Of a stretch of DNA of 64,000 nucleotides, positions 1-64,000 are shown one piece after another. Below the pieces are notes generated by a model. That model saw only the letters and a program-made list of their open reading frames with translations. It was not told the origin of the DNA and did no database searches. The position numbers were made by a program, and so were the translations under genes. Location of the stretch: positions 124,001 through 188,000 of the forward strand of contig NZ_FRFC01000001.1 of NCBI RefSeq assembly GCF_900143675.1. Reading direction: 5' to 3'. This stretch comes from Candidatus Nitrosotalea sinensis. GTDB taxonomy: Archaea > Thermoproteota > Nitrososphaeria > Nitrososphaerales > Nitrosopumilaceae. Position 1 is the first letter of the stretch. The number at the start of each line of letters is the position of its first letter.

Positions 1-1482
1 CTCTGGAATTACGTTAAATGCGCAGAATGGTACAATTCTCAAGTCTGGTGTAAGATAGTGAATATCACATCTTTGGAGTCTCTCAAGGTCTTCGTTGTAC
101 TTGTCCTGGAAGTGCATCATTCCAAGGAACAATCCCTTGACATGCCAGGAGCCTACTGAGTTAAATGATCTCTTCATCAGTATGCTTCCAAACATCTTTG
201 CAAGGTCAAGACCTGCAGGCTGTTTCTTTTTATCGATAAAGCTTGATAGTTTTCTTACTACCTCAAGCATTGTAAAGTACTTGTTCTTGCCGGAGCGTAT
301 CTCTTCTGCCTTGTCTTCAAAGAGCTCAAGCATTCCTTGGATATCGGCAAATCTTGTCAATGGGACAAATTTCTTTGTCTCTGCATCTTCAAAGATGTAT
401 GTTCCTGCACCACATGCAAAGTGGATTGACAGTTCATACTTTGGTTTGCTTGAGAATGCTTCAATGACATTTGTTAGAGGCATGCAGCTTGGGACTGGGA
501 ACCAGTCATCTACTGTTACCTCACCATTTGTCTGCTCTTCAATTCTTTGTATACAGTCTGGTATTGTGATTCTGTATTTTTCACGCTCTTTCTTGCCCAT
601 TCTTCCTGTAAGGGAGACAGGCTGGAAGTTTACTGCGTGAACTACATCCATGTTCTTTTGTGCATATCGAATTATTGGGCCAAGTTCGTGATCATTGATT
701 GATTTGATTACAGTTGGGACAAATACTACAGTTGTTCCGGTCTTTCTTGCACTTTCTAGTGCATATGGAATCTCCCAATGGTTCTTTGGATTTGTTCTTG
801 GTGTTACACCATCAAAGCTGAGATACAAGTTGTTGACACCTGCAAGTCTGACTTCTCTCATTGCTTCTGGGTCTAACGCAAATCTGATTCCGTTGGTGTT
901 CATCTGTATGTGATCAACACCTTCTTGTTTCATTATTTTGATAACATCAACAATATCTTCTCTGAGCATTGGTTCACCACCAGTAATCTGCATCGAGTTT
1001 CCTGGGATTGGTCTTTCTGCCTTGAGTGTCTTCATCATTGCTCTTACTTGGTCTTGGGATGGTTCATACATGTATGCACCTTCTAGTCCCTTCTTTACAT
1101 AGAAGAAGCAGTACCAGCAAGTAAGATCACATCTGTTTGTAACTATCATGTTTGCAAGTCCACTGTGGGACAAGTGATTGGAACATAGACCACAGTTGTT
1201 TGGACAGGAGCACTTGTCAATCATTACGTTTGGAGCATGTGCACCCTTGCCGTCAATCCAGTATGTACTGAATTTCTTGTACATATCATAAGAGCCAAAA
1301 TAGAGTTCTTCACATTCGCCGTGTGTTGGGCAGGTCTTTGTCATGAAGACCTTGCCATCTCTTTCGAAAACTTCTGCGTCAAGTATCATGTTACAGTCAG
1401 GACAGATACTCTGAGTAAATCTTATAGTTGATTTCTTTCCTAGAGTAGGAGTCTTCTGATTAGATATCTGAATTAATTCCAT
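1..1482 (-). CDS. tes: Radical SAM enzyme, tetraether lipid synthase (Tes)-like, C-terminus cut by window edge
   Basis: Translated by hand from the minus strand; 494 codons are visible and the frame stays open to base 1. The N-terminus has a CPDC...CPTHGE metal-binding pair, then a C-x-C-x3-C-x2-C cluster (CSCPNNCGLC), then a radical SAM core with CDLTCWYCFFY and GGEP. This order matches my memory of MJ0619-type Tes enzymes, which join two archaeol chains to make GDGT membrane lipids using SAM and Fe-S clusters. Those proteins are about 500 residues, so little should be missing. The ATG at 1482 lies about 27 bases below a TATA-like box, which suggests a leaderless transcript. It is divergent from the TrmB-type regulator. 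Assignment to Tes rather than another radical SAM subgroup is by motif only. Confidence 0.75.
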   Translation of the reverse strand, partial: MELIQISNQKTPTLGKKSTIRFTQSICPDCNMILDAEVFERDGKVFMTKTCPTHGECEELYFGSYDMYKKFSTYWIDGKGAHAPNVMIDKCSCPNNCGLCSNHLSHSGLANMIVTNRCDLTCWYCFFYVKKGLEGAYMYEPSQDQVRAMMKTLKAERPIPGNSMQITGGEPMLREDIVDVIKIMKQEGVDHIQMNTNGIRFALDPEAMREVRLAGVNNLYLSFDGVTPRTNPKNHWEIPYALESARKTGTTVVFVPTVIKSINDHELGPIIRYAQKNMDVVHAVNFQPVSLTGRMGKKEREKYRITIPDCIQRIEEQTNGEVTVDDWFPVPSCMPLTNVIEAFSSKPKYELSIHFACGAGTYIFEDAETKKFVPLTRFADIQGMLELFEDKAEEIRSGKNKYFTMLEVVRKLSSFIDKKKQPAGLDLAKMFGSILMKRSFNSVGSWHVKGLFLGMMHFQDKYNEDLERLQRCDIHYLTPDLRIVPFCAFNVIPE

Positions 1483-1507
1483 GTCTTATACGCATATCTT
1501 AGGAGAT

Positions 1508-1517
1508 AGTATTTAAT
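1508..1517 (-). promoter_or_regulatory. TATA box for the Tes-like gene
   Basis: On the minus strand the box reads ATTAAATAC and lies 26-35 bases before the ATG at 1482, the usual archaeal TBP spacing for a leaderless mRNA. Seen in sequence; start site inferred. Confidence 0.45.
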
Positions 1518-1580
1518 CAATTTCCTACAAGACACCAGATGAATTAGTAGATCCTGTTCGTGGAATGACTGAGATCCTAG

Positions 1581-1590
1581 ACATATATAA
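1581..1590 (+). promoter_or_regulatory. TATA box for the TrmB-like regulator
   Basis: ACATATATAA ends 24 bases before the GTG at 1614. This spacing predicts transcription starting at or next to the start codon and supports the GTG choice. Confidence 0.5.
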
Positions 1591-1613
1591 CAAGAATATC
1601 GATCAACTGTACT

Positions 1614-2396
1614 GTGAACCTCTCTGATAAGACAAGAAAGGCGCTGGAAAAAATAGGCCTTACAAGTTATGAAATAAAAACATATTCGTCATTGCTAAAG
1701 ACAGGACCAATTACTGCATCCGATCTCAGTCAAAAATCAGGGGTCCCGTATTCAAAGATATACGAGGTTTTAGGTACGCTTGAGGAGAAGGGTTGGATAG
1801 GCTCTGACGATTCAAGGCCTACGCAATATTTTGCAAAATCACCAGCAACTGCAATCCAGACATCAAGGCAGCAGTTTGAGACGGAATTTAAAAATAATGA
1901 AAATATCGTACTCAAAGAACTCACTCCTCTTTATGAGCAGAGTGGCATAAGTGAAAAGCCGGACATTTGGATAATTTCAGGTGTAATCAACATTGCAACA
2001 AAGATACTTGAGATGGTTGATTCTTGCAGAAGTGAGGTGATGATTGCCATACCCAAAGTAGCAGAAGAGCTTGCAAAAGAAGCTCTTCCAAAACTTCGAC
2101 TGCTCCATGACAGGGGGGTGGACATTACTATTCTAGTATCAGAGGATGTTGATTCAGAAACGCTCAAGTCTCTTTCAAGGCTTGCAACAGTCAAGGTCAA
2201 AAAGGGATTGTTTGGTGGAGGTATAATATCTGACAAGAGGTACGTGGTGTTGCTTTTAGGTGAGGAGCTTGGGACAACCGGTACAAAAGAGGCAGTTGCA
2301 ATATGGGCAGATCATTCAGGCTTGGCAGGCTTTGCAAGGGAATATTTTGAATACTTGTTAAAAGAATCAAAAGACGTAAAATCAACCAAGGTTTAG
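1614..2396 (+). CDS. TrmB-family transcriptional regulator
   Basis: 260 residues from a GTG start. Residues 1-80 form a TrmB-type winged helix (KIGLTSYEIKTYSSLL, then SGVPYSKIYEVLGTLEEKGW). The rest matches the usual TrmB effector half, a PLD-like fold, where sugars bind in characterised members. TrmB proteins control sugar transport and metabolism in some archaea, but Nitrososphaerota carry many copies of unknown target. It ends 8 bases before the DtxR-type gene, so the two are probably cotranscribed. No effector can be named from sequence. Confidence 0.82.
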   Translation: MNLSDKTRKALEKIGLTSYEIKTYSSLLKTGPITASDLSQKSGVPYSKIYEVLGTLEEKGWIGSDDSRPTQYFAKSPATAIQTSRQQFETEFKNNENIVLKELTPLYEQSGISEKPDIWIISGVINIATKILEMVDSCRSEVMIAIPKVAEELAKEALPKLRLLHDRGVDITILVSEDVDSETLKSLSRLATVKVKKGLFGGGIISDKRYVVLLLGEELGTTGTKEAVAIWADHSGLAGFAREYFEYLLKESKDVKSTKV

Positions 2397-2403
2397 TGGA
2401 ATC

Positions 2404-2844
2404 ATGAAAGATCAAGAAGTCTTGTTTGTTGGAACTGCTGAAGCAGAACATGTAGAGATGTACCTAAAGGCAATATGGCACATCAAGGAAGGAGGGGATC
2501 CTGTAAAGATAAGCACCATTGCCAAGATGCTAAATGTAAGACAGCCAAGTGTTGTCCAGATGTTAAAGAAACTAAATGAATCAAAGCTTGTCAACTATAA
2601 CAAGAGCGGTGTCTCGCTGACAAAAAATGGCGAGGAGATTGGCTCCAACATGATGCGAAACAGTAGATTACTTGAGGTACTCATGGATAGCGCATTAAAG
2701 GTGGACATTGATGAAGAGATGGTTTGTGGAATAGAGCACCATATGAGTCCCCAGTTTACAGATGCATTGTGCACTATGCTAAAACATCCAAGAAAGTGTC
2801 CACACAACAATGACATACCTCGTGGAAACTGCTGCAAGAACTAA
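2404..2844 (+). CDS. DtxR/MntR-family metal-dependent repressor
   Basis: 146 residues. An N-terminal winged helix (HVEMYLKAIWHI, then RQPSVVQMLKKL) is followed by a dimerisation/metal region with the family's C-x2-E-H motif (VCGIEHHMS, about residues 106-114). The tail CPHNNDIPRGNCC adds three cysteines and a histidine. DtxR-family proteins repress uptake or storage genes when Fe(II) or Mn(II) is bound. There is no SH3-like third domain, so it is closer to the short MntR form. Probably in one transcript with the upstream TrmB-type gene. Metal identity is not predictable here. Confidence 0.82.
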   Translation: MKDQEVLFVGTAEAEHVEMYLKAIWHIKEGGDPVKISTIAKMLNVRQPSVVQMLKKLNESKLVNYNKSGVSLTKNGEEIGSNMMRNSRLLEVLMDSALKVDIDEEMVCGIEHHMSPQFTDALCTMLKHPRKCPHNNDIPRGNCCKN

Positions 2845-2877
2845 GGGTTATATCACAGATTGGGACAACGATAGCAA

Positions 2878-3033
2878 ATGACATGTTTTTGCGGATGTGA
2901 AACTTTTGTCAAGGATTCCAATGGGTTCAAGGTTGGATGTGTCAAGTGCCATCATGGAGCACAGAACCACGAGCAGAGCTTCAAGCTAAAACCATTGGAA
3001 GAGGGAGCCCAGAAGAGAGGCTCTCTATCTTAG
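2878..3033 (+). CDS. Small CxC/CxxC putative zinc-binding protein, 51 aa
   Basis: A 51-residue frame found by hand, beginning MTCFCGCETF and containing GCVKCHHG. Its Cys-x-Cys-x-Cys and Cys-x2-Cys-His-His groups are spaced like a small treble-clef or ribbon zinc site. A TATA-like GGTTATATC at 2846-2854 lies 24-32 bases before the ATG, consistent with a leaderless mRNA. It fits exactly between the DtxR-type gene and the convergent yjbQ gene, with a 2-base gap to the latter. Function unknown; the cysteine pattern and promoter are the only support. Confidence 0.55.
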   Translation: MTCFCGCETFVKDSNGFKVGCVKCHHGAQNHEQSFKLKPLEEGAQKRGSLS

Positions 3034-3035
3034 AG

Positions 3036-3455
3036 TCACTCTCCAATTACTTTGACAAGAACTCGTTTTGGTCTGTTGCCGTCAAATTCTCCGTAAAAGA
3101 TTTGCTCCCATGGGCCAAAGTCAAGCTGGCCCTTTGTTATTGCAACTACAACCTCTCTTCCCATAACTTGTCTTTTTAGGTGTGCATCGGCATTGTCTTC
3201 TCCGGTATCGTTGTGTCGGTATTGAGATATTGGTTCATGCGGTGCGATTTCTTCAAGCCACTTTTCATAATCATGGTGCAGCCCGCCCTCGTTATCGTTG
3301 ATAAATACACTAGCAGTGATGTGCATTGCATTTACAAGACATAGTCCTTCCTTGATTGTGCTTTTTTGAATTATCTTTCGTACATCAGGTGTGATGTTGA
3401 CAAAGCCTCTCCTTGATGGTACATTGTATGTAAGATATTCGGTGTGGGATTTCAT
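3036..3455 (-). CDS. YjbQ/UPF0047 family protein
   Basis: 139 residues from the ATG at 3455. The frame stays open upstream to 3524, but family members begin with an MKSHTEYL-like sequence, so I chose the inner start. Conserved features include [22 protein letters not shown] and the C-terminal VLVKVIGE. YjbQ proteins form trimers; some show weak thiamine-phosphate synthase activity when overproduced, and the physiological role is unsettled. Histidines in AMHITAS and in [18 protein letters not shown] are the expected metal or active-site residues. Confidence 0.85.
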
Positions 3456-3629
3456 GGTATAGCAAGACACCACATATGGATAAAAATCAAGTGCAGGCTC
3501 AGAACTCAAGATCCTTCTCATCAAATCAAATGGATTTGGTCATCAATGCCTGCAATGAAATAATTTTGTTTGTTCCTACTTGAGTCTTTCAAGAAGCTTG
3601 ATAAAAGGCGGCTGGATTGCTAGAGACAA

Positions 3630-4055
3630 ATGGTAACAATCGATGCAACGTGTTCACTTGAAAGTTTTAGGAAGTTTGTTATCCTAAGTACATGCAACTC
3701 GTTTATACCCGAGAGTTACATGGACGACTATGAAGTATTTCCAGAACGCGAGACATCACCGGGCTTGATTTACGTAGAAGCAGCAGACAAGGTTACCCTC
3801 AAAAAGATTCGCGACATGACTTTTGTAAATGCCAAGGAAGTGCTTGGAATAATATATTCATCAAAGAGCGGTAACACCAATCTCAAGTGGAGACAGGTAC
3901 GAAGAAACACAGGCAAGGTGGTAGGTGATGCTTCAACCAACACGCTTGTCAACTTGACTGAATCTGGAGTCATAACACAAGAATGGGTCCAGAACTATCT
4001 GAGGAAAAAGGCAGAGGAAAAAAAGCAGGTCAAGACTGACGAGATTTCAAACTAG
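3630..4055 (+). CDS. Conserved-looking protein of unknown function, 141 aa
   Basis: Not recognised. The protein is soluble, without signal peptide or membrane segment. An N-terminal half with many aromatic and acidic residues is followed by GNTNLKWRQVRRNTGK and a Lys-rich C-terminal helix. It is codirectional with pelota 45 bases downstream, so the two could share a transcript, which would fit an RNA- or ribosome-related role. That is neighbourhood inference only. Codon use resembles the neighbouring genes. Confidence 0.6.
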   Translation: MVTIDATCSLESFRKFVILSTCNSFIPESYMDDYEVFPERETSPGLIYVEAADKVTLKKIRDMTFVNAKEVLGIIYSSKSGNTNLKWRQVRRNTGKVVGDASTNTLVNLTESGVITQEWVQNYLRKKAEEKKQVKTDEISN

Positions 4056-4100
4056 ATTACTTTTCTTTTTTATTATAGTTCTGTTCTAGAGAATAACTAG

Positions 4101-5153
4101 TTGATAACAAAAAAAATAGATGACAATTCAGTATCACTCATACCAGAAGAGTCTGACGACTTGTTTACGCTAAGGAGGGTAATAGATAGTGGAGACAAGA
4201 TAGTTGGGGATACGTCTCGTGTTGTAAAACAGGAAAAAGACTTTGCAAGGCCAGACAAGGGGGAGAGGATAAAGATTCGAGTTGCACTAGATGTTGAGAA
4301 AATTTCTATTGACGATGTGGTGGACAGACTGCGAGTCCAGGGAACAATACTAGAATCGGACAATCCGTCAGTGAGCAAGGGGACTCACCATTCTCTTACA
4401 TTAAAGATTGGGGATGCGATAACTCTGACAAAGAAGAATTGGACTGAGATTGGGAAAAAACTTGTCTTTGGAAAAAAAGATCAGGGTACGTTTGTTCTTG
4501 TTTCAATAGATACAACGGACTGTGGTCTTGGGAGGTTGAGCGGTACACATCTCAAGTTGTTGCCAAACATGTACTCGGGTGCAAGTGGGAAAAGATACAA
4601 GACCAAGTTTAACATTGAGGAATTTTTCAAGGATGTATCAAGTGCTATATCCACAATAACTCGGGACGGTGATGGTATCATTGTATTTGGTCCGGGGGAG
4701 ACAAAAAAGAGGCTTGCAAACTTTCTTGGAGAGATTCCGTCTGTCAAGGTGCACAAGATTCAGGTAGTTGATGGGATTGATGCGTCAGGGGAAGATGGGA
4801 TTTACACGTTTATCAAGTCTGACATCATGAAGCAGACATTGCATGAGAGTAAGATTGCAAAGGTTTCATCCATACTAGATGAAACAATGGCAAGGGCAAA
4901 CAAGAAGAGCAACAAGTTTACGATGGGCTTTGAGGAGACATCAAGGGCAAACTCTGCTGGTGCAGTAGAATCTATGGTTTTCTCTGACAAAATATTTGAG
5001 AACCAGGATGAGGACAAGGTGATAGAGTTTCTAAATCAGGTAGAGGCAAAAGGAGCTCAGGTGTATGCAGTTGATTCTACTACGGATGCGGGACTGAGGG
5101 TGTCAGCTCTTGGAGGAGTTGTGTCTCTTCTTAGGTTTGCCCTTCAGGGTTGA
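4101..5153 (+). CDS. pelA: Pelota/Dom34, ribosome rescue factor
   Basis: 350 residues from a TTG start. Domain order follows the family: an N-terminal Sm-like domain (residues 1-130, with SLIPEESDDLFTLRRVI and HHSLTLKIGDAI), a central eRF1-2-like domain, and a C-terminal eRF1-3-like domain ending near VYAVDSTTDAGLRVSALGG. The central domain lacks the GGQ of true release factors, as expected. With ABCE1 and an aEF1A-type GTPase, Pelota splits stalled ribosomes during mRNA surveillance. Its 3' end overlaps the convergent cutA gene by 51 bases. Confidence 0.95.
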   Translation: MITKKIDDNSVSLIPEESDDLFTLRRVIDSGDKIVGDTSRVVKQEKDFARPDKGERIKIRVALDVEKISIDDVVDRLRVQGTILESDNPSVSKGTHHSLTLKIGDAITLTKKNWTEIGKKLVFGKKDQGTFVLVSIDTTDCGLGRLSGTHLKLLPNMYSGASGKRYKTKFNIEEFFKDVSSAISTITRDGDGIIVFGPGETKKRLANFLGEIPSVKVHKIQVVDGIDASGEDGIYTFIKSDIMKQTLHESKIAKVSSILDETMARANKKSNKFTMGFEETSRANSAGAVESMVFSDKIFENQDEDKVIEFLNQVEAKGAQVYAVDSTTDAGLRVSALGGVVSLLRFALQG

Positions 5154-5450
5154 GTCTTGCAGCCACTTGAGATATGGTATGTTGATATCATCTGGTTTTA
5201 TTTCTGCAATTTCTGGAACTTCATATGGATGAGTTTTTGCAATCTCTTTTTTGAGTGATTGTTTTGATTTTGATGTAGTCTTGAATAGTGCAAGAAATTC
5301 TCCAGAATCATGGATTTTTCCTTGCCAGAAATAGACGGAATTTATTTTAGTATAGTTGACACAGGCTGCCAGTTTTTTTTCTACCATATGATGTGCGACC
5401 TTTGAGATTGATTTTGCGTCAGGATATGTGGATACAATTATGACTCCCAT
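5103..5450 (-). CDS. cutA: CutA1 family protein
   Basis: 115 residues from the inner ATG at 5450; the frame is open to 5489, but family proteins start just before the VIIVSTYPD strand. Typical motifs are KLAACVNYT, SVYFWQGKI and THPYEVPEI. CutA1 forms very stable trimers related to PII signalling proteins and was linked to copper tolerance in E. coli, though its actual function is unresolved. The Lys-rich tail, GKPKKRHNSSKS, lies in the part that overlaps pelota on the other strand. Confidence 0.92.
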   Translation of the reverse strand: MGVIIVSTYPDAKSISKVAHHMVEKKLAACVNYTKINSVYFWQGKIHDSGEFLALFKTTSKSKQSLKKEIAKTHPYEVPEIAEIKPDDINIPYLKWLQDSTLKGKPKKRHNSSKS

Positions 5451-5494
5451 AGCAACCGATAAATTTGCCCTGACTAAAAAGAGTATCAATTAAC

Positions 5495-6697
5495 TTGGCT
5501 CTTGATTTTTTGACGCATAATTCTATAATCTATGTCTTGATTGCATGGGTAATTGTTTTTGCAATTGCCAAGGCATCCAAGCTTGATAAACATGGTTTTG
5601 AGATAAAGCCGTACAGCTTGACATACAAGAATCAAAATGTCCAGCTTGCATTGACACGAATTTTGAACAAGACCCAGCGTGCGACAAGAATTTTTTCAAA
5701 CACAAGTGTGGTTTTGGGGTTTGTGATGATGGGGGCTGCATTTTGGTACTTGGCATCAAATCTCTCAAACTTTTTTGTAAAACCAGAATCTTTCTCAGAG
5801 ATGACTGTATTAATCCCAGGTGTGACAATACAGTCAAGTGCAAATATCATCTACTTTTTGCTCTCAGTTCCTATCGTACTTGTGATACATGAAGGAGCAC
5901 ACGGAATAGTTGCAACATTGGAAAAAATAAAGATAAAGACAGGAGGATTTGCGGTCTTTATTGCATTGTTTGCAGGGTTTGTGGAACCAGACGAGGAAGA
6001 GTTTTCCAAGGCAAAAAAGATTTCACGTCTTAGAGTGATAGGTGCAGGTGCCACATCAAATGTTTTGTTTTCATTCATAATTGCAGGACTGTTGATATTC
6101 AATCCGTCATTTGCACTTGTGATGCCAGACCCAATCAAGGGAATGTTTTACCATGATCCGCTTGGTGTACCCATAATATCTGTCACAGATGGTTCTGGTG
6201 CACAAAAGGCCGGTCTGCAAAAAGATGACATCATAACTTCAATAGATGGAAATAAAATTTCACTGCCGCAAGACTTTGCCAAGGTAAAGCTAAAGCCCGG
6301 AGACACTACAACAGTATCAGTACTGCGGTACGGGAAGGCATTGCAGATTCCTGTTGTTGTCACAGCTTCAAAAGATGACCCGACAAAGGGAATGCTTGGA
6401 ATATTACGGGCAGCACTTCCGTCATACCAACCTGTAGTGCCATACTATATTCATTGGAGCCCGGAGGTGTTCATGTTCTTGTTGTGGATGTGGATGCTTT
6501 CATTTTTCATAGGAATATTCAACATGCTGCCATTGCCGATACTTGATGGTGGCAAGTTTATTCACACCATAATTGAGAAAAAGATTTCAGAAAAAGCACT
6601 AAAGGGTGCCATGATGTCACTTTATGGTGTAACTTTTGTCTTGTTTGGGTTGAACATTGCACTTTCTGCAGTAAAGTCTGGATTTATTACAATTTAG
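5495..6697 (+). CDS. M50 site-2 protease with PDZ domain
   Basis: 400 residues from a TTG start. It is multi-pass, with zinc motif HEGAH at residues 132-136 in a membrane helix, a PDZ domain at roughly 215-300 (DGSGAQKAGLQKDDIITSIDGNKI), and the third-ligand motif PILDGGKF near residue 350. S2P enzymes cut transmembrane substrates such as membrane-tethered regulators within the bilayer. The active site is complete. It is divergent from cutA with about 44 bases between starts, so each promoter must overlap the other. The substrate is unknown. Confidence 0.92.
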   Translation: MALDFLTHNSIIYVLIAWVIVFAIAKASKLDKHGFEIKPYSLTYKNQNVQLALTRILNKTQRATRIFSNTSVVLGFVMMGAAFWYLASNLSNFFVKPESFSEMTVLIPGVTIQSSANIIYFLLSVPIVLVIHEGAHGIVATLEKIKIKTGGFAVFIALFAGFVEPDEEEFSKAKKISRLRVIGAGATSNVLFSFIIAGLLIFNPSFALVMPDPIKGMFYHDPLGVPIISVTDGSGAQKAGLQKDDIITSIDGNKISLPQDFAKVKLKPGDTTTVSVLRYGKALQIPVVVTASKDDPTKGMLGILRAALPSYQPVVPYYIHWSPEVFMFLLWMWMLSFFIGIFNMLPLPILDGGKFIHTIIEKKISEKALKGAMMSLYGVTFVLFGLNIALSAVKSGFITI

Positions 6698-6703
6698 GAA
6701 AAA

Positions 6704-8089
6704 TCATACCCGTGCAAGAAACTTGCCATAGCCTGGTTTGCCGATAATTATGCCATCATCTGCAATGAGGTTTCCTCGAACAAGTGTCTTTACAGGCCAG
6801 CCCTTGAGGGACCATCCTTCGTATACGTTATAATCTGAAAATCCGTCAATGGTATTAGCAGATACTTTGGATTCTTTTTTTAGGTCAACTAGAACCAGGT
6901 CTGCATCAGAGCCCTTTTGGATTATGCCCTTTTGTGGATACATGCCAAATATTTTGGCAGTGTTGAGGCTTGTCATATATGACAATTGGGGCAGAGTTAT
7001 CTTCCCCTTGTTGACTCCTTCGCTTAGGAGAAGCGGGAGCATGGTTCCCATTCCTGGAAATCCTGCAAGTGCGCCCCAGACATTGTCTCCGCCAAGTTTT
7101 AGTTGCAATCTGTTTGCAACGTGATCAGTTCCTATGGTGTCTATTCTGTTGTTTTGTATCTCATTCCAGACAGATTCTACATCCTTTGTAGAGCGTATGG
7201 GTGGCATTACTTTGGCAAGGTACCCTTTTTGGGATTCGTATGATAATGTAAGATAATGAGGACATGTCTCGACGTATATTTTGGTGCCATTTCTTTTCTC
7301 TTCTGCGATTGCATCAATTGCTGCTTTTGATCCTATATGGACAAAATATAGAGTGCAGCCAAACTTTCTTGCAAGCTCTGACACTGTCTTGATTGATTTT
7401 ACTTCAGAATCTGCAGGCCTGCTCTGGGACCATGCGGCAAGTCCGTCCATGTTTTTTTCTTTGGCAGTATGTATCCCGCAGGAGCACATGTGATAGTCTT
7501 CGGCATGAACAAGGACCGAACAATTTAATGATGCTGCAGTCTGGATTATTTTTGTTATCATGTCTAGTGTCATCTCTACATGAGCTTCTCGTAGGGACTT
7601 GTCGCCTGGCTGCATGTCCATGTAGACATGACCAATTTCTTCTCCTAGATTCATGTATATCTTAAAAGAAGAGATTCCTTTGGTTTTACAAAATTCCATC
7701 TCGTCTATCTGTGGTTTTTCAAGTATGGATGCATGAATTGTATAATCTACATAGTGTGCCTTTGAGCTCTCCTCTAGATGAGCTTGAAGATTTCTCCGGT
7801 ACGAGCCGCCCATACGGAGCATTCGCATCATTGTTGTTACTCCACCTATTGCAGCAACTTTTGATTCTGTAAGAGCAGCCTGCTCAATTGGGGAGTAGAC
7901 TCCATAGTGTATGTGTGGGTCAATGACTCCTGGGAGGCAGACAAGGCCGTCTCCTTTTATTTTCAGATCAGATGCAGGAAGGTCATTTGTGATATCAGTG
8001 ATTTTTCCGTCATTGATTACAATGTTTCTGTCTATTACGGTATTTTGGAGAACAACATGTGATCCTGTGATTACTGCATCTACAGTCAT
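6704..8089 (-). CDS. Dihydroorotase/hydantoinase-type amidohydrolase
   Basis: 461 residues, cyclic amidohydrolase fold. The full binuclear metal site is visible: H59 and H61 in DPHIHYG, K142 in SFKIYM (the carbamylated lysine of this family), H194 in LVHAEDY, H250 in YFVHIGS and D321 in GTDHVAN. The candidates are dihydroorotase (pyrimidine synthesis), allantoinase or dihydropyrimidinase. The length near 460 and the sequence around K142 look more like the hydantoinase/allantoinase side than a compact dihydroorotase. It is convergent with the protease gene, 6 bases apart. Substrate not decided. Confidence 0.85.
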   Translation of the reverse strand: MTVDAVITGSHVVLQNTVIDRNIVINDGKITDITNDLPASDLKIKGDGLVCLPGVIDPHIHYGVYSPIEQAALTESKVAAIGGVTTMMRMLRMGGSYRRNLQAHLEESSKAHYVDYTIHASILEKPQIDEMEFCKTKGISSFKIYMNLGEEIGHVYMDMQPGDKSLREAHVEMTLDMITKIIQTAASLNCSVLVHAEDYHMCSCGIHTAKEKNMDGLAAWSQSRPADSEVKSIKTVSELARKFGCTLYFVHIGSKAAIDAIAEEKRNGTKIYVETCPHYLTLSYESQKGYLAKVMPPIRSTKDVESVWNEIQNNRIDTIGTDHVANRLQLKLGGDNVWGALAGFPGMGTMLPLLLSEGVNKGKITLPQLSYMTSLNTAKIFGMYPQKGIIQKGSDADLVLVDLKKESKVSANTIDGFSDYNVYEGWSLKGWPVKTLVRGNLIADDGIIIGKPGYGKFLARV

Positions 8090-8165
8090 CTGCAGATTTT
8101 GTTGAAAACCCGGTATTATGTCTTGACTAAATGAATAAAAGAAGATGGTTTTCTTGATAAGAAAA

Positions 8166-8238
8166 GGGCCGGTGGTCTAGTGGTAGTGACGCCGCGTTCG
8201 CAACGCGGATGTCGGGGGTTCAAATCCCCCCCGGTCCA
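8166..8238 (+). tRNA. tRNA-Ala (anticodon CGC)
   Basis: A full cloverleaf folds by eye: acceptor GGGCCGG/CCGGTCC, D-arm GTC...GAC, anticodon stem CCGCG/CGCGG around TTCGCAA, and T-arm GGGGG-TTCAAAT-CCCCC. The acceptor contains the G3-U70 pair that marks alanine tRNAs. The discriminator is A. No encoded CCA and no intron. Confidence 0.95.
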
Positions 8239-8296
8239 TACATTATATTTTGAAAAAAGATGTTTAGATTTTGTCGGTAATTTTTGATCTAGTAAC

Positions 8297-10129
8297 TTAG
8301 ATCTTTATTCTGAGATTAGATGGTCTGATGATTCTATATCGCACTGCGAGATATCCTATAGCAGACACTCCCAAGAGAAGCATCATACCTCCTGCTGGAA
8401 ATTCTGGTACTGTAGGAGATATTGATAGTAAATACTGTAGTACTCTGCTGTTACCTTCATCTGCAATCCAGAAGTTACCTGATGAGTCAAATGCAAGACC
8501 AACAAAAGAAGGCACTACTAGGTGCAGTCCACTTTGTGAGACAGAAGCTGTATGGGTGGTAAAATCAGATTGGCCAAGTACAAGAGATGCGCTTTCCCCG
8601 TTTACAAATGGAGCCAAATATTCTACTACCCTATGGTTACCACCATCTGCAACCCAGATATTACTTGAAGAATCAAATACAATGCCTTGTGGGAAATCAA
8701 GTGAGCTAGCAGATATTCCGCCGTTATTTGCAGTACCGCTTGTAAATGCAGTACCACTTGGTTGACCAAGCTCTACTGTGGCTGATGCTCCGTTTGTACT
8801 GAGACTTGATGATGGATACATGAGGACTCTGTTGTTACCACCATCTGCAACCCAGAGGTTACCTGAGCTAAATGCTATACCTTCTGGATAACTAAGTGAG
8901 CTAGCAGACAGTCCTCCGTTATTTGCAGTATTACTGGTAAATGCAGTACCACTTGGTTGACCAAGCTCTACTGTGGCTGATGCTCCGTTTGTACTGAGAC
9001 TTGATGATGGATACATGAGGACTCGGCGGTTGGCAGTATCTGTAACCCAGAGGTTACCTGATGAGTCAAATGCGAGGCAGTTAGGAAAAGAAAGCGTGCT
9101 AGCAGACAGTCCTCCGTTGTTGCCAGTGTTACTAGTAAATGCAGTACCACTTGGTTGACCAAGCTCTACTGTGGCTGATGCTCCGTTTGTACTGAGACTT
9201 GATGATGGATATTTTAGAATTCTGTTGTTATCAGCATCTGCAACCCAGAGGTTACCTGATGAGTCAAATGCGAGGCATGATGGAGAATCAAGTGAACTTG
9301 CGGATATTCCGCCGTTATTTGCAGTACCGCTTGTAAATGCAGTACCACTTGGTTGACCAAGCTCTACTGTGGCTGATGCTCCGTTTGTACTGAGACTTGA
9401 TGATGGATATTTTAGAATTCTGTTGTTACCAGCATCTGCAACCCAGAGGTTACCTGATGAGTCAAATGCAAGACCATTTGGAGCATAGAGCGAGTTTACA
9501 AAGACACCACCGTTGTTTGAAGTATTACTGGTAAATGCAGTACCGCTTGGTTGACCAAGCTCTACTGTGGCTGATGCTCCGTTTGTACTGAGACTTGATG
9601 ATGGATACATGAGGACTCTGTTGTTAGTATTATCTGCAACCCAGAGGTTACCTGAGCTAAATGCAATGCCTTGTGGAGAATCAAGTGAGCTAGCAGATAT
9701 TCCGCCGTTATTTGCAGTACCGCTTGTAAATGCAGTACCACTTGGTTGACCAAGCTCTACTGTGGCTGATGCTCCGTTTGTACTGAGACTTGATGATGGA
9801 TATTTTAGAATTCTGTTGTTACTAGTGTCTGTAACCCAGAGGTTACCTGATGAGTCAAATGCAAGATTGTTTGGAAGTTGTTGACCATGTGCAGTTACAA
9901 TATTTACATTTGTAGTAAAGGATGATTGGCCTAAGACATGTGATGCAAGTTGGCCGCTAGAAAAAGAAGCAAATGCGGTAGTATCCAGTGGAAAAAGAGA
10001 TGCGGTAAGAACTAGAACAAGTAATGCAACAAAGAATTTTCTTGCTGAAATATCTAGGTTTTTTATCAACGCATCTTTCCTAGTTCTTGTCTTTTTATCT
10101 ATTTCGATAACAAATGGTTTGTTATCCAA
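8297..10129 (-). CDS. Secreted NHL-repeat propeller protein with C-terminal VPEFP sorting-type tail
   Basis: 610 residues. An N-terminal basic stretch and hydrophobic helix (about residues 32-53) act as signal or anchor. Then come six near-identical units of about 66 residues, each with SSSLSTNGASATVELGQPSG and GNLWVADxxNNR, which are NHL-type propeller blades. The C-terminus has PTVPEFPAGG, a hydrophobic helix and an Arg/Lys tail. That tripartite tail is the pattern recognised by archaeosortases, and an archaeosortase-type gene lies at 26908. The protein is therefore probably exposed on the surface and processed at the tail. Binding target unknown. Confidence 0.85.
   Translation of the reverse strand: MDNKPFVIEIDKKTRTRKDALIKNLDISARKFFVALLVLVLTASLFPLDTTAFASFSSGQLASHVLGQSSFTTNVNIVTAHGQQLPNNLAFDSSGNLWVTDTSNNRILKYPSSSLSTNGASATVELGQPSGTAFTSGTANNGGISASSLDSPQGIAFSSGNLWVADNTNNRVLMYPSSSLSTNGASATVELGQPSGTAFTSNTSNNGGVFVNSLYAPNGLAFDSSGNLWVADAGNNRILKYPSSSLSTNGASATVELGQPSGTAFTSGTANNGGISASSLDSPSCLAFDSSGNLWVADADNNRILKYPSSSLSTNGASATVELGQPSGTAFTSNTGNNGGLSASTLSFPNCLAFDSSGNLWVTDTANRRVLMYPSSSLSTNGASATVELGQPSGTAFTSNTANNGGLSASSLSYPEGIAFSSGNLWVADGGNNRVLMYPSSSLSTNGASATVELGQPSGTAFTSGTANNGGISASSLDFPQGIVFDSSSNIWVADGGNHRVVEYLAPFVNGESASLVLGQSDFTTHTASVSQSGLHLVVPSFVGLAFDSSGNFWIADEGNSRVLQYLLSISPTVPEFPAGGMMLLLGVSAIGYLAVRYRIIRPSNLRIKI
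8761..9890 (-). repeat. Six tandem 195-198 bp coding repeats
   Basis: The sequence GTTGACCAAGCTCTACTGTG (plus strand) recurs at 8761, 8956, 9154, 9352, 9550 and 9745. Spacing is 195 or 198 bp; the shorter units have lost one codon, giving FSSGN instead of FDSSGN. About 50 bases around each copy are essentially identical, which points to recent duplication or gene conversion. Confidence 0.9.
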
Positions 10130-10158
10130 TAGGTGCTAATACTAGAGCATATTTTCCA

Positions 10159-10178
10159 TCCATTTCTTCAAAAATGGA
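10159..10178. promoter_or_regulatory. Inverted repeat between divergent genes
   Basis: TCCATTT (10159-10165) and AAATGGA (10172-10178) form a 7-bp stem with a 6-base spacer. It lies between the NHL gene (start 10129, minus) and the zinc-ribbon gene (start 10236, plus). It could be an operator or chance. Confidence 0.25.
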
Positions 10179-10235
10179 TACTTGCCTGAAATTTAAACAA
10201 AAAACAATATACAGCCAGTCTGATTAGCAAGTTTG

Positions 10236-10598
10236 ATGAAGGTATTCAATGGTAAAACTGCGGCAGATGATTACATGTCTAGTCATACATTGACTTTTTC
10301 CACACCAGAGCTTACACTGACAAGATTTGCATTTTGGCTGGGAGACATGGTTCCTGATCCAAAAAATCCTGGCCAGCAGATGCCAAGAATAATGAACTTT
10401 GTAGAAGAAAGAGATTTTGCTCCTACCCCGCTTGTGGATGATGACACCTTTGTACCCACTGGTGCAATGAAGACAATTGGTGGGCTTTATGGAGGAATCA
10501 GTACTGCAGAGTCAAGTACCAAGTTTTGTACCGAATGTGGTTCAAAGATATCAGTATCTGCCAAGTTTTGTACTGAATGTGGCGCAAACCAAGATTAG
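10236..10598 (+). CDS. Zinc-ribbon protein, 120 aa
   Basis: The ATG at 10236 follows an in-frame TTG and is preferred; ATTTAAAC at 10191-10198 is a plausible TATA box. The first 85 residues are unrecognised (TFSTPELTLTRFAFWLGDMV). The C-terminus is a double-CxxCG zinc ribbon, FCTECGSKI-x4-KFCTECG. Similar ribbons close the next two zinc proteins (10595-11104 and 13061-13792). The ribbon likely mediates protein or nucleic-acid contacts. It is convergent with the next gene, overlapping by 4 bases. Function unknown. Confidence 0.75.
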   Translation: MKVFNGKTAADDYMSSHTLTFSTPELTLTRFAFWLGDMVPDPKNPGQQMPRIMNFVEERDFAPTPLVDDDTFVPTGAMKTIGGLYGGISTAESSTKFCTECGSKISVSAKFCTECGANQD

Positions 10599-11104
10599 AT
10601 CTTGTTTCCACACTTGGGACAGAATTTGGCGTTAGGTTTTACAGAAGAATTGCAGGAACTGCATACTGGACCGCTTGAGCTTTTTGGCATCAATGCAGGG
10701 TCAGGTCGTGGAAGCTCACCCGGTGTTGAGAATGCTGCAGCTGCAGATATTATAGATGGTGGTTGTCCGGGACCAGGCAATGTAGAGACTGATACTTGAG
10801 AGGCTTGAGGTCCCATGCCAGGCGGCATTGGACTTGGTACTGTAGAACCTGATGCACGACCGCTTGATATTTTATCTAGTGATTTTTTGAGCTCAAAGAT
10901 TACCTTTACTGAGAGAAACTCTAGTGATGAGTATGAGACAACATAGTCGCCTAGTTTTTCAAAAAACTCCTTGTCGGAGAGCTTTCCTTGCTTGTACATG
11001 GTATTGGCATCAAGGAACGATTCATAGTATCCTTGTGTATCATTTAGCAAATTTTGCAGTTTGTCAAATAGAAGGTTTAGAGTATCAATATCTCCAAAAG
11101 ACAT
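10595..11104 (-). CDS. Helical protein with C-terminal zinc ribbon, 169 aa
   Basis: Residues 1-90 are helical (LFDKLQNLLNDTQGYYESFL, then LSDKEFFEKLGDYVVSYSS). A Pro/Gly/Ser-rich linker at about 95-145 leads to a ribbon, CSSCNSSVKPNAKFCPKCG, at the end. The layout is a folded helical module tethered to a metal-binding tip. It has no signal peptide, so it acts in the cytoplasm. It is followed by trxA upstream on the same strand, 55 bases away. Not recognised beyond the ribbon. Confidence 0.75.
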   Translation of the reverse strand: MSFGDIDTLNLLFDKLQNLLNDTQGYYESFLDANTMYKQGKLSDKEFFEKLGDYVVSYSSLEFLSVKVIFELKKSLDKISSGRASGSTVPSPMPPGMGPQASQVSVSTLPGPGQPPSIISAAAAFSTPGELPRPDPALMPKSSSGPVCSSCNSSVKPNAKFCPKCGNKI

Positions 11105-11159
11105 ATGAAGTCTTTTCTTGACCGATATTAATTATTTTAGATTGAAAAAAGAGAAAGGA

Positions 11160-11492
11160 TTAGATTTTTGAAAGAGCATTGTCTATCATGTTCTTGTAGG
11201 AACCTTTTGAGGCTGCACCTATTTGTTGTGCTACAACCTGGCCCTTGTTGAACAATGCAAGTGTTGGTATGCTAAAGACATTGTACTTTGATGCAAGATC
11301 GTTGCTTTCGTCAACGTTAACCTTAACAAAGTTGATCTTTCCTGCATATTCATTGGCAAGCTCTTCTATTACAGGACTTACCATCCTGCATGGACCACAC
11401 CATTCAGCCCAGAAATCTACAAACACAGGAATCGGAGAAGCAATAACTTCTTTTTCCCAGTTATTTGAATTTACAGGTTTTGCTTTATCCAT
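11160..11492 (-). CDS. trxA: Thioredoxin
   Basis: 110 residues, the usual size. The redox motif WCGPC has its cysteines at positions 32 and 35, preceded by PVFVDFWAE and followed by the cis-proline strand SIPTLALF. There is no signal peptide, so it is the cytoplasmic disulfide reductase. No thioredoxin reductase lies nearby. The DEAD-box helicase gene is upstream on the same strand with a 44-base gap. Confidence 0.96.
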   Translation of the reverse strand: MDKAKPVNSNNWEKEVIASPIPVFVDFWAEWCGPCRMVSPVIEELANEYAGKINFVKVNVDESNDLASKYNVFSIPTLALFNKGQVVAQQIGAASKGSYKNMIDNALSKI

Positions 11493-11536
11493 GAGATATA
11501 AAATCTCGAATCCCTAAATATATTGAACGGTTATTT

Positions 11537-12838
11537 TTACCAGCGACTTCGTAATCCGTAATAGTTCCTATCGCCAGATCTTCGTCTGTCTCGTCTGTCT
11601 CCGCCTCTTCCATAACCTCCTCCAGATCTGCCGTATCCACCACCAGATCGATATCCTCCACCTGGTCTGCCAAAGCTTCTTCTTGCATGCACTTCTCTTT
11701 TTAGTGGATCTGGGATATTGACCTCGATTCCAAGTTCCTTGTTGAGGTCCTTCATCTGGACCTTTGTTTGGTTTGATATTGCTTTGAAATCACCTATTGA
11801 TGAATATGATACAAGTGTGATTGCTCTGCCCTTTTCTCCTGCACGAGCAGTTCTTCCGATTCTGTGGAAATAGACCATGTCCTGGTTTGGAACATCATAG
11901 TTTATCACTAGTGCAACTTTTGGTACATCAATTCCTCTAGCTGCTACATCTGTGGCAACTAGGATGTCTGCCTTGCCTTTTTTGAATAGATACATTGCCT
12001 TGTCTCGTCTAAACTGTGACATGTCTCCTTGGATTGATACTGTATTGAATCTGGCATGCTCAAGCTCGTGTGCAACTCGCCTTGTTCTGTCCTTGGTGGA
12101 ACAAAATACAATTGTCTGTCCTGCACCGTTTTCTTTTATGAATTTGAACAAATAATCAGTCTTTTCCCTGTCTTTGATTACAAGAAATGCTTGTTCGATT
12201 CCCTCTCCACTGAGGTCATCAGAATCAATGAATATTTTTTGTGGGTTTTTCATGTACTTTTCTGCAAGCATTAGAATTGCTGCAGGCATGGTAGCAGAGA
12301 ATAATGCGTTAATGTGATCTTCTGGCACAAGGTCCAGTACAAATTTGATATCTTCAATGAATCCCATGTCAAGCATGGTATCTGCCTCGTCAAGTACGAC
12401 CCACTTGACTTTTTGTAGTTTAATGGAACCGCGTTTGATGTGATCAATTAGACGTCCTGGGGTGGCAACAACAATTTCTACACCTCTTGATAGCTCTTGC
12501 AGTTGTACATTCATGCTCTGGCCTCCATAGATTGTTACATTTCTGATTCCAGAATGTCTTGAGAATTTTGTTATCTCATCAGAGATTTGTACTGCAAGCT
12601 CTCTTGTTGGTGCAATGATTAATGCTTGTACTCCTCCCCTTGGAGTTACATTTTGTATTATTGGTAATGAGAATGCTGCAGTCTTTCCTGTTCCTGTGTG
12701 TGCTTGTCCTATGACATCCTGTCCTGACAGGAGCACTGGAATTGCGCCTGCTTGTATTGGGAATGGTTCACGAAAACCAATTTCATTTAGAGCAGTAAGT
12801 ATGGTACCTTTTAGTCCTAGTTCTTCAAACGTGGTCAA
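11537..12838 (-). CDS. DEAD-box RNA helicase with RG-rich tail
   Basis: 433 residues. All core motifs are present in order: Q motif (EPFPIQAGAIP), AHTGTGKT, PTRELA, TPGRLI, DEAD, SAT, ARGIDVP and HRIGRTAR. The last 45 residues are a Gly/Arg/Tyr-rich tail (GGGYGRSGGGYGRGGDRRDR) that usually binds RNA loosely and aids substrate annealing. Overall it is like bacterial RhlE/CsdA and archaeal ATP-dependent helicases acting in ribosome assembly or RNA turnover. Translating the tail on the opposite strand creates a spurious acidic frame. Confidence 0.94.
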   Translation of the reverse strand: MTTFEELGLKGTILTALNEIGFREPFPIQAGAIPVLLSGQDVIGQAHTGTGKTAAFSLPIIQNVTPRGGVQALIIAPTRELAVQISDEITKFSRHSGIRNVTIYGGQSMNVQLQELSRGVEIVVATPGRLIDHIKRGSIKLQKVKWVVLDEADTMLDMGFIEDIKFVLDLVPEDHINALFSATMPAAILMLAEKYMKNPQKIFIDSDDLSGEGIEQAFLVIKDREKTDYLFKFIKENGAGQTIVFCSTKDRTRRVAHELEHARFNTVSIQGDMSQFRRDKAMYLFKKGKADILVATDVAARGIDVPKVALVINYDVPNQDMVYFHRIGRTARAGEKGRAITLVSYSSIGDFKAISNQTKVQMKDLNKELGIEVNIPDPLKREVHARRSFGRPGGGYRSGGGYGRSGGGYGRGGDRRDRRRSGDRNYYGLRSRW

Positions 12839-13060
12839 ATTTATTCATCATCTTTTTATTGAAACGACAGAGAAAAGTTCAACACCTATTTCCGTCAATT
12901 TTTGTTTAACATACCCTTCTGGCTCTAATAACTCTTTCCAAAATATTGAAAAAAATTAGATGAATTTTGGAAATTGTATAATCTCTTGCTCTGATACGTG
13001 GTATAGATTTGACCCATCAAAATGATATACATAATTATCCAAGAGGTAGATAGTCAAGAC

Positions 13061-13792
13061 ATGAGCAGCGAATTGAGATTAAAAAAATTAAGAGGATCTG
13101 GAGGCTTTGTAATGGCCACAGTAAATGATGATCAACAGAGAAAGGGAAATCTTGGAGGACCAGACTTGTTTTTGGCTCCAGTTGGAAGATTAGATTCTGA
13201 GAAGATTTCCAAGTATTATTGCAACACATGTGAAAAAGAATACGAAGGAAGTCCAAAGATAGAATATGAAAGTCCAAACGAGATGGTTGCAGAAAATCTA
13301 GTTTTGCTTGAAAAAGGGCAGTACATCTGTACCACATGTGGCTCGATTCTTGCAGAGTATAGAAACTTTAGTAAACCAGATGAAGCCGCATCAGTTGGAG
13401 CTGCAATACCTGTTGTTGATACTCCAAGTATTTCTGCCAGTGTTTCTACTACAAGTGTTCCAAGTGTTACACCACAAGTAGAGACTGCAAAGCCAGGCAG
13501 TGTAAAGACATTTAGCTCTATTGCAGGCCTTGGTGTTTATGATACTGAAGCAAGAAAGGTTGGCATTGTAAAAGAGATGGGCATTCAGCCTGATCAATCA
13601 AGTATAGTCCTAGTTGTGACAAAAAATGATGGAACTGAAACTACAGTCAAGTGGGATGAGATAAGAAAAATTGGCGAGATTGTATTACTTGGAAGTACAC
13701 TTGAGAGCAGCAGTTCCAAATGTGTCAAGTGTGGATACACAAACAGCCAAGGATCAAAGTTTTGTGAGAGCTGTGGAAACAAGCTCAAGTAA
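13061..13792 (+). CDS. PRC-barrel-like protein with zinc-binding ends
   Basis: 243 residues from the ATG at 13061. The frame is open to 13022, but a TATA-like ATACATAAT at about 13029 is correctly spaced for 13061. Residues 45-100 carry CNTCEKEYEG and CTTCGSILAEY, a split four-cysteine site. A Ser/Thr/Val-rich linker follows. Residues 150-205 (GLGVYDTEARKVGIVKEMGI) resemble a PRC barrel. The end is a CVKCGYTNSQGSKFCESCG ribbon. PRC barrels occur in RNA-processing and in archaeal division proteins (CdvA). The partner is unknown. Confidence 0.7.
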   Translation: MSSELRLKKLRGSGGFVMATVNDDQQRKGNLGGPDLFLAPVGRLDSEKISKYYCNTCEKEYEGSPKIEYESPNEMVAENLVLLEKGQYICTTCGSILAEYRNFSKPDEAASVGAAIPVVDTPSISASVSTTSVPSVTPQVETAKPGSVKTFSSIAGLGVYDTEARKVGIVKEMGIQPDQSSIVLVVTKNDGTETTVKWDEIRKIGEIVLLGSTLESSSSKCVKCGYTNSQGSKFCESCGNKLK

Positions 13793-13846
13793 GACAAATC
13801 ATTGTTAAGCAAGATTTATCTTACTAATTTAGAAAGCAAGTAGCAA

Positions 13847-14479
13847 TTGAGTAAACTTTCTCTCAAATCAGGTATTGTAAAGGACATCATAATAGTAGTA
13901 ATAGGTATTGCAATAATTTGGATTGGATTAAGAGTTGCATTTGGAACTGAAAATCCGTTTTACGTGGTATCAAGCGGAAGCATGATACCAAACTTGAACA
14001 TATTTGATGTCATAGTTGTACAAGGGCATGTCAGTTTTGACCAGCTTAAAGTCGGAGATATCATTGTATTTAACAGGCCAGATGGGCATGACAAGGTCAT
14101 AGTGCATAGGGTAGCGGAGATACTAAACAAGGACCCCTTGGTAATACGAACAAAGGGAGATGCAAATCCTGGTTCTATACCTGGAACTGACTTTCCAATC
14201 ACAAAAGGCGACTATATTGGCAAAGTAGTTTATGTGGTTCCCCAGATAGGCTATGTGACAAGAATACTTACTCCTCCAATTAACTACATCATAATTGCTG
14301 TAATCATTGGAATAATGCTTGTAAAGCAGTTTGGAAAACCAAAATCCGGTACAGATATTCTCTCAGAGAAAAAAGACTCTACAGAGAATCCAGACAGCAA
14401 AAGTCTTACAGGAGACAATTCCTATACAGGTATAGAACCAGAAGACAAGTCTTCAGATGATAAAGCAGATTTGAGATAA
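13847..14479 (+). CDS. Archaeal-type signal peptidase I (S26B)
   Basis: 210 residues from a TTG start. It has an N-terminal membrane anchor (IIIVVIGIAIIWIGLRV), catalytic Ser45 in SGSM, and His87 in VIVHRV. The archaeal/Sec11 type uses Ser-His rather than the bacterial Ser-Lys dyad. A second hydrophobic segment (NYIIIAVIIGIMLV) and an acidic C-terminal tail follow. It removes Sec signal peptides at the outer membrane face. Likely clients in this window are the S-layer protein and the secreted NHL proteins. It is convergent with the dehydratase gene, 2 bases apart. Confidence 0.9.
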   Translation: MSKLSLKSGIVKDIIIVVIGIAIIWIGLRVAFGTENPFYVVSSGSMIPNLNIFDVIVVQGHVSFDQLKVGDIIVFNRPDGHDKVIVHRVAEILNKDPLVIRTKGDANPGSIPGTDFPITKGDYIGKVVYVVPQIGYVTRILTPPINYIIIAVIIGIMLVKQFGKPKSGTDILSEKKDSTENPDSKSLTGDNSYTGIEPEDKSSDDKADLR

Positions 14480-14481
14480 TT

Positions 14482-15981
14482 TTATTTCATTTTAAAGACT
14501 CGCTGGAAATAGTCAGATTGCTCTTGGTCGTTTTCTGGATTTTCTTTTACATTTGCAAGATTCTTGGCAAGTTTTTTCTTGTAGCCAAGTTGCATTTGTC
14601 GTGCAATCTGAATTCTTTGAGCCTGGGGGGAGCCTGCACCATGCATAGATTCTGTTAGATATCCAACTGCATTTCTGCCCAAAGTCATGTTTTCAATTAA
14701 TCTCAATATTCTTACTCTATTTTCAACATCAACACCCTTGCGGCCTCGCAGGTATTTTTTGAGTATTGGGCCTGTGGTTGGATTGTTAAGATCCTTTGCA
14801 GATGGAAGTGTGACAACCAATCCTCCTGCAATGTCTTGTGCTAGTCTGCCAATCTCATATGGGAATCTTGTAACGTTGTGTTTTGTTACATTTGCAAGCA
14901 TGTCATCATTTAACCAGACACCTGACTTGGTGCGATGAGCTTGTGAGGATGATGCAATTCCTGTTGCGTATATTGTTTCATTTAGGTGAGTCATCTCTAC
15001 AAGTTTGTCTCGGACATGAGATACGTCTGGGACTCCATTATAGTCTGCAATTGAAGCAGCTGCACCGATTAAAACATCACCAAGGCCTGTCTTGCATACA
15101 TAGCTTCTTCTGTGATAACAGGTGAATCGCTCTACAAGCATTGCTGCAAATTCATACTCGCCAAACATGAATACCTTGTCCCACGGAATAAAAACTCGGT
15201 CAAATACTATGAGTGCCTCTTGTCCTGCAAACTTGGCGTTTCCTGCATCAATGTCATCTTCTTCCATGCTTCGAGTATCACAGGACTGGCGTCCGTAGAT
15301 GTATGTGATTCCTGGAGCGTCTGCAGGCATTGCGCCAACTACTGCATAATCCTTGTCACCTTCAAGAAGTCGCATCGTAGGCATTACTATAATCCAGTGT
15401 GAATTGATGCACCCTGTTTGGTGTGCCTTGGCACCTGTTACAAAAATTCCCTTGTCATTTTTTTCTACAACATGCAGGAATACATCTGGATCTTCTTGCT
15501 GGTGTGGTGCCTTGCTTCTGTCTCCCTTGGGGTCTGTCATTGCGCCACCAATTACATAGTTCTCCTGCTGTATCATTTTGATAAAGTCAGTCAGGCGCTT
15601 GTGATAATTTGTCTTGTATTTTTCGTCAATCTCAAAAGTAACAGAATATAATGAATTTAGTGCGTCCATGCCAACACACCTCTGGAAACATGTTCCTGTA
15701 AGCTGGCCTAGCTTTCTTTGCATTTTATTTTGATTTACAAGATCATCTGCACTTTCTGCAATGTGCAAGAATCTGTTTACCTGTAATCCGGTAATTGATG
15801 ATTTTGCAGTTGCCATCTCTCCGTCTCTTTCTGCAAGAGCATAGGTTTCTGCTACTGCATTTATTGAAGGTTTTATCATTGGATGGTCTACAGGCTCTTT
15901 TACAAGCTCGCCAAAAAGATAGACCTTCATGTTGCGGCCCCTCAGGCTTTGGATGTATTCCTCAGCTGTTCTAATTGGCAT
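14482..15981 (-). CDS. abfD: 4-hydroxybutyryl-CoA dehydratase
   Basis: 499 residues, full length. This radical FAD/[4Fe-4S] enzyme converts 4-hydroxybutyryl-CoA to crotonyl-CoA, the hallmark step of the hydroxypropionate/hydroxybutyrate CO2-fixation cycle. Cluster ligands are visible as C98 and C102 (TCFQRC) and H290 and C296 (CYHRRSYVC). The Clostridium enzyme, as I remember it, uses C99, C103, H292 and C299, so the last pair is one residue closer here. It lies 53 bases downstream of the acyl-CoA synthetase on the same strand. This matches the Nmar_0206-0207 arrangement in Nitrosopumilus (from memory). Confidence 0.95.
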   Translation of the reverse strand: MPIRTAEEYIQSLRGRNMKVYLFGELVKEPVDHPMIKPSINAVAETYALAERDGEMATAKSSITGLQVNRFLHIAESADDLVNQNKMQRKLGQLTGTCFQRCVGMDALNSLYSVTFEIDEKYKTNYHKRLTDFIKMIQQENYVIGGAMTDPKGDRSKAPHQQEDPDVFLHVVEKNDKGIFVTGAKAHQTGCINSHWIIVMPTMRLLEGDKDYAVVGAMPADAPGITYIYGRQSCDTRSMEEDDIDAGNAKFAGQEALIVFDRVFIPWDKVFMFGEYEFAAMLVERFTCYHRRSYVCKTGLGDVLIGAAASIADYNGVPDVSHVRDKLVEMTHLNETIYATGIASSSQAHRTKSGVWLNDDMLANVTKHNVTRFPYEIGRLAQDIAGGLVVTLPSAKDLNNPTTGPILKKYLRGRKGVDVENRVRILRLIENMTLGRNAVGYLTESMHGAGSPQAQRIQIARQMQLGYKKKLAKNLANVKENPENDQEQSDYFQRVFKMK

Positions 15982-16034
15982 ATCTGCTAATCGCTTTGCA
16001 AGTAATATAAATATTATAACAAAGATCGGCTCTT

Positions 16035-18140
16035 TTATTCAAGACCGATTCTGACATCTACTACCTTGCAGCCCTTGCCTTTTTCAAAGACTAGGACTGG
16101 ATTCATGTCAAGCTCTTTTATCTCTTTGAAATCAGTGACAAGCTGAGAGATTCTTTGGATACAGTCAGATAGTTTTTTGACATCAGATGGTTTTTCTCCT
16201 CTTACACCTTGCAATAGCTTGCTTGTCTTGATAGAAGATATCATCTCGTCTGCCTCGGCATCCGTTACTGGTGCAACTCTAAATGTTACATCCTTGAGTA
16301 CTTCAACATAGATTCCTCCCATGCCAAACATCACTACAGAACCAAATCCTGGCTCTTGCTTAGAGCCGACAATTGTCTCTTTTCCGCCCTTGACCATCTC
16401 CTGTACCAGGACTCCTTTGATTACCGCCTTTTTGTCGTATTTCTTGGCGTTTTTAATTATCTCTTTGAATGCCCTCTTTACTTCTTGAGGTGTCTTTAGA
16501 CCCACCTTTACTCCGCCTGCATCAGATTTGTGAATTATTTGCGGGGATGCAATCTTCATTACAACTGGATAACCAATTTTTTTGGCTGCAACCGTAGACT
16601 CTTTTTCTTTTGTAGCAAGAATGCTTTTTGGTACCGGAAAGCCATATGCTTTCAAGACCTCTTGTCCTTCTTCTTCAAGCAGGTTCTTTCTTCCTTCGGA
16701 TTTTACCTTGGCAAATATCTGTTCTACTTTTTTCTTGTTTACTTTGAATTGTTGTGTAGTTCCTTCTTGTGCTTGTGACCACTGGGAGAATCGTAACATT
16801 GCTTTGAGTGCACGAATTGCTTTTTCTGCATAAGTATAGTATGGGATTCCTCCCTCTGCAAGAATTTCTCGGTTGCGTATTCCCTCATCAAGGCCCATGA
16901 GGCTTGCAAGAATTGTCTTGTTGTATTTCTTTGATGCTGCAACAATTACTTCGGCAAGCTTGTTGTAATCTAGAGTTGCAGAAGGTGTACACATTGCAAT
17001 TACAGAGCCTACATTTTGATGTGCAAGAACCAAATTCAATACATGATCAAATCTGTTAAAATCAGCATCCCCTACAATATCAACTGGATTTCTGGATGTT
17101 CCCCAGGGAGGAATTACTGCATTTATCTGAGGTCTGATATCTTCAATGTTTGCCATCTTGATTCCCATTCTAGAACATGCGTCAGTTGAAATGATTGCAG
17201 GACCTCCTGCGTTTGATACTATGACTAGGTCGCCTTTTAGTGGCAATGGTTGTTTTGAAAAAGCAACTGCGTAATCGAAGAGCTCTTCCATGGTGTCAAC
17301 TCTGATTGCGCCAGATTGGGTAAGCAGCGCATCATAGATTTCATCAGAGCCCATTAGTGCACCAGTGTGTGACATGGCTGCCTTGGCACCTTCCGGACTT
17401 CGGCCTGATTTTAGTACAAGAACTGGTTTTTTGAGTTTGTTCAATCTAGTGATTTGTTTGCATATCTTCAAGAATTCTCGTCCATTTGTCATGTCTTCAA
17501 GGTACATGACAATTACTTTGGTCTGCTCATGTTCTGCAAGCATCTTTAAAATATCAACCTCGTTGAGGTCAACTTTATTGCCCATGCTTATTACAGATGA
17601 AAATCCAATGCCTTGGGCACTTGCGTCTTCTACAAGTGCTGCACAGATTGCGCCACTCTGAGATACAAGTGCGATTCCTCCTGACTTGGGGGTTACCTTG
17701 AGAAAGGTAGAATTCATCATTGTCTGTGGTGCAAGATTCATCACACCAAGACAGTTTGGACCAATGATTCTGATGTTATACTGTTTGGCAATCTCTGCAA
17801 GTCTTTTTTCAAGCTTGGCACCTTCCTCGTTTACTTCCTTAAATCCAGCAGTGATTACAATTGCTCCCTTGATTCCTTTTTTTCCGCACTCTTCAAGTAC
17901 AGATGGGACGACATCATTTTTTGTAACTATAACTGCAAGATCAATTGGTTCTGGAACATCAAGGACACTCTTGTATGCCTTTTTATCAAATACTGTATCC
18001 CTTGTTGGGCTGATTGGAAGTATCGTTCCAGTGTATCCTTTTAGTATGTTAGACGTAATTGCTCTACCTACACTTCCTTCCTTGTCAGAGGCTCCGATTA
18101 TAGCAATAGATTTTGGTGAGAGAAAAATTGATTCGCTCAT
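16035..18140 (-). CDS. ADP-forming acyl-CoA synthetase, probably 4-hydroxybutyrate-CoA ligase
   Basis: 701 residues with fused alpha and beta halves. The N-terminal CoA-binding Rossmann domain carries IIGASDKEGSVGRA, the succinyl-CoA-ligase-like part follows, and the phosphohistidine H258 sits in AMSHTGALMGSDE. From about residue 480 there is an ATP-grasp domain (AYGFPVPKSILAT, then KIASPQIIHKSDAGGVKVGL). ADP-forming enzymes of this type activate 3-hydroxypropionate or 4-hydroxybutyrate in ammonia-oxidizing archaea and cost less energy than AMP-forming ones. Placement directly before the dehydratase argues for 4-hydroxybutyrate. Substrate is inferred. Confidence 0.9.
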   Translation of the reverse strand: MSESIFLSPKSIAIIGASDKEGSVGRAITSNILKGYTGTILPISPTRDTVFDKKAYKSVLDVPEPIDLAVIVTKNDVVPSVLEECGKKGIKGAIVITAGFKEVNEEGAKLEKRLAEIAKQYNIRIIGPNCLGVMNLAPQTMMNSTFLKVTPKSGGIALVSQSGAICAALVEDASAQGIGFSSVISMGNKVDLNEVDILKMLAEHEQTKVIVMYLEDMTNGREFLKICKQITRLNKLKKPVLVLKSGRSPEGAKAAMSHTGALMGSDEIYDALLTQSGAIRVDTMEELFDYAVAFSKQPLPLKGDLVIVSNAGGPAIISTDACSRMGIKMANIEDIRPQINAVIPPWGTSRNPVDIVGDADFNRFDHVLNLVLAHQNVGSVIAMCTPSATLDYNKLAEVIVAASKKYNKTILASLMGLDEGIRNREILAEGGIPYYTYAEKAIRALKAMLRFSQWSQAQEGTTQQFKVNKKKVEQIFAKVKSEGRKNLLEEEGQEVLKAYGFPVPKSILATKEKESTVAAKKIGYPVVMKIASPQIIHKSDAGGVKVGLKTPQEVKRAFKEIIKNAKKYDKKAVIKGVLVQEMVKGGKETIVGSKQEPGFGSVVMFGMGGIYVEVLKDVTFRVAPVTDAEADEMISSIKTSKLLQGVRGEKPSDVKKLSDCIQRISQLVTDFKEIKELDMNPVLVFEKGKGCKVVDVRIGLE

Positions 18141-18191
18141 TTGAACGAGATCGCTTCAAGTTTATTTGTATAATAAGCTTATCACAGAGAA

Positions 18192-18548
18192 TTAGCTGCC
18201 CATCATTTTGCCAGCTAGGTTTTGGTTTCTTGGGATCCATATTATCTTTAGATTTGAAAACTTGGAGATCAAGTCCCATGCTTTTTGTGCCAGGATTCGA
18301 AGTTGGTCATTGTTTATTGCATACTCGTGGTTTAGCTGCATTGCTGTATTTTTAGAATCACTGTATATGACAATCTCGTCTGTGGTACCCAGGAATTGCT
18401 CTAGTGCAGACACTACTGCCATGTATTCTGCCTGGTTGTTTGTTATGTTGGGCTCTTTTTTGTAATATGACTTGCCTGTCTCTTTTACGAAAAAACCAAA
18501 TCCAGAATTTGGTCCTCCTGAGCCGTCTACGTATATGCTAATGGCCAT
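18192..18548 (-). CDS. RNase HI-like protein with altered last active-site position
   Basis: 118 residues. The RNase H fold is clear: D8 in YVDGSGG, E41 in NNQAEY and D64 in YSDSKN are three of the four catalytic acids. The fourth, usually Asp in an N-x-x-A-D motif, is Gly113 here (NQNLAGKM), five residues before the end. In E. coli RNase HI the equivalent Asp134 tolerates some substitution, so activity may be retained. Type 1 RNase H removes RNA from RNA-DNA hybrids. Its start overlaps the upstream membrane-protein gene by 11 bases. Confidence 0.82.
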   Translation of the reverse strand: MAISIYVDGSGGPNSGFGFFVKETGKSYYKKEPNITNNQAEYMAVVSALEQFLGTTDEIVIYSDSKNTAMQLNHEYAINNDQLRILAQKAWDLISKFSNLKIIWIPRNQNLAGKMMGS

Positions 18549-18990
18549 CTTTGTACAGCCTCATTAGTTTTACACTCAAGTTTACAGTTGCCATGTAGAT
18601 TACTGTGGAAATTGATTGAGATGTAAGAGATGCAACATAGGCTTGGTAGGAATTTGTTAGTAAATAATACTGTAAAGACCACCTGCAAATTGTATAGACA
18701 ACCTCACCTATTCCAAGAGAAGAGATTATTTTTACAAGGTCTCTTCTAAGACCTACCTTGTCAAGCTTGCCTGTATCAAGGAGATATTTTTTCTTGTTGT
18801 CAAAATAAAACAATATGCCAAAGGTGGAAAAATATACAACATAATCAACACCCAAAGTTATTGTTGCATTGACGTAGCTTTGTTGGTTTGCAAATTCTTG
18901 TGCAACAAATGCGGAGACAACAATTGATGCAAGAAATCCTAAAAGTATATTCTTGTTTAGCTTGAGATATTCTTTGTATTTTTGTTGCAT
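18538..18990 (-). CDS. Membrane protein of unknown function, 150 aa
   Basis: Three to four hydrophobic segments are visible (ILLGFLASIVVSAFVA, TLGVDYVVYFSTFGILFYF, IISSLGIGEVVYTICRW, SISTVIYMATVNLSV), separated by short charged loops such as DNKKKYLLDTGKLDKVGLRRD. No signal peptide or catalytic motif is recognised. The gene overlaps the RNase HI-like gene by 11 bases, so the two are probably translated from one message. A functional link is not evident. Confidence 0.65.
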   Translation of the reverse strand: MQQKYKEYLKLNKNILLGFLASIVVSAFVAQEFANQQSYVNATITLGVDYVVYFSTFGILFYFDNKKKYLLDTGKLDKVGLRRDLVKIISSLGIGEVVYTICRWSLQYYLLTNSYQAYVASLTSQSISTVIYMATVNLSVKLMRLYKDGH

Positions 18991-19025
18991 AAGATGAGTT
19001 TTCTCATCTTACAAATAAATCAAGT

Positions 19026-19310
19026 CTATTGCAGAGTGATTCGCAATAACACAAGTATTCCCGCAAGCTCTGCAACATGTACTGCCAGCATATATGGCAA
19101 CAAGGCTGTTGCATAAAGTTCCATCATAGTAAAGTATGCATAGACTCCAATCATGTTGTGTAAAAATAAAAGACCTGCAAAAAATATCATTCCAAGAGGC
19201 AATTGTGCCTTGGTCTTTGAATACATCTTGACAAAGACTCCAATGAGAACTCCAAGTGCAACCATGTTTGCACCTGACACTATTGTACTGGCAGTCATTG
19301 TGGGTTCCAT
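19026..19310 (-). CDS. Small three-helix membrane protein, 94 aa
   Basis: Three hydrophobic helices (IVSGANMVALGVLIGVFV, LPLGMIFFAGLLFLHNMIG, LLPYMLAVHVAELAGILVLL) fill the protein, joined by a short basic loop (KMYSKTKAQ). It lies 25 bases downstream of a winged-helix regulator on the same strand. This regulator-plus-small-membrane-protein arrangement is one I associate with Nitrososphaerota, so the HTH protein may control it. No function can be assigned. Confidence 0.68.
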   Translation of the reverse strand: MEPTMTASTIVSGANMVALGVLIGVFVKMYSKTKAQLPLGMIFFAGLLFLHNMIGVYAYFTMMELYATALLPYMLAVHVAELAGILVLLRITLQ

Positions 19311-19335
19311 TTGAAAGAGCTAGAGTCTGCTTTGT

Positions 19336-19638
19336 TTATGTACTTTTTTCCAATTTGCTTACAATTTCATCAAAGACAGACATGTTTACTTCAAGAAAGG
19401 TGGAAACAAAAAAGGCAGCTCCATACTTGTCTCCTACTCGAGTTATCAGATTGTTTTTCTCTAAAACTTTGACGTGGTGCTGGATTGCCTTGTAATCAAG
19501 ATTCATCTCTTTGGCAAGTTGGTTTGCATTAAGGGGTTTGTTGCGTATACATGATACAAGGCGAATTCTGTTTAGCCCCCCTTTTGATCCCACAAATACA
19601 AACCACAGCAGACGTTTTGCATGAGGATCTGTGGGCAT
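19336..19638 (-). CDS. Winged-helix (ArsR-like) transcriptional regulator
   Basis: 100 residues. Helix-turn-helix residues lie at about 38-62 (NANQLAKEMNLDYKAIQHHVKVL), followed by the wing NLITRVGDKYGAAFFVS. No metal-binding cysteine set is present, so it is not a classical ArsR metal sensor. It heads a two-gene operon with the three-helix membrane protein. The upstream divergent region contains two inverted repeats (19656-19733) that could be its operator. Confidence 0.82.
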   Translation of the reverse strand: MPTDPHAKRLLWFVFVGSKGGLNRIRLVSCIRNKPLNANQLAKEMNLDYKAIQHHVKVLEKNNLITRVGDKYGAAFFVSTFLEVNMSVFDEIVSKLEKST

Positions 19639-19655
19639 CTGTCTTTTTTGTATAC

Positions 19656-19733
19656 TCGGTTAATTAATAGACTGTTGTTGGATATGAGGTATCATAAAAC
19701 CATGATGAAAAAATTATTTTTCAGGATAACCGA
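19656..19733. promoter_or_regulatory. Inverted repeats in the HTH/radical-SAM divergent promoter region
   Basis: TCGGTTA (19656-19662) pairs with TAACCGA (19727-19733). Inside them is a second palindrome, TGAAAAA-ATTA-TTTTTCA (19706-19723). The pair lies between the HTH start at 19638 and the radical SAM start at 19764, as expected for an autoregulatory operator. Seen in sequence; binding is inferred. Confidence 0.35.
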
Positions 19734-19763
19734 ATAACTGATAAGTAGACAAGGAGCAAGAAG

Positions 19764-20648
19764 ATGCAAATGTTTGATTATGATTATCCCCTGTACCGGC
19801 CCCCGTCTGAGGCAAGGTCTCTCATATTCCAGGTAACACTAGGATGTTCCTTTAACAAATGTTCATACTGTAACATGTATCGTTCAAAAGAATATTCAGA
19901 AAGGCCATTAGAGGAGATAAAATCAGAGATAGATCTTGCTGCAAGACATATGCCTGGTACCACCAGAATATTTCTTGCAGATGGTGATGCATTAAATCTG
20001 CCAACTGACACCATGATACAAATTCTAGATTACATACGACCTAGATTTCCAAATCTTGAGCGCATCTCGTGTTATGCCATGCCGCAAAATATCTTGAAAA
20101 AATCCCCAGAGGAATTACAGAAAATATACACTGCTGGATTGACCATGTTTTACATTGGCATAGAAAGTGGATCTGATATCATACTGAAAAAAGTTACAAA
20201 AGGTGCTACAGGTCAGACAATAATAAAATCATGTCAAAAAGCAAAAGATGCAGGATATACCATATCATGTATGATAATTTTGGGCCTTGGAGGAAAGACA
20301 TACTCTAGACAGCACATTGAAGATACTGCAAAAGTCTTGAGTGCAGCTGCGCCAAACTATGTTGGTGCGCTAACCCTACATTTGGAGGACGGTATTCGTG
20401 ATGAGTTTTTGACCAAGTTCAAGGAGCCGTTTCTTCCAATTGATGACTCTGAGGCACTTTCAGAGCTCGAATTACTAGTATCTAAGATAGAACCTAGTGC
20501 CGAGGTAGTATTTCGTGCAAACCATGGGTCAAATGCGTATCCTATAGGTGGAACATTTCCACAGGACAAACAGGCGATGATGGAGAAGATATCATATCTA
20601 AAATCACATCCTGAGTTGTGCAGACCGGTTGGCTTTAGAGGATTTTAA
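19764..20648 (+). CDS. Radical SAM protein with CX4CX2C motif
   Basis: 294 residues. The cluster motif is CSFNKCSYC, one residue longer between the first two cysteines than the standard CX3CX2C. I recall similar GC-x-x-NKC-x-x-C spacings in uncharacterised bacterial and archaeal radical SAM proteins. The core continues with LADGDALNLPTD, ESGSD (FYIGIESGSDIIL) and a glycine-rich SAM loop (ILGLGGKTYS). There is no B12-binding or second cluster domain. The end, HPELCRPVGFRGF, is unrecognised. The substrate cannot be predicted. Confidence 0.85.
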   Translation: MQMFDYDYPLYRPPSEARSLIFQVTLGCSFNKCSYCNMYRSKEYSERPLEEIKSEIDLAARHMPGTTRIFLADGDALNLPTDTMIQILDYIRPRFPNLERISCYAMPQNILKKSPEELQKIYTAGLTMFYIGIESGSDIILKKVTKGATGQTIIKSCQKAKDAGYTISCMIILGLGGKTYSRQHIEDTAKVLSAAAPNYVGALTLHLEDGIRDEFLTKFKEPFLPIDDSEALSELELLVSKIEPSAEVVFRANHGSNAYPIGGTFPQDKQAMMEKISYLKSHPELCRPVGFRGF

Positions 20649-20649
20649 G

Positions 20650-20724
20650 TGGGTCCACAGGGATTTGAACCCTGGATCTTCGCCGTGTAAGGGCGACGTC
20701 ATAACCGACCTGGACTATGAACCC
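20650..20724 (-). tRNA. tRNA-Val (anticodon TAC)
   Basis: Read on the minus strand: acceptor GGGTTCA/TGGACCC, anticodon stem TCGCC/GGCGA around CTTACAC, T-arm CAGGG-TTCAAAT-CCCTG, and discriminator A. Anticodon TAC reads GUA-type valine codons. No intron and no encoded CCA. It starts 1 base after the radical SAM stop codon, on the opposite strand. Confidence 0.93.
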
Positions 20725-20804
20725 AAGCAAGCTCCAATGAAAAATGAATTTAAACTTTGAGAAATCACCTAGAGATAAAAGGTGCTCAGAAAAATACCAA
20801 ATAC

Positions 20805-21824
20805 ATGCTTGACTTGGTGTTTTTCACAAGCCCGATAGGACTTGGACATGCAACAAGAGACATTGCAATTGCTGGAAATCTTACAGATATCTCAAAGAGA
20901 TTTGTAAGCGGTGGTGCTGCTCCAAGAATTATCTCACAAAATGGATTTGATGTGGAGGACTTGTACAGACCACCGCCTTTCATGGTGAAAAACGGAAAGA
21001 TGGAAAAGCCATTACGGTGGCTGTTTGGATATTATTCATATTACAAACAGTGTAAGGCAATATCATCAGAGGTACTTGGAAAGTACAGCCCAAGAGTTGT
21101 TGCAAGTGATGAAGATTTTGCATCACTTGTTGTTGCACAAGAAGAGGGATTAAAGACAATTTTAGTGACAGACATACTTGAAACAAGCTTTGCAAGCGGG
21201 ATTGGCTCTTTGATTGAGAAAAAGATGAACAAATCAATGAAGAAAATAATCCAAAAGTGTGATCTTGTCATATTGCCAGAGGCTGGAGATAATCAAGACA
21301 ACATGGTGCGTGTTGGACCCATTGTACGGGATACAACCCAGTCACGAGAACAGATACGAGAAAAACTTGGATTTACAAGAAAAACAATTGTTGTAAGCAT
21401 TGGAGGAACTGATTCTGGAAAATTCTTGATAGAAAAAGCAATAGAAGCACATTCCAAGATAAAGTCAGAGACAGATCTTGTCATAGTATCAGGACCATCT
21501 CTTGACATCAATAATCCAGGAATTAGAAATCTTGGGTTTGTCAACAACTTGCACGAAGTAATATTTGCTGCAGATCTAGTGGTATCTCTTGCAGGCAAGT
21601 CCACAATTGATGAAGCAAGGCATTATGGAACTCCCGGGATATTCATTCCAATAAAGGGACACTTTGAGCAAGAAGACAATGCAAGAGAACTTGGGTACAC
21701 CTATGATGATATATTACATCTTGATAGAATAATTCTAGAAAAGATAAACCAAAAAAGAGAGCCTAAACCCTTTGATGGTGCAAAAAAGGCAGCAGAAATG
21801 ATAAGAAAATTAGTCATGGCATGA
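20805..21824 (+). CDS. MurG/GT28-like glycosyltransferase
   Basis: 339 residues from the ATG at 20805. A TTG at 20757 is in frame, but the TATA-like ATTTAAAC at 20748-20755 places the transcript start after it. The N-terminal nucleotide-fold motif IGLGHATRD and C-terminal motifs SIGGTDSGK, DLVVSLAGKSTIDEARHYGTPG and HFEQEDNA fit the GT-B MurG/GT28 group, which transfers sugars from UDP donors. Archaea have no murein, so the acceptor is probably a lipid or a surface glycan. There is no membrane helix. Donor and acceptor are unknown. Confidence 0.8.
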   Translation: MLDLVFFTSPIGLGHATRDIAIAGNLTDISKRFVSGGAAPRIISQNGFDVEDLYRPPPFMVKNGKMEKPLRWLFGYYSYYKQCKAISSEVLGKYSPRVVASDEDFASLVVAQEEGLKTILVTDILETSFASGIGSLIEKKMNKSMKKIIQKCDLVILPEAGDNQDNMVRVGPIVRDTTQSREQIREKLGFTRKTIVVSIGGTDSGKFLIEKAIEAHSKIKSETDLVIVSGPSLDINNPGIRNLGFVNNLHEVIFAADLVVSLAGKSTIDEARHYGTPGIFIPIKGHFEQEDNARELGYTYDDILHLDRIILEKINQKREPKPFDGAKKAAEMIRKLVMA

Positions 21825-21856
21825 TTGTAAGAATATCTGCTTTATGTTCATCAAAT

Positions 21857-21866
21857 ACTTTATAGA
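21857..21866 (+). promoter_or_regulatory. TATA box for aspartate kinase
   Basis: ACTTTATAGA ends 27 bases before the TTG at 21893. It would place transcription start beyond the upstream TTG at 21872, so it decides in favour of the 21893 start. Confidence 0.4.
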
Positions 21867-21892
21867 AGGACTTGGCATCAGTTAACAAAGTT

Positions 21893-23308
21893 TTGACAAA
21901 ACTAGTTGTTTCAAAATTTGGTGGCAGTGCAGTGGGGGTTGACGGTGTACTGATACCCACCATAATCAAGAGAATAAATGAATTAAAAAAAGACTCGAAG
22001 GTAATTGCAGTCTTTTCTGCTCCACTTACTGTGTATAACGGTAAACAAAGATCACTTACAGACATTGCGCTGGAGATTGGACGAAATGCGGAAAAAGGAG
22101 AAAGGACAGACATAATGGCAGTAAAAAAGCCATATCAAAAAATAGTTGAGATGGTCGACAAGAAACTACAGGACAAATGTAATGCTACCATCAATTCCTT
22201 CTTGGACAAGGTGGAATCAGTCCTGTCTGAGATAATACAGAAAAGAGAGTTTGCAAATGAAAACAGGGCAAGACTTCTTGCATATTCTGGAGAGATACTA
22301 ATGTCACATGTGATGAACTATGTAATACAGAGCTCTGAAATAAAATCAAATGTCATACCATTTGACACATGGCCTATAATCACGGATAACAACTTGGAAT
22401 CTGCAAACTTTCTTGCCAGAGAATCCGCAGAAAGATTGGGCGATACTGAGAAACTACTTGAACAAAATGATGTCCTGTCAATAGGTGGATTTATCGGCAA
22501 GACGGTGGATGGGCTTGAAACTACATATGAGAGAGGAGGTTCTGACAGGACTGCTGCAGATCTTGGCATTTTGTTTAGTAAAAAATACGATACCAGAATT
22601 GATTTTGAAAAGGACAGTGCCGTCTTGTCTGCAGATCCTAGAGTTGTAAAAGAAGAGCTGGAGAGCATTACCAGCCTGTCATACAACGAGGCAAGAATTG
22701 CAGGAATGTTTGGTATGAAGATTCTTGATCCAATTGCAATAAAAGAAATTGTTGAGAACGGCGTTGATATGCCAATAATAATTACAGACATGGGAAAGCC
22801 TGAAAAGATTACAAAGATAGAACGCAGTCCAGGTCAGAAAAACGGTCACCCACTCAAGATAGTAACAGGAAAGAAGAATTGTGCCATAGTAAGAATTGAA
22901 AAAGAATCTGCTGAACGTCTCTTTAATTCACTTGACAAGGACAGAAGATACAGTGAGTTTGTAGTACTTTCTCCATTTACAAGAGATGACATTGAATTTA
23001 CAAGGATATTATTTTTAGATGGTGATTATGTCAAGCGAAATGAGCGATACATACTAGGGTTTGACTCTCTTGCATCAATTACATACAACAGGGGTGTAAT
23101 CACTTTGATAGGAGATGAGATGTGGCGAGTCCAGCAGGTTGCGTCAAAGGCAAGCTCCAGAATAGGAGAAGCCGGACTGAACATACTAAATATGGATGCA
23201 CAAGAAGAGACATCAAGGATAATTATTGTAACAGAAGATAGTGGAGATAACATCGAAAAGGCAATACGAGCAGTACATGCTGAAAGATCAAAAATAAAGT
23301 TCGTCTAG
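21893..23308 (+). CDS. lysC: Aspartate kinase
   Basis: 471 residues from the TTG at 21893, chosen because of promoter spacing and because family proteins start a few residues before KFGGS. The kinase domain has SKFGGSAVG near the start, ERGGSDRTAADLG and SADPR. Two ACT domains close the protein (ITYNRGVITLIGDEMWRVQQ and ILNMDAQEETSRIIIVTEDS), where lysine or threonine usually inhibits. It phosphorylates aspartate, the first step to lysine, threonine and methionine. No other pathway gene is adjacent. Confidence 0.93.
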   Translation: MTKLVVSKFGGSAVGVDGVLIPTIIKRINELKKDSKVIAVFSAPLTVYNGKQRSLTDIALEIGRNAEKGERTDIMAVKKPYQKIVEMVDKKLQDKCNATINSFLDKVESVLSEIIQKREFANENRARLLAYSGEILMSHVMNYVIQSSEIKSNVIPFDTWPIITDNNLESANFLARESAERLGDTEKLLEQNDVLSIGGFIGKTVDGLETTYERGGSDRTAADLGILFSKKYDTRIDFEKDSAVLSADPRVVKEELESITSLSYNEARIAGMFGMKILDPIAIKEIVENGVDMPIIITDMGKPEKITKIERSPGQKNGHPLKIVTGKKNCAIVRIEKESAERLFNSLDKDRRYSEFVVLSPFTRDDIEFTRILFLDGDYVKRNERYILGFDSLASITYNRGVITLIGDEMWRVQQVASKASSRIGEAGLNILNMDAQEETSRIIIVTEDSGDNIEKAIRAVHAERSKIKFV

Positions 23309-23335
23309 GCAAATAGTAAGTTTTAGAATTGTGAT

Positions 23336-23410
23336 TTACTTTTTCCTTTTTCTTCGAGCAGCACGCTGGTCTGCTTTTCGCTTGTGTTTTCCGGTTTTTC
23401 TTGCAACCAT
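23336..23410 (-). CDS. Very small highly basic protein, 24 aa
   Basis: Found by hand: a 24-residue frame starting MVARKTGKHKRKADQR, with 13 Lys/Arg and one His. It is short, uninterrupted and lysine/arginine-dominated like the tiny ribosomal proteins (for example eL41), but I cannot align it to one. It ends 27 bases after the convergent aspartate kinase stop. No RBS is obvious. Candidate ribosome- or RNA-binding microprotein; existence not proven. Confidence 0.45.
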   Translation of the reverse strand: MVARKTGKHKRKADQRAARRKRKK

Positions 23411-23500
23411 GACATATTTTCAGATAACCTACTTGGATTTCTATCTTTTGAAAATATCAATAGTATAAACATTTGACCCCTACAAGTCCATACCTGTAGG

Positions 23501-23644
23501 ATGTCAAAGTGGGTTTGTTCTTGGGCCTCTTTATCTAGAATCAGCCCGGCGTTACCCAAAACACGCGCTGATATACAGTACGATCAGGAAATATTTAGAG
23601 CTGATCTATATAGATCACTTATAGGAACCATTGACTGCCCATAG
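23501..23644 (+). CDS. Candidate small protein, 47 aa
   Basis: An open frame from ATG 23501, beginning MSKWVCSWASLSRISPALPK. A TATA-like TAGTATAAAC at 23461-23470 lies 31-40 bases upstream. A hairpin (CCTACA at 23479-23484, TGTAGG at 23495-23500) directly precedes the ATG. The last 30 bases overlap the convergent small membrane protein gene. It may instead mark a structured RNA. Weak support. Confidence 0.28.
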   Translation: MSKWVCSWASLSRISPALPKTRADIQYDQEIFRADLYRSLIGTIDCP

Positions 23645-23818
23645 TACAAGGGCAATTCCAATTAATGCATACCACTTGAAATTTCGCTTGTCTAAAAAGA
23701 CATTTTTTGGTTCAGCACTGCCTGAGGAGATACGAATCTTTCTCATCTCAAAACCATTTCCTGCAATGCCAATTACAAACAAGGCAATTGAGACAAATGA
23801 CAATACAGATAGAGGCAT
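23615..23818 (-). CDS. Small two-helix membrane protein, 67 aa
   Basis: Two hydrophobic helices (VLSFVSIALFVIGIAGNGF and WYALIGIALVLWAVNG) flank a basic central loop, RKIRISSGSAEPKNVFLDKRNFK. The size and positive loop suggest a membrane protein with the loop inside the cell. No family recognised. It is convergent with the candidate frame at 23501 and divergent from the aminotransferase. Confidence 0.55.
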   Translation of the reverse strand: MPLSVLSFVSIALFVIGIAGNGFEMRKIRISSGSAEPKNVFLDKRNFKWYALIGIALVLWAVNGSYK

Positions 23819-23911
23819 GACATACTATTTGGTTTTGTATAATTTAAAGACAGGCTATTTTCAGGTATGACAATTTAGAATGTTGATCAATTCTTTAAAT
23901 TACCAGACCTT

Positions 23912-24841
23912 GTGCCAATTGATATGAAAACACAGAGTAAGATATGGATGAATGGCAAACTTGTACCATACAACAATGCCAAGGTACATGTACTAACACA
24001 TGCGTTACATTATTCAACTGCAATATTTGAAGGAATTAGATGTTACAATACTCCAAAAGGCCCAATGATATTTCGATTACCAGAACATGTAGAGAGACTC
24101 TTCAAGTCTGCCAGGATGTATTCAATGAAGATGCCTTACAACAAAAATGAGATATCACAAGGAATAATCAATACTGTAAAGGCAAGCAAGCTCAAAGAAT
24201 GCTACATCAGACCGCTTGCATATTATGGTCATGGCGTTATGGGACTGACACCTACACCAAACAAAGTTGAAGTTGCAATAGCATGCTGGGAATGGAACGC
24301 AGGAGAATCAAGTGCTGGCAAGACACGTGGAGCAAGATGCAAGGTTTCAAGTTGGTTGAGAATTGATTCAAGATCTCAGCCAATGCAAGCAAAGGCTGCA
24401 TCAAATTATGCAAATGCCGCTCTTGCAAGAGTAGAGGCATTAAGAGATGGATATGATGAGGCAATCATGTTAAACTATCACGGAAAAGTATCAGAGGGAA
24501 GTGCAGAAAATATTTTTATTGTAAATAACGGCAAGATATCAACTCCTCCACTAAATGCAGGAATACTGGACGGGATAACAAGAGACAGTGTGATAAAAAT
24601 TGCACGATCAGAAGGATTGGAGGTAATTGAGCGAGACATTGACAGAGAAGACCTCTATGTTGCAGACGAGGTCTTTATGACAGGTACTGCAGCAGAGGTA
24701 AAATCTGTGACTGAGATTGATAATGTACCAGTTGGAAACGGCAAACCAGGAGAGATCACGCGCAAGCTCCAGGATACATTCTTTGAGGTATCAAGAGGAA
24801 AAGATGAGCGATACTTGGATTGGTTTACTCCAGTAGCATGA
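23912..24841 (+). CDS. ilvE: Branched-chain amino acid aminotransferase
   Basis: 309 residues, fold-type IV PLP enzyme of typical length. The GTG at 23912 is used here; the ATG at 23924 is an alternative. Features: HALHYSTAIFEGIRCY at the N-terminus, the presumed Schiff-base Lys in QAKAASNYANAALA, the phosphate-binding LDGITRDSVIKIA, and MTGTAAEVKSVTEID. It exchanges amino groups between glutamate and the keto acids of leucine, isoleucine and valine. Downstream, two tiny zinc-finger-like frames follow on the same strand. Confidence 0.93.
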   Translation: MPIDMKTQSKIWMNGKLVPYNNAKVHVLTHALHYSTAIFEGIRCYNTPKGPMIFRLPEHVERLFKSARMYSMKMPYNKNEISQGIINTVKASKLKECYIRPLAYYGHGVMGLTPTPNKVEVAIACWEWNAGESSAGKTRGARCKVSSWLRIDSRSQPMQAKAASNYANAALARVEALRDGYDEAIMLNYHGKVSEGSAENIFIVNNGKISTPPLNAGILDGITRDSVIKIARSEGLEVIERDIDREDLYVADEVFMTGTAAEVKSVTEIDNVPVGNGKPGEITRKLQDTFFEVSRGKDERYLDWFTPVA

Positions 24842-24880
24842 AAGATTCAAGTATGTCAGACAGGTAACAAGTTATTGAAA

Positions 24881-25051
24881 ATGGTACTTTCAATGGTAGA
24901 CCAACACAAGCCAAAATGTTATCTTTGTAGCAATGTCTTTGAGAATCTAGAGGCACTAAGAAAGCACCAGGAAGAGTCTCACAAGGAATTTGTCGAGTTT
25001 CACAAGGAATCCAGTCGCACTCCTGCACCAGGGGATGTCACAGTCTTTTAG
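24881..25051 (+). CDS. Small C2H2 zinc-finger protein, 56 aa
   Basis: Found by hand. It contains CYLCSNVFENLEALRKHQEE followed by SH, a C-x2-C-x12-H-x5-H zinc finger, then a charged helix. An inner ATG at 24893 is also possible. The gene begins 39 bases after the aminotransferase stop with no obvious TATA box of its own, so it may be cotranscribed. Single C2H2 fingers of this size are common in archaea and may bind nucleic acid or proteins. Function unknown. Confidence 0.6.
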   Translation: MVLSMVDQHKPKCYLCSNVFENLEALRKHQEESHKEFVEFHKESSRTPAPGDVTVF

Positions 25052-25057
25052 AATGGC

Positions 25058-25213
25058 ATGGAGTGCAATGAGACTGCCAATCCCATCTGCTGGTTTTGCA
25101 GAAAGGGGCGACATGAAGATTGTATGAAAAAAATTCCAACATACGGGAGATCAGAGGGTCCACATGATTGTACATTTGATACAAAACTTGTTGACTGTCA
25201 GTGTAATCACTAG
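25058..25213 (+). CDS. Small Cys/His-rich protein, 51 aa
   Basis: Found by hand. The frame starts MECNETANPICWFCRKGRHE and continues with DC, HDCTFD and ends CQCNH. It has seven cysteines and three histidines in 51 residues, enough for one or two zinc or Fe-S sites. It follows the C2H2 gene by 6 bases on the same strand, so the two are probably translated together. Not recognised; the cysteine spacing is the only clue. Confidence 0.55.
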   Translation: MECNETANPICWFCRKGRHEDCMKKIPTYGRSEGPHDCTFDTKLVDCQCNH

Positions 25214-25214
25214 T

Positions 25215-25301
25215 TTATTTTATAATAGTTGATCCCATTGTTTCAATATCTTCTTCAAGTTCTTTAACCAAACCTTTCCACCATTGTTCAAATTTTTCCA
25301 T
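25215..25301 (-). CDS. Possible 28-aa protein
   Basis: A short frame, MEKFEQWWKGLVKELEEDIE then a hydrophobic end, compatible with an amphipathic helix. It starts inside the otherwise empty region before the MBL gene and ends 1 base after the convergent Cys-rich gene. Only the helical pattern supports it; it may be chance. Confidence 0.25.
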   Translation of the reverse strand: MEKFEQWWKGLVKELEEDIETMGSTIIK

Positions 25302-25492
25302 GTATTTGCAAACCTCCCAAAACCCTCTTTATAGATCTGTCGGTTATTTTGCATGAATTGTTTTTTCGATTACACGATTAATTATTGTAGAAAATTTGTT
25401 TTGTTTTTTATTTGATATCAGAAGAAAAAGAAGAATGCCACAAAATATCAGACTAAACCCTAATTAATTATATCAATATAGTAAAAGACAAA
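25302..25492. other. A+T-rich intergenic region
   Basis: No frame or RNA gene is recognised. The only element I support is a TATA-like TTAATTATATC (about 25465-25474), 19-28 bases before the ATG of the MBL-fold gene, suggesting a leaderless transcript for that gene. Confidence 0.5.
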
Positions 25493-26851
25493 ATGAAAGT
25501 AACCCAACTTTATTCTGCATCAGTGATTATTGAGGATAAAGGAGTCAAGGTGTTGTGCGATCCTTGGCTTGTAGGAGAGGAATATTTCGGGTCATGGGGA
25601 ATGTATCCTCCATATTATTTCAAGGCAGAGAATTTCAAGTCAATAGATTTCATATATATCAGTCACATACATCCTGACCACTGCAGCCTCAAGACACTTG
25701 AGAAGCTTGACAAGAAAATACCTGTGCTGATTCACAACTTTCCAATCAAGTTTCTAAAAAATACCATAGAAAGCATGGGTTTTAGAGTAATTGAACTTGA
25801 GCATAATTTAAGAACAAGACTCAAGGGTGATTTTCATATCAACATACTTGCAGGAGATAATTGCAATCCAGAGATATGCGGTAAGTTGATGGGTTGTGTT
25901 GGAATCCAGTCAAAATTTGAGACAGCCCAGATAGATACAATTGTAGTGATGGATAATGACGATGGCCAGGTAATAGTCAATGTAAATGATTGTCCACTAC
26001 AGATAGGAGAAAGTACTGCAACTCAGATCAAACAGCAATACAAGAATGTAGATGTATTGTTGCTGGGGTATTCCAGTGCAACATCATATCCACATTGCTA
26101 TGAGCTTGATGTCAAAGAAAAGACAATGGAAGCAGAGATTAAACAAAAAAATAAGCTTGAATCCGCTAGAAAGTATATCGAAATATTAGAGCCTAGGTTC
26201 TACATTCCTTTTGCAGGAAGATACACACTTGCTGGAAAGAATTACCAGTTAAACAGATATCGTGGAGAGCCTGAGCTTGAGGTTGCTTTTGATTGGTTTG
26301 TACAAAATGGTCCACAGAATAGCAAACCAATTTTATTAAACTATGATAGCTATCTTGATCTTGATACTGGAGAGACATCAGAGAAATACATCAGGATTGA
26401 TGAAAAAGAAAAAGAAAAGTATGCCAGAGAAAAACTCGCAAGTGTAAAATTTGATTATGAAAACACGCCTGTGCCAAGTGCTGATGAAATCTACCAGTTG
26501 ATACCACAAGCATATGAGAGATTTGAGAAAGAGAGAAACAATATTGGTTTTACTTCAGATGTTGTAATTGTGTTGCCAATATCAGATGCAGAAATGGTGA
26601 TTATATCTCGAGATGGTACTGGGTTTAAGAGAATTTCATCAGAATTTGAAAATACCATACCAAAGTACATCAAGATGACTGTAGACCCAAGACTTTTGAA
26701 ATGGCTCTTACAGGGACCAAAAAAAGCAAACTGGTCCACTGCAGATATTGGCTCTCACATACGATACAAGAGAGTTCCAAATACATATCACCGAGGATTG
26801 TTCCGTGGATGGAATCATTTCTATTCTGGAAGATATCAAGTCATTGCCTAG
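25493..26851 (+). CDS. MBL-fold metal-dependent hydrolase
   Basis: 452 residues. The N-terminal 220 residues are a metallo-beta-lactamase fold with the zinc motif SHIHPDHCS, preceded by KVLCDPWLVG and followed by NVNDCP and VLLLGYSSA. The domain resembles the UlaG/CMP-sialate-hydroxylase-like branch rather than RNase J. Residues 230-452 form an extra C-terminal region (FYIPFAGRYTLAGKNYQ, then RGLFRGWNHFYSGRYQVIA) seen in some MBL proteins of surface polysaccharide loci. It precedes the archaeosortase-type gene by 56 bases on the same strand. Substrate unknown. Confidence 0.8.
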   Translation: MKVTQLYSASVIIEDKGVKVLCDPWLVGEEYFGSWGMYPPYYFKAENFKSIDFIYISHIHPDHCSLKTLEKLDKKIPVLIHNFPIKFLKNTIESMGFRVIELEHNLRTRLKGDFHINILAGDNCNPEICGKLMGCVGIQSKFETAQIDTIVVMDNDDGQVIVNVNDCPLQIGESTATQIKQQYKNVDVLLLGYSSATSYPHCYELDVKEKTMEAEIKQKNKLESARKYIEILEPRFYIPFAGRYTLAGKNYQLNRYRGEPELEVAFDWFVQNGPQNSKPILLNYDSYLDLDTGETSEKYIRIDEKEKEKYAREKLASVKFDYENTPVPSADEIYQLIPQAYERFEKERNNIGFTSDVVIVLPISDAEMVIISRDGTGFKRISSEFENTIPKYIKMTVDPRLLKWLLQGPKKANWSTADIGSHIRYKRVPNTYHRGLFRGWNHFYSGRYQVIA

Positions 26852-26907
26852 AAAATCACCACCGGGAAACAAAAGAATCTAATAAAATACTAGATCAGAA
26901 TAAGCAT

Positions 26908-27648
26908 ATGTTACAGAGTATAAGGTCGCGTTTATCCTCAAAGACAGTATTTGGGTTAGTTTTAATGTCATTTGCCTTTGGTCTGTATTTCATCTATCAG
27001 ACAGGCAATGGTAAGATGCTTTTTCTTCCACCAATAGGCATTGCAGTATTTGTGGCAGGATTTCATGTAGGATTTTCTGGCACAAGTTTTTATTCAAAGT
27101 TTAGAGGCATGATGCTTTTCATGGCCCTTGCAGTATTCATGTCGTGGATGGCATGGGACACTGGACTGCACGACTATATAGTAAATTCATCATATGGTAG
27201 CTTTCTTACTGGTGTGACAATAAAATTTTCAGTGTATGTGTTGAATCTTTTAGGATATAATGTCTCAAACACAGGAGGGCAGATAATATTTTCAGGCAAT
27301 TCAATGATTCAATCATTTGATGTAGTAAATAGCTGTAGTGGTGCAGATACAACCATTTTGTTTCTTGCGGCATTCATTCTGATGTTGGCCGATCAGGGCC
27401 GCCGTGCATCCATCAGAAAACTCGCAGTATGTTTTGTTGGAGGAGGGATTGGAACATATCTTGTATCCATGATGAGAGTTCCACTTTTAGGCATAGTGGG
27501 ATATCATTATGGGTATGATACGTTAGAGACGTATCATATGTACTCTGGATATCTCATCTTTCTTGGTTCAATTGTAGCATTTTGGTATCTCTCGTTACGT
27601 TGGATAAATAAAAAAGATCATGTGGTAATAAAACAGGCAAGTCCCTGA
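26908..27648 (+). CDS. Archaeosortase/exosortase family protein
   Basis: 246 residues from the ATG at 26908; the frame extends upstream into the MBL gene but that part is not membrane-like. There are seven or eight hydrophobic segments. The family's three catalytic residues are in order: Cys143 in NSCSGADTT, Arg190 in SMMRVPLL and His210 in ETYHMYSGY. Archaeosortases cut and transfer proteins bearing C-terminal sorting tails, joining them to lipid or cell envelope. A candidate substrate with a VPEFP tail lies at 8297-10129. Assignment to a named Art subfamily is not attempted. Confidence 0.87.
   Translation: MLQSIRSRLSSKTVFGLVLMSFAFGLYFIYQTGNGKMLFLPPIGIAVFVAGFHVGFSGTSFYSKFRGMMLFMALAVFMSWMAWDTGLHDYIVNSSYGSFLTGVTIKFSVYVLNLLGYNVSNTGGQIIFSGNSMIQSFDVVNSCSGADTTILFLAAFILMLADQGRRASIRKLAVCFVGGGIGTYLVSMMRVPLLGIVGYHYGYDTLETYHMYSGYLIFLGSIVAFWYLSLRWINKKDHVVIKQASP
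27515..27537. repeat. Perfect inverted repeat inside the archaeosortase gene
   Basis: ATGATACGT (27515-27523) and ACGTATCAT (27529-27537) with a 5-base loop; one more T-A pair extends the stem to 10 bp (27514-27538). It encodes YDTLETYH next to the catalytic His. Could be chance from codon use. Confidence 0.5.
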
Positions 27649-27883
27649 GTCTTGCAGTAAAGTTACATGATGATGTGCATCATACAAGTGTTAGACGGCT
27701 AGTACTACCAAAAGTACAGCAAAATGATTCTTTGAATAACAAAAGCTGGTCTAGTGTGATTCGTAACCATAAAGTTCATTTCAGGTTCCAAAAATTACAT
27801 CCAATTCTCTTCCTTCGTCTCGTCAATGAACCTTAAAATCATAAAATCCCGACAGGTTAATCTCCTACATTCTTGACTAGTAG
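27649..27883. other. Intergenic region without recognised gene
   Basis: No frame longer than a few codons convinces me. It contains the palindrome ATGATG-TG-CATCAT (27670-27683). The sequence is less A+T-rich than a typical archaeal promoter until the final 40 bases. Confidence 0.4.
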
Positions 27884-27886
27884 TTG

Positions 27887-29269
27887 ATGAACTGGTACTT
27901 TCTAGTAATCACATCTTTTTTGATGATAACAATGACTTTTTCATTAATAGCCTTCGCTGAAGAATACAACATTCCATCATGGATAAAGAATAATGCAAGG
28001 TGGTGGTCCGAAGGCTCGCTTGGGGATGACGATTTTCTAAAAGGCATTCAATATTTGGTACAACAAAAGATTATCTCCATTCCAAATTCCCAATCAATGA
28101 CAAACACATCCCATTCGATACCGCAGTGGGTAAGAACCAATGCTGGATGGTGGTCAAAAGGTCAGATATCAGATGATGATTTTACTAAAGGGATCCAATA
28201 TTTGATTAATAATGGAATAATCAACCCATCTAGCAATCAATCAAATCAAACCAGCACTGAAAATGCAATTGTTAGCTTAAATAATATTATCTTTCCCAAT
28301 GGTCAGCTTAAAGATCCTATTGGCATAGCAATTAACAGTTTGGGAAATATCTATGTCACAGATACTGGCAACGATCGAGTTCAAGTTTTTGATAGTTCAG
28401 GGAATTTTTTGTTTGGATTTGGCTCATATGGCTCTGGCAATAGTCAATTTAATGGTCCAAGGGGCATTCAATGTGATTATGCAGACAATATCTACGTAGT
28501 TGATCAAGGAAATAATCGAATTCAGATATTCGACTCTTCCGGAAATTACATATCTCAATTTGGTAGCGAACAGCTTAATTCTCCACATTCAATTCTAATT
28601 AAAAGTAGATCAGATGGCTTTTTTTATGTCACCGACGGAAATAATGAGGTAGTCAAATTTGATTCAGCATATCATTTTGTCGTAAAGTTTGGCTCAACAG
28701 GTTCAGGTAATGGTCAGTTTAACTATCCAACAGGTATAGCTAGGGATAGCGTGGGTAACATCTATGTTCCTGATTCCGAAAACAATCGAATTCAGATATT
28801 CGACTCTTCCGGAAATTACATATCTCAATTTGGTACAAAAGGTTCTGGCAAGGGACAGTTTGACAATCCCACTAGTATACATGTTGGCAAATCAGGTTAC
28901 ATCTATGTTCTTGACAGTGGAAATGGGCGTCTTGTACAACTAGATCTCTCAAAACACTATCTCTCACAGATTGGATCAAACGGTACCGGTAATGGTCAAC
29001 TAATTAATCCACATGGAATACGATTTGACGATTCAGGCAATGTCTACATTGTTGATACGGGAAACAATCGTGTTGAAAAATTTGATTCTTCAGGTAAGTA
29101 CCTGCTACAGTTCGGCTCTATCAATTCGACCAACTCTACCCAGAATGAGACAACAACAGAAAACATCAATGAAACAGTTAATGACAATACTAAACATCAC
29201 CATAGTGGTGATGATCAAGGAGGTAATAGAAAGCTGGGTAGCAGTCGTAAACACAATCACGGACAATAA
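27887..29269 (+). CDS. Secreted NHL-repeat protein with two Trp-rich N-terminal repeats
   Basis: 460 residues from the ATG at 27887 (an in-frame TTG precedes it). A signal peptide (VITSFLMITMTFSLIAFA) leads to two copies of a roughly 45-residue module: IPSWIKNNARWWSEGSLGDD and IPQWVRTNAGWWSKGQISDD, each ending in a GIQYL helix. I associate this module with many secreted Nitrososphaerota proteins. Residues 125-420 form about six NHL blades (GNIYVTDTGNDRVQVFDSSG). The tail is Asn/His/Gly-rich with no membrane anchor, so it is probably released or bound non-covalently. Confidence 0.85.
   Translation: MNWYFLVITSFLMITMTFSLIAFAEEYNIPSWIKNNARWWSEGSLGDDDFLKGIQYLVQQKIISIPNSQSMTNTSHSIPQWVRTNAGWWSKGQISDDDFTKGIQYLINNGIINPSSNQSNQTSTENAIVSLNNIIFPNGQLKDPIGIAINSLGNIYVTDTGNDRVQVFDSSGNFLFGFGSYGSGNSQFNGPRGIQCDYADNIYVVDQGNNRIQIFDSSGNYISQFGSEQLNSPHSILIKSRSDGFFYVTDGNNEVVKFDSAYHFVVKFGSTGSGNGQFNYPTGIARDSVGNIYVPDSENNRIQIFDSSGNYISQFGTKGSGKGQFDNPTSIHVGKSGYIYVLDSGNGRLVQLDLSKHYLSQIGSNGTGNGQLINPHGIRFDDSGNVYIVDTGNNRVEKFDSSGKYLLQFGSINSTNSTQNETTTENINETVNDNTKHHHSGDDQGGNRKLGSSRKHNHGQ
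28514..28835 (+). repeat. Exact 52-bp direct repeat within the NHL gene
   Basis: The 52 bases at 28514-28565 recur unchanged at 28784-28835, 270 bp apart (two blades). Identity at synonymous sites suggests recent duplication or gene conversion rather than protein-level selection alone. Confidence 0.85.
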
Positions 29270-29290
29270 TTTTGGTCTTTACTATAAAGG

Positions 29291-29379
29291 CGGGTCTAGT
29301 GGGATTTGAACCCACGACATAGGGATATCTCCGAAAGATCATAAGAGTCCCTCGCTCTACCTGGCTGAGCCATAGACCC
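29291..29379 (-). tRNA. tRNA-Lys (anticodon CTT) with 15-nt intron
   Basis: Minus strand: acceptor GGGTCTA/TAGACCC, D-arm GCTC/GAGC, anticodon stem AGGGA/TCCCT, T-arm GTGGG-TTCAAAT-CCCAC, and discriminator G. The anticodon loop is 22 bases long. Removing 29327-29341 after position 37 restores CTCTTAA with anticodon CTT. The intron can fold as ATCT-TTCGG-AGAT, giving the bulge-helix form needed by the archaeal splicing endonuclease. Mature length is 74. Confidence 0.9.
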
Positions 29380-29434
29380 CGCAAGAAAGCTCACGCTATG
29401 TTCGTTATTTAAACTGAGTCAAAAAGAAAGTGAT

Positions 29435-30031
29435 TTAGTTTACTGCTTCGACTTGAGAATATTTCTCTAATATCTTTGTCAGTACAGTAGAAACTGGAGC
29501 ATTGTTCATTTTTTCTTTCTCTGCCAAGAGTTTTCTGTATGCATCAAGTGTAATGTATACTGGAATTGATCCGTTGCCTTCAAGAAGGCCTCTTACTCTG
29601 TACAAAGCAGTCTCCATTCCTTTTTCTGCTACCTTGGCAAACTTTGCTTTATCCATTATTGCGCCCAATGGGCCAAATGGCATGTCATAGTCTACTGTCA
29701 TGGTAACTCGGGTTAATTTTTCACCAAGGTCTTCAAAATTTACTGCAATTTCCCATTTCTTGAATGGTCCTTGAATCATCTTGGCTGCTACCTTTCTTTC
29801 TGGAATGAATTCTGTTGTCTCACAGTCCCACTCTAATCTCTTGCCATCAAAGTCACCGATTACTCTAAATGTTGTTCCTACTCCCATTCCTGCCTTGACA
29901 TCCATTGGAACTACAGTCATTCCAACTCTTTCTTCGAACTGGTCGGAGATGTGTTCAGGTCTTGCAAAGTATGTGAATACATTCAAGGTCTTTTCTTTGA
30001 TATCAATTGTCTTAGTGACAGTGGTCATCAT
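29435..30031 (-). CDS. SRPBCC (START-like) fold protein with C-terminal helical tail
   Basis: 198 residues from the ATG at 30031; the frame begins with a TTG two codons earlier. Residues 1-140 fit an SRPBCC ligand-binding fold (TVTKTIDIKEKTLNVFTYFA, then RVTMTVDYDMPFGPLGAIMD). The last 45 residues (GSIPVYITLDAYRKLLAEKE) look like a strand-helix-helix segment of ribbon-helix-helix type. No catalytic residues can be named. It lies alone between the tRNA and the YtkA-like gene. A TATA-like TTTAAATC near 30055-30062 fits the chosen start. Confidence 0.7.
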   Translation of the reverse strand: MMTTVTKTIDIKEKTLNVFTYFARPEHISDQFEERVGMTVVPMDVKAGMGVGTTFRVIGDFDGKRLEWDCETTEFIPERKVAAKMIQGPFKKWEIAVNFEDLGEKLTRVTMTVDYDMPFGPLGAIMDKAKFAKVAEKGMETALYRVRGLLEGNGSIPVYITLDAYRKLLAEKEKMNNAPVSTVLTKILEKYSQVEAVN

Positions 30032-30130
30032 TGGCAATCTTCTCTAAACTTGATTTAAAGCTTTTGTTAATTTCCACTGATCGGATGATTGTAACATTAT
30101 ATTAAAGAAAGTACCATCCTATACCTGATA

Positions 30131-30685
30131 TTGAAAAGTACTGCGATAATGGTTTTTCTGATACTTGGTGTCTCTTTACTACCTGCTCCAAACTATGCAA
30201 GTGCACACAACAACTTGAATTCAGATGATCAGACAATTGGAAACTATGAAGTCCAGGTGGCAACAGATCCAGAGATACCAGATGCAAATCAACCATTCAA
30301 GCTAAGCTTTAGAGTATTAAATCACGAGTCAGCATCTAACATATTCAATTCACTAAATACGCAGGTAAGTGAAGTAAGCAATTTCAGAATGGGTGCAAGA
30401 ATATACTATAACGATCAGCTTGTTGGTACAATTCCAGTCCAGAGCTTTGACAAGGGTGAGTGGTCCACATATTATACATTTCATGAAACAGGAAACCATG
30501 TAGTTGATGTCGACCTATACGATGTAGGTCCAAACGGTAAAACTTTGACCTTTACATACAACATTACAGTTCTTAACATATTTGGAAATCTGTTTCCGTA
30601 TATCATATCATCAGGCGGAATTGCGTTTGTTGTTATAGTTGCATGGGCATTAATAACAAGAAGAAAGATAAAGCCTAAGCACTAG
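30131..30685 (+). CDS. Secreted, C-terminally anchored beta-sandwich (YtkA/FixH-like) protein
   Basis: 184 residues from a TTG start. A signal peptide (AIMVFLILGVSLLPAPNYASA) is followed by an extracellular beta-rich domain (NYEVQVATDPEIPDANQPFK, then TYYTFHETGNHVVDVDLYD). A C-terminal helix (IISSGGIAFVVIVAWALI) and basic end anchor it. The domain resembles YtkA-like/FixH-like proteins, some of which help insert copper. Its 3' end overlaps the convergent ctaA-like gene of the oxidase operon by 11 bases, so an oxidase-assembly role is possible but inferred. Confidence 0.62.
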   Translation: MKSTAIMVFLILGVSLLPAPNYASAHNNLNSDDQTIGNYEVQVATDPEIPDANQPFKLSFRVLNHESASNIFNSLNTQVSEVSNFRMGARIYYNDQLVGTIPVQSFDKGEWSTYYTFHETGNHVVDVDLYDVGPNGKTLTFTYNITVLNIFGNLFPYIISSGGIAFVVIVAWALITRRKIKPKH

Positions 30686-31121
30686 TTTCTATCTTTGGTC
30701 CACGTTGAATTCTAAATGCAAACAAGACTGTAAGCAAAGTCATTGCAAATAGTAGTATCCCAACACCATTGTGGATTGCAACTACAACAGCATGTAGTTG
30801 TGTGTTAATCACTACTGCTCCAAGTCCTATTTGAGATACTGCAAAGATTCCTGCAAGTGTACCGGTTATCTTTATTTTTTTGTGCGAGCCCTTTACTCTC
30901 CATGCTCCTACTGCTGTTGCAACTATCAGAACTCCGGTTGTTGCAGCAATGAATCGGTGGATCCATTCAGTGAGAAATTCTGCAGATGGTAGCAATCCAC
31001 TTGGACATAAAGGCCACTTGGGACATGTCAGTCCTTGACCGCTTGCTTGCAAATATCCACCAATGAACATTAGAGAATATAGAATGATTAGAGAAGCAAG
31101 GGCGAGATACTTGTAGTACAT
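30675..31121 (-). CDS. ctaA: CtaA/heme A synthase-like protein, short archaeal form
   Basis: 148 residues with four membrane helices, about half the size of bacterial CtaA, as in the short archaeal forms I know. Conserved features: GGYLQASGQGLTCPKWPLCP with the loop cysteine pair, WIHRF and AIHNGVG histidines that could bind heme. Heme A synthase oxidises heme O for aa3 oxidases. It is the last gene of the minus-strand oxidase operon, 3 bases after the double cupredoxin gene, which supports the assignment. Confidence 0.85.
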   Translation of the reverse strand: MYYKYLALASLIILYSLMFIGGYLQASGQGLTCPKWPLCPSGLLPSAEFLTEWIHRFIAATTGVLIVATAVGAWRVKGSHKKIKITGTLAGIFAVSQIGLGAVVINTQLHAVVVAIHNGVGILLFAMTLLTVLFAFRIQRGPKIETSA

Positions 31122-31124
31122 CGA

Positions 31125-32105
31125 TTATTCAACTATGAATTTGGCATCCATTCCAAGTGCCGCATGTCCCGGAACTGTACAGATATAGTGATAAGTTCCT
31201 GGTGCTCCTGCTACAAATGTAACATCACCACTCTTTCCTGGTTTTAATGGATTGTCTGGTGTGCCAACTGCAGAGTTCCATAGTACATCAGATGGATTGT
31301 CTGGATCTACTACAACTCCAAATGCGTGGAATGACTTGCTGTCATTTTTCACATGAATTGTTACTGTGTCACCTGACTTTACTTTGATATCAGGATTAGT
31401 ACCTGGCTGACCTGGCAATGCATTAAATGCATATTGTTTAAAGTCAGCACTCATTACAAAACTTACTGTAAATTCTACCTTGTTTCCAGTTGGTGCTACT
31501 GCTGCGCCAGATGCTTCTGCGCTTCCACCACTTGGAGCAACTTCTATTTTTCCTTCCATTCCAAGTTCTCTGTGGCCTGGAACTACACAAATGTAATAGT
31601 ATTCACCAGCTTTTGATGGAACAAATGTTGCATCTCCACCCTTGCCTGGCTTTAATGGATTGTCAGCAGTACCTACTGCAGTACCATCTATGATTGGGCC
31701 TGTTCCCTCCTTGGCATCAGTGATACCAAATGCGTGGAATGATTTACCCCCGTTTTTAACATGAATTACTATCTTGTCACCTACATTTGCATGAATTTCT
31801 GGGTTCTTGCCGTCACCAGATAATGCGTTAAATGCGTATACCTTAAAGTCTGGAGATTCCATGAATTCCAAGTTTGTTTCAATGGTCTTTCCAGTTACTT
31901 TACCTCCACCGCCTCCACCTCCTTCATGGGAGCCAAGACCTTCTTGGATCTTGCCTGCGGTTGGAAGATAAGAGTTCCAATAATCATAATTGAGGAAAAA
32001 GATTGCTCCACCGACTACCATAATACCTAACAAGATTGCAAGCATCTTGCCCAATCTAGCAGGGCTTGTCCTCATTATAGGAGCTTCGTGTTCTGTGTGG
32101 CTCAT
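31125..32105 (-). CDS. Membrane-anchored double cupredoxin
   Basis: 326 residues. One N-terminal helix (MLAILLGIMVVGGAIFFL) and a Gly-rich spacer precede two cupredoxin domains. Each has a blue-copper ligand set: SFHAFG then YYICVVPGHRELGM, and SFHAFGVV then YHYICTVPGHAALGM (His, Cys, His, Met). They would face the outside and shuttle electrons, probably as the soluble-type donor that replaces cytochrome c in these archaea. It begins 1 base after the coxA stop. Two domains in one chain could relay electrons or bind two partners. Confidence 0.9.
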   Translation of the reverse strand: MSHTEHEAPIMRTSPARLGKMLAILLGIMVVGGAIFFLNYDYWNSYLPTAGKIQEGLGSHEGGGGGGGKVTGKTIETNLEFMESPDFKVYAFNALSGDGKNPEIHANVGDKIVIHVKNGGKSFHAFGITDAKEGTGPIIDGTAVGTADNPLKPGKGGDATFVPSKAGEYYYICVVPGHRELGMEGKIEVAPSGGSAEASGAAVAPTGNKVEFTVSFVMSADFKQYAFNALPGQPGTNPDIKVKSGDTVTIHVKNDSKSFHAFGVVVDPDNPSDVLWNSAVGTPDNPLKPGKSGDVTFVAGAPGTYHYICTVPGHAALGMDAKFIVE

Positions 32106-32106
32106 G

Positions 32107-33648
32107 TCAATATCCTACGTGGTGTGGGTTCTTTACTTGGTATGGATAGTAGTATTTTCCACCAATGCCAAATGGATCGTCCATGTTTGCTTCTTTGCCC
32201 TTGGCAGAGTAGTAGATCAAGTTTATCAAGAATGCTACAAAGCTTGCACCCAAAATCCATGCACCGACTGTTGCAATCTGGTTAAGCTGTGTCCATGATG
32301 TGTATTCTGCTGGATAATCATAAATTCTTCTTGGCATTCCTTCAAGTCCAAGCAAGTGTTGAGTGTAGAAGACTTGGACAGAACCCCACAACATTCCAAT
32401 GAAATGGATGTTTGCGAGTTTCTCGCTGTACATTCTTCCTGTAATTAGTGGGAACATGTAGTATACCATTCCTACGAATCCAAATGCAATTGTACCTGTA
32501 AGGAACAAGTGCATGTGTCCTACGACCCAGTAGGTTCCATGGCTGATAAAGTCAAGTGGCATTGCAGAGTTGAGCACACCACCTGCGCCTGCAGAGAAGA
32601 ATAATGCAATTCCACCTACTGCAAACTTCATTGGTGCAGCAAACTTGATTCTTCCTCCCCACATTGTGGCAAGGAAGTTGAATACGTGCATACCTGATGC
32701 AGGTACTGCAGCTAACGTTCCAATCATGAATACAACTTTGGTTGTAAAGTCCATACCTGTAGAGTACATGTGATGTCCCCATGAGGCAAAGCCTATCATA
32801 CCTAACATGACAAATGCAAAGACACCACTGCCTTGGCTGAAGAGTGGCTTTCTTGAGAATCGTGGAATAATTTCATACATCATTCCAATAGACGGTAACA
32901 AGAAGATGTATACTTCTGGGTGGAAAGTGAACCAGAACAAGTGGAGATATGCAATTGGATCTCCTCCTGCTGTAGGATTGAAGAATCCAGATACTCCGAG
33001 TCTATCAGTAAGTAACATGATAAGTGCTGCTGCATATGATGGCATTGCTACAAGTGTCATCAATGATACGGTCATCATGGACCATGCAAACAATGGGACT
33101 TTGCGCAATGGCATGTCTGGGTGCTTGCATTTGAGTATTGTAACTATGAAGTTAATTGAAGACAAGATTGAAGAAATTCCGAGAATCTTCAAACCAAATA
33201 TCATCATGTCTGCTGCTGGACCTGGTGCACGAATGACTGAATATGGTGCGTATGATACCCAGGATGTGTCAGAGAATCCAAGCCAGAGCAATGCACCGCC
33301 GATTGGGTTCATCCAGAATGCAATTGCGTTTAGTTTTGGATAAGCCATATCTTTGTAACGTACCATTAGTGGTACAAGATAGTTACCGACACCGTTTGCA
33401 ACTGGAAGTGCAAACAAGAATAACATTGTAAGACCGTGAACTGTGAATATTCTGTTAAAGGTTACAGAATCAGAGATTAGGAAGTTTTGTCCTGGGAAGA
33501 ACAAGTGAGTTCTTATCATCATTGCCAAGACTCCTGCCATAAACAAGAATGCTAGACCAGTAATGGTATAGAGCAATCCCACATCAGTGTGATGTGTTGA
33601 GAACATTATTTGCCAAATTGGACGTGGCTTCTTTAATTCTAGAACCAT
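32107..33648 (-). CDS. coxA: Heme-copper oxidase subunit I (aa3-type)
   Basis: 513 residues, twelve membrane helices. Ligand motifs are present: VHGLTMLFLF (low-spin heme), FHPEVYIFLLP with the His-Tyr pair of the copper site, WGHHMYSTG for the two CuB histidines, and VGHMHLFLTG for the heme ligands. HPEVY with a Tyr marks the A-type family. It reduces O2 to water and pumps protons. The start has a GAGGGAG Shine-Dalgarno-like run about 5 bases upstream. It lies between coxB and the cupredoxin in one operon. Confidence 0.95.
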   Translation of the reverse strand: MVLELKKPRPIWQIMFSTHHTDVGLLYTITGLAFLFMAGVLAMMIRTHLFFPGQNFLISDSVTFNRIFTVHGLTMLFLFALPVANGVGNYLVPLMVRYKDMAYPKLNAIAFWMNPIGGALLWLGFSDTSWVSYAPYSVIRAPGPAADMMIFGLKILGISSILSSINFIVTILKCKHPDMPLRKVPLFAWSMMTVSLMTLVAMPSYAAALIMLLTDRLGVSGFFNPTAGGDPIAYLHLFWFTFHPEVYIFLLPSIGMMYEIIPRFSRKPLFSQGSGVFAFVMLGMIGFASWGHHMYSTGMDFTTKVVFMIGTLAAVPASGMHVFNFLATMWGGRIKFAAPMKFAVGGIALFFSAGAGGVLNSAMPLDFISHGTYWVVGHMHLFLTGTIAFGFVGMVYYMFPLITGRMYSEKLANIHFIGMLWGSVQVFYTQHLLGLEGMPRRIYDYPAEYTSWTQLNQIATVGAWILGASFVAFLINLIYYSAKGKEANMDDPFGIGGKYYYPYQVKNPHHVGY

Positions 33649-33693
33649 ATTGCTCCCTCTCTCATATCAGAAATTTTTGCACATAAAATGTTT

Positions 33694-33707
33694 TTGATAA
33701 TTATCAA
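33694..33707. repeat. 14-bp perfect palindrome at the coxB stop
   Basis: TTGATAATTATCAA spans the coxB stop codon and the start of the 55-base coxB-coxA spacer. It could be a regulator or processing site, or chance in A+T-rich DNA. Confidence 0.4.
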
Positions 33708-34129
33708 GACTTGTCGTCCTCCACTACTAGTGATCCTCTCATGTTGTAATGTAATAGTCCACAGTATTCTCTGCATTGGATTGGGAATTCACCTGTCTGA
33801 TCTGGTGCAAACCATGCATGGTTTACATGGCCTGGTACTGCATCTTCAAAGACTACCCAGTCTGGAATGTTAAATGAGTGCATTACATCCTTTGAATAAA
33901 TCTCAAACTTGTACGCATGCCCTTTCTTCAAGTGTAAAGTGCTAATTTCCTTTGTTCCATCTTCATGCTCAAAGCTCCAGAACCACTGCTGGCCTGTAAC
34001 CTTGATTGTTTCTGCATCTGCTGGAACTTCTTCTACTTCTTTTTGTACAACCCAAGAATCTACACCTACGTATAACAAAATAGCAATAACAACGCCGACA
34101 AATACCCATTCTGCTGTATCATGACCCAT
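33704..34129 (-). CDS. coxB: Oxidase subunit II, CuA-binding part
   Basis: 141 residues: one membrane helix (VFVGVVIAILLYVGVDSWVV), then the CuA cupredoxin. Ligands are H84 (DVMHSFNIP) and C119, E121, C123, H127, M130 (QCREYCGLLHYNM), the complete CuA set. A usual subunit II has two helices before this domain, but only one is in this frame. The other seems to be in the ORF ending 2 bases upstream. It accepts electrons from the cupredoxin and passes them to subunit I. Confidence 0.93.
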   Translation of the reverse strand: MGHDTAEWVFVGVVIAILLYVGVDSWVVQKEVEEVPADAETIKVTGQQWFWSFEHEDGTKEISTLHLKKGHAYKFEIYSKDVMHSFNIPDWVVFEDAVPGHVNHAWFAPDQTGEFPIQCREYCGLLHYNMRGSLVVEDDKS

Positions 34130-34131
34130 AC

Positions 34132-34431
34132 CTAATGGCCCTCCTTCTCGTATGTTCCAGTGGTAGGATCGTCAAGTTTCTCCCATCTTGTAGGGGTTTG
34201 GTTCTTTGGATGGGATTCACGGAATCTCCAGACAAGCCATATCATGGTGCCTGAGACCACTGCACCTACTGTAAAGGCAGCAGTTGTCATTCTAAAGAAC
34301 TCGTTCCATACCTCTGCTCTGAGGTTGATGTATTGTTTTGCTGACTTGTCTTCAGTTTGAGCATGTGCAAACTGGGGTACAAGAGCTAACGCAACTAGAG
34401 CAATAATTGAAACAGCAATGATCTTTTTCAT
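34132..34431 (-). CDS. Small oxidase-operon membrane protein, possible first-helix half of subunit II
   Basis: 99 residues. A cleavable signal peptide (IIAVSIIALVALALVPQFAHA) is followed by one membrane helix, TVGAVVSGTMIWLVWRFRES, whose WRFRESHPKN end looks like the region after helix 1 of ordinary CoxII. It is the first gene of the operon and stops 2 bases before coxB. I infer a split subunit II. A separate accessory subunit is the alternative. Confidence 0.75.
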   Translation of the reverse strand: MKKIIAVSIIALVALALVPQFAHAQTEDKSAKQYINLRAEVWNEFFRMTTAAFTVGAVVSGTMIWLVWRFRESHPKNQTPTRWEKLDDPTTGTYEKEGH

Positions 34432-34552
34432 TTGCTGAATTGACGTGCAATTAATTTTCTATTTAAGCGTTTTGTAGATTACCAATGATCGGGTTTTTTT
34501 ACTTTGCTACAAATTTCTACTAGTTTTTGTTTCCCCTTTTTATATGACATAT

Positions 34553-35623
34553 TTACTCAAGCATGGATTTTTGGTACAAATACTGGAGCATATTTGAAAA
34601 ATCATCTTGTGATATTTTGTTAGATTCTAGGAGATCTGCACATGTATGTACCCATTGTGGGATATGACTTGCCTGTATCTGATAATCATGCAACAAGGTA
34701 CCTGTATATTTTTGGTCACGTGGATTTTTTGACCAGTGTATAATGTCGTCTGAAAAGTGGGATGGGTTTTGGTCATGTATTGTATCTAGCAACAAAACAT
34801 CATGCAATAGCGCAAATTCAGGATAACAGTTTAGCATGGAATAATTTCCAGATTGGTAGACATTCCAGGTGTTGCAGGTTATGTCATACTCGTATTGTGA
34901 ATTGTCATCATTCCAACCAAAGCCATTTCTGATTGTAGGATCAGGATAGCCATGTCCTTTTACCAGCGTTATGGTGTTGTTGTCATAGTTTGTACTGACT
35001 TGGGCATATAGTGCGTTAGGATACAGGAATACTACATTTGGGTGTCGTGTTATTGCGTCAAACTCTTTTTTTGTGACATATTCATTGTGTAGTACAATGA
35101 CTTTATGGTATTGGAGCAATATGTCTGGATTTTGGTCTACATCCTGGTCTTTTACATATGAATAGTTGAGCAGCTTGAGTATCCATGCACCTGTAATGCT
35201 TGAGGACTGGAATCCGTTTACTCTGTCAGGTATCTTTACTGTAAGGCATTTATCATCACATTCTTTGCGGTAATAATCATAAAATCCCCCATGTTCGTAT
35301 GCGGCTTGGGTAAAACTTGGATAAATGAAGACTGCATCATGCGAATATTTGGTAACAGCTACTTTTTGGTATGTATTTTGTAGTTCAGGTTTTTTCTGGA
35401 TTGAAAGTGAGACAAGTGTTCTGGTATCATCATAGTTTCCTACAATGTCAAATAAGAGAGATGACTTGGGAATATGCAATGACTGCGGTACGCCTTCTAC
35501 AGTTGATTTGACATCAATATAATCATCAGTGATATAGATAGATTGAACAGCAGAAGTCTTGTCTGCATATGCAGCAGATAATGATACTAGTAAGAATAGT
35601 ACGGTACACAACAATATACGCAT
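34553..35623 (-). CDS. Secreted protein of unknown function, 356 aa
   Basis: A signal peptide (ILLCTVLFLLVSLSAAYA) and no membrane anchor, so it is exported. The body is rich in Tyr, Asp and aromatic residues and has four cysteines or more (YRKECDDKCLTV). The C-terminus, IPQWVHTCADLLESNKISQDDFSNMLQYL, is a degenerate form of the IPxW...GIQYL module in the 27887 protein. Otherwise not recognised. It lies between the oxidase operon and the S-layer gene, all on the minus strand. Confidence 0.72.
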   Translation of the reverse strand: MRILLCTVLFLLVSLSAAYADKTSAVQSIYITDDYIDVKSTVEGVPQSLHIPKSSLLFDIVGNYDDTRTLVSLSIQKKPELQNTYQKVAVTKYSHDAVFIYPSFTQAAYEHGGFYDYYRKECDDKCLTVKIPDRVNGFQSSSITGAWILKLLNYSYVKDQDVDQNPDILLQYHKVIVLHNEYVTKKEFDAITRHPNVVFLYPNALYAQVSTNYDNNTITLVKGHGYPDPTIRNGFGWNDDNSQYEYDITCNTWNVYQSGNYSMLNCYPEFALLHDVLLLDTIHDQNPSHFSDDIIHWSKNPRDQKYTGTLLHDYQIQASHIPQWVHTCADLLESNKISQDDFSNMLQYLYQKSMLE

Positions 35624-35763
35624 TAGAAATTATCTCGTACAAGAAAATTTGTGACAAGATATTTGTCGTGTGAGGATATTGATTATGTAAGATACAATAT
35701 CTTCATAGATTTTAGAGTTGAAGAAATTATTTCATAACTTGCGTTAGGTCTTTGTTTTAAGAT

Positions 35764-35784
35764 AAAAAGGAAAAAGGGGGAAAG
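35764..35784 (-). terminator. T-rich terminator after the S-layer gene
   Basis: On the minus strand CTTTCCCCCTTTTTCCTTTTT lies 24-44 bases after the S-layer stop codon. Archaeal RNA polymerase stops at such U-runs without needing a hairpin. Confidence 0.45.
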
Positions 35785-35807
35785 TTATTGTTTTGCTTAG
35801 ACTAGTC

Positions 35808-38800
35808 TTATGCTACGTTGATAGTAGTTGTCAAAGGCGGCGACAATGCGTTTGGATTGTCAATGCTCTGCCATACAAAGATTTGAGCAGTGTATGTTCC
35901 AGAGGATTGAGGAGTCCAAGATTGTGCCGGATTGAGCGATTGACCAGCAGTCAATGTACCTGTGATCCAGGATAATGACACCGTTACACCGTTAGCATCT
36001 TGTATTTGTACCAAGTATGCAAATGGTTGATCTCTGTCCTGGCCGTTTGTCAAGTCAGCAGTAATTTGTATCTGCTGTCCTGATTTGACTGCACCAGTAA
36101 TTGCATTGCCAAAGCTGTCAACGATTCTTGGGTTAGATGCCGGTGCTCTTTCGAGTGGTGGCACTATAGTACCAATGAAGGTTGTAGCTGTCAATCTCAA
36201 TTGATCGTTTGGTGTGTATGGCGGTGGCAATGTTCTGTCCCGGTATTCACCTGTTACGGTGTCACCTTCAGCAACGTGGAGTCTGTTTCCAGAGGACTGG
36301 AAGTTAGTGGTAAAGTACACTGTACCTTGGAAGATACCTGTTGCTTCGCCAGTCTCTGTCATGGTGAGTTTGATACCACCTGAATCAGAGTCAGACCATA
36401 CGTTGGTGTCGAACTTGTCAACTGCCTTTGGATTAAGGTTCATGTCTGGGTCAACTATCTGCAATACTCCCTGGCCGTTGGCTGGGTAGCTTGCTTCTAA
36501 CCACTTGATCTCACCGATGTTCCATCTGATAAGAGCAGAGCCTGTTACGGTCTGGTCTCTTGTGAATTCAAATGAAACTGATACACCATCTTGTTCAGTT
36601 GCTGGGAGGAATCCATCAGTTGGACCGCTTCCAGAGACTACTCCTTGTGAACCGACTGGTAACATACCAGCACCGTCAACTCCACCTGTACCTACGATGG
36701 ACTTGTCACCTTGTAGGATGACGTATCCAGTAAAGATACCTGTGTCGACTCCAGTCTCAACCAATTTGTATGGGCTGAGGTTGTTGCCTCGAGTTGATAC
36801 GGTAACTTGATTCTCACTATTGTCTCCAATGGTGTCGATCAAGTTCGGGTCAAAGTTGTGGTCTGGTGCAACTACGGTGATGTAGACACGGTCAGTCCAT
36901 GTGTATACCTTCTGGTCAAGCTCAACAGTTGCTCCAAAGTTGGATGTGTAGATAGTCAACTGTATGTCTTGGTTGTTCTTACCTACAGTCTTGGAACCTG
37001 CTGGACCCCAGTCAGTGTATTCTAAGTGGATCTGTTCTCCTCTCTCTAGCAAGTTTCCTTTAAGTGATTTTGGAATCTTGATTACAGATTGGAAGATACC
37101 TGTGTCTTTACCGGTCTCTACAAAGGTGTTTGGCTTGGCATCAAATGCTGAGGCCTGTCCACCCAATGTACCCATTGTACCCTTGAATGCATGGGAATCC
37201 CATTCAATCAAGTCAAGAGGTGCAGTTTCTGCTGCCTGTGAATCTTGGTTAAAGTCTGGTTCCACGAGTGTGAGAATCATGTCTGAACCAATGATGTATA
37301 CAGACTTGTCAGATTGTAGTACACCGTTTCTTAAGTCAAATGTGGAAGAGTCTGTGACAGTTTGGCTATGACCTGAGGCATCGCTTGTATCGTTGTAAGT
37401 TACAGTGAGAACATCACCTTGTCTTACACAATATGGATTACCGCTTGGATCTGCACCGTTGCCGTTAGCGTAGTAGAATCTATCGTTAACGTTTGTGGTG
37501 TAACCGGATTTACCGGAAATTGATCCGTCATAGTTGTTCACTTTAGGACAGTCTGCGCCTGCTGGACCATCAGTTAGCTTGATTGGTAAATCAGCTTGGA
37601 ATATGCCTGCATCTGGAGCGATTTCAGTCATTGGACCGAGTTCTCTTACCAAGCTCCACACGTGGCTACCATATGCTGGTAGACCTGTGGTCTGGTTGAG
37701 ATTGACGATCTTGCCTGTTGCTGCAGATTGGGCTCCAGCTGTTGCCAAGAGCATAGAGTAGCCAGATCTTGAAATCTGTACTGCAACGACACCGTGACCT
37801 GCTGCAAATCCATTGGATACTGCAATGTGGTCGGTACCGGTTGGTGAGGTGTTATAATCTTGATCATTTACTCTGATGTGGATTATAGTATCACCACTTG
37901 GCAATACGTTTGCATTAATGATGCCTCCACCGTTTGCGGCTGTCTGTCCGACAATGTCGCGATGTAGTGGGAATACACCATTAAGGCTACTTGATGATTT
38001 TTGCTGTGCAAAGTCTCCGTTTGTATCAGTTGTACCTACTGTACCAAATGGTACTGGATAGACAGCTTTGTCAAGCTTGACTGAACCAGTGTTGCCCTTG
38101 ATACCGGCATTGTCTGATACTTCAACAAGTTTGCCAGAAGCATCTCTAAAGTCAACATAGTTGACCTTGATGTTCTGTCCTACTGCACCGACAATAGTGC
38201 CATCCTGGCAAAGTTGATCTGGAACTTCAAAGGTACCTGTGAAGATGCCTGTTGATGGACCAGTTTCAACTAGTGAGAATCCTGTTGCGGATAAGCTTGT
38301 TGCAAATCCGGCAGAGGTTCCACCGTTTGAGTCAACATATGAACCAGTGCTGTTTGTGAAGCATGATGCAGTATTGTGGGTTGTAGTTGTACTTGTGATA
38401 TTGGAGTTGGACCATCTAATGTTGGCTTGACCGAATTGTATATCTACGAGTCTACCAAATGCTCTGCCATCTGATAATTTACCAAGATTTGCCTTACCGA
38501 CTGTGTCAGTAGCTATATCTTGTCCACTCGGTTGAATGGCACCAAATGCGTTAGTTGTTGGTTTGACTGCTGTGTAGATATCAATTAAATCATTATCAAC
38601 GTTGAGGTCTGCGTCGTTAAGTGTGATTGTCACAGTATCGCCTATCTTGTATGTCTTACTATCAAAGGATATCACTCCAGTGTGTGTTGGAAGATCTTGC
38701 TGTGCAGAAACTTGTGTGTTAACACCGTCTGCTCCCAAGTCCAAGTATGTGACTTGTGGTGCTCGAGCTTCTGATTGGAGCATATCTTGTATAGCTACAA

Positions 38801-41144
38801 ACTTTACGTCATGGTTGATTGTTCTCAATTGAGTGTAGGTGTTTGTATCATAAATGTTCAACTGGTTCAACATCAGATACTGGTTTGTACCTGTAAAGAC
38901 TCCAGTGTTGTCACCGGTCTCTTCAAGTTCAAATCTGTAAATTCCGTTGTTGATTCGTTGAGCGTTTGTTGAGCCATCACCAATCAAACCTACTGAGAAG
39001 AAGTCAGCCACTACTGGTTCTCCGCTTGTCGATAGAATTACCGAGTTTGTGGAGCTTCCAGATACAGTAAACACGAATAACAGACCTATGTTGTCAGTCT
39101 TTGGAACTGTACCAAATAGGTTAGCTCTCAACTGGTTTGGATTATCAACGTTAGCGTTTGTAACGTTAAGGTTGATGAAGTCCTGCAAGTTGGTAGAGTT
39201 TGCGACAGAGATGCCTGTTAGACCAGAAACTGGCAAACCACTGGATGTAGAGATTGCTCCGTTCTTGTGTACAAGGTATACTTGTACGCTAGCGATGGAG
39301 TTTCCAGTTGCCCCATTAAGACCAGAGAGCGATCTCAAGTCATAGTTGAGGAAATTGAATCCCTTGAATCCTTCACCATTCGTCGCGTTTGTTGGATGAA
39401 TGGTCTTGAATAGTGTATCTGCAGTTGTCTTTAAGTCTACGAACATTCCACTGCCTGTGTTAATTGCTACTGAAACTGTAGAGTTTGTGTAATTGAATAT
39501 TGGTCTAAAGCTGAATGATTCATCCTTTGCAAGGTTTACACCTGTTGCATTGCCTTTGCTACCGGTTACAAAGTTGAATGAGTATAAGCCGGCACCTGTG
39601 TGGGTTGGACCAGTTACACCAACTATAGACGAAGTCTCAGATGGTGAAGTTGGGTTACCACTTGACAATGAGAATGGAGTTCCAATCTTCATTGTGGATA
39701 TTCTAAGTACCTTTGGATCATACAAGTTCAAGTGTTCGGTTAGCTTGCTGTTGAGGTTTGCGTCGCCATCAGTCAATGTTACAGTGGATCTCTGGCCAGA
39801 TGCCCAGGTGTTGTTTGTAACACTTTGGGTAATAGAACCAAATGAGAATCCTCCTACAATGCTTTGTGAGATATCATTGTATCTCAAGCTTGCAGATTGA
39901 CCTCTGATTACATCAGAGTTTACTGTAATGATGTTGGCGGTCTTGGAACCGTCCCAGTTTGCAAAGACACCGGTATTGACACCACCTGACTCAATGAAGG
40001 TGATTGGCTCGGAGTTCTTCACAACAGATGCTGTGTGAACTACTGCTGGATCACCTCTTGTTGGGCTAAGTGCTTCTTTACCGTTCTTTTGGAAGTCGAT
40101 TACTCGAGTTCCAGATGCGCTTGGGTTTATGGTGAGCTTACCGTTGTGGTTGAACATGAAACTGGTCAGGTTGCCGACGAGGTTCTGCATTGCTGTAGAG
40201 CCATCTGCATCTGCTGCACCGTTTCTGTTAAATGCTTGGTAGTACAAAGTACTATTTGTTGCATTTGCACCCCATGTCCAAGAATCCTCTTCAGTTGGGT
40301 CAATGTTAAGTTGTGGATCATTCATTGTTACGAATACGTTTGCATTTTCTGGATATGCTGATCTGTCTACGGTAGTTGTGATCAAGTTAGATGGAATTCG
40401 GTCAAATGTCAAATTGACAATTTGGTCGCCTCCGTTCTTTTGATAATCTACTGTCACAGAAGATGGGAGTGATGCAAAGTCATAGAGCTGGACTACTGGC
40501 CAAGCTGCGTTTAATGCAGCATTGTTTGTTGCAATCTGACCTAGTTTGCCACCAGGTGCGTTACCGTTGAGTGTTTTGTTCTCTCTGATAACGTGATTCA
40601 ACAATGAACCAGTAGATGCTGCAGTACATGTAGCACCGACTGTTGCACTTGGGTTCTGAGAACCGTCAGTTGCGCCGGTTGCTGCTCTTGCTACTGCAAT
40701 TCCCTTTGTTTCTGTGAAATCAACACCAGCTGCAGTTTGTGCAGAGCCTAGTGAACAGAATTTACCAAAGTCAAGACCCTTACCGGATGTTGAACCTTGT
40801 GTAGAATCTGCTATCTGAGACTGCTTGCTATCTGCAAAGTATGCATACCAATTTCCGTCTGTTGCTTGAGCCATTCTCAATCTCTTACCGTTGACGGTTA
40901 CGACAGGTTCTCCATAAGCCTGGTCTAATCTGTTTATATCAGGATCAGCCACGACTACTTGGATTACTTGAGGACCGGCAAAGTAGTTGTTCCATTGAGA
41001 GTTCTCAGCAGAGACAAACAAGTTTGCGTTACTTGCTGCATGTGCTGCTGGCATTGCGTTTGGCAATGCGATTGCAGCGCTGCTAGCTAGAAGTATTGTT
41101 AATAGTGTTAGACTAGTTATTTTCTTTGTTGTTTCGTTGTACAT
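35808..41144 (-). CDS. Major S-layer protein, 1778 aa
   Basis: A signal peptide (SLTLLTILLASSAAIALPNA, cleavage near AHAASN) starts an all-beta, Thr/Asn/Gly/Asp-rich protein of many Ig-like domains. Repeated signatures such as ETGxxTGxF (VETGPSTGIFTGTF, VETGKDTGIFQS, TETGEATGIFQGTV) and DxDxNxD (ADPDINRLDQ, NDADLNVDND) recur along its length and are probably calcium- or packing-related. The size and layout match Nitrosopumilus S-layer proteins (from memory). Cysteines are few and paired. It is acidic, which may help draw ammonium through the lattice pores. It is downstream of a strong TATA box. Confidence 0.93.
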   Translation of the reverse strand: MYNETTKKITSLTLLTILLASSAAIALPNAMPAAHAASNANLFVSAENSQWNNYFAGPQVIQVVVADPDINRLDQAYGEPVVTVNGKRLRMAQATDGNWYAYFADSKQSQIADSTQGSTSGKGLDFGKFCSLGSAQTAAGVDFTETKGIAVARAATGATDGSQNPSATVGATCTAASTGSLLNHVIRENKTLNGNAPGGKLGQIATNNAALNAAWPVVQLYDFASLPSSVTVDYQKNGGDQIVNLTFDRIPSNLITTTVDRSAYPENANVFVTMNDPQLNIDPTEEDSWTWGANATNSTLYYQAFNRNGAADADGSTAMQNLVGNLTSFMFNHNGKLTINPSASGTRVIDFQKNGKEALSPTRGDPAVVHTASVVKNSEPITFIESGGVNTGVFANWDGSKTANIITVNSDVIRGQSASLRYNDISQSIVGGFSFGSITQSVTNNTWASGQRSTVTLTDGDANLNSKLTEHLNLYDPKVLRISTMKIGTPFSLSSGNPTSPSETSSIVGVTGPTHTGAGLYSFNFVTGSKGNATGVNLAKDESFSFRPIFNYTNSTVSVAINTGSGMFVDLKTTADTLFKTIHPTNATNGEGFKGFNFLNYDLRSLSGLNGATGNSIASVQVYLVHKNGAISTSSGLPVSGLTGISVANSTNLQDFINLNVTNANVDNPNQLRANLFGTVPKTDNIGLLFVFTVSGSSTNSVILSTSGEPVVADFFSVGLIGDGSTNAQRINNGIYRFELEETGDNTGVFTGTNQYLMLNQLNIYDTNTYTQLRTINHDVKFVAIQDMLQSEARAPQVTYLDLGADGVNTQVSAQQDLPTHTGVISFDSKTYKIGDTVTITLNDADLNVDNDLIDIYTAVKPTTNAFGAIQPSGQDIATDTVGKANLGKLSDGRAFGRLVDIQFGQANIRWSNSNITSTTTTHNTASCFTNSTGSYVDSNGGTSAGFATSLSATGFSLVETGPSTGIFTGTFEVPDQLCQDGTIVGAVGQNIKVNYVDFRDASGKLVEVSDNAGIKGNTGSVKLDKAVYPVPFGTVGTTDTNGDFAQQKSSSSLNGVFPLHRDIVGQTAANGGGIINANVLPSGDTIIHIRVNDQDYNTSPTGTDHIAVSNGFAAGHGVVAVQISRSGYSMLLATAGAQSAATGKIVNLNQTTGLPAYGSHVWSLVRELGPMTEIAPDAGIFQADLPIKLTDGPAGADCPKVNNYDGSISGKSGYTTNVNDRFYYANGNGADPSGNPYCVRQGDVLTVTYNDTSDASGHSQTVTDSSTFDLRNGVLQSDKSVYIIGSDMILTLVEPDFNQDSQAAETAPLDLIEWDSHAFKGTMGTLGGQASAFDAKPNTFVETGKDTGIFQSVIKIPKSLKGNLLERGEQIHLEYTDWGPAGSKTVGKNNQDIQLTIYTSNFGATVELDQKVYTWTDRVYITVVAPDHNFDPNLIDTIGDNSENQVTVSTRGNNLSPYKLVETGVDTGIFTGYVILQGDKSIVGTGGVDGAGMLPVGSQGVVSGSGPTDGFLPATEQDGVSVSFEFTRDQTVTGSALIRWNIGEIKWLEASYPANGQGVLQIVDPDMNLNPKAVDKFDTNVWSDSDSGGIKLTMTETGEATGIFQGTVYFTTNFQSSGNRLHVAEGDTVTGEYRDRTLPPPYTPNDQLRLTATTFIGTIVPPLERAPASNPRIVDSFGNAITGAVKSGQQIQITADLTNGQDRDQPFAYLVQIQDANGVTVSLSWITGTLTAGQSLNPAQSWTPQSSGTYTAQIFVWQSIDNPNALSPPLTTTINVA

Positions 41145-41170
41145 AGTTATTGCAGTTTTTGGTCGAAATT

Positions 41171-41180
41171 TGATATATAA
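41171..41180 (-). promoter_or_regulatory. TATA box of the S-layer gene
   Basis: On the minus strand TTATATATCA lies 27-36 bases upstream of the ATG at 41144, an excellent archaeal TATA match. It predicts a nearly leaderless, strongly expressed mRNA. Confidence 0.6.
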
Positions 41181-41318
41181 GCATAATGGACGAATTGTTC
41201 ATTTTTTTGTATGAAGTTAGTTAATTTCTATGTATGATGGTACAATTATGAAAAATATATTCTAATACCATATAGAACTTACAAATTTGGCCTTTTATTG
41301 CAGATCCCATTAGATTTT

Positions 41319-42194
41319 TCAGCTTTTTTCCCGAATTAGTGTAGCCATTGAAAACAAGATAACTGCAGTAACGCACAGTATTGCACCAAGTAGGAACAGC
41401 ACTATGGTGGCCATAAGTGAACCTATGAAGATTGCCTGCTTGTTCAGATATGCGTCAAGGAACTGGTATCCAAGTACGGACCCGACTATGACAAGGACTA
41501 TCCCCGGAAAGCCGTAGAATGGAAGCGGGTGCTTGACTGATACAAACTTTAGCGTGTTAAGTAGAACAGAGATGCCATGCGGTATTGGATGTTCTGAAGA
41601 TGTCTCTCCATTGTATGACACCGTGATTGGTACTTCGGCAATAGAGAGCCCCTTGTTTGATATCTTTAGTAAAATTTCTGTAGACACTGACATGCCTGTT
41701 TCAGTTGGATGAATTGACGATATTGCCTTTTTAGAGTATGATCTAAAACCTGACTGGGCGTCACTTACCTTAAAGTCAGATCCAAAGTTTGCAGCAGATG
41801 TGATAATCTTGATTCCACGTTTTCTGTATCCTGGCGTGGTTGAGTTTGATTCAAGGAATCTAGATCCAATGACTACATCTACATTATTTTCTTGCAATGT
41901 ATCCACTAGGAGAGGAATTTGTTCCGGGTCGTGTTGGCCGTCACCATCAATTATTGTAAGAATGTCGGCATTTTCTTCTCGTGCCCTGTCAAATAATGTT
42001 ATCACAGATGCGCCATATCCTTGGTTTTTTTTGTGCGATATTACAGTGGCACCACTTTGTTTTGCGATATCAGCAGTGTTATCAGTAGATCCGTCATCAA
42101 CAACTATGACTCTATCAGAATGCTTTAGTGATTTTTTCACTATATCTCCTATTGTCTTTTCTTCATTGTATGCTGGAATTCCGACAAGTTTCAT
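41319..42194 (-). CDS. GT2 glycosyltransferase, dolichol-phosphate sugar synthase type
   Basis: 291 residues. The GT-A domain starts at residue 1 (VGIPAYNEEKTIGDIV) with VDDGSTDNT and IIDGDGQHDPEQIP, the metal-binding DxD region. Two C-terminal helices (FYGFPGIVLVIVGSVLGYQF and GSLMATIVLFLLGAILCVTA) anchor it. Such enzymes charge polyprenyl phosphate with mannose or glucose for protein N-glycosylation. It overlaps the galE-like gene by 4 bases (translational coupling). A second paralog is at 50869-51765. Confidence 0.87.
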   Translation of the reverse strand: MKLVGIPAYNEEKTIGDIVKKSLKHSDRVIVVDDGSTDNTADIAKQSGATVISHKKNQGYGASVITLFDRAREENADILTIIDGDGQHDPEQIPLLVDTLQENNVDVVIGSRFLESNSTTPGYRKRGIKIITSAANFGSDFKVSDAQSGFRSYSKKAISSIHPTETGMSVSTEILLKISNKGLSIAEVPITVSYNGETSSEHPIPHGISVLLNTLKFVSVKHPLPFYGFPGIVLVIVGSVLGYQFLDAYLNKQAIFIGSLMATIVLFLLGAILCVTAVILFSMATLIREKS

Positions 42195-43084
42195 GATTTG
42201 TATAGATTCTTTATCCAGTCTTCTAATGTAGTTTGCGGTTTCCAGCCCAAGAGCTGTTTTGCAAACAAGATATCAGCCTGGCTTGTCATCACATTTCCCT
42301 TGTCCTGCTGTTTGAATATAATTTTTGAAGCAGAGCCAGAATATTTTAAAAACAAATTTGCCAGCTCTAGAATCGAGGTTGCAACTCCAGAGCCTACATT
42401 GATAAAACAAGAGCCGGTGTTTTTTTCCATCGATGAGATGGTTGCGTTTACAACATCATCAATGTACACAAAGTCGCGAAGCTGTTTGCCATCCCCGTCT
42501 ATCTCAAGAGGCATGTTGTTTTGTATACAGTAATAGAATTTTGATATTACACCTGCGCCTGGCATTGTATCTCCGTATACATTATAATACCTCAGGCCCA
42601 CAACGTCAAAAAATTGTAAATATTTTGTTGCAAGTTGTTCTGCGTTTAGTTTTGTGATGCCATACGGGTTGATTGGGTCCAGCTTGTGGGATTCTTTGGT
42701 TGGAATTGTTTTTGTATCACCATATACACTTGAGCTGCTCGCAAATACTACCTTGACGTGGAGTTTTTTTGCTATCTTGAATATATTTTCTGTTCCATTT
42801 ACGTTGACGTTTTCATACTCTTGTTGTCTTGTAAATGATTCCGGGACAGATGTAAGCGCGGCATGGTGAAATATGCCGTCTGTGTTTTGTATTATACCCT
42901 CAAGAGAATCAGCATCAAGTATGTCGGTTTTGTGAAATGAGATCTTGTTTTTGATATCATCAAGATTTGACATGCTTCCTGTTGATAGGTTGTCTATGAC
43001 ATCAACAGAGTGGCCTTTACTTACAAGGGCTTTTGCCAAATGGCTTCCTATAAAGCCGGCTCCGCCTGTTATGGTATAGCGCAT
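42191..43084 (-). CDS. galE: UDP-glucose 4-epimerase-like NAD-dependent epimerase
   Basis: 297 residues, extended SDR fold. NAD motif GGAGFIGSH at the N-terminus, DNLSTGSMSNLD, Ser-rich VFASSSSVYGD and catalytic NPYGITKLNAE (Tyr-x3-Lys). RYYNVYGDTMP and the DFVYIDDVV strand are typical of GalE and related nucleotide-sugar epimerases. It likely makes UDP-galactose, UDP-GalNAc or a uronic sugar for the surface glycan. Exact substrate not resolved. It overlaps the GT2 gene by 4 bases. Confidence 0.85.
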   Translation of the reverse strand: MRYTITGGAGFIGSHLAKALVSKGHSVDVIDNLSTGSMSNLDDIKNKISFHKTDILDADSLEGIIQNTDGIFHHAALTSVPESFTRQQEYENVNVNGTENIFKIAKKLHVKVVFASSSSVYGDTKTIPTKESHKLDPINPYGITKLNAEQLATKYLQFFDVVGLRYYNVYGDTMPGAGVISKFYYCIQNNMPLEIDGDGKQLRDFVYIDDVVNATISSMEKNTGSCFINVGSGVATSILELANLFLKYSGSASKIIFKQQDKGNVMTSQADILFAKQLLGWKPQTTLEDWIKNLYKS

Positions 43085-43187
43085 TATTTTGTTTGTGACT
43101 TGGTACCAGCATTAAAGTCAACGGTTGGCATTTTTAGTAATTAGTTTTGTGGGTACAATCATGTCAACTGTGAGATTGTGGTCTGGT

Positions 43188-43195
43188 GTTTAAAT
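43188..43195 (+). promoter_or_regulatory. TATA box for the universal stress protein
   Basis: GTTTAAAT lies 25-32 bases before the ATG at 43220 and supports that start over the upstream one at 43178. Confidence 0.4.
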
Positions 43196-43219
43196 GAGAA
43201 CCTGTGGTATTGCGATATA

Positions 43220-43651
43220 ATGAAGATTGGTAAGATTTTGGTTCCACATGATGGCTCAAAAAATGCAGACAGGGCATTTGAGTATGCGTTAGATATAGCA
43301 AAAAAATACAATTCCAAGGTTCTAGTTGCAAGCTGCATTCTAGTACAGAATCAGCTCCCAGAATATTCCACAATAGAAGAAGAAACAATACTGGAAAGGC
43401 AGAGAGAGGCAGCATCAAGGCTTGTTGAAATACTTGAATTGCGTGCAGCAGATGCCGAGGTATCATTCAAGGGAGTCATACTAAAGACATCCTCAGTATC
43501 AGATGCCATACTGTCATATGCAGAAAAAAATAATGTGGATATCATAGTATCAGGTTCCAGGGGTCTTGGAGGCTTTAAGAGATTGGTTCTTGGAAGCGTT
43601 GCAAGCTCACTTGTCCAGTATGCCAAGTGTCCGGTATTGATTGTAAAATAA
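43220..43651 (+). CDS. Universal stress protein (UspA family)
   Basis: 143 residues from the ATG at 43220, chosen by TATA spacing and because family proteins begin at KILVPHDGS. The ATP-binding signature G-x2-G-x9-GS is complete (SGSRGLGGFKRLVLGSVASS), so this is a nucleotide-binding UspA. The ends are the usual KILVPHDGSKNADRAFEYAL and CPVLIVK. Such dimers tune stress responses. Divergent from the galE-like gene, convergent with the RelE toxin gene. Confidence 0.9.
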   Translation: MKIGKILVPHDGSKNADRAFEYALDIAKKYNSKVLVASCILVQNQLPEYSTIEEETILERQREAASRLVEILELRAADAEVSFKGVILKTSSVSDAILSYAEKNNVDIIVSGSRGLGGFKRLVLGSVASSLVQYAKCPVLIVK

Positions 43652-43793
43652 AACCAAAGATTAGTGTATCACATATTCAAACAATTTCATTTTCATGGGC
43701 TGGATTCAAATCATTTTTTCATATAATTATTAGATCAGGCTGGTGTCGTCAAGAGAGGATTTCACGTGTCATATCATTGTAGACCAGCATGTA

Positions 43794-44051
43794 TCATTTC
43801 CTGTATACTTTTTTTCTATGTTCAAATCGAAGAAGATAGAGAATTGCTCCATCATATGCGTAAATTAATCTATATGGCTTGACATAAACAGTTCTTTCTC
43901 CTTTCAAGTTGTATCTTAATGGTTTTCCCAACTCTGGACATTCAACCAAGTTTTGGATTTGTTTTTGTAATGTACCTTTTAACTTGTTATCTTTAATTTT
44001 TGTAACTTCTTTTTTGAATTTATCGGACCATACTATTTGCTGGATTACCAT
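43794..44051 (-). CDS. RelE-family toxin
   Basis: 85 residues. Typical RelE elements: IVWSDKFKKEVTKI, GKPLRYNLKGERTVYVKPYR and the C-terminal LRFEHRKKVY with its conserved arginine/histidine/tyrosine residues. RelE enzymes cut mRNA in the ribosomal A site. The start codon overlaps the antitoxin gene by 7 bases, the usual coupled arrangement. The partner is AbrB-like rather than RelB-like, which is less usual. Confidence 0.87.
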   Translation of the reverse strand: MVIQQIVWSDKFKKEVTKIKDNKLKGTLQKQIQNLVECPELGKPLRYNLKGERTVYVKPYRLIYAYDGAILYLLRFEHRKKVYRK

Positions 44052-44317
44052 TTGGCAAATTCCGTAAAGAATTTGGATGTTGTAGACTTGCCACCTTTAT
44101 TGTTTTTAATCTCATCCCATGCCTCATTGATTGATTGTAGTGTCATGATATCATCATGGCTTAGATTCTGATCTATTTTTTTGAGGACTATTAGACCTCT
44201 CTTTTCTGTTATTGTAAATATATTACCATTTTTTATATCCAGTTTTTTGCGTACCCTCTTTGGTATTACTATTTGACCTTTGCTGCTTACTGTAGTAAAC
44301 ATCATATCATTAGACAT
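44045..44317 (-). CDS. AbrB/SpoVT-like antitoxin
   Basis: 90 residues from the ATG at 44317; the frame is open to a TTG at 44338, but a TATA-like GATAAATAAT (44340-44349) puts transcription start near 44317. The N-terminal swapped-hairpin DNA-binding domain is clear (FTTVSSKGQIVIPKRVRKKL). The C-terminal half (QSINEAWDEIKNNKGGKST) would wrap the RelE toxin. It likely represses its own operon together with the toxin. Confidence 0.85.
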   Translation of the reverse strand: MSNDMMFTTVSSKGQIVIPKRVRKKLDIKNGNIFTITEKRGLIVLKKIDQNLSHDDIMTLQSINEAWDEIKNNKGGKSTTSKFFTEFAKW

Positions 44318-44435
44318 AAAGTAAGATTGTCTTACCAATTATTTATCTGTTGATACATACAACAGTACAAACCATGTTTTGAAGAATCGTTTTCTATGTG
44401 ATTCTGATCACTTTGCTTTTAGAACTAGGACATAT

Positions 44436-45725
44436 CTATTCCAGTGTTTGGGATATCTTCTCAAAGCTCCACAGACCGCACTTGTCATTTTCTATCTTGA
44501 CCAGTCCTGCATTTTGCATTTGTGATATGATATATACGGCAAACGGTAATGCGCCTGTTGCTCCAGGAGAGTTGTAGTTGAGTATGTGAACTGAATTACC
44601 ACTTTGTTCAACTAGTGCATCTGGGACAAACTTGCCGTTCCTGTCAATTACTGATGCCCGGATTCCTGCAGTTCCTCTTTTCTTGAATTTTTTTGGCTCT
44701 ACTTTTGGAAGAAATTCCCGTACCCGGTTTATCATTACTGTCTTTGATACAGATGATAAAAATTCGCCTGACGCAAGTGAGATGAATTGAGAGTCAAAGA
44801 GCATCTTTGATGCACCAGATGATAGCATCTCAAGCATCTTTGGTATCATTTTTTTTACATTCTCAGAGATATCATACCCATAGGGGCTAAAGACTGGGAC
44901 TGCGTTTGGTCCTACTTCTCTTCTTCCGTCAGAGCGCACTATCCAGTGCGGGTCAAGAAACGGATACTCGAGATGCTTTGGGACAGAGTATACGCTTGTT
45001 TTGGTCAGGTCCTTGTATTCAGGCTCTGCTTCCCAGTACTCTCCCCTAAAGTGAATGTCGGTGAGATCTTTTCTTACACCCATTATATGCGCAATATCAA
45101 TTGACATTCCACCTGCGGCATTTATCAGCAGACTGGTTTGTATCGTATCTTTGTCTGTATGTATGTCAATATGGTCTCCCTTGTCTGATATATTTTGGGC
45201 ATTTGTGTTTGGCAGAAATGTTACACCCTGGTTTACAGCATCATTGATAATATTTTCTGTCAGTATGCCATAGTCTACTGATGCGTCCTTTTTGCAAAAG
45301 ATTGCCTTTTGGCATACCACCTCTGGCTCTAGTTTTTTTACTTCAGAGCTGTCCAAAAGTGAGATCTCATTTTTATCCAGTCCGTTTTGTTCTCCCCATG
45401 ACATGTACTTTTCAAGCCTTTGTATTCCAGGCTCGTCAAGTGCAACTTCAAGTACGCCATCTTTTTTGAATGCAATGTTTTTTTGCTTGGCATAAGTCTC
45501 CCACATTGTAAATCCGAGCCTTGCAGACTTGGCAAACAGCTTCTTTTTTTGAGGATCATACAAAAATGGCGCGTGGACCTTGCCTGTGTTCCTTGAACTG
45601 GTATGATATCCTGCCCTTGGAGCATGGTCTAGCACCAGGACCTTTTTTGTGGTCATGTGCGAGAGGAAATAGGCAAGCGAAGAACCAAGTATGCCTGCAC
45701 CAATTATTGTAATGTCAGACTTCAA
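44436..45725 (-). CDS. lhgO: L-2-hydroxyglutarate oxidase-like FAD enzyme
   Basis: 429 residues from a TTG start. FAD-binding GxGxxG motif DITIIGAGILGSSLAYFLS, then SSRNTGKVHAPFLYDPQKKK and INAAGGMSIDIAHIMG. The C-terminus has LNYNSPGATGALPFAVYI. LhgO-type enzymes oxidise L-2-hydroxyglutarate to 2-oxoglutarate, removing a toxic by-product or feeding electrons to quinone. No membrane helix. The neighbours suggest no pathway link. A related glycerol-3-phosphate or amino-acid oxidase function cannot be excluded. Confidence 0.82.
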   Translation of the reverse strand: MKSDITIIGAGILGSSLAYFLSHMTTKKVLVLDHAPRAGYHTSSRNTGKVHAPFLYDPQKKKLFAKSARLGFTMWETYAKQKNIAFKKDGVLEVALDEPGIQRLEKYMSWGEQNGLDKNEISLLDSSEVKKLEPEVVCQKAIFCKKDASVDYGILTENIINDAVNQGVTFLPNTNAQNISDKGDHIDIHTDKDTIQTSLLINAAGGMSIDIAHIMGVRKDLTDIHFRGEYWEAEPEYKDLTKTSVYSVPKHLEYPFLDPHWIVRSDGRREVGPNAVPVFSPYGYDISENVKKMIPKMLEMLSSGASKMLFDSQFISLASGEFLSSVSKTVMINRVREFLPKVEPKKFKKRGTAGIRASVIDRNGKFVPDALVEQSGNSVHILNYNSPGATGALPFAVYIISQMQNAGLVKIENDKCGLWSFEKISQTLE

Positions 45726-45809
45726 TGCATCGGAATCTACAGGTATGCCAAATAGACGTTTTTGTGTTTAATGGTTAAAAAAATTAAAAATTAGTTGAGA
45801 GGTGGCCTT

Positions 45810-46469
45810 CTAGTCTTGTCTTCCATGGTTTTGTGTATGACCTTTTCCATGCTGTCTTGGATTTTGTTCATTTCCATGTTGTTTGGTGTGAGTTTGAATT
45901 GTGTGTGGTGCTTTGTCATTTGGTGGTGTTGATTTTGTGTGGTTTTGCTTGCTGTCAGTGATTACCATCTCTCGGAACTGCTTAAAGTCTGTTTGAAGCT
46001 GTTTGTGACTTGATCTGAACTGTTGGTTTATCTGCTTGAGATTTGTCTTGCACTGGTCCATGATGTTTTTCCTGTCAGAAGGACTGGCATCTCTTGCCTT
46101 TTGCCTGCAATCTTTTATTGCCTGCTTTGAGAGGTTTTCCTGTTGCTTGAAGATGTCGCGTATCTGGTGTACAAATGAAGATATCTGCTGTCCTGGATTT
46201 GTTCCATTAGAGTATGAGAATGTCATCTGGGTGCCGTTTGGAAGTGTGATGTTTATGCTTGTTGCGTTAGAGTATCCAAATTTCATGTGGAGTTTGTTGT
46301 CGTTTTCTTGGTTGTCTGAAGTTTCATTTTCATTGTGAGTATAGTTTTCTTGTGTGTTGGTTTTGTTGTTGTCATTTTGGTCATCCTGTCCGTCATCTGA
46401 GAATACGTTTGGAATGGTTACCGAGCCTGCAAGTATTGCTACAAGGAGCAAGGCAACTAATTTTTTCAT
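45810..46469 (-). CDS. Secreted Asn/Gln/His-rich helical protein, 219 aa
   Basis: A signal peptide (LVALLLVAILAGSVTIPNV) is followed by an Asp/Asn/Gln-rich low-complexity stretch, then a beta strand pair (YSNATSINITLPNGTQMTFS) and a long charged helix (DIFKQQENLSKQAIKDCRQK) with two cysteines. The tail is His/Gln/Lys-rich. N-x-S/T sites are frequent, so it is likely N-glycosylated at the surface. Not recognised. Two direct repeats upstream (46512-46532) may regulate it. Confidence 0.68.
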   Translation of the reverse strand: MKKLVALLLVAILAGSVTIPNVFSDDGQDDQNDNNKTNTQENYTHNENETSDNQENDNKLHMKFGYSNATSINITLPNGTQMTFSYSNGTNPGQQISSFVHQIRDIFKQQENLSKQAIKDCRQKARDASPSDRKNIMDQCKTNLKQINQQFRSSHKQLQTDFKQFREMVITDSKQNHTKSTPPNDKAPHTIQTHTKQHGNEQNPRQHGKGHTQNHGRQD

Positions 46470-46511
46470 TTGAGGTGCATGATACCGTATCAGTATTAAG
46501 GTTCAGTAAGG

Positions 46512-46532
46512 AATTGTACTACCAAATTGTAC
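46512..46532. promoter_or_regulatory. Paired direct repeats upstream of a secreted-protein gene
   Basis: AATTGTAC occurs at 46512-46519 and again at 46525-46532 (13-bp spacing), 43-63 bases upstream of the start at 46469. The spacing is a little over one helical turn, as for a dimeric or cooperative regulator. Confidence 0.3.
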
Positions 46533-46638
46533 CAAATGTTTAAATCAAAAATCAGGTTTGATAACTAAACTTTTCATAAGCAAAACAGAGATTGAACAGG
46601 ATTTTGATTATATTGAAAAAATGACAATAATGCAGAGT

Positions 46639-47175
46639 TTAATTGCTGAGGTATCCAAGCTCTTTTAGTTTGGACAGGATCATTTCAAGGCATTCTTCCT
46701 TGGAATGTTTTTCTGTATCTAAGACAAGTTCTGGGTTTTGCGGTTCCTCATACGGGGATTGTAATCCAGTCATGTTTTGTATCTCTCCTGCCATTGCTTT
46801 TTTGTACAATCCCTTTGGATCACGCTTGATGCACTCTTCTATGGAAGCTTTGGTATAAACTTCGACAAAGTTTGGAATTTCTTTTCTTGCAAATTTTCTG
46901 ATTTCTCGATACGGTGATATCAATGGGACTATTGTAATTATTCCATTTTTTACCAACAACTTTGCAATTTCGATTACTCGTCTATTGTGTTCTTTCCTAT
47001 CTTCAGGCGAGAAACCAAGGTCTTTAGATAATGTTTTTCGTATTTCATCTCCGTCTAAGATTATAGTAGACATATTTTTTTTCTGGAAATAATCTTTTAG
47101 CATCATGGATAGCGTAGTCTTGCCAGAAGCCGGGATTCCTGTTATCCAGATTGCTGCTGCCTGTATATTTTCCAA
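46639..47175 (-). CDS. cysC: Adenylylsulfate (APS) kinase
   Basis: 178 residues from a TTG start. Walker A is GIPASGKT (residues 13-20), with ILDGDEIRKTLSKDLGFSPE, DRKEHNRRVIEIAKLL and PLISPYREIRKFAR, all standard APS-kinase signatures. It makes PAPS, the sulfate donor of sulfotransferases. It starts 1 base before the rmlA stop in a sugar-nucleotide operon rather than near sulfate-assimilation genes. A sulfotransferase is encoded 14 kb away (60729). ATP sulfurylase is not in the window. The context argues for sulfated glycan synthesis. Confidence 0.9.
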   Translation of the reverse strand: MENIQAAAIWITGIPASGKTTLSMMLKDYFQKKNMSTIILDGDEIRKTLSKDLGFSPEDRKEHNRRVIEIAKLLVKNGIITIVPLISPYREIRKFARKEIPNFVEVYTKASIEECIKRDPKGLYKKAMAGEIQNMTGLQSPYEEPQNPELVLDTEKHSKEECLEMILSKLKELGYLSN

Positions 47176-47176
47176 G

Positions 47177-48238
47177 CTACAGCCTTACCTGAGATCTCTC
47201 ACCCAAGAGAAACTGGTGCTTCTTTAGATGGTGGTTAGTAATTTCGGATGCATGTGCAACTATGCTATCTACAATGGTGATCTTGGCATCTATCTTACAG
47301 TCTGCCATGACTATAGAATTTTCAATATCGCACTGTTTTATGGAACAGTTGTTGTCAATTGATACATGAGGTCCTATCCTTGCAGCAGGGCCAATGTTAC
47401 AGTTCTCACCTATTATGACAGGACCTGTGATAAACGAGTCTCTTGATATGTTTGTGTTTTTTCCAATAGCAATGTTTCCCCGTATTTGGGTCTCCTTGTC
47501 TATACGGAACTGGTTCTGTGTTCCTATAGTATCCAGAACCAACTGGTTTGCGTGTAGGATATCTTCAGGAGTACCAGTATCTTTCCACCAGCCTGTTACT
47601 ATATCATATTCTACTGTATTTCCTTTTTCCATTAAAAGCTGTAATGCCTCAGTAATTTCCAGCTCTCCCCTCCAGGATGGCTTGAGAACATCAATAATGT
47701 CGAATATTTTCGGAGTAAGAAAGTAGACTCCAATTACTGCCAGGTTTGATGGTGGGTTTTTTGGCTTTTCCATTATCTTTTTTATTTTTTTACCATCAAG
47801 CTCTGCTACACCAAATCTTGATGGATCATCTACTTCACATAATAACATCATGGCATCTGCAGAGGATGCTTGGAATTTTTTTGTATAATCTACCAATCCT
47901 TTCCGTAGTATGTTATCTCCAAGATACACTACAAATCGATCATTTCCGATAAAATCCTTGCATAATTTTATTGCATGCGAGATTCCAGCTGGCTTGTCCT
48001 GGTAGATATAGTTGATATTTACCCCAAATTTTTTTCCATCACCATAAAAGTCCTTTACCTTCTGTGGGTAGACATCACCAATTATGATTCCAATATCTGT
48101 AATTCCAGCATCCTTGAAATCCTCAAGTGCATACTGTGACATTGGTTTGTTTCCTATTGGAAGAAGCTGTTTTGGACCAGCATGTGTAAGCGGTCTCAGT
48201 CTTGTACCATGACCGCCATGAAGTATGATTCCCTTCAT
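47177..48238 (-). CDS. rmlA: Glucose-1-phosphate thymidylyltransferase, long form
   Basis: 353 residues. The nucleotidyltransferase signature GGHGTRLRPLTHAGPKQLLP is at the N-terminus, with VYLGDNIL and the C-terminal left-handed beta-helix (GPVIIGENCNIGPAARIGPH). The long C-terminus is typical of archaeal RmlA2-like forms. It makes dTDP-glucose from dTTP and glucose-1-phosphate, step 1 to dTDP-L-rhamnose. rmlB, C and D follow nearby on the same strand, which supports dTDP over UDP. Confidence 0.9.
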   Translation of the reverse strand: MKGIILHGGHGTRLRPLTHAGPKQLLPIGNKPMSQYALEDFKDAGITDIGIIIGDVYPQKVKDFYGDGKKFGVNINYIYQDKPAGISHAIKLCKDFIGNDRFVVYLGDNILRKGLVDYTKKFQASSADAMMLLCEVDDPSRFGVAELDGKKIKKIMEKPKNPPSNLAVIGVYFLTPKIFDIIDVLKPSWRGELEITEALQLLMEKGNTVEYDIVTGWWKDTGTPEDILHANQLVLDTIGTQNQFRIDKETQIRGNIAIGKNTNISRDSFITGPVIIGENCNIGPAARIGPHVSIDNNCSIKQCDIENSIVMADCKIDAKITIVDSIVAHASEITNHHLKKHQFLLGERSQVRL

Positions 48239-48269
48239 TTTCGATCCTTGTTATTAGGTGCGGTATATT

Positions 48270-49157
48270 TCAATTTGATCCAGTTTTTATTTCACATATG
48301 AAGTGATCTATCCCCTCTTCCACTGAGAGAGGTTTTACTTTGAGGATTTGAGTTGCCTTTGAGACATCCAAGGAAGAGTCCTTGGGTCTTTTTGCAATCC
48401 AGTTCATGTCATTTATACTTGCAGGTTTTAACAGATTCTTCTCAAGGTCTAGTTTCTGGGCTACAAGGGTTGCCATATCAAATCGTGATATCCTTGTTGC
48501 ACCTGCAAGATGAATCACACCAAGTATTTTTCTTGTTGATATTTCTATCAGCATTTGACTAAGATTTGGGACGTACGTTGGGGAGGTATACTGATCAGTT
48601 ATAATTGTAATTTCTTTTTTTGCCGTCAGGTTCTCTGCAACAAATAGTGGAAAACTCTTCTTTGTAGGATGCATTCCAAACGGAGTGCTTGTTCGTGCAA
48701 TACACCAGGATGATGTCATGTCTTGTACCGCCAATTCGCCGTGATATTTTGAATATCCATAGTAATCAACGGGGTTTGGCATGTCGGATTCTTTTTTCAT
48801 TCCTTTTTTTCCATCAAATACATAATCAGTTGATACATAGACAAAAAAAGAATCATGTCTTGCAGCTTGTTTTGCCAGGGTTTGGGTAGCTTTTGCGTTT
48901 ATTTTCAATGCCAATTCTTTTTCTTTTTCGCAAAGATCAACATTTGTCATTGCTGCCAAGTGTATGATTACATCAGGCTTGATGTTGTCTACAACTTGGA
49001 TTATGTTGTCATTATTTACAAGGTCAAGCTGGACTGGGGTGCCTTTGCTAGGTTTTGATTGGCCATAACACGAATATACTTGATGTTCTGATTTTGCCAA
49101 GTCTTGAACGACCTGGCTCCCAACCAGTCCTGCTGAACCAGTAATAAGAAATTTCAT
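48270..49157 (-). CDS. rmlD: dTDP-4-dehydrorhamnose reductase
   Basis: 295 residues from the ATG at 49157, which leaves a 2-base gap to rmlB; the longer frame to 49178 would overlap rmlB. NADPH motif LITGSAGLVGSQV, VSTDYVFDGKKGMKKE, and catalytic YYGYSKYHGE (Tyr-x3-Lys). It completes dTDP-L-rhamnose synthesis. The other three rml enzymes are in the same run. Confidence 0.9.
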   Translation of the reverse strand: MKFLITGSAGLVGSQVVQDLAKSEHQVYSCYGQSKPSKGTPVQLDLVNNDNIIQVVDNIKPDVIIHLAAMTNVDLCEKEKELALKINAKATQTLAKQAARHDSFFVYVSTDYVFDGKKGMKKESDMPNPVDYYGYSKYHGELAVQDMTSSWCIARTSTPFGMHPTKKSFPLFVAENLTAKKEITIITDQYTSPTYVPNLSQMLIEISTRKILGVIHLAGATRISRFDMATLVAQKLDLEKNLLKPASINDMNWIAKRPKDSSLDVSKATQILKVKPLSVEEGIDHFICEIKTGSN

Positions 49158-49159
49158 TT

Positions 49160-50158
49160 TTACCAGTTTACAGTCCACGGTTGTGGATGAAGTGTCTTTT
49201 CATTTGCTAGAGGCTCCCACCACTGTGGATTGTTTTGATACCAAGAAACTGTCTCTTGTAAAGCTTGTTCAAATTCGTATCGTGGTTTCCAACCTGTTGC
49301 TTTTTGTATCTTAGAGCAATCAATCGAGTATCGCTTGTCATGACCTGGCCTGTCTCCTACTTTTTCTATAATATCTAGAGGCTTGCCCATTATCTTGAGA
49401 ATTTTTTCTACAATGACCTTGTTTGTAATTTCATTCCAGGATGTTATGTTATACACCTCTCCTGACTTTCCTTTTTCAATCAGGGATTCAATGGCTTGAA
49501 CATGGTCTAGGACATAGATCCAGCTTCGTATCTGGTAGCCTCCATCATATAGTGGAATCTTGAGGTTTCTGGATGCCCGGATTATTGTTTTAGGTATTAG
49601 CTTTTCCGGAAACTGGTATGGCCCGAAATTGTTTGTGCATCTTGTTGTGATGCATTTTATTCCGTATGTTCTGTGATATGATTCCACTAGAAGGTCTGCC
49701 GATGCCTTTGTAGCTGAATAGGGATTACTTGGTTTTAAGATATCAGATTCATCAAAGGATTTTTTGTTTTCTGCATCTCCGTAAATTTCGTCTGTGGATA
49801 CATGGATGAATAATTTATCATGTTTTCTTGTAGCTTCTAAAATAGAATATGTCCCAAACACATTTGTCTCTATGAATGGTTTTGGATTTGATATACTCCT
49901 GTCAACATGAGTCTCCGCTGCAAAATTTATTATGATATCGCTTTCCTTGGCAAGAATGGATATTGTTTCCAAGTTTTTAATATCATCTTTTATAAAATGA
50001 TAATTTTTATTTTTTATAATTTCTTTCAGATTATTGATGTTTGAACCAATTGTCAGATTATCGAGATTTGTTACTATATCATTTGGTTTTGTTTGTAGAT
50101 GATTTTTGATAAATGTGCTGCCAATGAATCCTGCCCCTCCGCAAACTAGTAGTCTCAC
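49160..50158 (-). CDS. rmlB: dTDP-glucose 4,6-dehydratase
   Basis: 332 residues from a GTG start. NAD motif VCGGAGFIGSTFIKNHL, NFAAETHVDRSISNP, VSTDEIYGDAENK and NPYSATKASADLLVE with catalytic Tyr/Lys. These are RmlB signatures, including the Asp-Glu pair after the Thr in STDE. It converts dTDP-glucose to the 4-keto-6-deoxy sugar. The end carries DRPGHDKRYSIDCSK, typical of RmlB. Confidence 0.93.
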   Translation of the reverse strand: MRLLVCGGAGFIGSTFIKNHLQTKPNDIVTNLDNLTIGSNINNLKEIIKNKNYHFIKDDIKNLETISILAKESDIIINFAAETHVDRSISNPKPFIETNVFGTYSILEATRKHDKLFIHVSTDEIYGDAENKKSFDESDILKPSNPYSATKASADLLVESYHRTYGIKCITTRCTNNFGPYQFPEKLIPKTIIRASRNLKIPLYDGGYQIRSWIYVLDHVQAIESLIEKGKSGEVYNITSWNEITNKVIVEKILKIMGKPLDIIEKVGDRPGHDKRYSIDCSKIQKATGWKPRYEFEQALQETVSWYQNNPQWWEPLANEKTLHPQPWTVNW

Positions 50159-50201
50159 GCCTTGAAGATGTCAAGATTGTTATTTATTTTGATCTGGCTT
50201 A

Positions 50202-50759
50202 TTATCGATGTACAAAATTGTTGTCTGCGTTTTTCAATAAAGGTAGTTCAAGGTCTTTTTGTATCATGACTGGTTTGTCAGTAGGCCACTTGATGCATAC
50301 ATCAGGATCATTCCATAAAATTCCCCGCTCATTTTCTGGGGAATATTCAGTGTTAACCTTGTAAATTACATCTGCCTTGTCACTTGTCACATAAAATCCA
50401 TGCGCAAAGCCCTCAGGGACATAGAGCATTTTATGATTTTTGTCAGAGAGTATTTCACTTACCCATTTTCCAAAAGTGGGCGAGTTTTTACGTATATCTA
50501 CTGCAACATCAAGTATCTCTCCTGTAATTGCCATAACCAGTTTTGCTTGTGCTTTTGGGTTTTTTTGATAATGCAATCCTCTCAGGACGCCTTTGGTTGA
50601 ATGAGAATAATTGTCTTGAACAAATCTTGTGTTCACTCCATTGGATCTAAAGATTGATTCCTTGAAGGTTTCCATGAAATAACCTCTTTCATCTTCAAAC
50701 GATGAAGCCTCTACAAGTATGACATCTGGGATTTTTAATTTTGTAAACTTGAATGGCAT
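50202..50759 (-). CDS. rmlC: dTDP-4-dehydrorhamnose 3,5-epimerase
   Basis: 185 residues, cupin fold. RmlC signatures: SFEDERGYFMETFKES, FVQDNYSHSTKGVLRGLHYQ (catalytic His in LRGLHYQ), LDVAVDIRKNSPTFGKW and MLYVPEGFAHGFYV. It inverts C3 and C5 of the keto sugar. It lies upstream of rmlB, separated by 43 bases, in the same operon. Confidence 0.94.
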   Translation of the reverse strand: MPFKFTKLKIPDVILVEASSFEDERGYFMETFKESIFRSNGVNTRFVQDNYSHSTKGVLRGLHYQKNPKAQAKLVMAITGEILDVAVDIRKNSPTFGKWVSEILSDKNHKMLYVPEGFAHGFYVTSDKADVIYKVNTEYSPENERGILWNDPDVCIKWPTDKPVMIQKDLELPLLKNADNNFVHR

Positions 50760-50868
50760 GAATTGAGATAGAAATTACAAGATAAATATATTTCATCATA
50801 TATCCATTCAAGAAAGATTCAATTTTATTAAATTGAAGAGATTGCCAATTTTCGAAAAAACAAATTTT

Positions 50869-51765
50869 TTACGATATTCTTCTTGTAGCTCTGTTTATAC
50901 TAAATAGTACTACCGACATCAATAACAACATTAAACCAATTACAAGGGATCCCAATGCCAACATGGTTGATGGAATTGAGAAATATCTTGTCGAATTAAA
51001 AATAGATATGACTACTACAGAGTAGATAACTCCTATAACTAGAAGTATGAAGCCTGGTAATCCCAAGTATTTTAGCGGATGTTTAAGAGCTACAAGTTCT
51101 AGTATGGATCCTATCACATCACTACTATGCGATACTGGATTTTTTGTAGATGTCTTTCCTCCGGTATTATAGATAACTGTGACTTTTTCTTCAGAAATTT
51201 TTAATCCTTTTTTTGATGCATCTATTAGAATTTCAGAATCTGCACCAAACCCATCAGTTAAGAAATTAATTGAATTCAGAGCTTTTTTCGAATATGCTCT
51301 AAAACCACTTTGTGTATCACGAAAAGGAAGTTCAGAGGCCAGATTTGTAATTTTGTCAAGCATTTTATTTCCTACCTTCCTGTATGAGGGCATATCAGAT
51401 TCATCATCAAATCTATATCCTATTACGATATCTGAATTTTTGTCTTGTATTGGTTTAATTAATTTAGGAGTTTCTTCAGGTAAGAATTGACCATCACCAT
51501 CAATGGTGATAGCTATATCAGCATCATTTTTCCTAGCATATTGAAATAGAGATTTCAAGGCAGCACCTTTTCCTTCGTTGTGTTGATGTTTGATAACAAC
51601 TGCTCCTGCCTTTTCAGCTTCTTTAGATGTTTGATCCGAAGAACCATCATCACAGACTACCACCTCATCTACATAACTCAACATTTTTTTTATGAGGTTT
51701 CCTATTACCTTTTCTTCATTAAACGCTGGAATACATGCAATGACAAACAATTGAATTTCAATCAA
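50869..51765 (-). CDS. GT2 glycosyltransferase, polyprenyl-phosphate sugar synthase type
   Basis: 298 residues. It is paralogous in layout to the 41319 gene: CIPAFNEEKVIGNLIKKML, DDGSSDQTSKEA, TIDGDGQFLPEETPKL and the two C-terminal membrane helices (YLGLPGFILLVIGVIYSVVV and MLALGSLVIGLMLLLMSVVL). It probably loads a lipid carrier with a sugar for the surface glycan. The upstream region is A+T-rich and divergent from the PLP-enzyme gene. The donor is unknown. Confidence 0.85.
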   Translation of the reverse strand: MIEIQLFVIACIPAFNEEKVIGNLIKKMLSYVDEVVVCDDGSSDQTSKEAEKAGAVVIKHQHNEGKGAALKSLFQYARKNDADIAITIDGDGQFLPEETPKLIKPIQDKNSDIVIGYRFDDESDMPSYRKVGNKMLDKITNLASELPFRDTQSGFRAYSKKALNSINFLTDGFGADSEILIDASKKGLKISEEKVTVIYNTGGKTSTKNPVSHSSDVIGSILELVALKHPLKYLGLPGFILLVIGVIYSVVVISIFNSTRYFSIPSTMLALGSLVIGLMLLLMSVVLFSINRATRRIS

Positions 51766-51910
51766 TCATGCCTATAAAAAATATTATGAATGTCAAGAAA
51801 AGTCACTAACGCGCCTCATTGAAAATATGTTATTTTTATCACATTCAGAACTGTCATTAACCACATTTTGTGATGATTCAAATAGTTCTTTTTAATGGAT
51901 ATATTATCAC

Positions 51911-53185
51911 ATGAAATCTGTTCCAACAGAAATAATCAAGATAATTAAAAAGAGATTTGAGGATTATGATGATTTTGTACCAGGTAAAACGAAGATCAGA
52001 TTGGTGGAACCTTCATTTGGCGCAGATGAAGTAATTGAATCACTTGACTCACTTTTAACTACCAAAGTTACCATGGGAGAAAAAGTTAAGAAATTTGAAC
52101 AATTATTTTCAAAGTATCTTCATGTTAATTTTTCAGCAATGGTTAATTCTGGTTCATCAGCAAATTTAGTTGCGTTATCAGCTTTAACAAATCCAACATA
52201 CTCAAAAAGACTACCCAAAAATAGTGAAGTAATTACTCCAGCCGTCACATGGGTTACAACGGTTTACCCTCTCACAAATTTGAATTTAAAGCCTAAATTT
52301 GTAGATATCAGTCTAGAAAATTTTTGCATAGATCCAGATAAGTTAGAAGAAGCTGTAACAAAGAACACATCTCTACTTCTACCCGTTCATTTATTGGGAA
52401 ATGTTTGTGATATGGGGCGGATAACAGAAATCGCTAGAAAAAAAAATCTACATGTAATGGAAGATTGTTGTGAAGCTCATGGTGCGGAATTTAAAGGTAA
52501 AAAAGTGGGAACTTTTGGTGACATAGGAACTTTTAGTTTCTTTTTATCACACCATATAACGACAATAGAAGGAGGAATGACAGTAACTAATAACAAGGAG
52601 ATATACGAGTTAACCAAGGCACTTAGAGCATTTGGATGGATACGCGATTTACGAAATAAGACGGCATTAAGTAAAAAATATCCGTCAATAGATCCTATGT
52701 ATTTATTTGTAAATTTAGGATATAATTTGCGGCCTACAGAAATTCAAGGAGCATTTGGAATTCACCAGATTTCAAAGTTAGATAAATTTATCAAAATACG
52801 AAAAGAAAATGCAAAATATTGGACAAAGAGATTTGCAACTTATGAAGATTATTTCATACTTACTAAGGATGATCCTAGAACACATCAAGTATGTTTTTGT
52901 TATCCTATGACGATAAGAAATGACGCACCCTTCAACAGAGAGATGTTGGTTAAATATCTTAAGAAGCACAACATAGAAACAAGACCCATAATGTCTGGAA
53001 ATTTACTAGAACAGCCGTCTATCAAGTATATACCTCACTACGCAAGAGGTACGCTTAACAATTCAAAAATAGCCATGCGTAATTCTTTCTTTTTTGGAAA
53101 TCATCACAGAATGGGAAGAGACCAACGAGAATATATTGTAGATACCATAGCACAGTTTATAGAACGAAAACTGTGGAAACGGTAG
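51911..53185 (+). CDS. RfbH/ColD-like PLP-dependent sugar 3-dehydratase (DegT family)
   Basis: 424 residues, fold-type I. PLP features: NSGSSANLVAL (phosphate cup), D185 in EDCCEAHGA. The position of the Schiff-base Lys (normally S-F-x-x-x-K) is His214 in FSFFLSHHITTIEGGM. Replacement by His is the hallmark of RfbH and ColD, which remove the C3 hydroxyl instead of transaminating. The region aligned with RfbH's [2Fe-2S] cysteines (RDLRNKTALSKKY here) has none, so it is more like the ferredoxin-independent ColD. It precedes an Fcl/ColC-like gene. The sugar is inferred. Confidence 0.82.
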   Translation: MKSVPTEIIKIIKKRFEDYDDFVPGKTKIRLVEPSFGADEVIESLDSLLTTKVTMGEKVKKFEQLFSKYLHVNFSAMVNSGSSANLVALSALTNPTYSKRLPKNSEVITPAVTWVTTVYPLTNLNLKPKFVDISLENFCIDPDKLEEAVTKNTSLLLPVHLLGNVCDMGRITEIARKKNLHVMEDCCEAHGAEFKGKKVGTFGDIGTFSFFLSHHITTIEGGMTVTNNKEIYELTKALRAFGWIRDLRNKTALSKKYPSIDPMYLFVNLGYNLRPTEIQGAFGIHQISKLDKFIKIRKENAKYWTKRFATYEDYFILTKDDPRTHQVCFCYPMTIRNDAPFNREMLVKYLKKHNIETRPIMSGNLLEQPSIKYIPHYARGTLNNSKIAMRNSFFFGNHHRMGRDQREYIVDTIAQFIERKLWKR

Positions 53186-53244
53186 AGAAGTTTTTAGATG
53201 TCTCAAAATTATTATTGGTGTAACAGATTAACCATTGACATAGA

Positions 53245-54198
53245 ATGAATCTGATAGGAAAGAAAATAGTTGTAACTGGAGGTTCAGGATTTCTTGGTTC
53301 ACAGATAGTTAAGATGCTTCAAGAAAAAGGGATTTCAGATATAATCGTGCCTCGTTCAATTGATTGCGATTTAAGAATTCCGGAGAATTGTTCTAAAATA
53401 ACCAAGGGTGCAGATATTGTGTTTCATACTGCTGGAAATGTTGGAGGTATAGGATACAATAAGGAACACCCTGCCTCAGTGTTCTATGATAATATTATGA
53501 TGGACACCTTGATGATAGAAGAGAGTAGAAAGAACAAGGTAGAAAAATTTATTGCTATAGGTACAGTTTGCAGTTATCCGAAGTTTGTGGATGTACCGTT
53601 TTCTGAAGAACAGATTTGGAGTGGATATCCAGAGGAAACTAACGCTTCTTATGGATTATCTAAAAAAATGATGCTGGTACAATCTGAATCTTATCGTCAG
53701 GAATATAATTTCAATTCCATAGTCTTAGTTCAGACTAACCTATATGGGCCAGGAGATAATTTTGATCCCAATACATCTCATGTAATACCAGCCCTCATCA
53801 AAAAGATACATGATGCAAAAAACTCTAATATTTCTGAGATAGAAATTTGGGGAGACGGAACTCCTTCCAGAGATTTTTTGTATGTTGATGATGCCGCCAG
53901 AGCTGCCATATTAGCTGCTGAAAGATATGAAAAAAGTGAACCAATTAACATAGGCAGTGGAAATGAAGTCACCATAAAAGAATTGGCGGAAATTCTGATA
54001 AAATTAATGAATGTCAAATCGCAAGTTGTATGGAATAAACAAAAACCAAACGGTCAGCCTCGTCGTTGTCTAAGCATAGAAAAAGCAAGAAGAGAAATCG
54101 GATTTGAACCACAGGTAAGACTGGAAGAAGGCTTGAAAAGAACTATAGAATGGTATGAATTACTACAAGATAGTTCAGGAAAAACCAGCATCAATTAG
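53245..54198 (+). CDS. GDP-fucose synthase/ColC-like epimerase-reductase
   Basis: 317 residues, extended SDR fold. Signatures: VVTGGSGFLGSQIV, GGIGYNKEHPASVFYDNIMM, IGTVCSYPK with the family Ser/Cys pair, NASYGLSKKMMLVQ (Tyr-x3-Lys) and NLYGPGDNFDPNTSHVIPAL. These are the GDP-L-fucose synthase group, to which colitose epimerase/reductase ColC also belongs. It follows the ColD-like gene by 59 bases on the same strand, so GDP-colitose or another GDP-3,6-dideoxyhexose is plausible. No gmd is in the window. It overlaps the Nudix gene at the 3' end by 24 bases. Confidence 0.85.
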   Translation: MNLIGKKIVVTGGSGFLGSQIVKMLQEKGISDIIVPRSIDCDLRIPENCSKITKGADIVFHTAGNVGGIGYNKEHPASVFYDNIMMDTLMIEESRKNKVEKFIAIGTVCSYPKFVDVPFSEEQIWSGYPEETNASYGLSKKMMLVQSESYRQEYNFNSIVLVQTNLYGPGDNFDPNTSHVIPALIKKIHDAKNSNISEIEIWGDGTPSRDFLYVDDAARAAILAAERYEKSEPINIGSGNEVTIKELAEILIKLMNVKSQVVWNKQKPNGQPRRCLSIEKARREIGFEPQVRLEEGLKRTIEWYELLQDSSGKTSIN

Positions 54199-54594
54199 CA
54201 TTTTTTTAAAAAATGGTGCAGTCTCTTTTGGTATATTCTTAAAGAACTTACCGGTTTTGGCTTGATAGTCATAGTGTATTTTTCCTTTTTTCGTTATTAC
54301 AAGAAAACAATGAGTAACATCATGTCTGTTTGGATAGATTTTCTCATAAAATCCAACACTTGTCTTGATTTCCACATCTATACCCAATTCCTCTCTACCT
54401 ATTCTTTTAACAGCAGCTTCTAGTTTTTCTCCTCTCCTCATGATTCCTCCAGGCAGACAAAGTTTTCCCTTATAGGGAGAGATAGATCGTTTGACTAGTA
54501 AAAATTTCCCATTTTTTATTAAAATTAAGTCTACGCAACAAAATGGAAAATATGACTGGAACTTGTGAAATAAAGTATCATCAGGTCTTTGCAT
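54175..54594 (-). CDS. Nudix hydrolase, GDP-mannose mannosyl hydrolase-like
   Basis: 139 residues. The Nudix box is PGGIMRRGEKLEAAVKRIGR then EELGIDV: the first Glu and the EE pair are kept, but the RE dyad reads RI. I recall that GDP-mannose mannosyl hydrolases (Gmm/NudD) carry a similarly altered box. FHKFQSYFPFCCVDLILIKN at the start fits that subgroup as well. It may adjust GDP-sugar levels. It is convergent with the ColC-like gene. Confidence 0.72.
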   Translation of the reverse strand: MQRPDDTLFHKFQSYFPFCCVDLILIKNGKFLLVKRSISPYKGKLCLPGGIMRRGEKLEAAVKRIGREELGIDVEIKTSVGFYEKIYPNRHDVTHCFLVITKKGKIHYDYQAKTGKFFKNIPKETAPFFKKMLIDAGFS

Positions 54595-54785
54595 ATAAAT
54601 ATGAGAAAAATGATCTTAATATTTTAAAATTTATCACAGGTTTGAGAATTTCAGAGTTTGATTATAGATTTCTAATGGCAATATAATTAAGATGATATAC
54701 TGGAAGCAAAATTAAAAACATCAATGATAGGTTTGTTTTTCTCATTTAATCCAGTCCATTGTAAAATTTCATATTCTGTGAAATT

Positions 54786-56366
54786 ATGACTAGATTGATT
54801 ATAAAGACCAAAGATCATAAGATTTTTCTTTTAATTTTGCTCATTAGTTTTAGTGTTTATTCATTTACTTCACATGGACACAGGGCAACTCCAGACGAAT
54901 ATTTTCCATTTGTTCAAGCAGATCAAATAGTAAATAATATGCCTGCACAAGACAATATTCCACCAGAAGTACGTCTTTTCATTCAAAATCATGGTTATTG
55001 GAATGGCACTGCATCTATCTGTAAAAACGGAATACTTTGCTCAGAGACTCCCATAGGACATGCTATATCATACATGCCTTTTCTCATAATTGAAAAAAAT
55101 TTTCATATCATTCCAAGCTATGGTTTTAGTACAAATGATTTCAATGATTCTTTTTATGTATGGTGGAGAAATAGCGAAACCCATGAGGAAACTTTTACTT
55201 ACCTATTTTATGGTCCCGTCATAGCTTCCTTATCCGTAGCTGTTTTCTATTTAATCTGTCGTACGTATGAGTATAGTCAGAAAACTTCTGCTATTGTTTC
55301 TTTTGTATATGCATTTGCTAGCATAGAATGGGCATATAGTACTACTGCTTTTAGTAATGTAGAAAGTGTTTTATTAATTTTAACAGCGTTTTTATTTTAT
55401 AGAAGATTTAAGAAAAACTATTCGGCCATTAACCTATTTTTTATGGGTCTGTCACTAGGTTTTGGTGTTACCGTAAGATATGACATGGGAATTTTTGTGG
55501 CAATACTGGTTGGATATGTTATTTATGACATAATGAGAACATCTAACAAACTAAAAAACATTACAAGTTTTGCTATACCTTTAGCTTTTTTTGCCATCAT
55601 ATTGGAATTGGTAAGTATAGTAAGATTTGGACATGGATTCTTGGCTGGTGCTGTAGAAGGTTCTGTGTATGGTTTTGCATATGCCACCGGTGTGGTGATA
55701 GGACACAGTACTCCCATTCAGGTAGGAATATTTGGTTTATTATTTAGTCCAGGTGCAGGCATCTTTGTTTTCTCACCCATCTTGTTTAGTGCATTCATTT
55801 CTTTATTTGATTTTTACAAGAAAAATAGAGAGGATTGTATTTTCATATTGAGTTATTTTGCAGCATTATTGATCTTCTTTGGTACATGGTTTCATTGGCA
55901 TGGCTTTATTGCCTGGAGTGCTAGATACATGCTAACAATAATACCATTTTTAATAATCCCTCTAGGAGCAAGTATTCAAAAAAGAATCAACATACCTTTC
56001 AGGCTGTTTGTAATCATCACTTCTATAGTAGGATCTTTTTTTTCCTTTGCTTGGTTAATTCAAGATGTAACTTGGTTTGTGTGGGGCCAAATGGGAGGTA
56101 CAAAGGGTTTATTCGGATTAGATCCAATAGGAAAGTATCCACTTCATCTCGATCCATCAGTTTTTTGGACGTTTCAGAATAGTCAGTTAACACAGTCAAT
56201 AATATTGGAGTTTAGTGGTCTACAGGCAGATTTGTATTTATTAAAAATCTTAGGCCCAATTTTAACATCAATAGTACTTTCCATAATATTGATACCATCA
56301 CTACTCTATTTGAAATTATTAATAAAAGAAGAAATAATTCCTTTAGATAAAGAATCTAATACCTAG
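54786..56366 (+). CDS. GT-C (GT39/ArnT-like) membrane glycosyltransferase
   Basis: 526 residues, about ten to eleven membrane helices. The first extracytoplasmic loop has an acidic pair after helix 1 (RATPDEYFPFVQAD), the catalytic Asp-Glu signature of GT-C enzymes using polyprenyl-phosphate sugars. Later segments include FSPGAGIFVFSPILFSAF and WHWHGFIAWSARYML. It would transfer a sugar outside the cell membrane. It is followed by GT4 and GT2 genes with 17- and 16-base gaps. Donor unknown. Confidence 0.75.
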   Translation: MTRLIIKTKDHKIFLLILLISFSVYSFTSHGHRATPDEYFPFVQADQIVNNMPAQDNIPPEVRLFIQNHGYWNGTASICKNGILCSETPIGHAISYMPFLIIEKNFHIIPSYGFSTNDFNDSFYVWWRNSETHEETFTYLFYGPVIASLSVAVFYLICRTYEYSQKTSAIVSFVYAFASIEWAYSTTAFSNVESVLLILTAFLFYRRFKKNYSAINLFFMGLSLGFGVTVRYDMGIFVAILVGYVIYDIMRTSNKLKNITSFAIPLAFFAIILELVSIVRFGHGFLAGAVEGSVYGFAYATGVVIGHSTPIQVGIFGLLFSPGAGIFVFSPILFSAFISLFDFYKKNREDCIFILSYFAALLIFFGTWFHWHGFIAWSARYMLTIIPFLIIPLGASIQKRINIPFRLFVIITSIVGSFFSFAWLIQDVTWFVWGQMGGTKGLFGLDPIGKYPLHLDPSVFWTFQNSQLTQSIILEFSGLQADLYLLKILGPILTSIVLSIILIPSLLYLKLLIKEEIIPLDKESNT

Positions 56367-56383
56367 TACTAATTTAATTCGTT

Positions 56384-57682
56384 ATGAGAATAGGAATAAC
56401 AGTAGACTACGGTTCACTGGCAAAAGCTACTAGTTTGAACCTTATTGCGAAAAAGGTATTTCTCGAGATGGGTAAAATTATGAATATAGAAAAAACCTTC
56501 ACGATAGCTGCATTAAAGTATGAGGACATAGGTATTGGTGACTTTAACGAACATTTTGATTGTGTAAGCATACCCAACATGGGAGGATACAAATTTCCGC
56601 GCGAGGGATCATTATCATGTAACAATCTCATGATAGGCTTAATTGGAATTGATGAGGTTATTTTAGGCGAACAGGTATACAGAACAAAAGAAGATTGGAA
56701 AATCAATAAACCAATAATAGAGAGAGAAGTTCCCAAATGGGAAAGATTTGGAGATCATGTAATGACAATTCATGTAGCTTCAAACTCCGAAAAAGAACAA
56801 ATGATACAATATCTGAGAATTCCGGAAGAAAAGATACATGTAATTCCATTAGGAGTTGACCATGATCAGTTCAAGCCACCACCAGATAAATTTAAAGCTA
56901 GAAAAAAAATTCTTGGAAAATTCTTCATACGAGATTCTCCATATTTTATTCACTTAAGTGAAACCAATTTTGCCAGAAAGAACATACTTAGAATGTTAGA
57001 GGCTTTCAAGAAGGCACGCGGAGAAGGCATTAAACAAAAGTTGATTATAGTAGGAAAAATGGAACCTCAGGTATACAATGCCGCAGAGTCCATAGATGGA
57101 GTAATAATACTTGGATTTGTTTCTGAAGAACACTTAGTAGAGTTATTACAGGGAGCAGACGCATTAATTTTTCCATCACTGCATGAAGGATTTGGTTTGC
57201 CAGCAGTTGAAGCAATGTCTTGTGGAATACCAGTAATTACTTCCAATGTATTTGGTCTTCCTGAGATAGTCGGAGACGGAGGAATGTATGTTAACCCTTA
57301 TGATACTTCTGACATAGCAGATAAAATTATTGAAGTTTCCAGAAATGAAAAATTGAGGTTGATCTTAGCAGATGGTGCATTAAAAACATCAAGAAAATAT
57401 TCATGGCAAACAACAGCATCAGAATTATTAAAATTGATAAGAACTACTGTAAAATATGAGAATAATTTTGATTATGATGAATCACTTGATTTGTCTGCTT
57501 ACAGAACACTTACTACAATTTGCAACATAACTCCTGGTCTCAGAGAAATATCAGGACAAGATCTTATTCAGTTTGACTATTCAAGAATCATACCATGGGC
57601 AAGGGAAGTAGGATTAGAAAATCCAGACGTAAAGGATTTTCTTTTACCATTCAAAGAATGGTTGATGACGCACTCAAATTAA
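56384..57682 (+). CDS. GT4-family glycosyltransferase
   Basis: 432 residues, GT-B fold. The donor-site motif E-x7-E is intact (HEGFGLPAVEAMSCGIPVIT), preceded by IHVIPLGVDHDQFKPP and VGDGGMYVNPYDTSDIADKI. There is no membrane helix, so it acts at the inner membrane face. An extra 70 residues at the C-terminus (YRTLTTICNITPGLREISGQ) are unrecognised. It is cotranscribed with flanking glycosyltransferases. Confidence 0.88.
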   Translation: MRIGITVDYGSLAKATSLNLIAKKVFLEMGKIMNIEKTFTIAALKYEDIGIGDFNEHFDCVSIPNMGGYKFPREGSLSCNNLMIGLIGIDEVILGEQVYRTKEDWKINKPIIEREVPKWERFGDHVMTIHVASNSEKEQMIQYLRIPEEKIHVIPLGVDHDQFKPPPDKFKARKKILGKFFIRDSPYFIHLSETNFARKNILRMLEAFKKARGEGIKQKLIIVGKMEPQVYNAAESIDGVIILGFVSEEHLVELLQGADALIFPSLHEGFGLPAVEAMSCGIPVITSNVFGLPEIVGDGGMYVNPYDTSDIADKIIEVSRNEKLRLILADGALKTSRKYSWQTTASELLKLIRTTVKYENNFDYDESLDLSAYRTLTTICNITPGLREISGQDLIQFDYSRIIPWAREVGLENPDVKDFLLPFKEWLMTHSN

Positions 57683-57698
57683 CACAAATTTTGATGAA

Positions 57699-59492
57699 AT
57701 GACTCTCAAATCAAGATACAAAAAATTTTTGAAACTTTCAAGATTGGCATCTGTGACAATACGTGAGTTTGGATTTAGTTATTTTATCAATGCAGCATAT
57801 TTACAATTGAAAAGAGAAAAATTGGCAATTTTTTCTCCTGATCCTGATTTTCCTAGAAAAGAGCAGCCATATTCACAAGTTAAAGCATATCATGAGTGGT
57901 TAAGAATTCATCAAATACATGCCTTCGAAGAAAAGGAATTTGAGGAAGAACTATCAAAATTCTCCAAACTTCCTACAATTGCAGTTATACTTCAAGTTAC
58001 TGAAAGAAACAAAGACCAGTTAAAAGAATCATTAAAATCTATCATTTCACAGCCGTATAGAAATCTAAAGGTATACCTTCACTCCAGTGATGAGGACATT
58101 CGTGATGCTTCCGAGTTGATGTCATCAACCAAATCAAGTATTTCACATCAAATTCTGATTACATCAAATGATCTAAACCAACTTTGTATGTCAATTAATG
58201 AGGATTACATGATGTTCATGACATCTGGAGACCTTTTGACAAAAAATGCATTGTATCTAATAATCAAGTCTTTGAACAGTACAAATGAAAACTATGATAT
58301 CATATATTCTGATGAGGATCAATTAAGTGAAAATAGAAGAATAAATCCTTTCTTTAAGCCAGACTGGTCACCTGATCTTTTTTTGAGTTATGATTACATA
58401 TCAAACTTTTATCTAGTGAATTCGAAGATTTTTATTCAATCTGGAGGTTTTAATGATAAACTGCTTGAAACAAACCACTATGACTTGCTTTTACGTTTGA
58501 CAGAAATTACAGATAAAATATGTCATATTCCAACTGTACTAATAAGTTGTGAGAAAAGGATCCGTTCTGCAACAATTTATGAAAAAGAAGTTTTGGAAGT
58601 TCTTTCAAGAACACTAAAACGTAGGAATTTAGAAGGAATTCCGAAAAAAGGAAAGATAGAGAATACCTTCAAGATTGATCTTACCTTGAAAAACGAACCA
58701 AAAGTATCCATCATAATACCAACAAAAGATAATTTTGATTTACTTCAAAGATGTATCAAAACCCTCAAGATCAAAACTTCGTATAAGAATTATGAAATAA
58801 TCATAATCGATAACAATAGTTCCAACAAGGAGACATTGTCTTATCTTACATCTTTACCACATAATATAATTAGATATCAACATCCTTTCAATTTTTCTAA
58901 AATGAATAATTTAGTTGCATCTAAATTGTCAACAGATTATTTATTATTTTTAAACGATGATACTGCAATACTTGAACCAGAATGGTTGACAGAAATGGTA
59001 AAGATTTGTCAGCAAAAAGGAATAGGCATAGTAGGTGCAAAACTAGTTTTTTCAAATAATATGATACAACATGCAGGAATGGTAATACTACCATCAGGTG
59101 CTGGTTTTCATCCTCTACAAGGAGTCAACGGTAACAATCCAGGATATTTTGGATCTCTAAATACAGTAAGGAATTGTTCTTCTGTAACAGGAGCTTGTCT
59201 TCTCATAAAAAAAGAAGTTTTTGACATGATTGGAGGTTTTGACAATAATTTTGATCTTTATTATGGAGATACGGATCTTTGTTTAAAGACAATAGAAAGA
59301 GGATACAGAGTAGTATACACACCATACGCTAGGATACTACATGAGGGATCTAGTAAAATTAAGGAACATTCAACCAGATTTTACACAGTAGAAAACCATT
59401 ATCATTTTGTAAAGAAATGGCCTATGGTCAAGAAGGGAGATCCGTTTTACAATCCAAACTTAACGTGGGATTATAAAATTGATATCAGTTAG
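57699..59492 (+). CDS. Two-domain GT2 glycosyltransferase
   Basis: 597 residues. Residues 95-290 are a first GT2-like domain with a degenerate donor region (YSDEDQLSENRRINPFFKPD). Residues 335-590 are a canonical GT-A domain: VSIIIPTKDNFDLLQRCI, IIIDNNSSNKE, FLNDDTAILEPEWL and SVTGACLLIKKEVFDMIGGF. This architecture occurs in O-antigen/rhamnan-type glycan assembly. It probably adds successive residues, with one domain inactive or of another specificity. No membrane helix. Confidence 0.85.
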   Translation: MTLKSRYKKFLKLSRLASVTIREFGFSYFINAAYLQLKREKLAIFSPDPDFPRKEQPYSQVKAYHEWLRIHQIHAFEEKEFEEELSKFSKLPTIAVILQVTERNKDQLKESLKSIISQPYRNLKVYLHSSDEDIRDASELMSSTKSSISHQILITSNDLNQLCMSINEDYMMFMTSGDLLTKNALYLIIKSLNSTNENYDIIYSDEDQLSENRRINPFFKPDWSPDLFLSYDYISNFYLVNSKIFIQSGGFNDKLLETNHYDLLLRLTEITDKICHIPTVLISCEKRIRSATIYEKEVLEVLSRTLKRRNLEGIPKKGKIENTFKIDLTLKNEPKVSIIIPTKDNFDLLQRCIKTLKIKTSYKNYEIIIIDNNSSNKETLSYLTSLPHNIIRYQHPFNFSKMNNLVASKLSTDYLLFLNDDTAILEPEWLTEMVKICQQKGIGIVGAKLVFSNNMIQHAGMVILPSGAGFHPLQGVNGNNPGYFGSLNTVRNCSSVTGACLLIKKEVFDMIGGFDNNFDLYYGDTDLCLKTIERGYRVVYTPYARILHEGSSKIKEHSTRFYTVENHYHFVKKWPMVKKGDPFYNPNLTWDYKIDIS

Positions 59493-59550
59493 TTGCCCTT
59501 TGACTGTATTAATATTAGAGAAACTTCAAGATTCAAAATGAAGAGTGTTT

Positions 59551-60591
59551 ATGATAAAAGAACAAAAACATAACGAAAATCAAGTTAGGAAATACAAGGA
59601 GTTTCTTGATACCTTATATCGTGAGGTTCTCCTGAGACCCCCTGACAAAGAGGGTCTTGAACATTACATAACCTCACTTGTGGAAAAACGTATGACGTTG
59701 AGAGAAGTAACAGAATCAATCATAGAATCAGATGAGAGTAAGAATATAGCATACTTTAGTCATTATTCAGCACAATTTTGGAATCATTTGGATGAAATCA
59801 AATCTTATCTCAATAGACTTTCTACAGGCGATGAAAATACTAACTGGATGCAAGACATTCCAAAACGCTTTAAACAATACATACCATTTCACAAGGTGCT
59901 TGTTGTAGGATGCGGTAATGGTTGGGTAGAGCGCACGCTATTTGATCTTGGAATAGCCAAGCATTTTGATGCTTTTGATATTTCAGAGGAATATTTGACA
60001 ACAGCAAAAGAACAAAAAGGAAATAGACCCATCAATTATTTTATTTCTGACATAAATGAGATGAAGAATATTTCAAATGCAGAATATGACGCTGTTTTTA
60101 ATGTAGCAATCCTACATCACGCCGAAAATATAGAATATGCATTAAAACGACTCACCGAGGTTTTGAAACCTAATGGTCTCATGTTCAATTGGGAATATGT
60201 AGGACCTTCAAGGAACCAATATTCTGAAGAACATGTAAAAAGGATGCAAGAGATAATGGAATCCTTACCAGTTAAATTTAGATCAACCCATTCATTACGT
60301 CCTCCAATAGAGAATTTTCGTGTAGAGCCGACAGAAGCCATTCATTCGGATTTGATACGACCCCTATTTTCAAAATATTTTGATATAATTTATGAAAGAG
60401 ATTTGAATGGCGGGATAGCATATCAAATACTTTGGAATAATATTGATGAGTTTAAAAAAGGAGATAAAGATGCTGTAGAACATCTAGAATTTTTAATAAA
60501 TAAAGATAATGAATATACGCAATTAAAAAAGGTGCCAGTTCTTTTTTGGTATTCAGTTGGGAAACCAAAAAATGAATTGCACAATAAATAA
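59551..60591 (+). CDS. SAM-dependent methyltransferase with N-terminal DUF4214-like module
   Basis: 346 residues from the ATG at 59551 (a GTG two codons earlier is also open). Residues 10-65 match a DUF4214-type module (YREVLLRPPDKEGLEHYITS). Residues 105-215 are a class I methyltransferase with motif I VLVVGCGNGW and FDAFDISEEYLTTAKE. The remaining tail is unrecognised. It likely methylates a sugar, or caps the chain. The same DUF4214-like module closes the adjacent sulfotransferase. Confidence 0.83.
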   Translation: MIKEQKHNENQVRKYKEFLDTLYREVLLRPPDKEGLEHYITSLVEKRMTLREVTESIIESDESKNIAYFSHYSAQFWNHLDEIKSYLNRLSTGDENTNWMQDIPKRFKQYIPFHKVLVVGCGNGWVERTLFDLGIAKHFDAFDISEEYLTTAKEQKGNRPINYFISDINEMKNISNAEYDAVFNVAILHHAENIEYALKRLTEVLKPNGLMFNWEYVGPSRNQYSEEHVKRMQEIMESLPVKFRSTHSLRPPIENFRVEPTEAIHSDLIRPLFSKYFDIIYERDLNGGIAYQILWNNIDEFKKGDKDAVEHLEFLINKDNEYTQLKKVPVLFWYSVGKPKNELHNK

Positions 60592-60636
60592 AGAAATCAA
60601 TTTGAGGTAGAATTCACCAAGGATAATAAATTGAAC

Positions 60637-60655
60637 TTCTCTTTCTGAAAGAGAA
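60637..60655. repeat. Hairpin between methyltransferase and sulfotransferase genes
   Basis: TTCTCTTT-CTG-AAAGAGAA, a perfect 8-bp stem 46 bases after the methyltransferase stop. It may be a processing or regulatory element. There is no U-run directly after it. Confidence 0.4.
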
Positions 60656-60696
60656 TTGGTTCAGAATAGAATTTCAAACACATACTAACTGTGTTG

Positions 60697-60704
60697 TATA
60701 AATA
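60697..60704 (+). promoter_or_regulatory. TATA box for the sulfotransferase gene
   Basis: TATAAATA ends 25 bases before the TTG at 60729, so the gene can be transcribed on its own and leaderless, independent of the upstream glycosyltransferase run. Confidence 0.5.
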
Positions 60705-60728
60705 GAGTGAAACCTAAAATCAAATAAT

Positions 60729-62297
60729 TTGAGTAGAACAAAGTTTCCAGTTAAATTGGAACAAAATGATGTTTTATATTTTCTTCATATACCAAAAACT
60801 GCCGGCACAACATTTACATCTGTTCTTGATAGTTTTTTTGATTATCAATCAATATTTCCTGAACAGGTATACCGAAAATTGATATTAGATCTTCCTGAGG
60901 ATTTTACAAAGTATAAGCTGATACGTGGTCATTTCGGTCACACAATATACAAAATAATTCCACAAAATATTCTTTATCTAACCATGTTACGTGATCCTAT
61001 ACAAAGAACAATCTCATACTATGATCACATGAAGCTTGCACCTACAACTAACAATTGGGTACATGAAAACTTTCTTTCAGAAATAGAAACTTCGGATTCT
61101 GCATTACAAGATCCCAAAAAAATTCCAGTGTTTACTAATTACCAAATTAGACACCTAGCTGTTGATTTAGACATAAGATCTATTGCACAATACTATAAAA
61201 TGAATAAAAGAGCTTTTTTCTTTGACACAGTAGAGGAATTTATACATCCAGATATTTCTGATGAGTTATTATTACAAACCGCCAAACAAAGACTCTTAGA
61301 ATTTTCATTTTTTGGATTAGTTGAAAGATTTGAGGAATCATTATTTTTGTTGTATTATACTTTTGGGTGGAAACCAATAAGATCTATTTGGAATTTAATG
61401 GTAGCACCACGTAAGACCAGCATGCACGACATAAGTGAACATACTATGAAAATAATCAAGGAATATACAAAGTTAGATTATGAATTATATGAATATGCTA
61501 AAGAATTGTTTGAACAGCGCCTTTTTCAAATGATGGATGATCTTAAAGAAAGATATTACAAGCCTAATCTAGATAAGTTATCATTTAGGGAAATGATGTA
61601 TGTGCTCTTAGAAAAACATTATGAGGAACACTTTGACTATCACTATGAAAACAGTACCAGTTCTATCAATTTTGATTTTAGTCAAAAAATGTTTGGAACC
61701 GGATGGTTTAGAAGAGAAATTAATGATGCGGCAAAAAAATTTTACAGATGGACCGGACCAACAACGATATCAACAATTGATTTACCTCTTTCTCCAGAAA
61801 GTGATCTCAGAATTCAATTACGTATTATCGGACAAGCGTCTATAGAAATTCGTGATAGTTTAAGACTTTTGATTAATGGAGTGTCAATGGAAAGTTTATT
61901 TCTGGTCCAAAATATCCATAATCCTATTTATCCTGATATCACACCATTAATTATAGAGACAATAGTGTCTAAGGAATCACTGAAAAATGATAAGAAATTT
62001 ACTCAGTTGACATTGATGATTAAAGATACACTAAATCTCCGATCCTTGAATCCTGGTTATGAAAATAGAGAGGTAGGAATTGCATTAGATAAGATCACTA
62101 TTATTCCCATCGTTTCAGCAGAATATGAAAAAAATGTTAAAGGTAGAATCTCAAGATATTATACAGAATACCTGAGACGAAAACCTGATTTTGAGGGTTT
62201 GGAATATTATTTTGCACAAATCATGAACGGAATAATCAAATTAGAAGATATGCCACAAATACTACAGGATTCATCAGAATTTCGAAATATTAGATAA
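60729..62297 (+). CDS. Sulfotransferase fused to a beta-sandwich and DUF4214-like module
   Basis: 522 residues from a TTG start. Residues 15-280 are a sulfotransferase: FLHIPKTAGTTF (5'-phosphosulfate loop, residues 19-30) and TMLRDPIQRTISYYDHM (3'-phosphate site, R88 and S96). Residues about 310-440 form a beta-sandwich with FGTGWFRRE and FYRWTGPTT, a pattern seen in glycan-acting proteins. The last 50 residues are DUF4214-like (YTEYLRRKPDFEGLEYYFAQ). It would move sulfate from PAPS to a glycan; cysC at 46639 can supply PAPS. Acceptor unknown. Confidence 0.82.
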   Translation: MSRTKFPVKLEQNDVLYFLHIPKTAGTTFTSVLDSFFDYQSIFPEQVYRKLILDLPEDFTKYKLIRGHFGHTIYKIIPQNILYLTMLRDPIQRTISYYDHMKLAPTTNNWVHENFLSEIETSDSALQDPKKIPVFTNYQIRHLAVDLDIRSIAQYYKMNKRAFFFDTVEEFIHPDISDELLLQTAKQRLLEFSFFGLVERFEESLFLLYYTFGWKPIRSIWNLMVAPRKTSMHDISEHTMKIIKEYTKLDYELYEYAKELFEQRLFQMMDDLKERYYKPNLDKLSFREMMYVLLEKHYEEHFDYHYENSTSSINFDFSQKMFGTGWFRREINDAAKKFYRWTGPTTISTIDLPLSPESDLRIQLRIIGQASIEIRDSLRLLINGVSMESLFLVQNIHNPIYPDITPLIIETIVSKESLKNDKKFTQLTLMIKDTLNLRSLNPGYENREVGIALDKITIIPIVSAEYEKNVKGRISRYYTEYLRRKPDFEGLEYYFAQIMNGIIKLEDMPQILQDSSEFRNIR

Positions 62298-62352
62298 TAA
62301 TTTTGTGCTATTCTGATAACCTTTTTACTAAATCTCAAAACACAAATGTGGA

Positions 62353-63348
62353 TTAACCTAGTTTCTTTGTAATAATGGATAACTCTATAGATTTTGGTAT
62401 CAAGTTTGCATCTATTTGATCATCAGTCAGGATTCGTTTTGCATTTAATTTCTTTTGTTCTTTAACAATATATTTTAAATTGGAAATATTCCATTTAATT
62501 GCTCTCAAAAACTGTATGATAAAGCCTTTTTGAGGTTTGAAAATATCATAAATTATAGCATCAATTAAAATTAAGAAAAATATAACTGGAAGTCTACGCA
62601 TTTGAGTTGACAGAGAATAATTCTTTTGACATAAATAGAGTCGATTTTTTATTATAAAATAAAATTTTCGTGGATTTATATCATAAAAAGAATGACCCAC
62701 ATCATGATAAGAAATGGCTTTTGAAACATGGCTTATTTTATAACCGAACATATTGATTTTCCACGATAGATCAACATCTTCATAATACAGAAATAACTTT
62801 GTATCAAGCCCAATTGACTCAAATAATTTTTTTCTTAAAATGAATGAAGAACCATCATTATAAAAAATTGGAAAGTTCTTTTCTAAATTCAGAGACTCAT
62901 ATAAAGACGAGCCACGTTGTATTACGGCACCATATTTATCCATCATACCTCCTGCACTTTGAAGAGAACCATCAGGAAGCAATACATTACCTGACGCCGA
63001 AACGATTTTGTCATCTTTAGAAAATGATTCAAGTAAAAAACTGCACCATTGGGGATCAAGATATACATCAGCATTCAGAATTGCAACATATTCTCCAGAT
63101 GATTTTGAAACACCTTGTATGATAGCTGTTGCAAAACCTTCATTAGTGTTATTTGAGATTAATTCAATTTTTTCATCAATATTACAAAATCGGCCAGCAA
63201 TTGACAAGGTATTGTCAATAGAATTATTATCCACTATAATGATCTCATGGAATTTATGAGATTGTGAAAGAATAGAATCCAGACATTTTTCAAGATATTT
63301 TTCACTGTTATAACTCACTACCACATAGGATACTTTTTCACATGACAT
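62353..63348 (-). CDS. GT2 glycosyltransferase (rhamnosyltransferase-like)
   Basis: 331 residues. GT-A motifs: VSYVVVSYNSEKYLEKCLDS, IIVDNNSIDNT, AILNADVYLDP with the DxD-type residue, and SGEYVAILNADVYLDPQWC region; later YYEDVDLSWKINMFGYK. Layout and the AGGMMDKYG segment resemble WbbL-like rhamnosyltransferases, and dTDP-rhamnose can be made from the rml genes in this window. A hydrophobic stretch (LPVIFFLILIDAIIYDIF) suggests membrane association. Donor is inferred. Confidence 0.82.
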   Translation of the reverse strand: MSCEKVSYVVVSYNSEKYLEKCLDSILSQSHKFHEIIIVDNNSIDNTLSIAGRFCNIDEKIELISNNTNEGFATAIIQGVSKSSGEYVAILNADVYLDPQWCSFLLESFSKDDKIVSASGNVLLPDGSLQSAGGMMDKYGAVIQRGSSLYESLNLEKNFPIFYNDGSSFILRKKLFESIGLDTKLFLYYEDVDLSWKINMFGYKISHVSKAISYHDVGHSFYDINPRKFYFIIKNRLYLCQKNYSLSTQMRRLPVIFFLILIDAIIYDIFKPQKGFIIQFLRAIKWNISNLKYIVKEQKKLNAKRILTDDQIDANLIPKSIELSIITKKLG

Positions 63349-63515
63349 ATCTTACTCTTATTTGTAAATGTCTTATTTACTCTTTTAACAAATTATCGAA
63401 TATACCTCTAAGACATTCATGCAAAATAGAGAATACTAATATGGAATTTGAAATTGAGAGCAATTGGTAGAACTATCTGGCCAATATTAGAACAAAACTT
63501 TGGAAAGGAAAATCT

Positions 63516-64000
63516 TTGATATATAATTTTGCAATATCAGATCTTAAAATAAGATATAGAAATTCCATATTAGGATTCTTTTGGACATTTTTAGAACCTT
63601 TGTTAATACTTGCAACGTTATACATCATATTTACCAATTTATTTAATTCCAAGATAGAACATTTCCCCCTATACATTCTTGTGGGAATAATAATGTGGAA
63701 TATGTTTGCAAGAGGTACTCAGACTGGATTAGGCAGTATTCTCACCAGAAGTAGCATACTAACACAGATTTATCTTCCTAGAGAAATTCCTTCACTAAGC
63801 TCCGCACTTACAGCATTATTCATGTTTTGTTTTGAAATGATGGCATTTGCTGTTTTCCTCATAGCGTTTCAATTCATTCCACCAATAACTGCTCTTCTTC
63901 TTCCATTCGTAGTATGTCTTGAATTTATTTTAATTGTGGGCATATCTCTTCCTCTCTCTGTTTTGAATGTACGCTATAGAGACATACAATTTATTTGGAC
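63516..64000 (+). CDS. ABC-2 type polysaccharide exporter permease (Wzm/TagG-like), right part missing
   Basis: Translated by hand; 161 codons are visible and the frame runs off the window. The TTG at 63516 is the best start I see; the frame is open upstream only to a TAG at about 63469. Features: ISDLKIRYRNSILGFFWTFL near the start, typical of Wzm/TagG permeases, and at least three membrane helices, then VLNVRYRDIQFIW. Such permeases with a Wzt ATPase export finished lipid-linked glycans. The ATPase gene should follow beyond the edge. Confidence 0.75.
   Translation, partial: MIYNFAISDLKIRYRNSILGFFWTFLEPLLILATLYIIFTNLFNSKIEHFPLYILVGIIMWNMFARGTQTGLGSILTRSSILTQIYLPREIPSLSSALTALFMFCFEMMAFAVFLIAFQFIPPITALLLPFVVCLEFILIVGISLPLSVLNVRYRDIQFIW

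Follow-up and report, generated by a model that had tools for sequence, protein, structure and literature searches.

Genes for a putative GDP-mannose-derived 3,6-dideoxyhexose pathway in the archaeon Candidatus Nitrosotalea sinensis

Colitose is a rare surface sugar made by bacteria such as Escherichia coli O55, and 3,6-dideoxyhexoses form the immunodominant tips of bacterial O-antigens. Could an archaeon of the ammonia-oxidizer lineage make a sugar of this kind? The surface glycans of these archaea are nearly unknown: one surface hexasaccharide has been described in Nitrososphaera viennensis (PMC12153357), and the S-layer glycans of N. maritimus have been visualised without their chemistry (PMC11153153). 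A 2020 survey of 12,939 genomes reported the L-colitose and L-fucose pathways as absent from Thaumarchaeota/TACK (PMC7725333), and beyond it we found no relevant paper on dideoxyhexoses, or on deoxysugars derived from GDP-mannose, in these archaea. The question is raised by three adjacent genes of Candidatus Nitrosotalea sinensis (table 1). They lie in a stretch of 64,000 nucleotides (the window, C1:124001-188000) of a 1.6 Mb genome that is 99.9% complete, and an initial annotation had read them as the tail of a colitose-type pathway. Our favoured reading, with a probability of roughly 0.6, is that they encode late steps in the making of a 3,6-dideoxyhexose from GDP-mannose.

Table 1. Genes of the putative dideoxyhexose locus (positions in the window).
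Feature	Position	Strand	Remarks
ColD-type PLP/PMP-dependent NDP-4-keto-6-deoxyhexose 3-dehydratase (predicted)	51911..53185	+	424 aa; His214 putative catalytic base; Fe-S cysteine motif absent
Fcl/ColC-family NDP-4-keto-6-deoxyhexose epimerase/reductase (predicted)	53245..54198	+	317 aa; T107, C109, Y136, K140, H179 as in GDP-fucose synthase
Nudix hydrolase, loosely Gmm-like (predicted)	54175..54594	-	139 aa; homologues adjoin gmd in related genomes

As judged from the sequence, these genes are clear in their families, their catalytic residues and their neighbourhood. The ColD-type and Fcl-like genes are co-directional and separated by 59 bases. The Nudix gene converges on the Fcl-like gene from the opposite strand, their ends overlapping by 24 bases. 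Hence, the adjacency noted by the initial annotation stands, but the three genes are not one operon. The GC content drops from 40% to 32% at the sugar cluster, which is consistent with its horizontal acquisition, GC being no proof of it. A complete dTDP-L-rhamnose set (rmlA, rmlD, rmlB and rmlC) with an adjoining APS kinase occupies positions 46639-50759, and its RmlB is encoded 1.8 kb from the ColD-type gene. Methyltransferase and sulfotransferase-like proteins, both with a DUF4214 domain, are encoded at 59545-62297. A Wzm/Wzt-like ABC polysaccharide exporter pair spans 63516-64000 and continues beyond the window end (L016:13517-14998); the Wzt-like protein is the ATPase, and the Wzm-like permease was called from its sequence and position only. 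A small neighbouring pair at 43794-44338 resembles a RelE/ParE-type toxin and an AbrB-type antitoxin, as judged by eye only.

Alignments and phylogeny make a C3-dehydratase function very probable for the first protein. Its best match among all solved chains (phmmer) is E. coli ColD (2gms, E = 5.9e-80), followed by RfbH/E1 (3bcx, 7e-65) and by aminotransferases (about 1e-42 and weaker); ColD beats RfbH by 50 bits. His214 aligns with H188 of ColD, the residue changed to N in 3b8x (H188N) and to K in 2r0t, and the window protein has no lysine at the Schiff-base position. Both S213 and H214 are invariant across 33 aligned relatives. When aligned to 3bcx, the window protein has nothing that corresponds to the RfbH stretch 'DCYCAPGCDNTC'; it reads GWIRDL there, to be compared with GWTRNL in ColD. 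There is no cysteine between residues 188 and 327. In a tree of 97 rows the protein falls inside a ColD-type group of 83 rows that includes E. coli ColD (99% SH-aLRT), and the split between ColD-type and RfbH-type sequences has a support of 97-99%. The RfbH-type sequences carry PAHHITMGEGG, mostly with 3-4 cysteines after it, and the ColD-type sequences carry SHHI-T-EGG with 0-2 cysteines. Alignment, cysteines and tree thus agree with the ColD-like PLP enzyme, with His214 and without the RfbH cysteines, that the initial annotation had described. We took the defining features of the ColD type from a review, according to which ColD acts on GDP-4-keto-6-deoxymannose, has its PMP regenerated from glutamate and needs no external reductase (PMC8987622). 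The one other clear DegT-family protein of the genome (on C3) has a lysine at the Schiff-base site (AAKVMTSGEGG).

The second protein matches GDP-fucose synthase structures at 3.7e-61. The residues listed in table 1, together with W202 and R209, occupy positions identical to the E. coli Fcl numbering, with Thr in place of Ser107, in agreement with the proposed epimerase-reductase. The tree places the protein in an archaeal group with sequences from G043, G227, G206, G128 (genomes of the same order, described below) and Nitrosopelagicus. Both the ColC clade (24 rows, 100%) and the E. coli Fcl group leave it out, and we accordingly rejected ColC membership and classify the protein as a predicted Fcl/ColC-family enzyme that is not ColC. 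Because it lies outside the bacterial ColC clade, we can only infer L-colitose as the product. Curated models score both proteins below their cut-offs: the ColD-type protein is best on RfbH (340 bits, cut-off 423), and the Fcl-like protein reaches 278 bits on GDP-L-fucose synthase (cut-off 500). Such scores are usual for colitose enzymes, since ColD and ColC of E. coli O55, whose sequences we obtained via a Glaciecola relative, reach 263 and 304 bits on the same models. The Nudix protein (PF00293) belongs to the family proposed initially and has Gmm as its top curated match, but at 38.4 bits against a cut-off of 146 it would be only loosely Gmm-like. It is not demonstrably Gmm, though its homologues travel with Gmd: a gene 57% identical lies beside Gmd and Fcl in G206, and one 46% identical lies beside gmd in G087, where a DegT protein of the lysine-bearing type accompanies them.

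Where would the substrate come from? The initial annotation had noted that gmd, manC and manB are missing from the window, and had named a genome without gmd as a refutation of its reading. The gene is indeed not in the window, but the genome search found two homologues 1.1 and 5.1 kb beyond the window end (C1:189116 and C1:193102), with 355 and 381 bits against a curated cut-off of 415, so that this refutation fails. The catalytic motif of Gmd2 (C1:193096-194142) is intact (SSSEMFG...YAVAK), and the gene lies 16 kb from the ColD-type gene. Gmd2 scores 374 bits against a solved Gmd (2z1m) and 112 bits against the GDP-heptose dehydratase 7us5; being far nearer to Gmd, it disfavours a variant of the pathway that yields a 3,6-dideoxyheptose. 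Gmd1 (C1:189125-190138; L017:1226-2239) reads YAIAR, with Arg for the catalytic Lys, alone among the 37 Gmd sequences examined, and is possibly inactive or altered in function. The window genome lacks a LegB-like gene, the partner found in several relatives, which leaves only Gmd or RmlB as the source of the 4-keto sugar; Gmd2 would be the natural supplier. RmlB is accompanied by its own RmlC and RmlD. For the supply of GDP-mannose, a PGI/PMI-like gene (C1:195263-196276, 187 bits, cut-off 214) lies about 18 kb downstream of the ColD-type gene. The genome holds nucleotidyltransferase and PGM/PMM genes as general candidates for ManC and ManB, none of them assignable to mannose, and none of its proteins exceeds any curated cut-off for ManC. 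The genome search found no fucosyl/colitosyltransferase-type gene of family GT11.

We compared the locus with a sample of 300 genomes of the same order that includes the window genome (G000). Ten of them match the ColD-type query at E <= 1e-70, and the matches are ColD-type in G000, G043 (two copies), G227, G180, G089 and G023. Co-occurrence with gmd is weak (2/6 genomes with a ColD-type gene against 38/294 without, p = 0.18). The gene order in G043 (C9) and G227 is LegB-like SDR, ColD, Fcl (79% identical) and a glycosyltransferase. In Nitrosopelagicus (L059), ColD and Fcl are near neighbours and a LegB-like SDR lies alongside. We detected no gmd in G227 (96% complete) or in Nitrosopelagicus (about 0.9 Mb). 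In G128, G111 and G282, a LegB-like SDR accompanies Fcl without ColD. The LegB-like SDRs keep the T-S-E and YxxxK motifs and score 238-272 bits against the LegB cut-off of 475; their own substrate may likewise be GDP-mannose. They are conserved partners of Fcl whether or not ColD is present (L036:8609-9634, L035:13919-14917, L190:7699-8733 and L059). G206 has no ColD match, and its Fcl gene converges on homologues of the Nudix and Gmd2 genes (Fcl 65%, Nudix 57% and Gmd2 66% identical). This clustering ties the Fcl-like and Nudix proteins of the window to Gmd and GDP-mannose chemistry. In the simplest reading of these loci, Fcl receives a 4-keto-6-deoxy sugar from LegB-like SDRs as well as from Gmd, be it the same sugar or not. 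In other genomes of the order (loci L139, L143, L146, L147, L151 and L165), gmd adjoins a DegT aminotransferase-like gene whose nearer relative is the lysine-bearing paralogue and not ColD, which hints at sugars of the GDP-perosamine type.

Beyond the order, we scanned 84,980 species genomes. Genes for ColD-type, Gmd and Fcl/ColC proteins occur in many bacteria and in the archaea DeMMO2_7, Thorarchaeota and Methanobrevibacter, and this pathway type is therefore not unique to the window genome. DeMMO2_7 has a Gmd-Fcl-ColD triad, and Halorubrum carries Gmd and a ColD-type gene. Gmd lies within 4 kb in 46 of the 79 ColD-type loci sampled and in none of the 12 RfbH-type loci (p = 9e-5, an optimistic value as the sequences are related). 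An Fcl/ColC gene is found near the ColD-type gene in 50 of these 79 loci.

These observations can be assembled into a route whose nucleotide specificity, stereochemistry and acceptor we infer. Gmd2 would convert GDP-mannose to GDP-4-keto-6-deoxymannose. The ColD-type enzyme would then remove the C3 hydroxyl, with His214 as the catalytic base and PMP regenerated from glutamate; a GDP-linked substrate is probable for it. The Fcl-type enzyme would epimerise C5 and reduce C4, and its product would be GDP-L-colitose or one of its near stereoisomers. Finally, glycosyltransferases of the cluster could place the sugar on a surface polysaccharide, exported by the adjoining Wzm/Wzt-like ABC pair, or on a surface protein. 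The colitose-like route of the initial annotation is thus supported in part, by a clear ColD-type protein, an adjacent Fcl-type gene and a gmd in the genome, and a GDP-linked 3,6-dideoxyhexose is its best reading. Its specific sugar is unproven. The Fcl-like protein stands apart from ColC, the nearest ColD-Fcl homologues are coupled to a LegB-like SDR and not to Gmd, and the Fcl homologue that sits with gmd in G206, where ColD is lacking, would be expected to make GDP-L-fucose. We give L-colitose itself an even chance as the end product.

Other readings of the locus have to be weighed. It is very improbable that the ColD-type protein is instead an aminotransferase or a dehydrase of CDP-sugars akin to RfbH/E1. 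RfbH is its best curated model, as noted above, but it is also the first match of E. coli ColD. An AlphaFold2 model built from the 33 relatives (pLDDT 94) has E1 and ColD as its sole nearest solved folds in Foldseek, followed by GDP-perosamine synthase. E1 (3bcx) ranks slightly above ColD, and as Foldseek cannot separate the two here, the decision falls to the cysteines and the tree, both of which favour ColD. We rejected an aminotransferase because of His214, the nearest lysines (195, 197, 198, 229 and 236) being off the Schiff-base position. We also rejected a CDP route to paratose or abequose, given the missing cysteines and the lack of RfbG neighbours; we saw no CDP-glucose dehydratase among the surrounding sugar genes.

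A different product is harder to dismiss, though we consider it unlikely: Gmd2 and the Fcl-like enzyme might make ordinary GDP-L-fucose, as relatives without ColD would be expected to, with ColD as a separate or dual-use branch; a single epimerase-reductase would then serve for fucose, alone or alongside a dideoxy sugar. The arrangement in G206, where Gmd, Nudix and Fcl occur without ColD, fits this, as do the position of the Fcl-like protein outside the ColC clade, its intact epimerase pair (C109/H179) and its being the sole Fcl-type gene found in the genome. Against it, ColD adjoins Fcl in the window genome, in G043 (C9) and in G227, and lies near it in Nitrosopelagicus; together with the 50 of 79 loci of the wide scan, this points to a joint pathway. 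We regard as quite improbable that ColD and Fcl act on another nucleotide sugar, either the product of a LegB-like SDR (e.g. a UDP- or GDP-N-acetylhexosamine) or the dTDP-4-keto-6-deoxyglucose of RmlB. The LegB-ColD-Fcl groups of G043, G227 and Nitrosopelagicus, the LegB-like SDRs that accompany Fcl alone in G128, G111 and G282, the failure to detect gmd in G227 and Nitrosopelagicus, and the proximity of RmlB in the window all speak for such a substrate. However, the window genome has Gmd and no LegB-like gene, the LegB-like SDRs, with their low LegB scores, may also act on GDP-mannose, RmlB has RmlC and RmlD to serve, and Fcl homologues pair with Gmd too. The GDP-mannose-derived 3,6-dideoxyhexose pathway thus remains our preferred reading.

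The kinds of enzymes involved are already known, from bacteria and some other archaea; here they are assembled in a lineage surveyed as lacking them. The genome carries genes for such a route, contrary to the reported absence from TACK (PMC7725333). This gene set offers a specific prediction testable by mass spectrometry. Phage evasion is a natural hypothesis for the role of the sugar, from the immunodominance of 3,6-dideoxyhexoses in bacterial O-antigens. More speculatively, and in our opinion with the odds clearly against it, a surface polysaccharide of Nitrososphaerota could contain a 3,6-dideoxyhexose, with the dissimilar 4,6-dehydratases Gmd and LegB-like SDR being interchangeable suppliers of one ColD-Fcl pair in this order. 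If true, the LegB-like family would be an unrecognised GDP-mannose 4,6-dehydratase.

How does the locus compare with known systems? The ColD-type protein is 37-39% identical to E. coli ColD (2gms) over nearly the full length and has the same fold; they share the His for Lys, the absence of the Fe-S cysteine motif, the GW-x-R motif and an adjoining Fcl-type gene. Unlike E. coli ColD, it belongs to an archaeal branch of the ColD-type group, has an N-terminal extension of about 25 residues, lacks gmd as an immediate neighbour (it is 16 kb off) and has its nearest homologues beside a LegB-like dehydratase. With RfbH/E1 it shares the fold and the His replacing Lys, but neither the [2Fe-2S] cysteines nor RfbF/RfbG beside its gene. 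The Nudix protein resembles Gmm, its weak best match, in having another residue for the Glu of the RE motif; unlike Gmm, it retains the EE pair in its Nudix box. The Fcl-like protein is 32% identical to O55 ColC and 35% identical to E. coli Fcl and keeps their catalytic residues, whereas its archaeal group differs from both in having either Gmd or a LegB-like SDR as partner.
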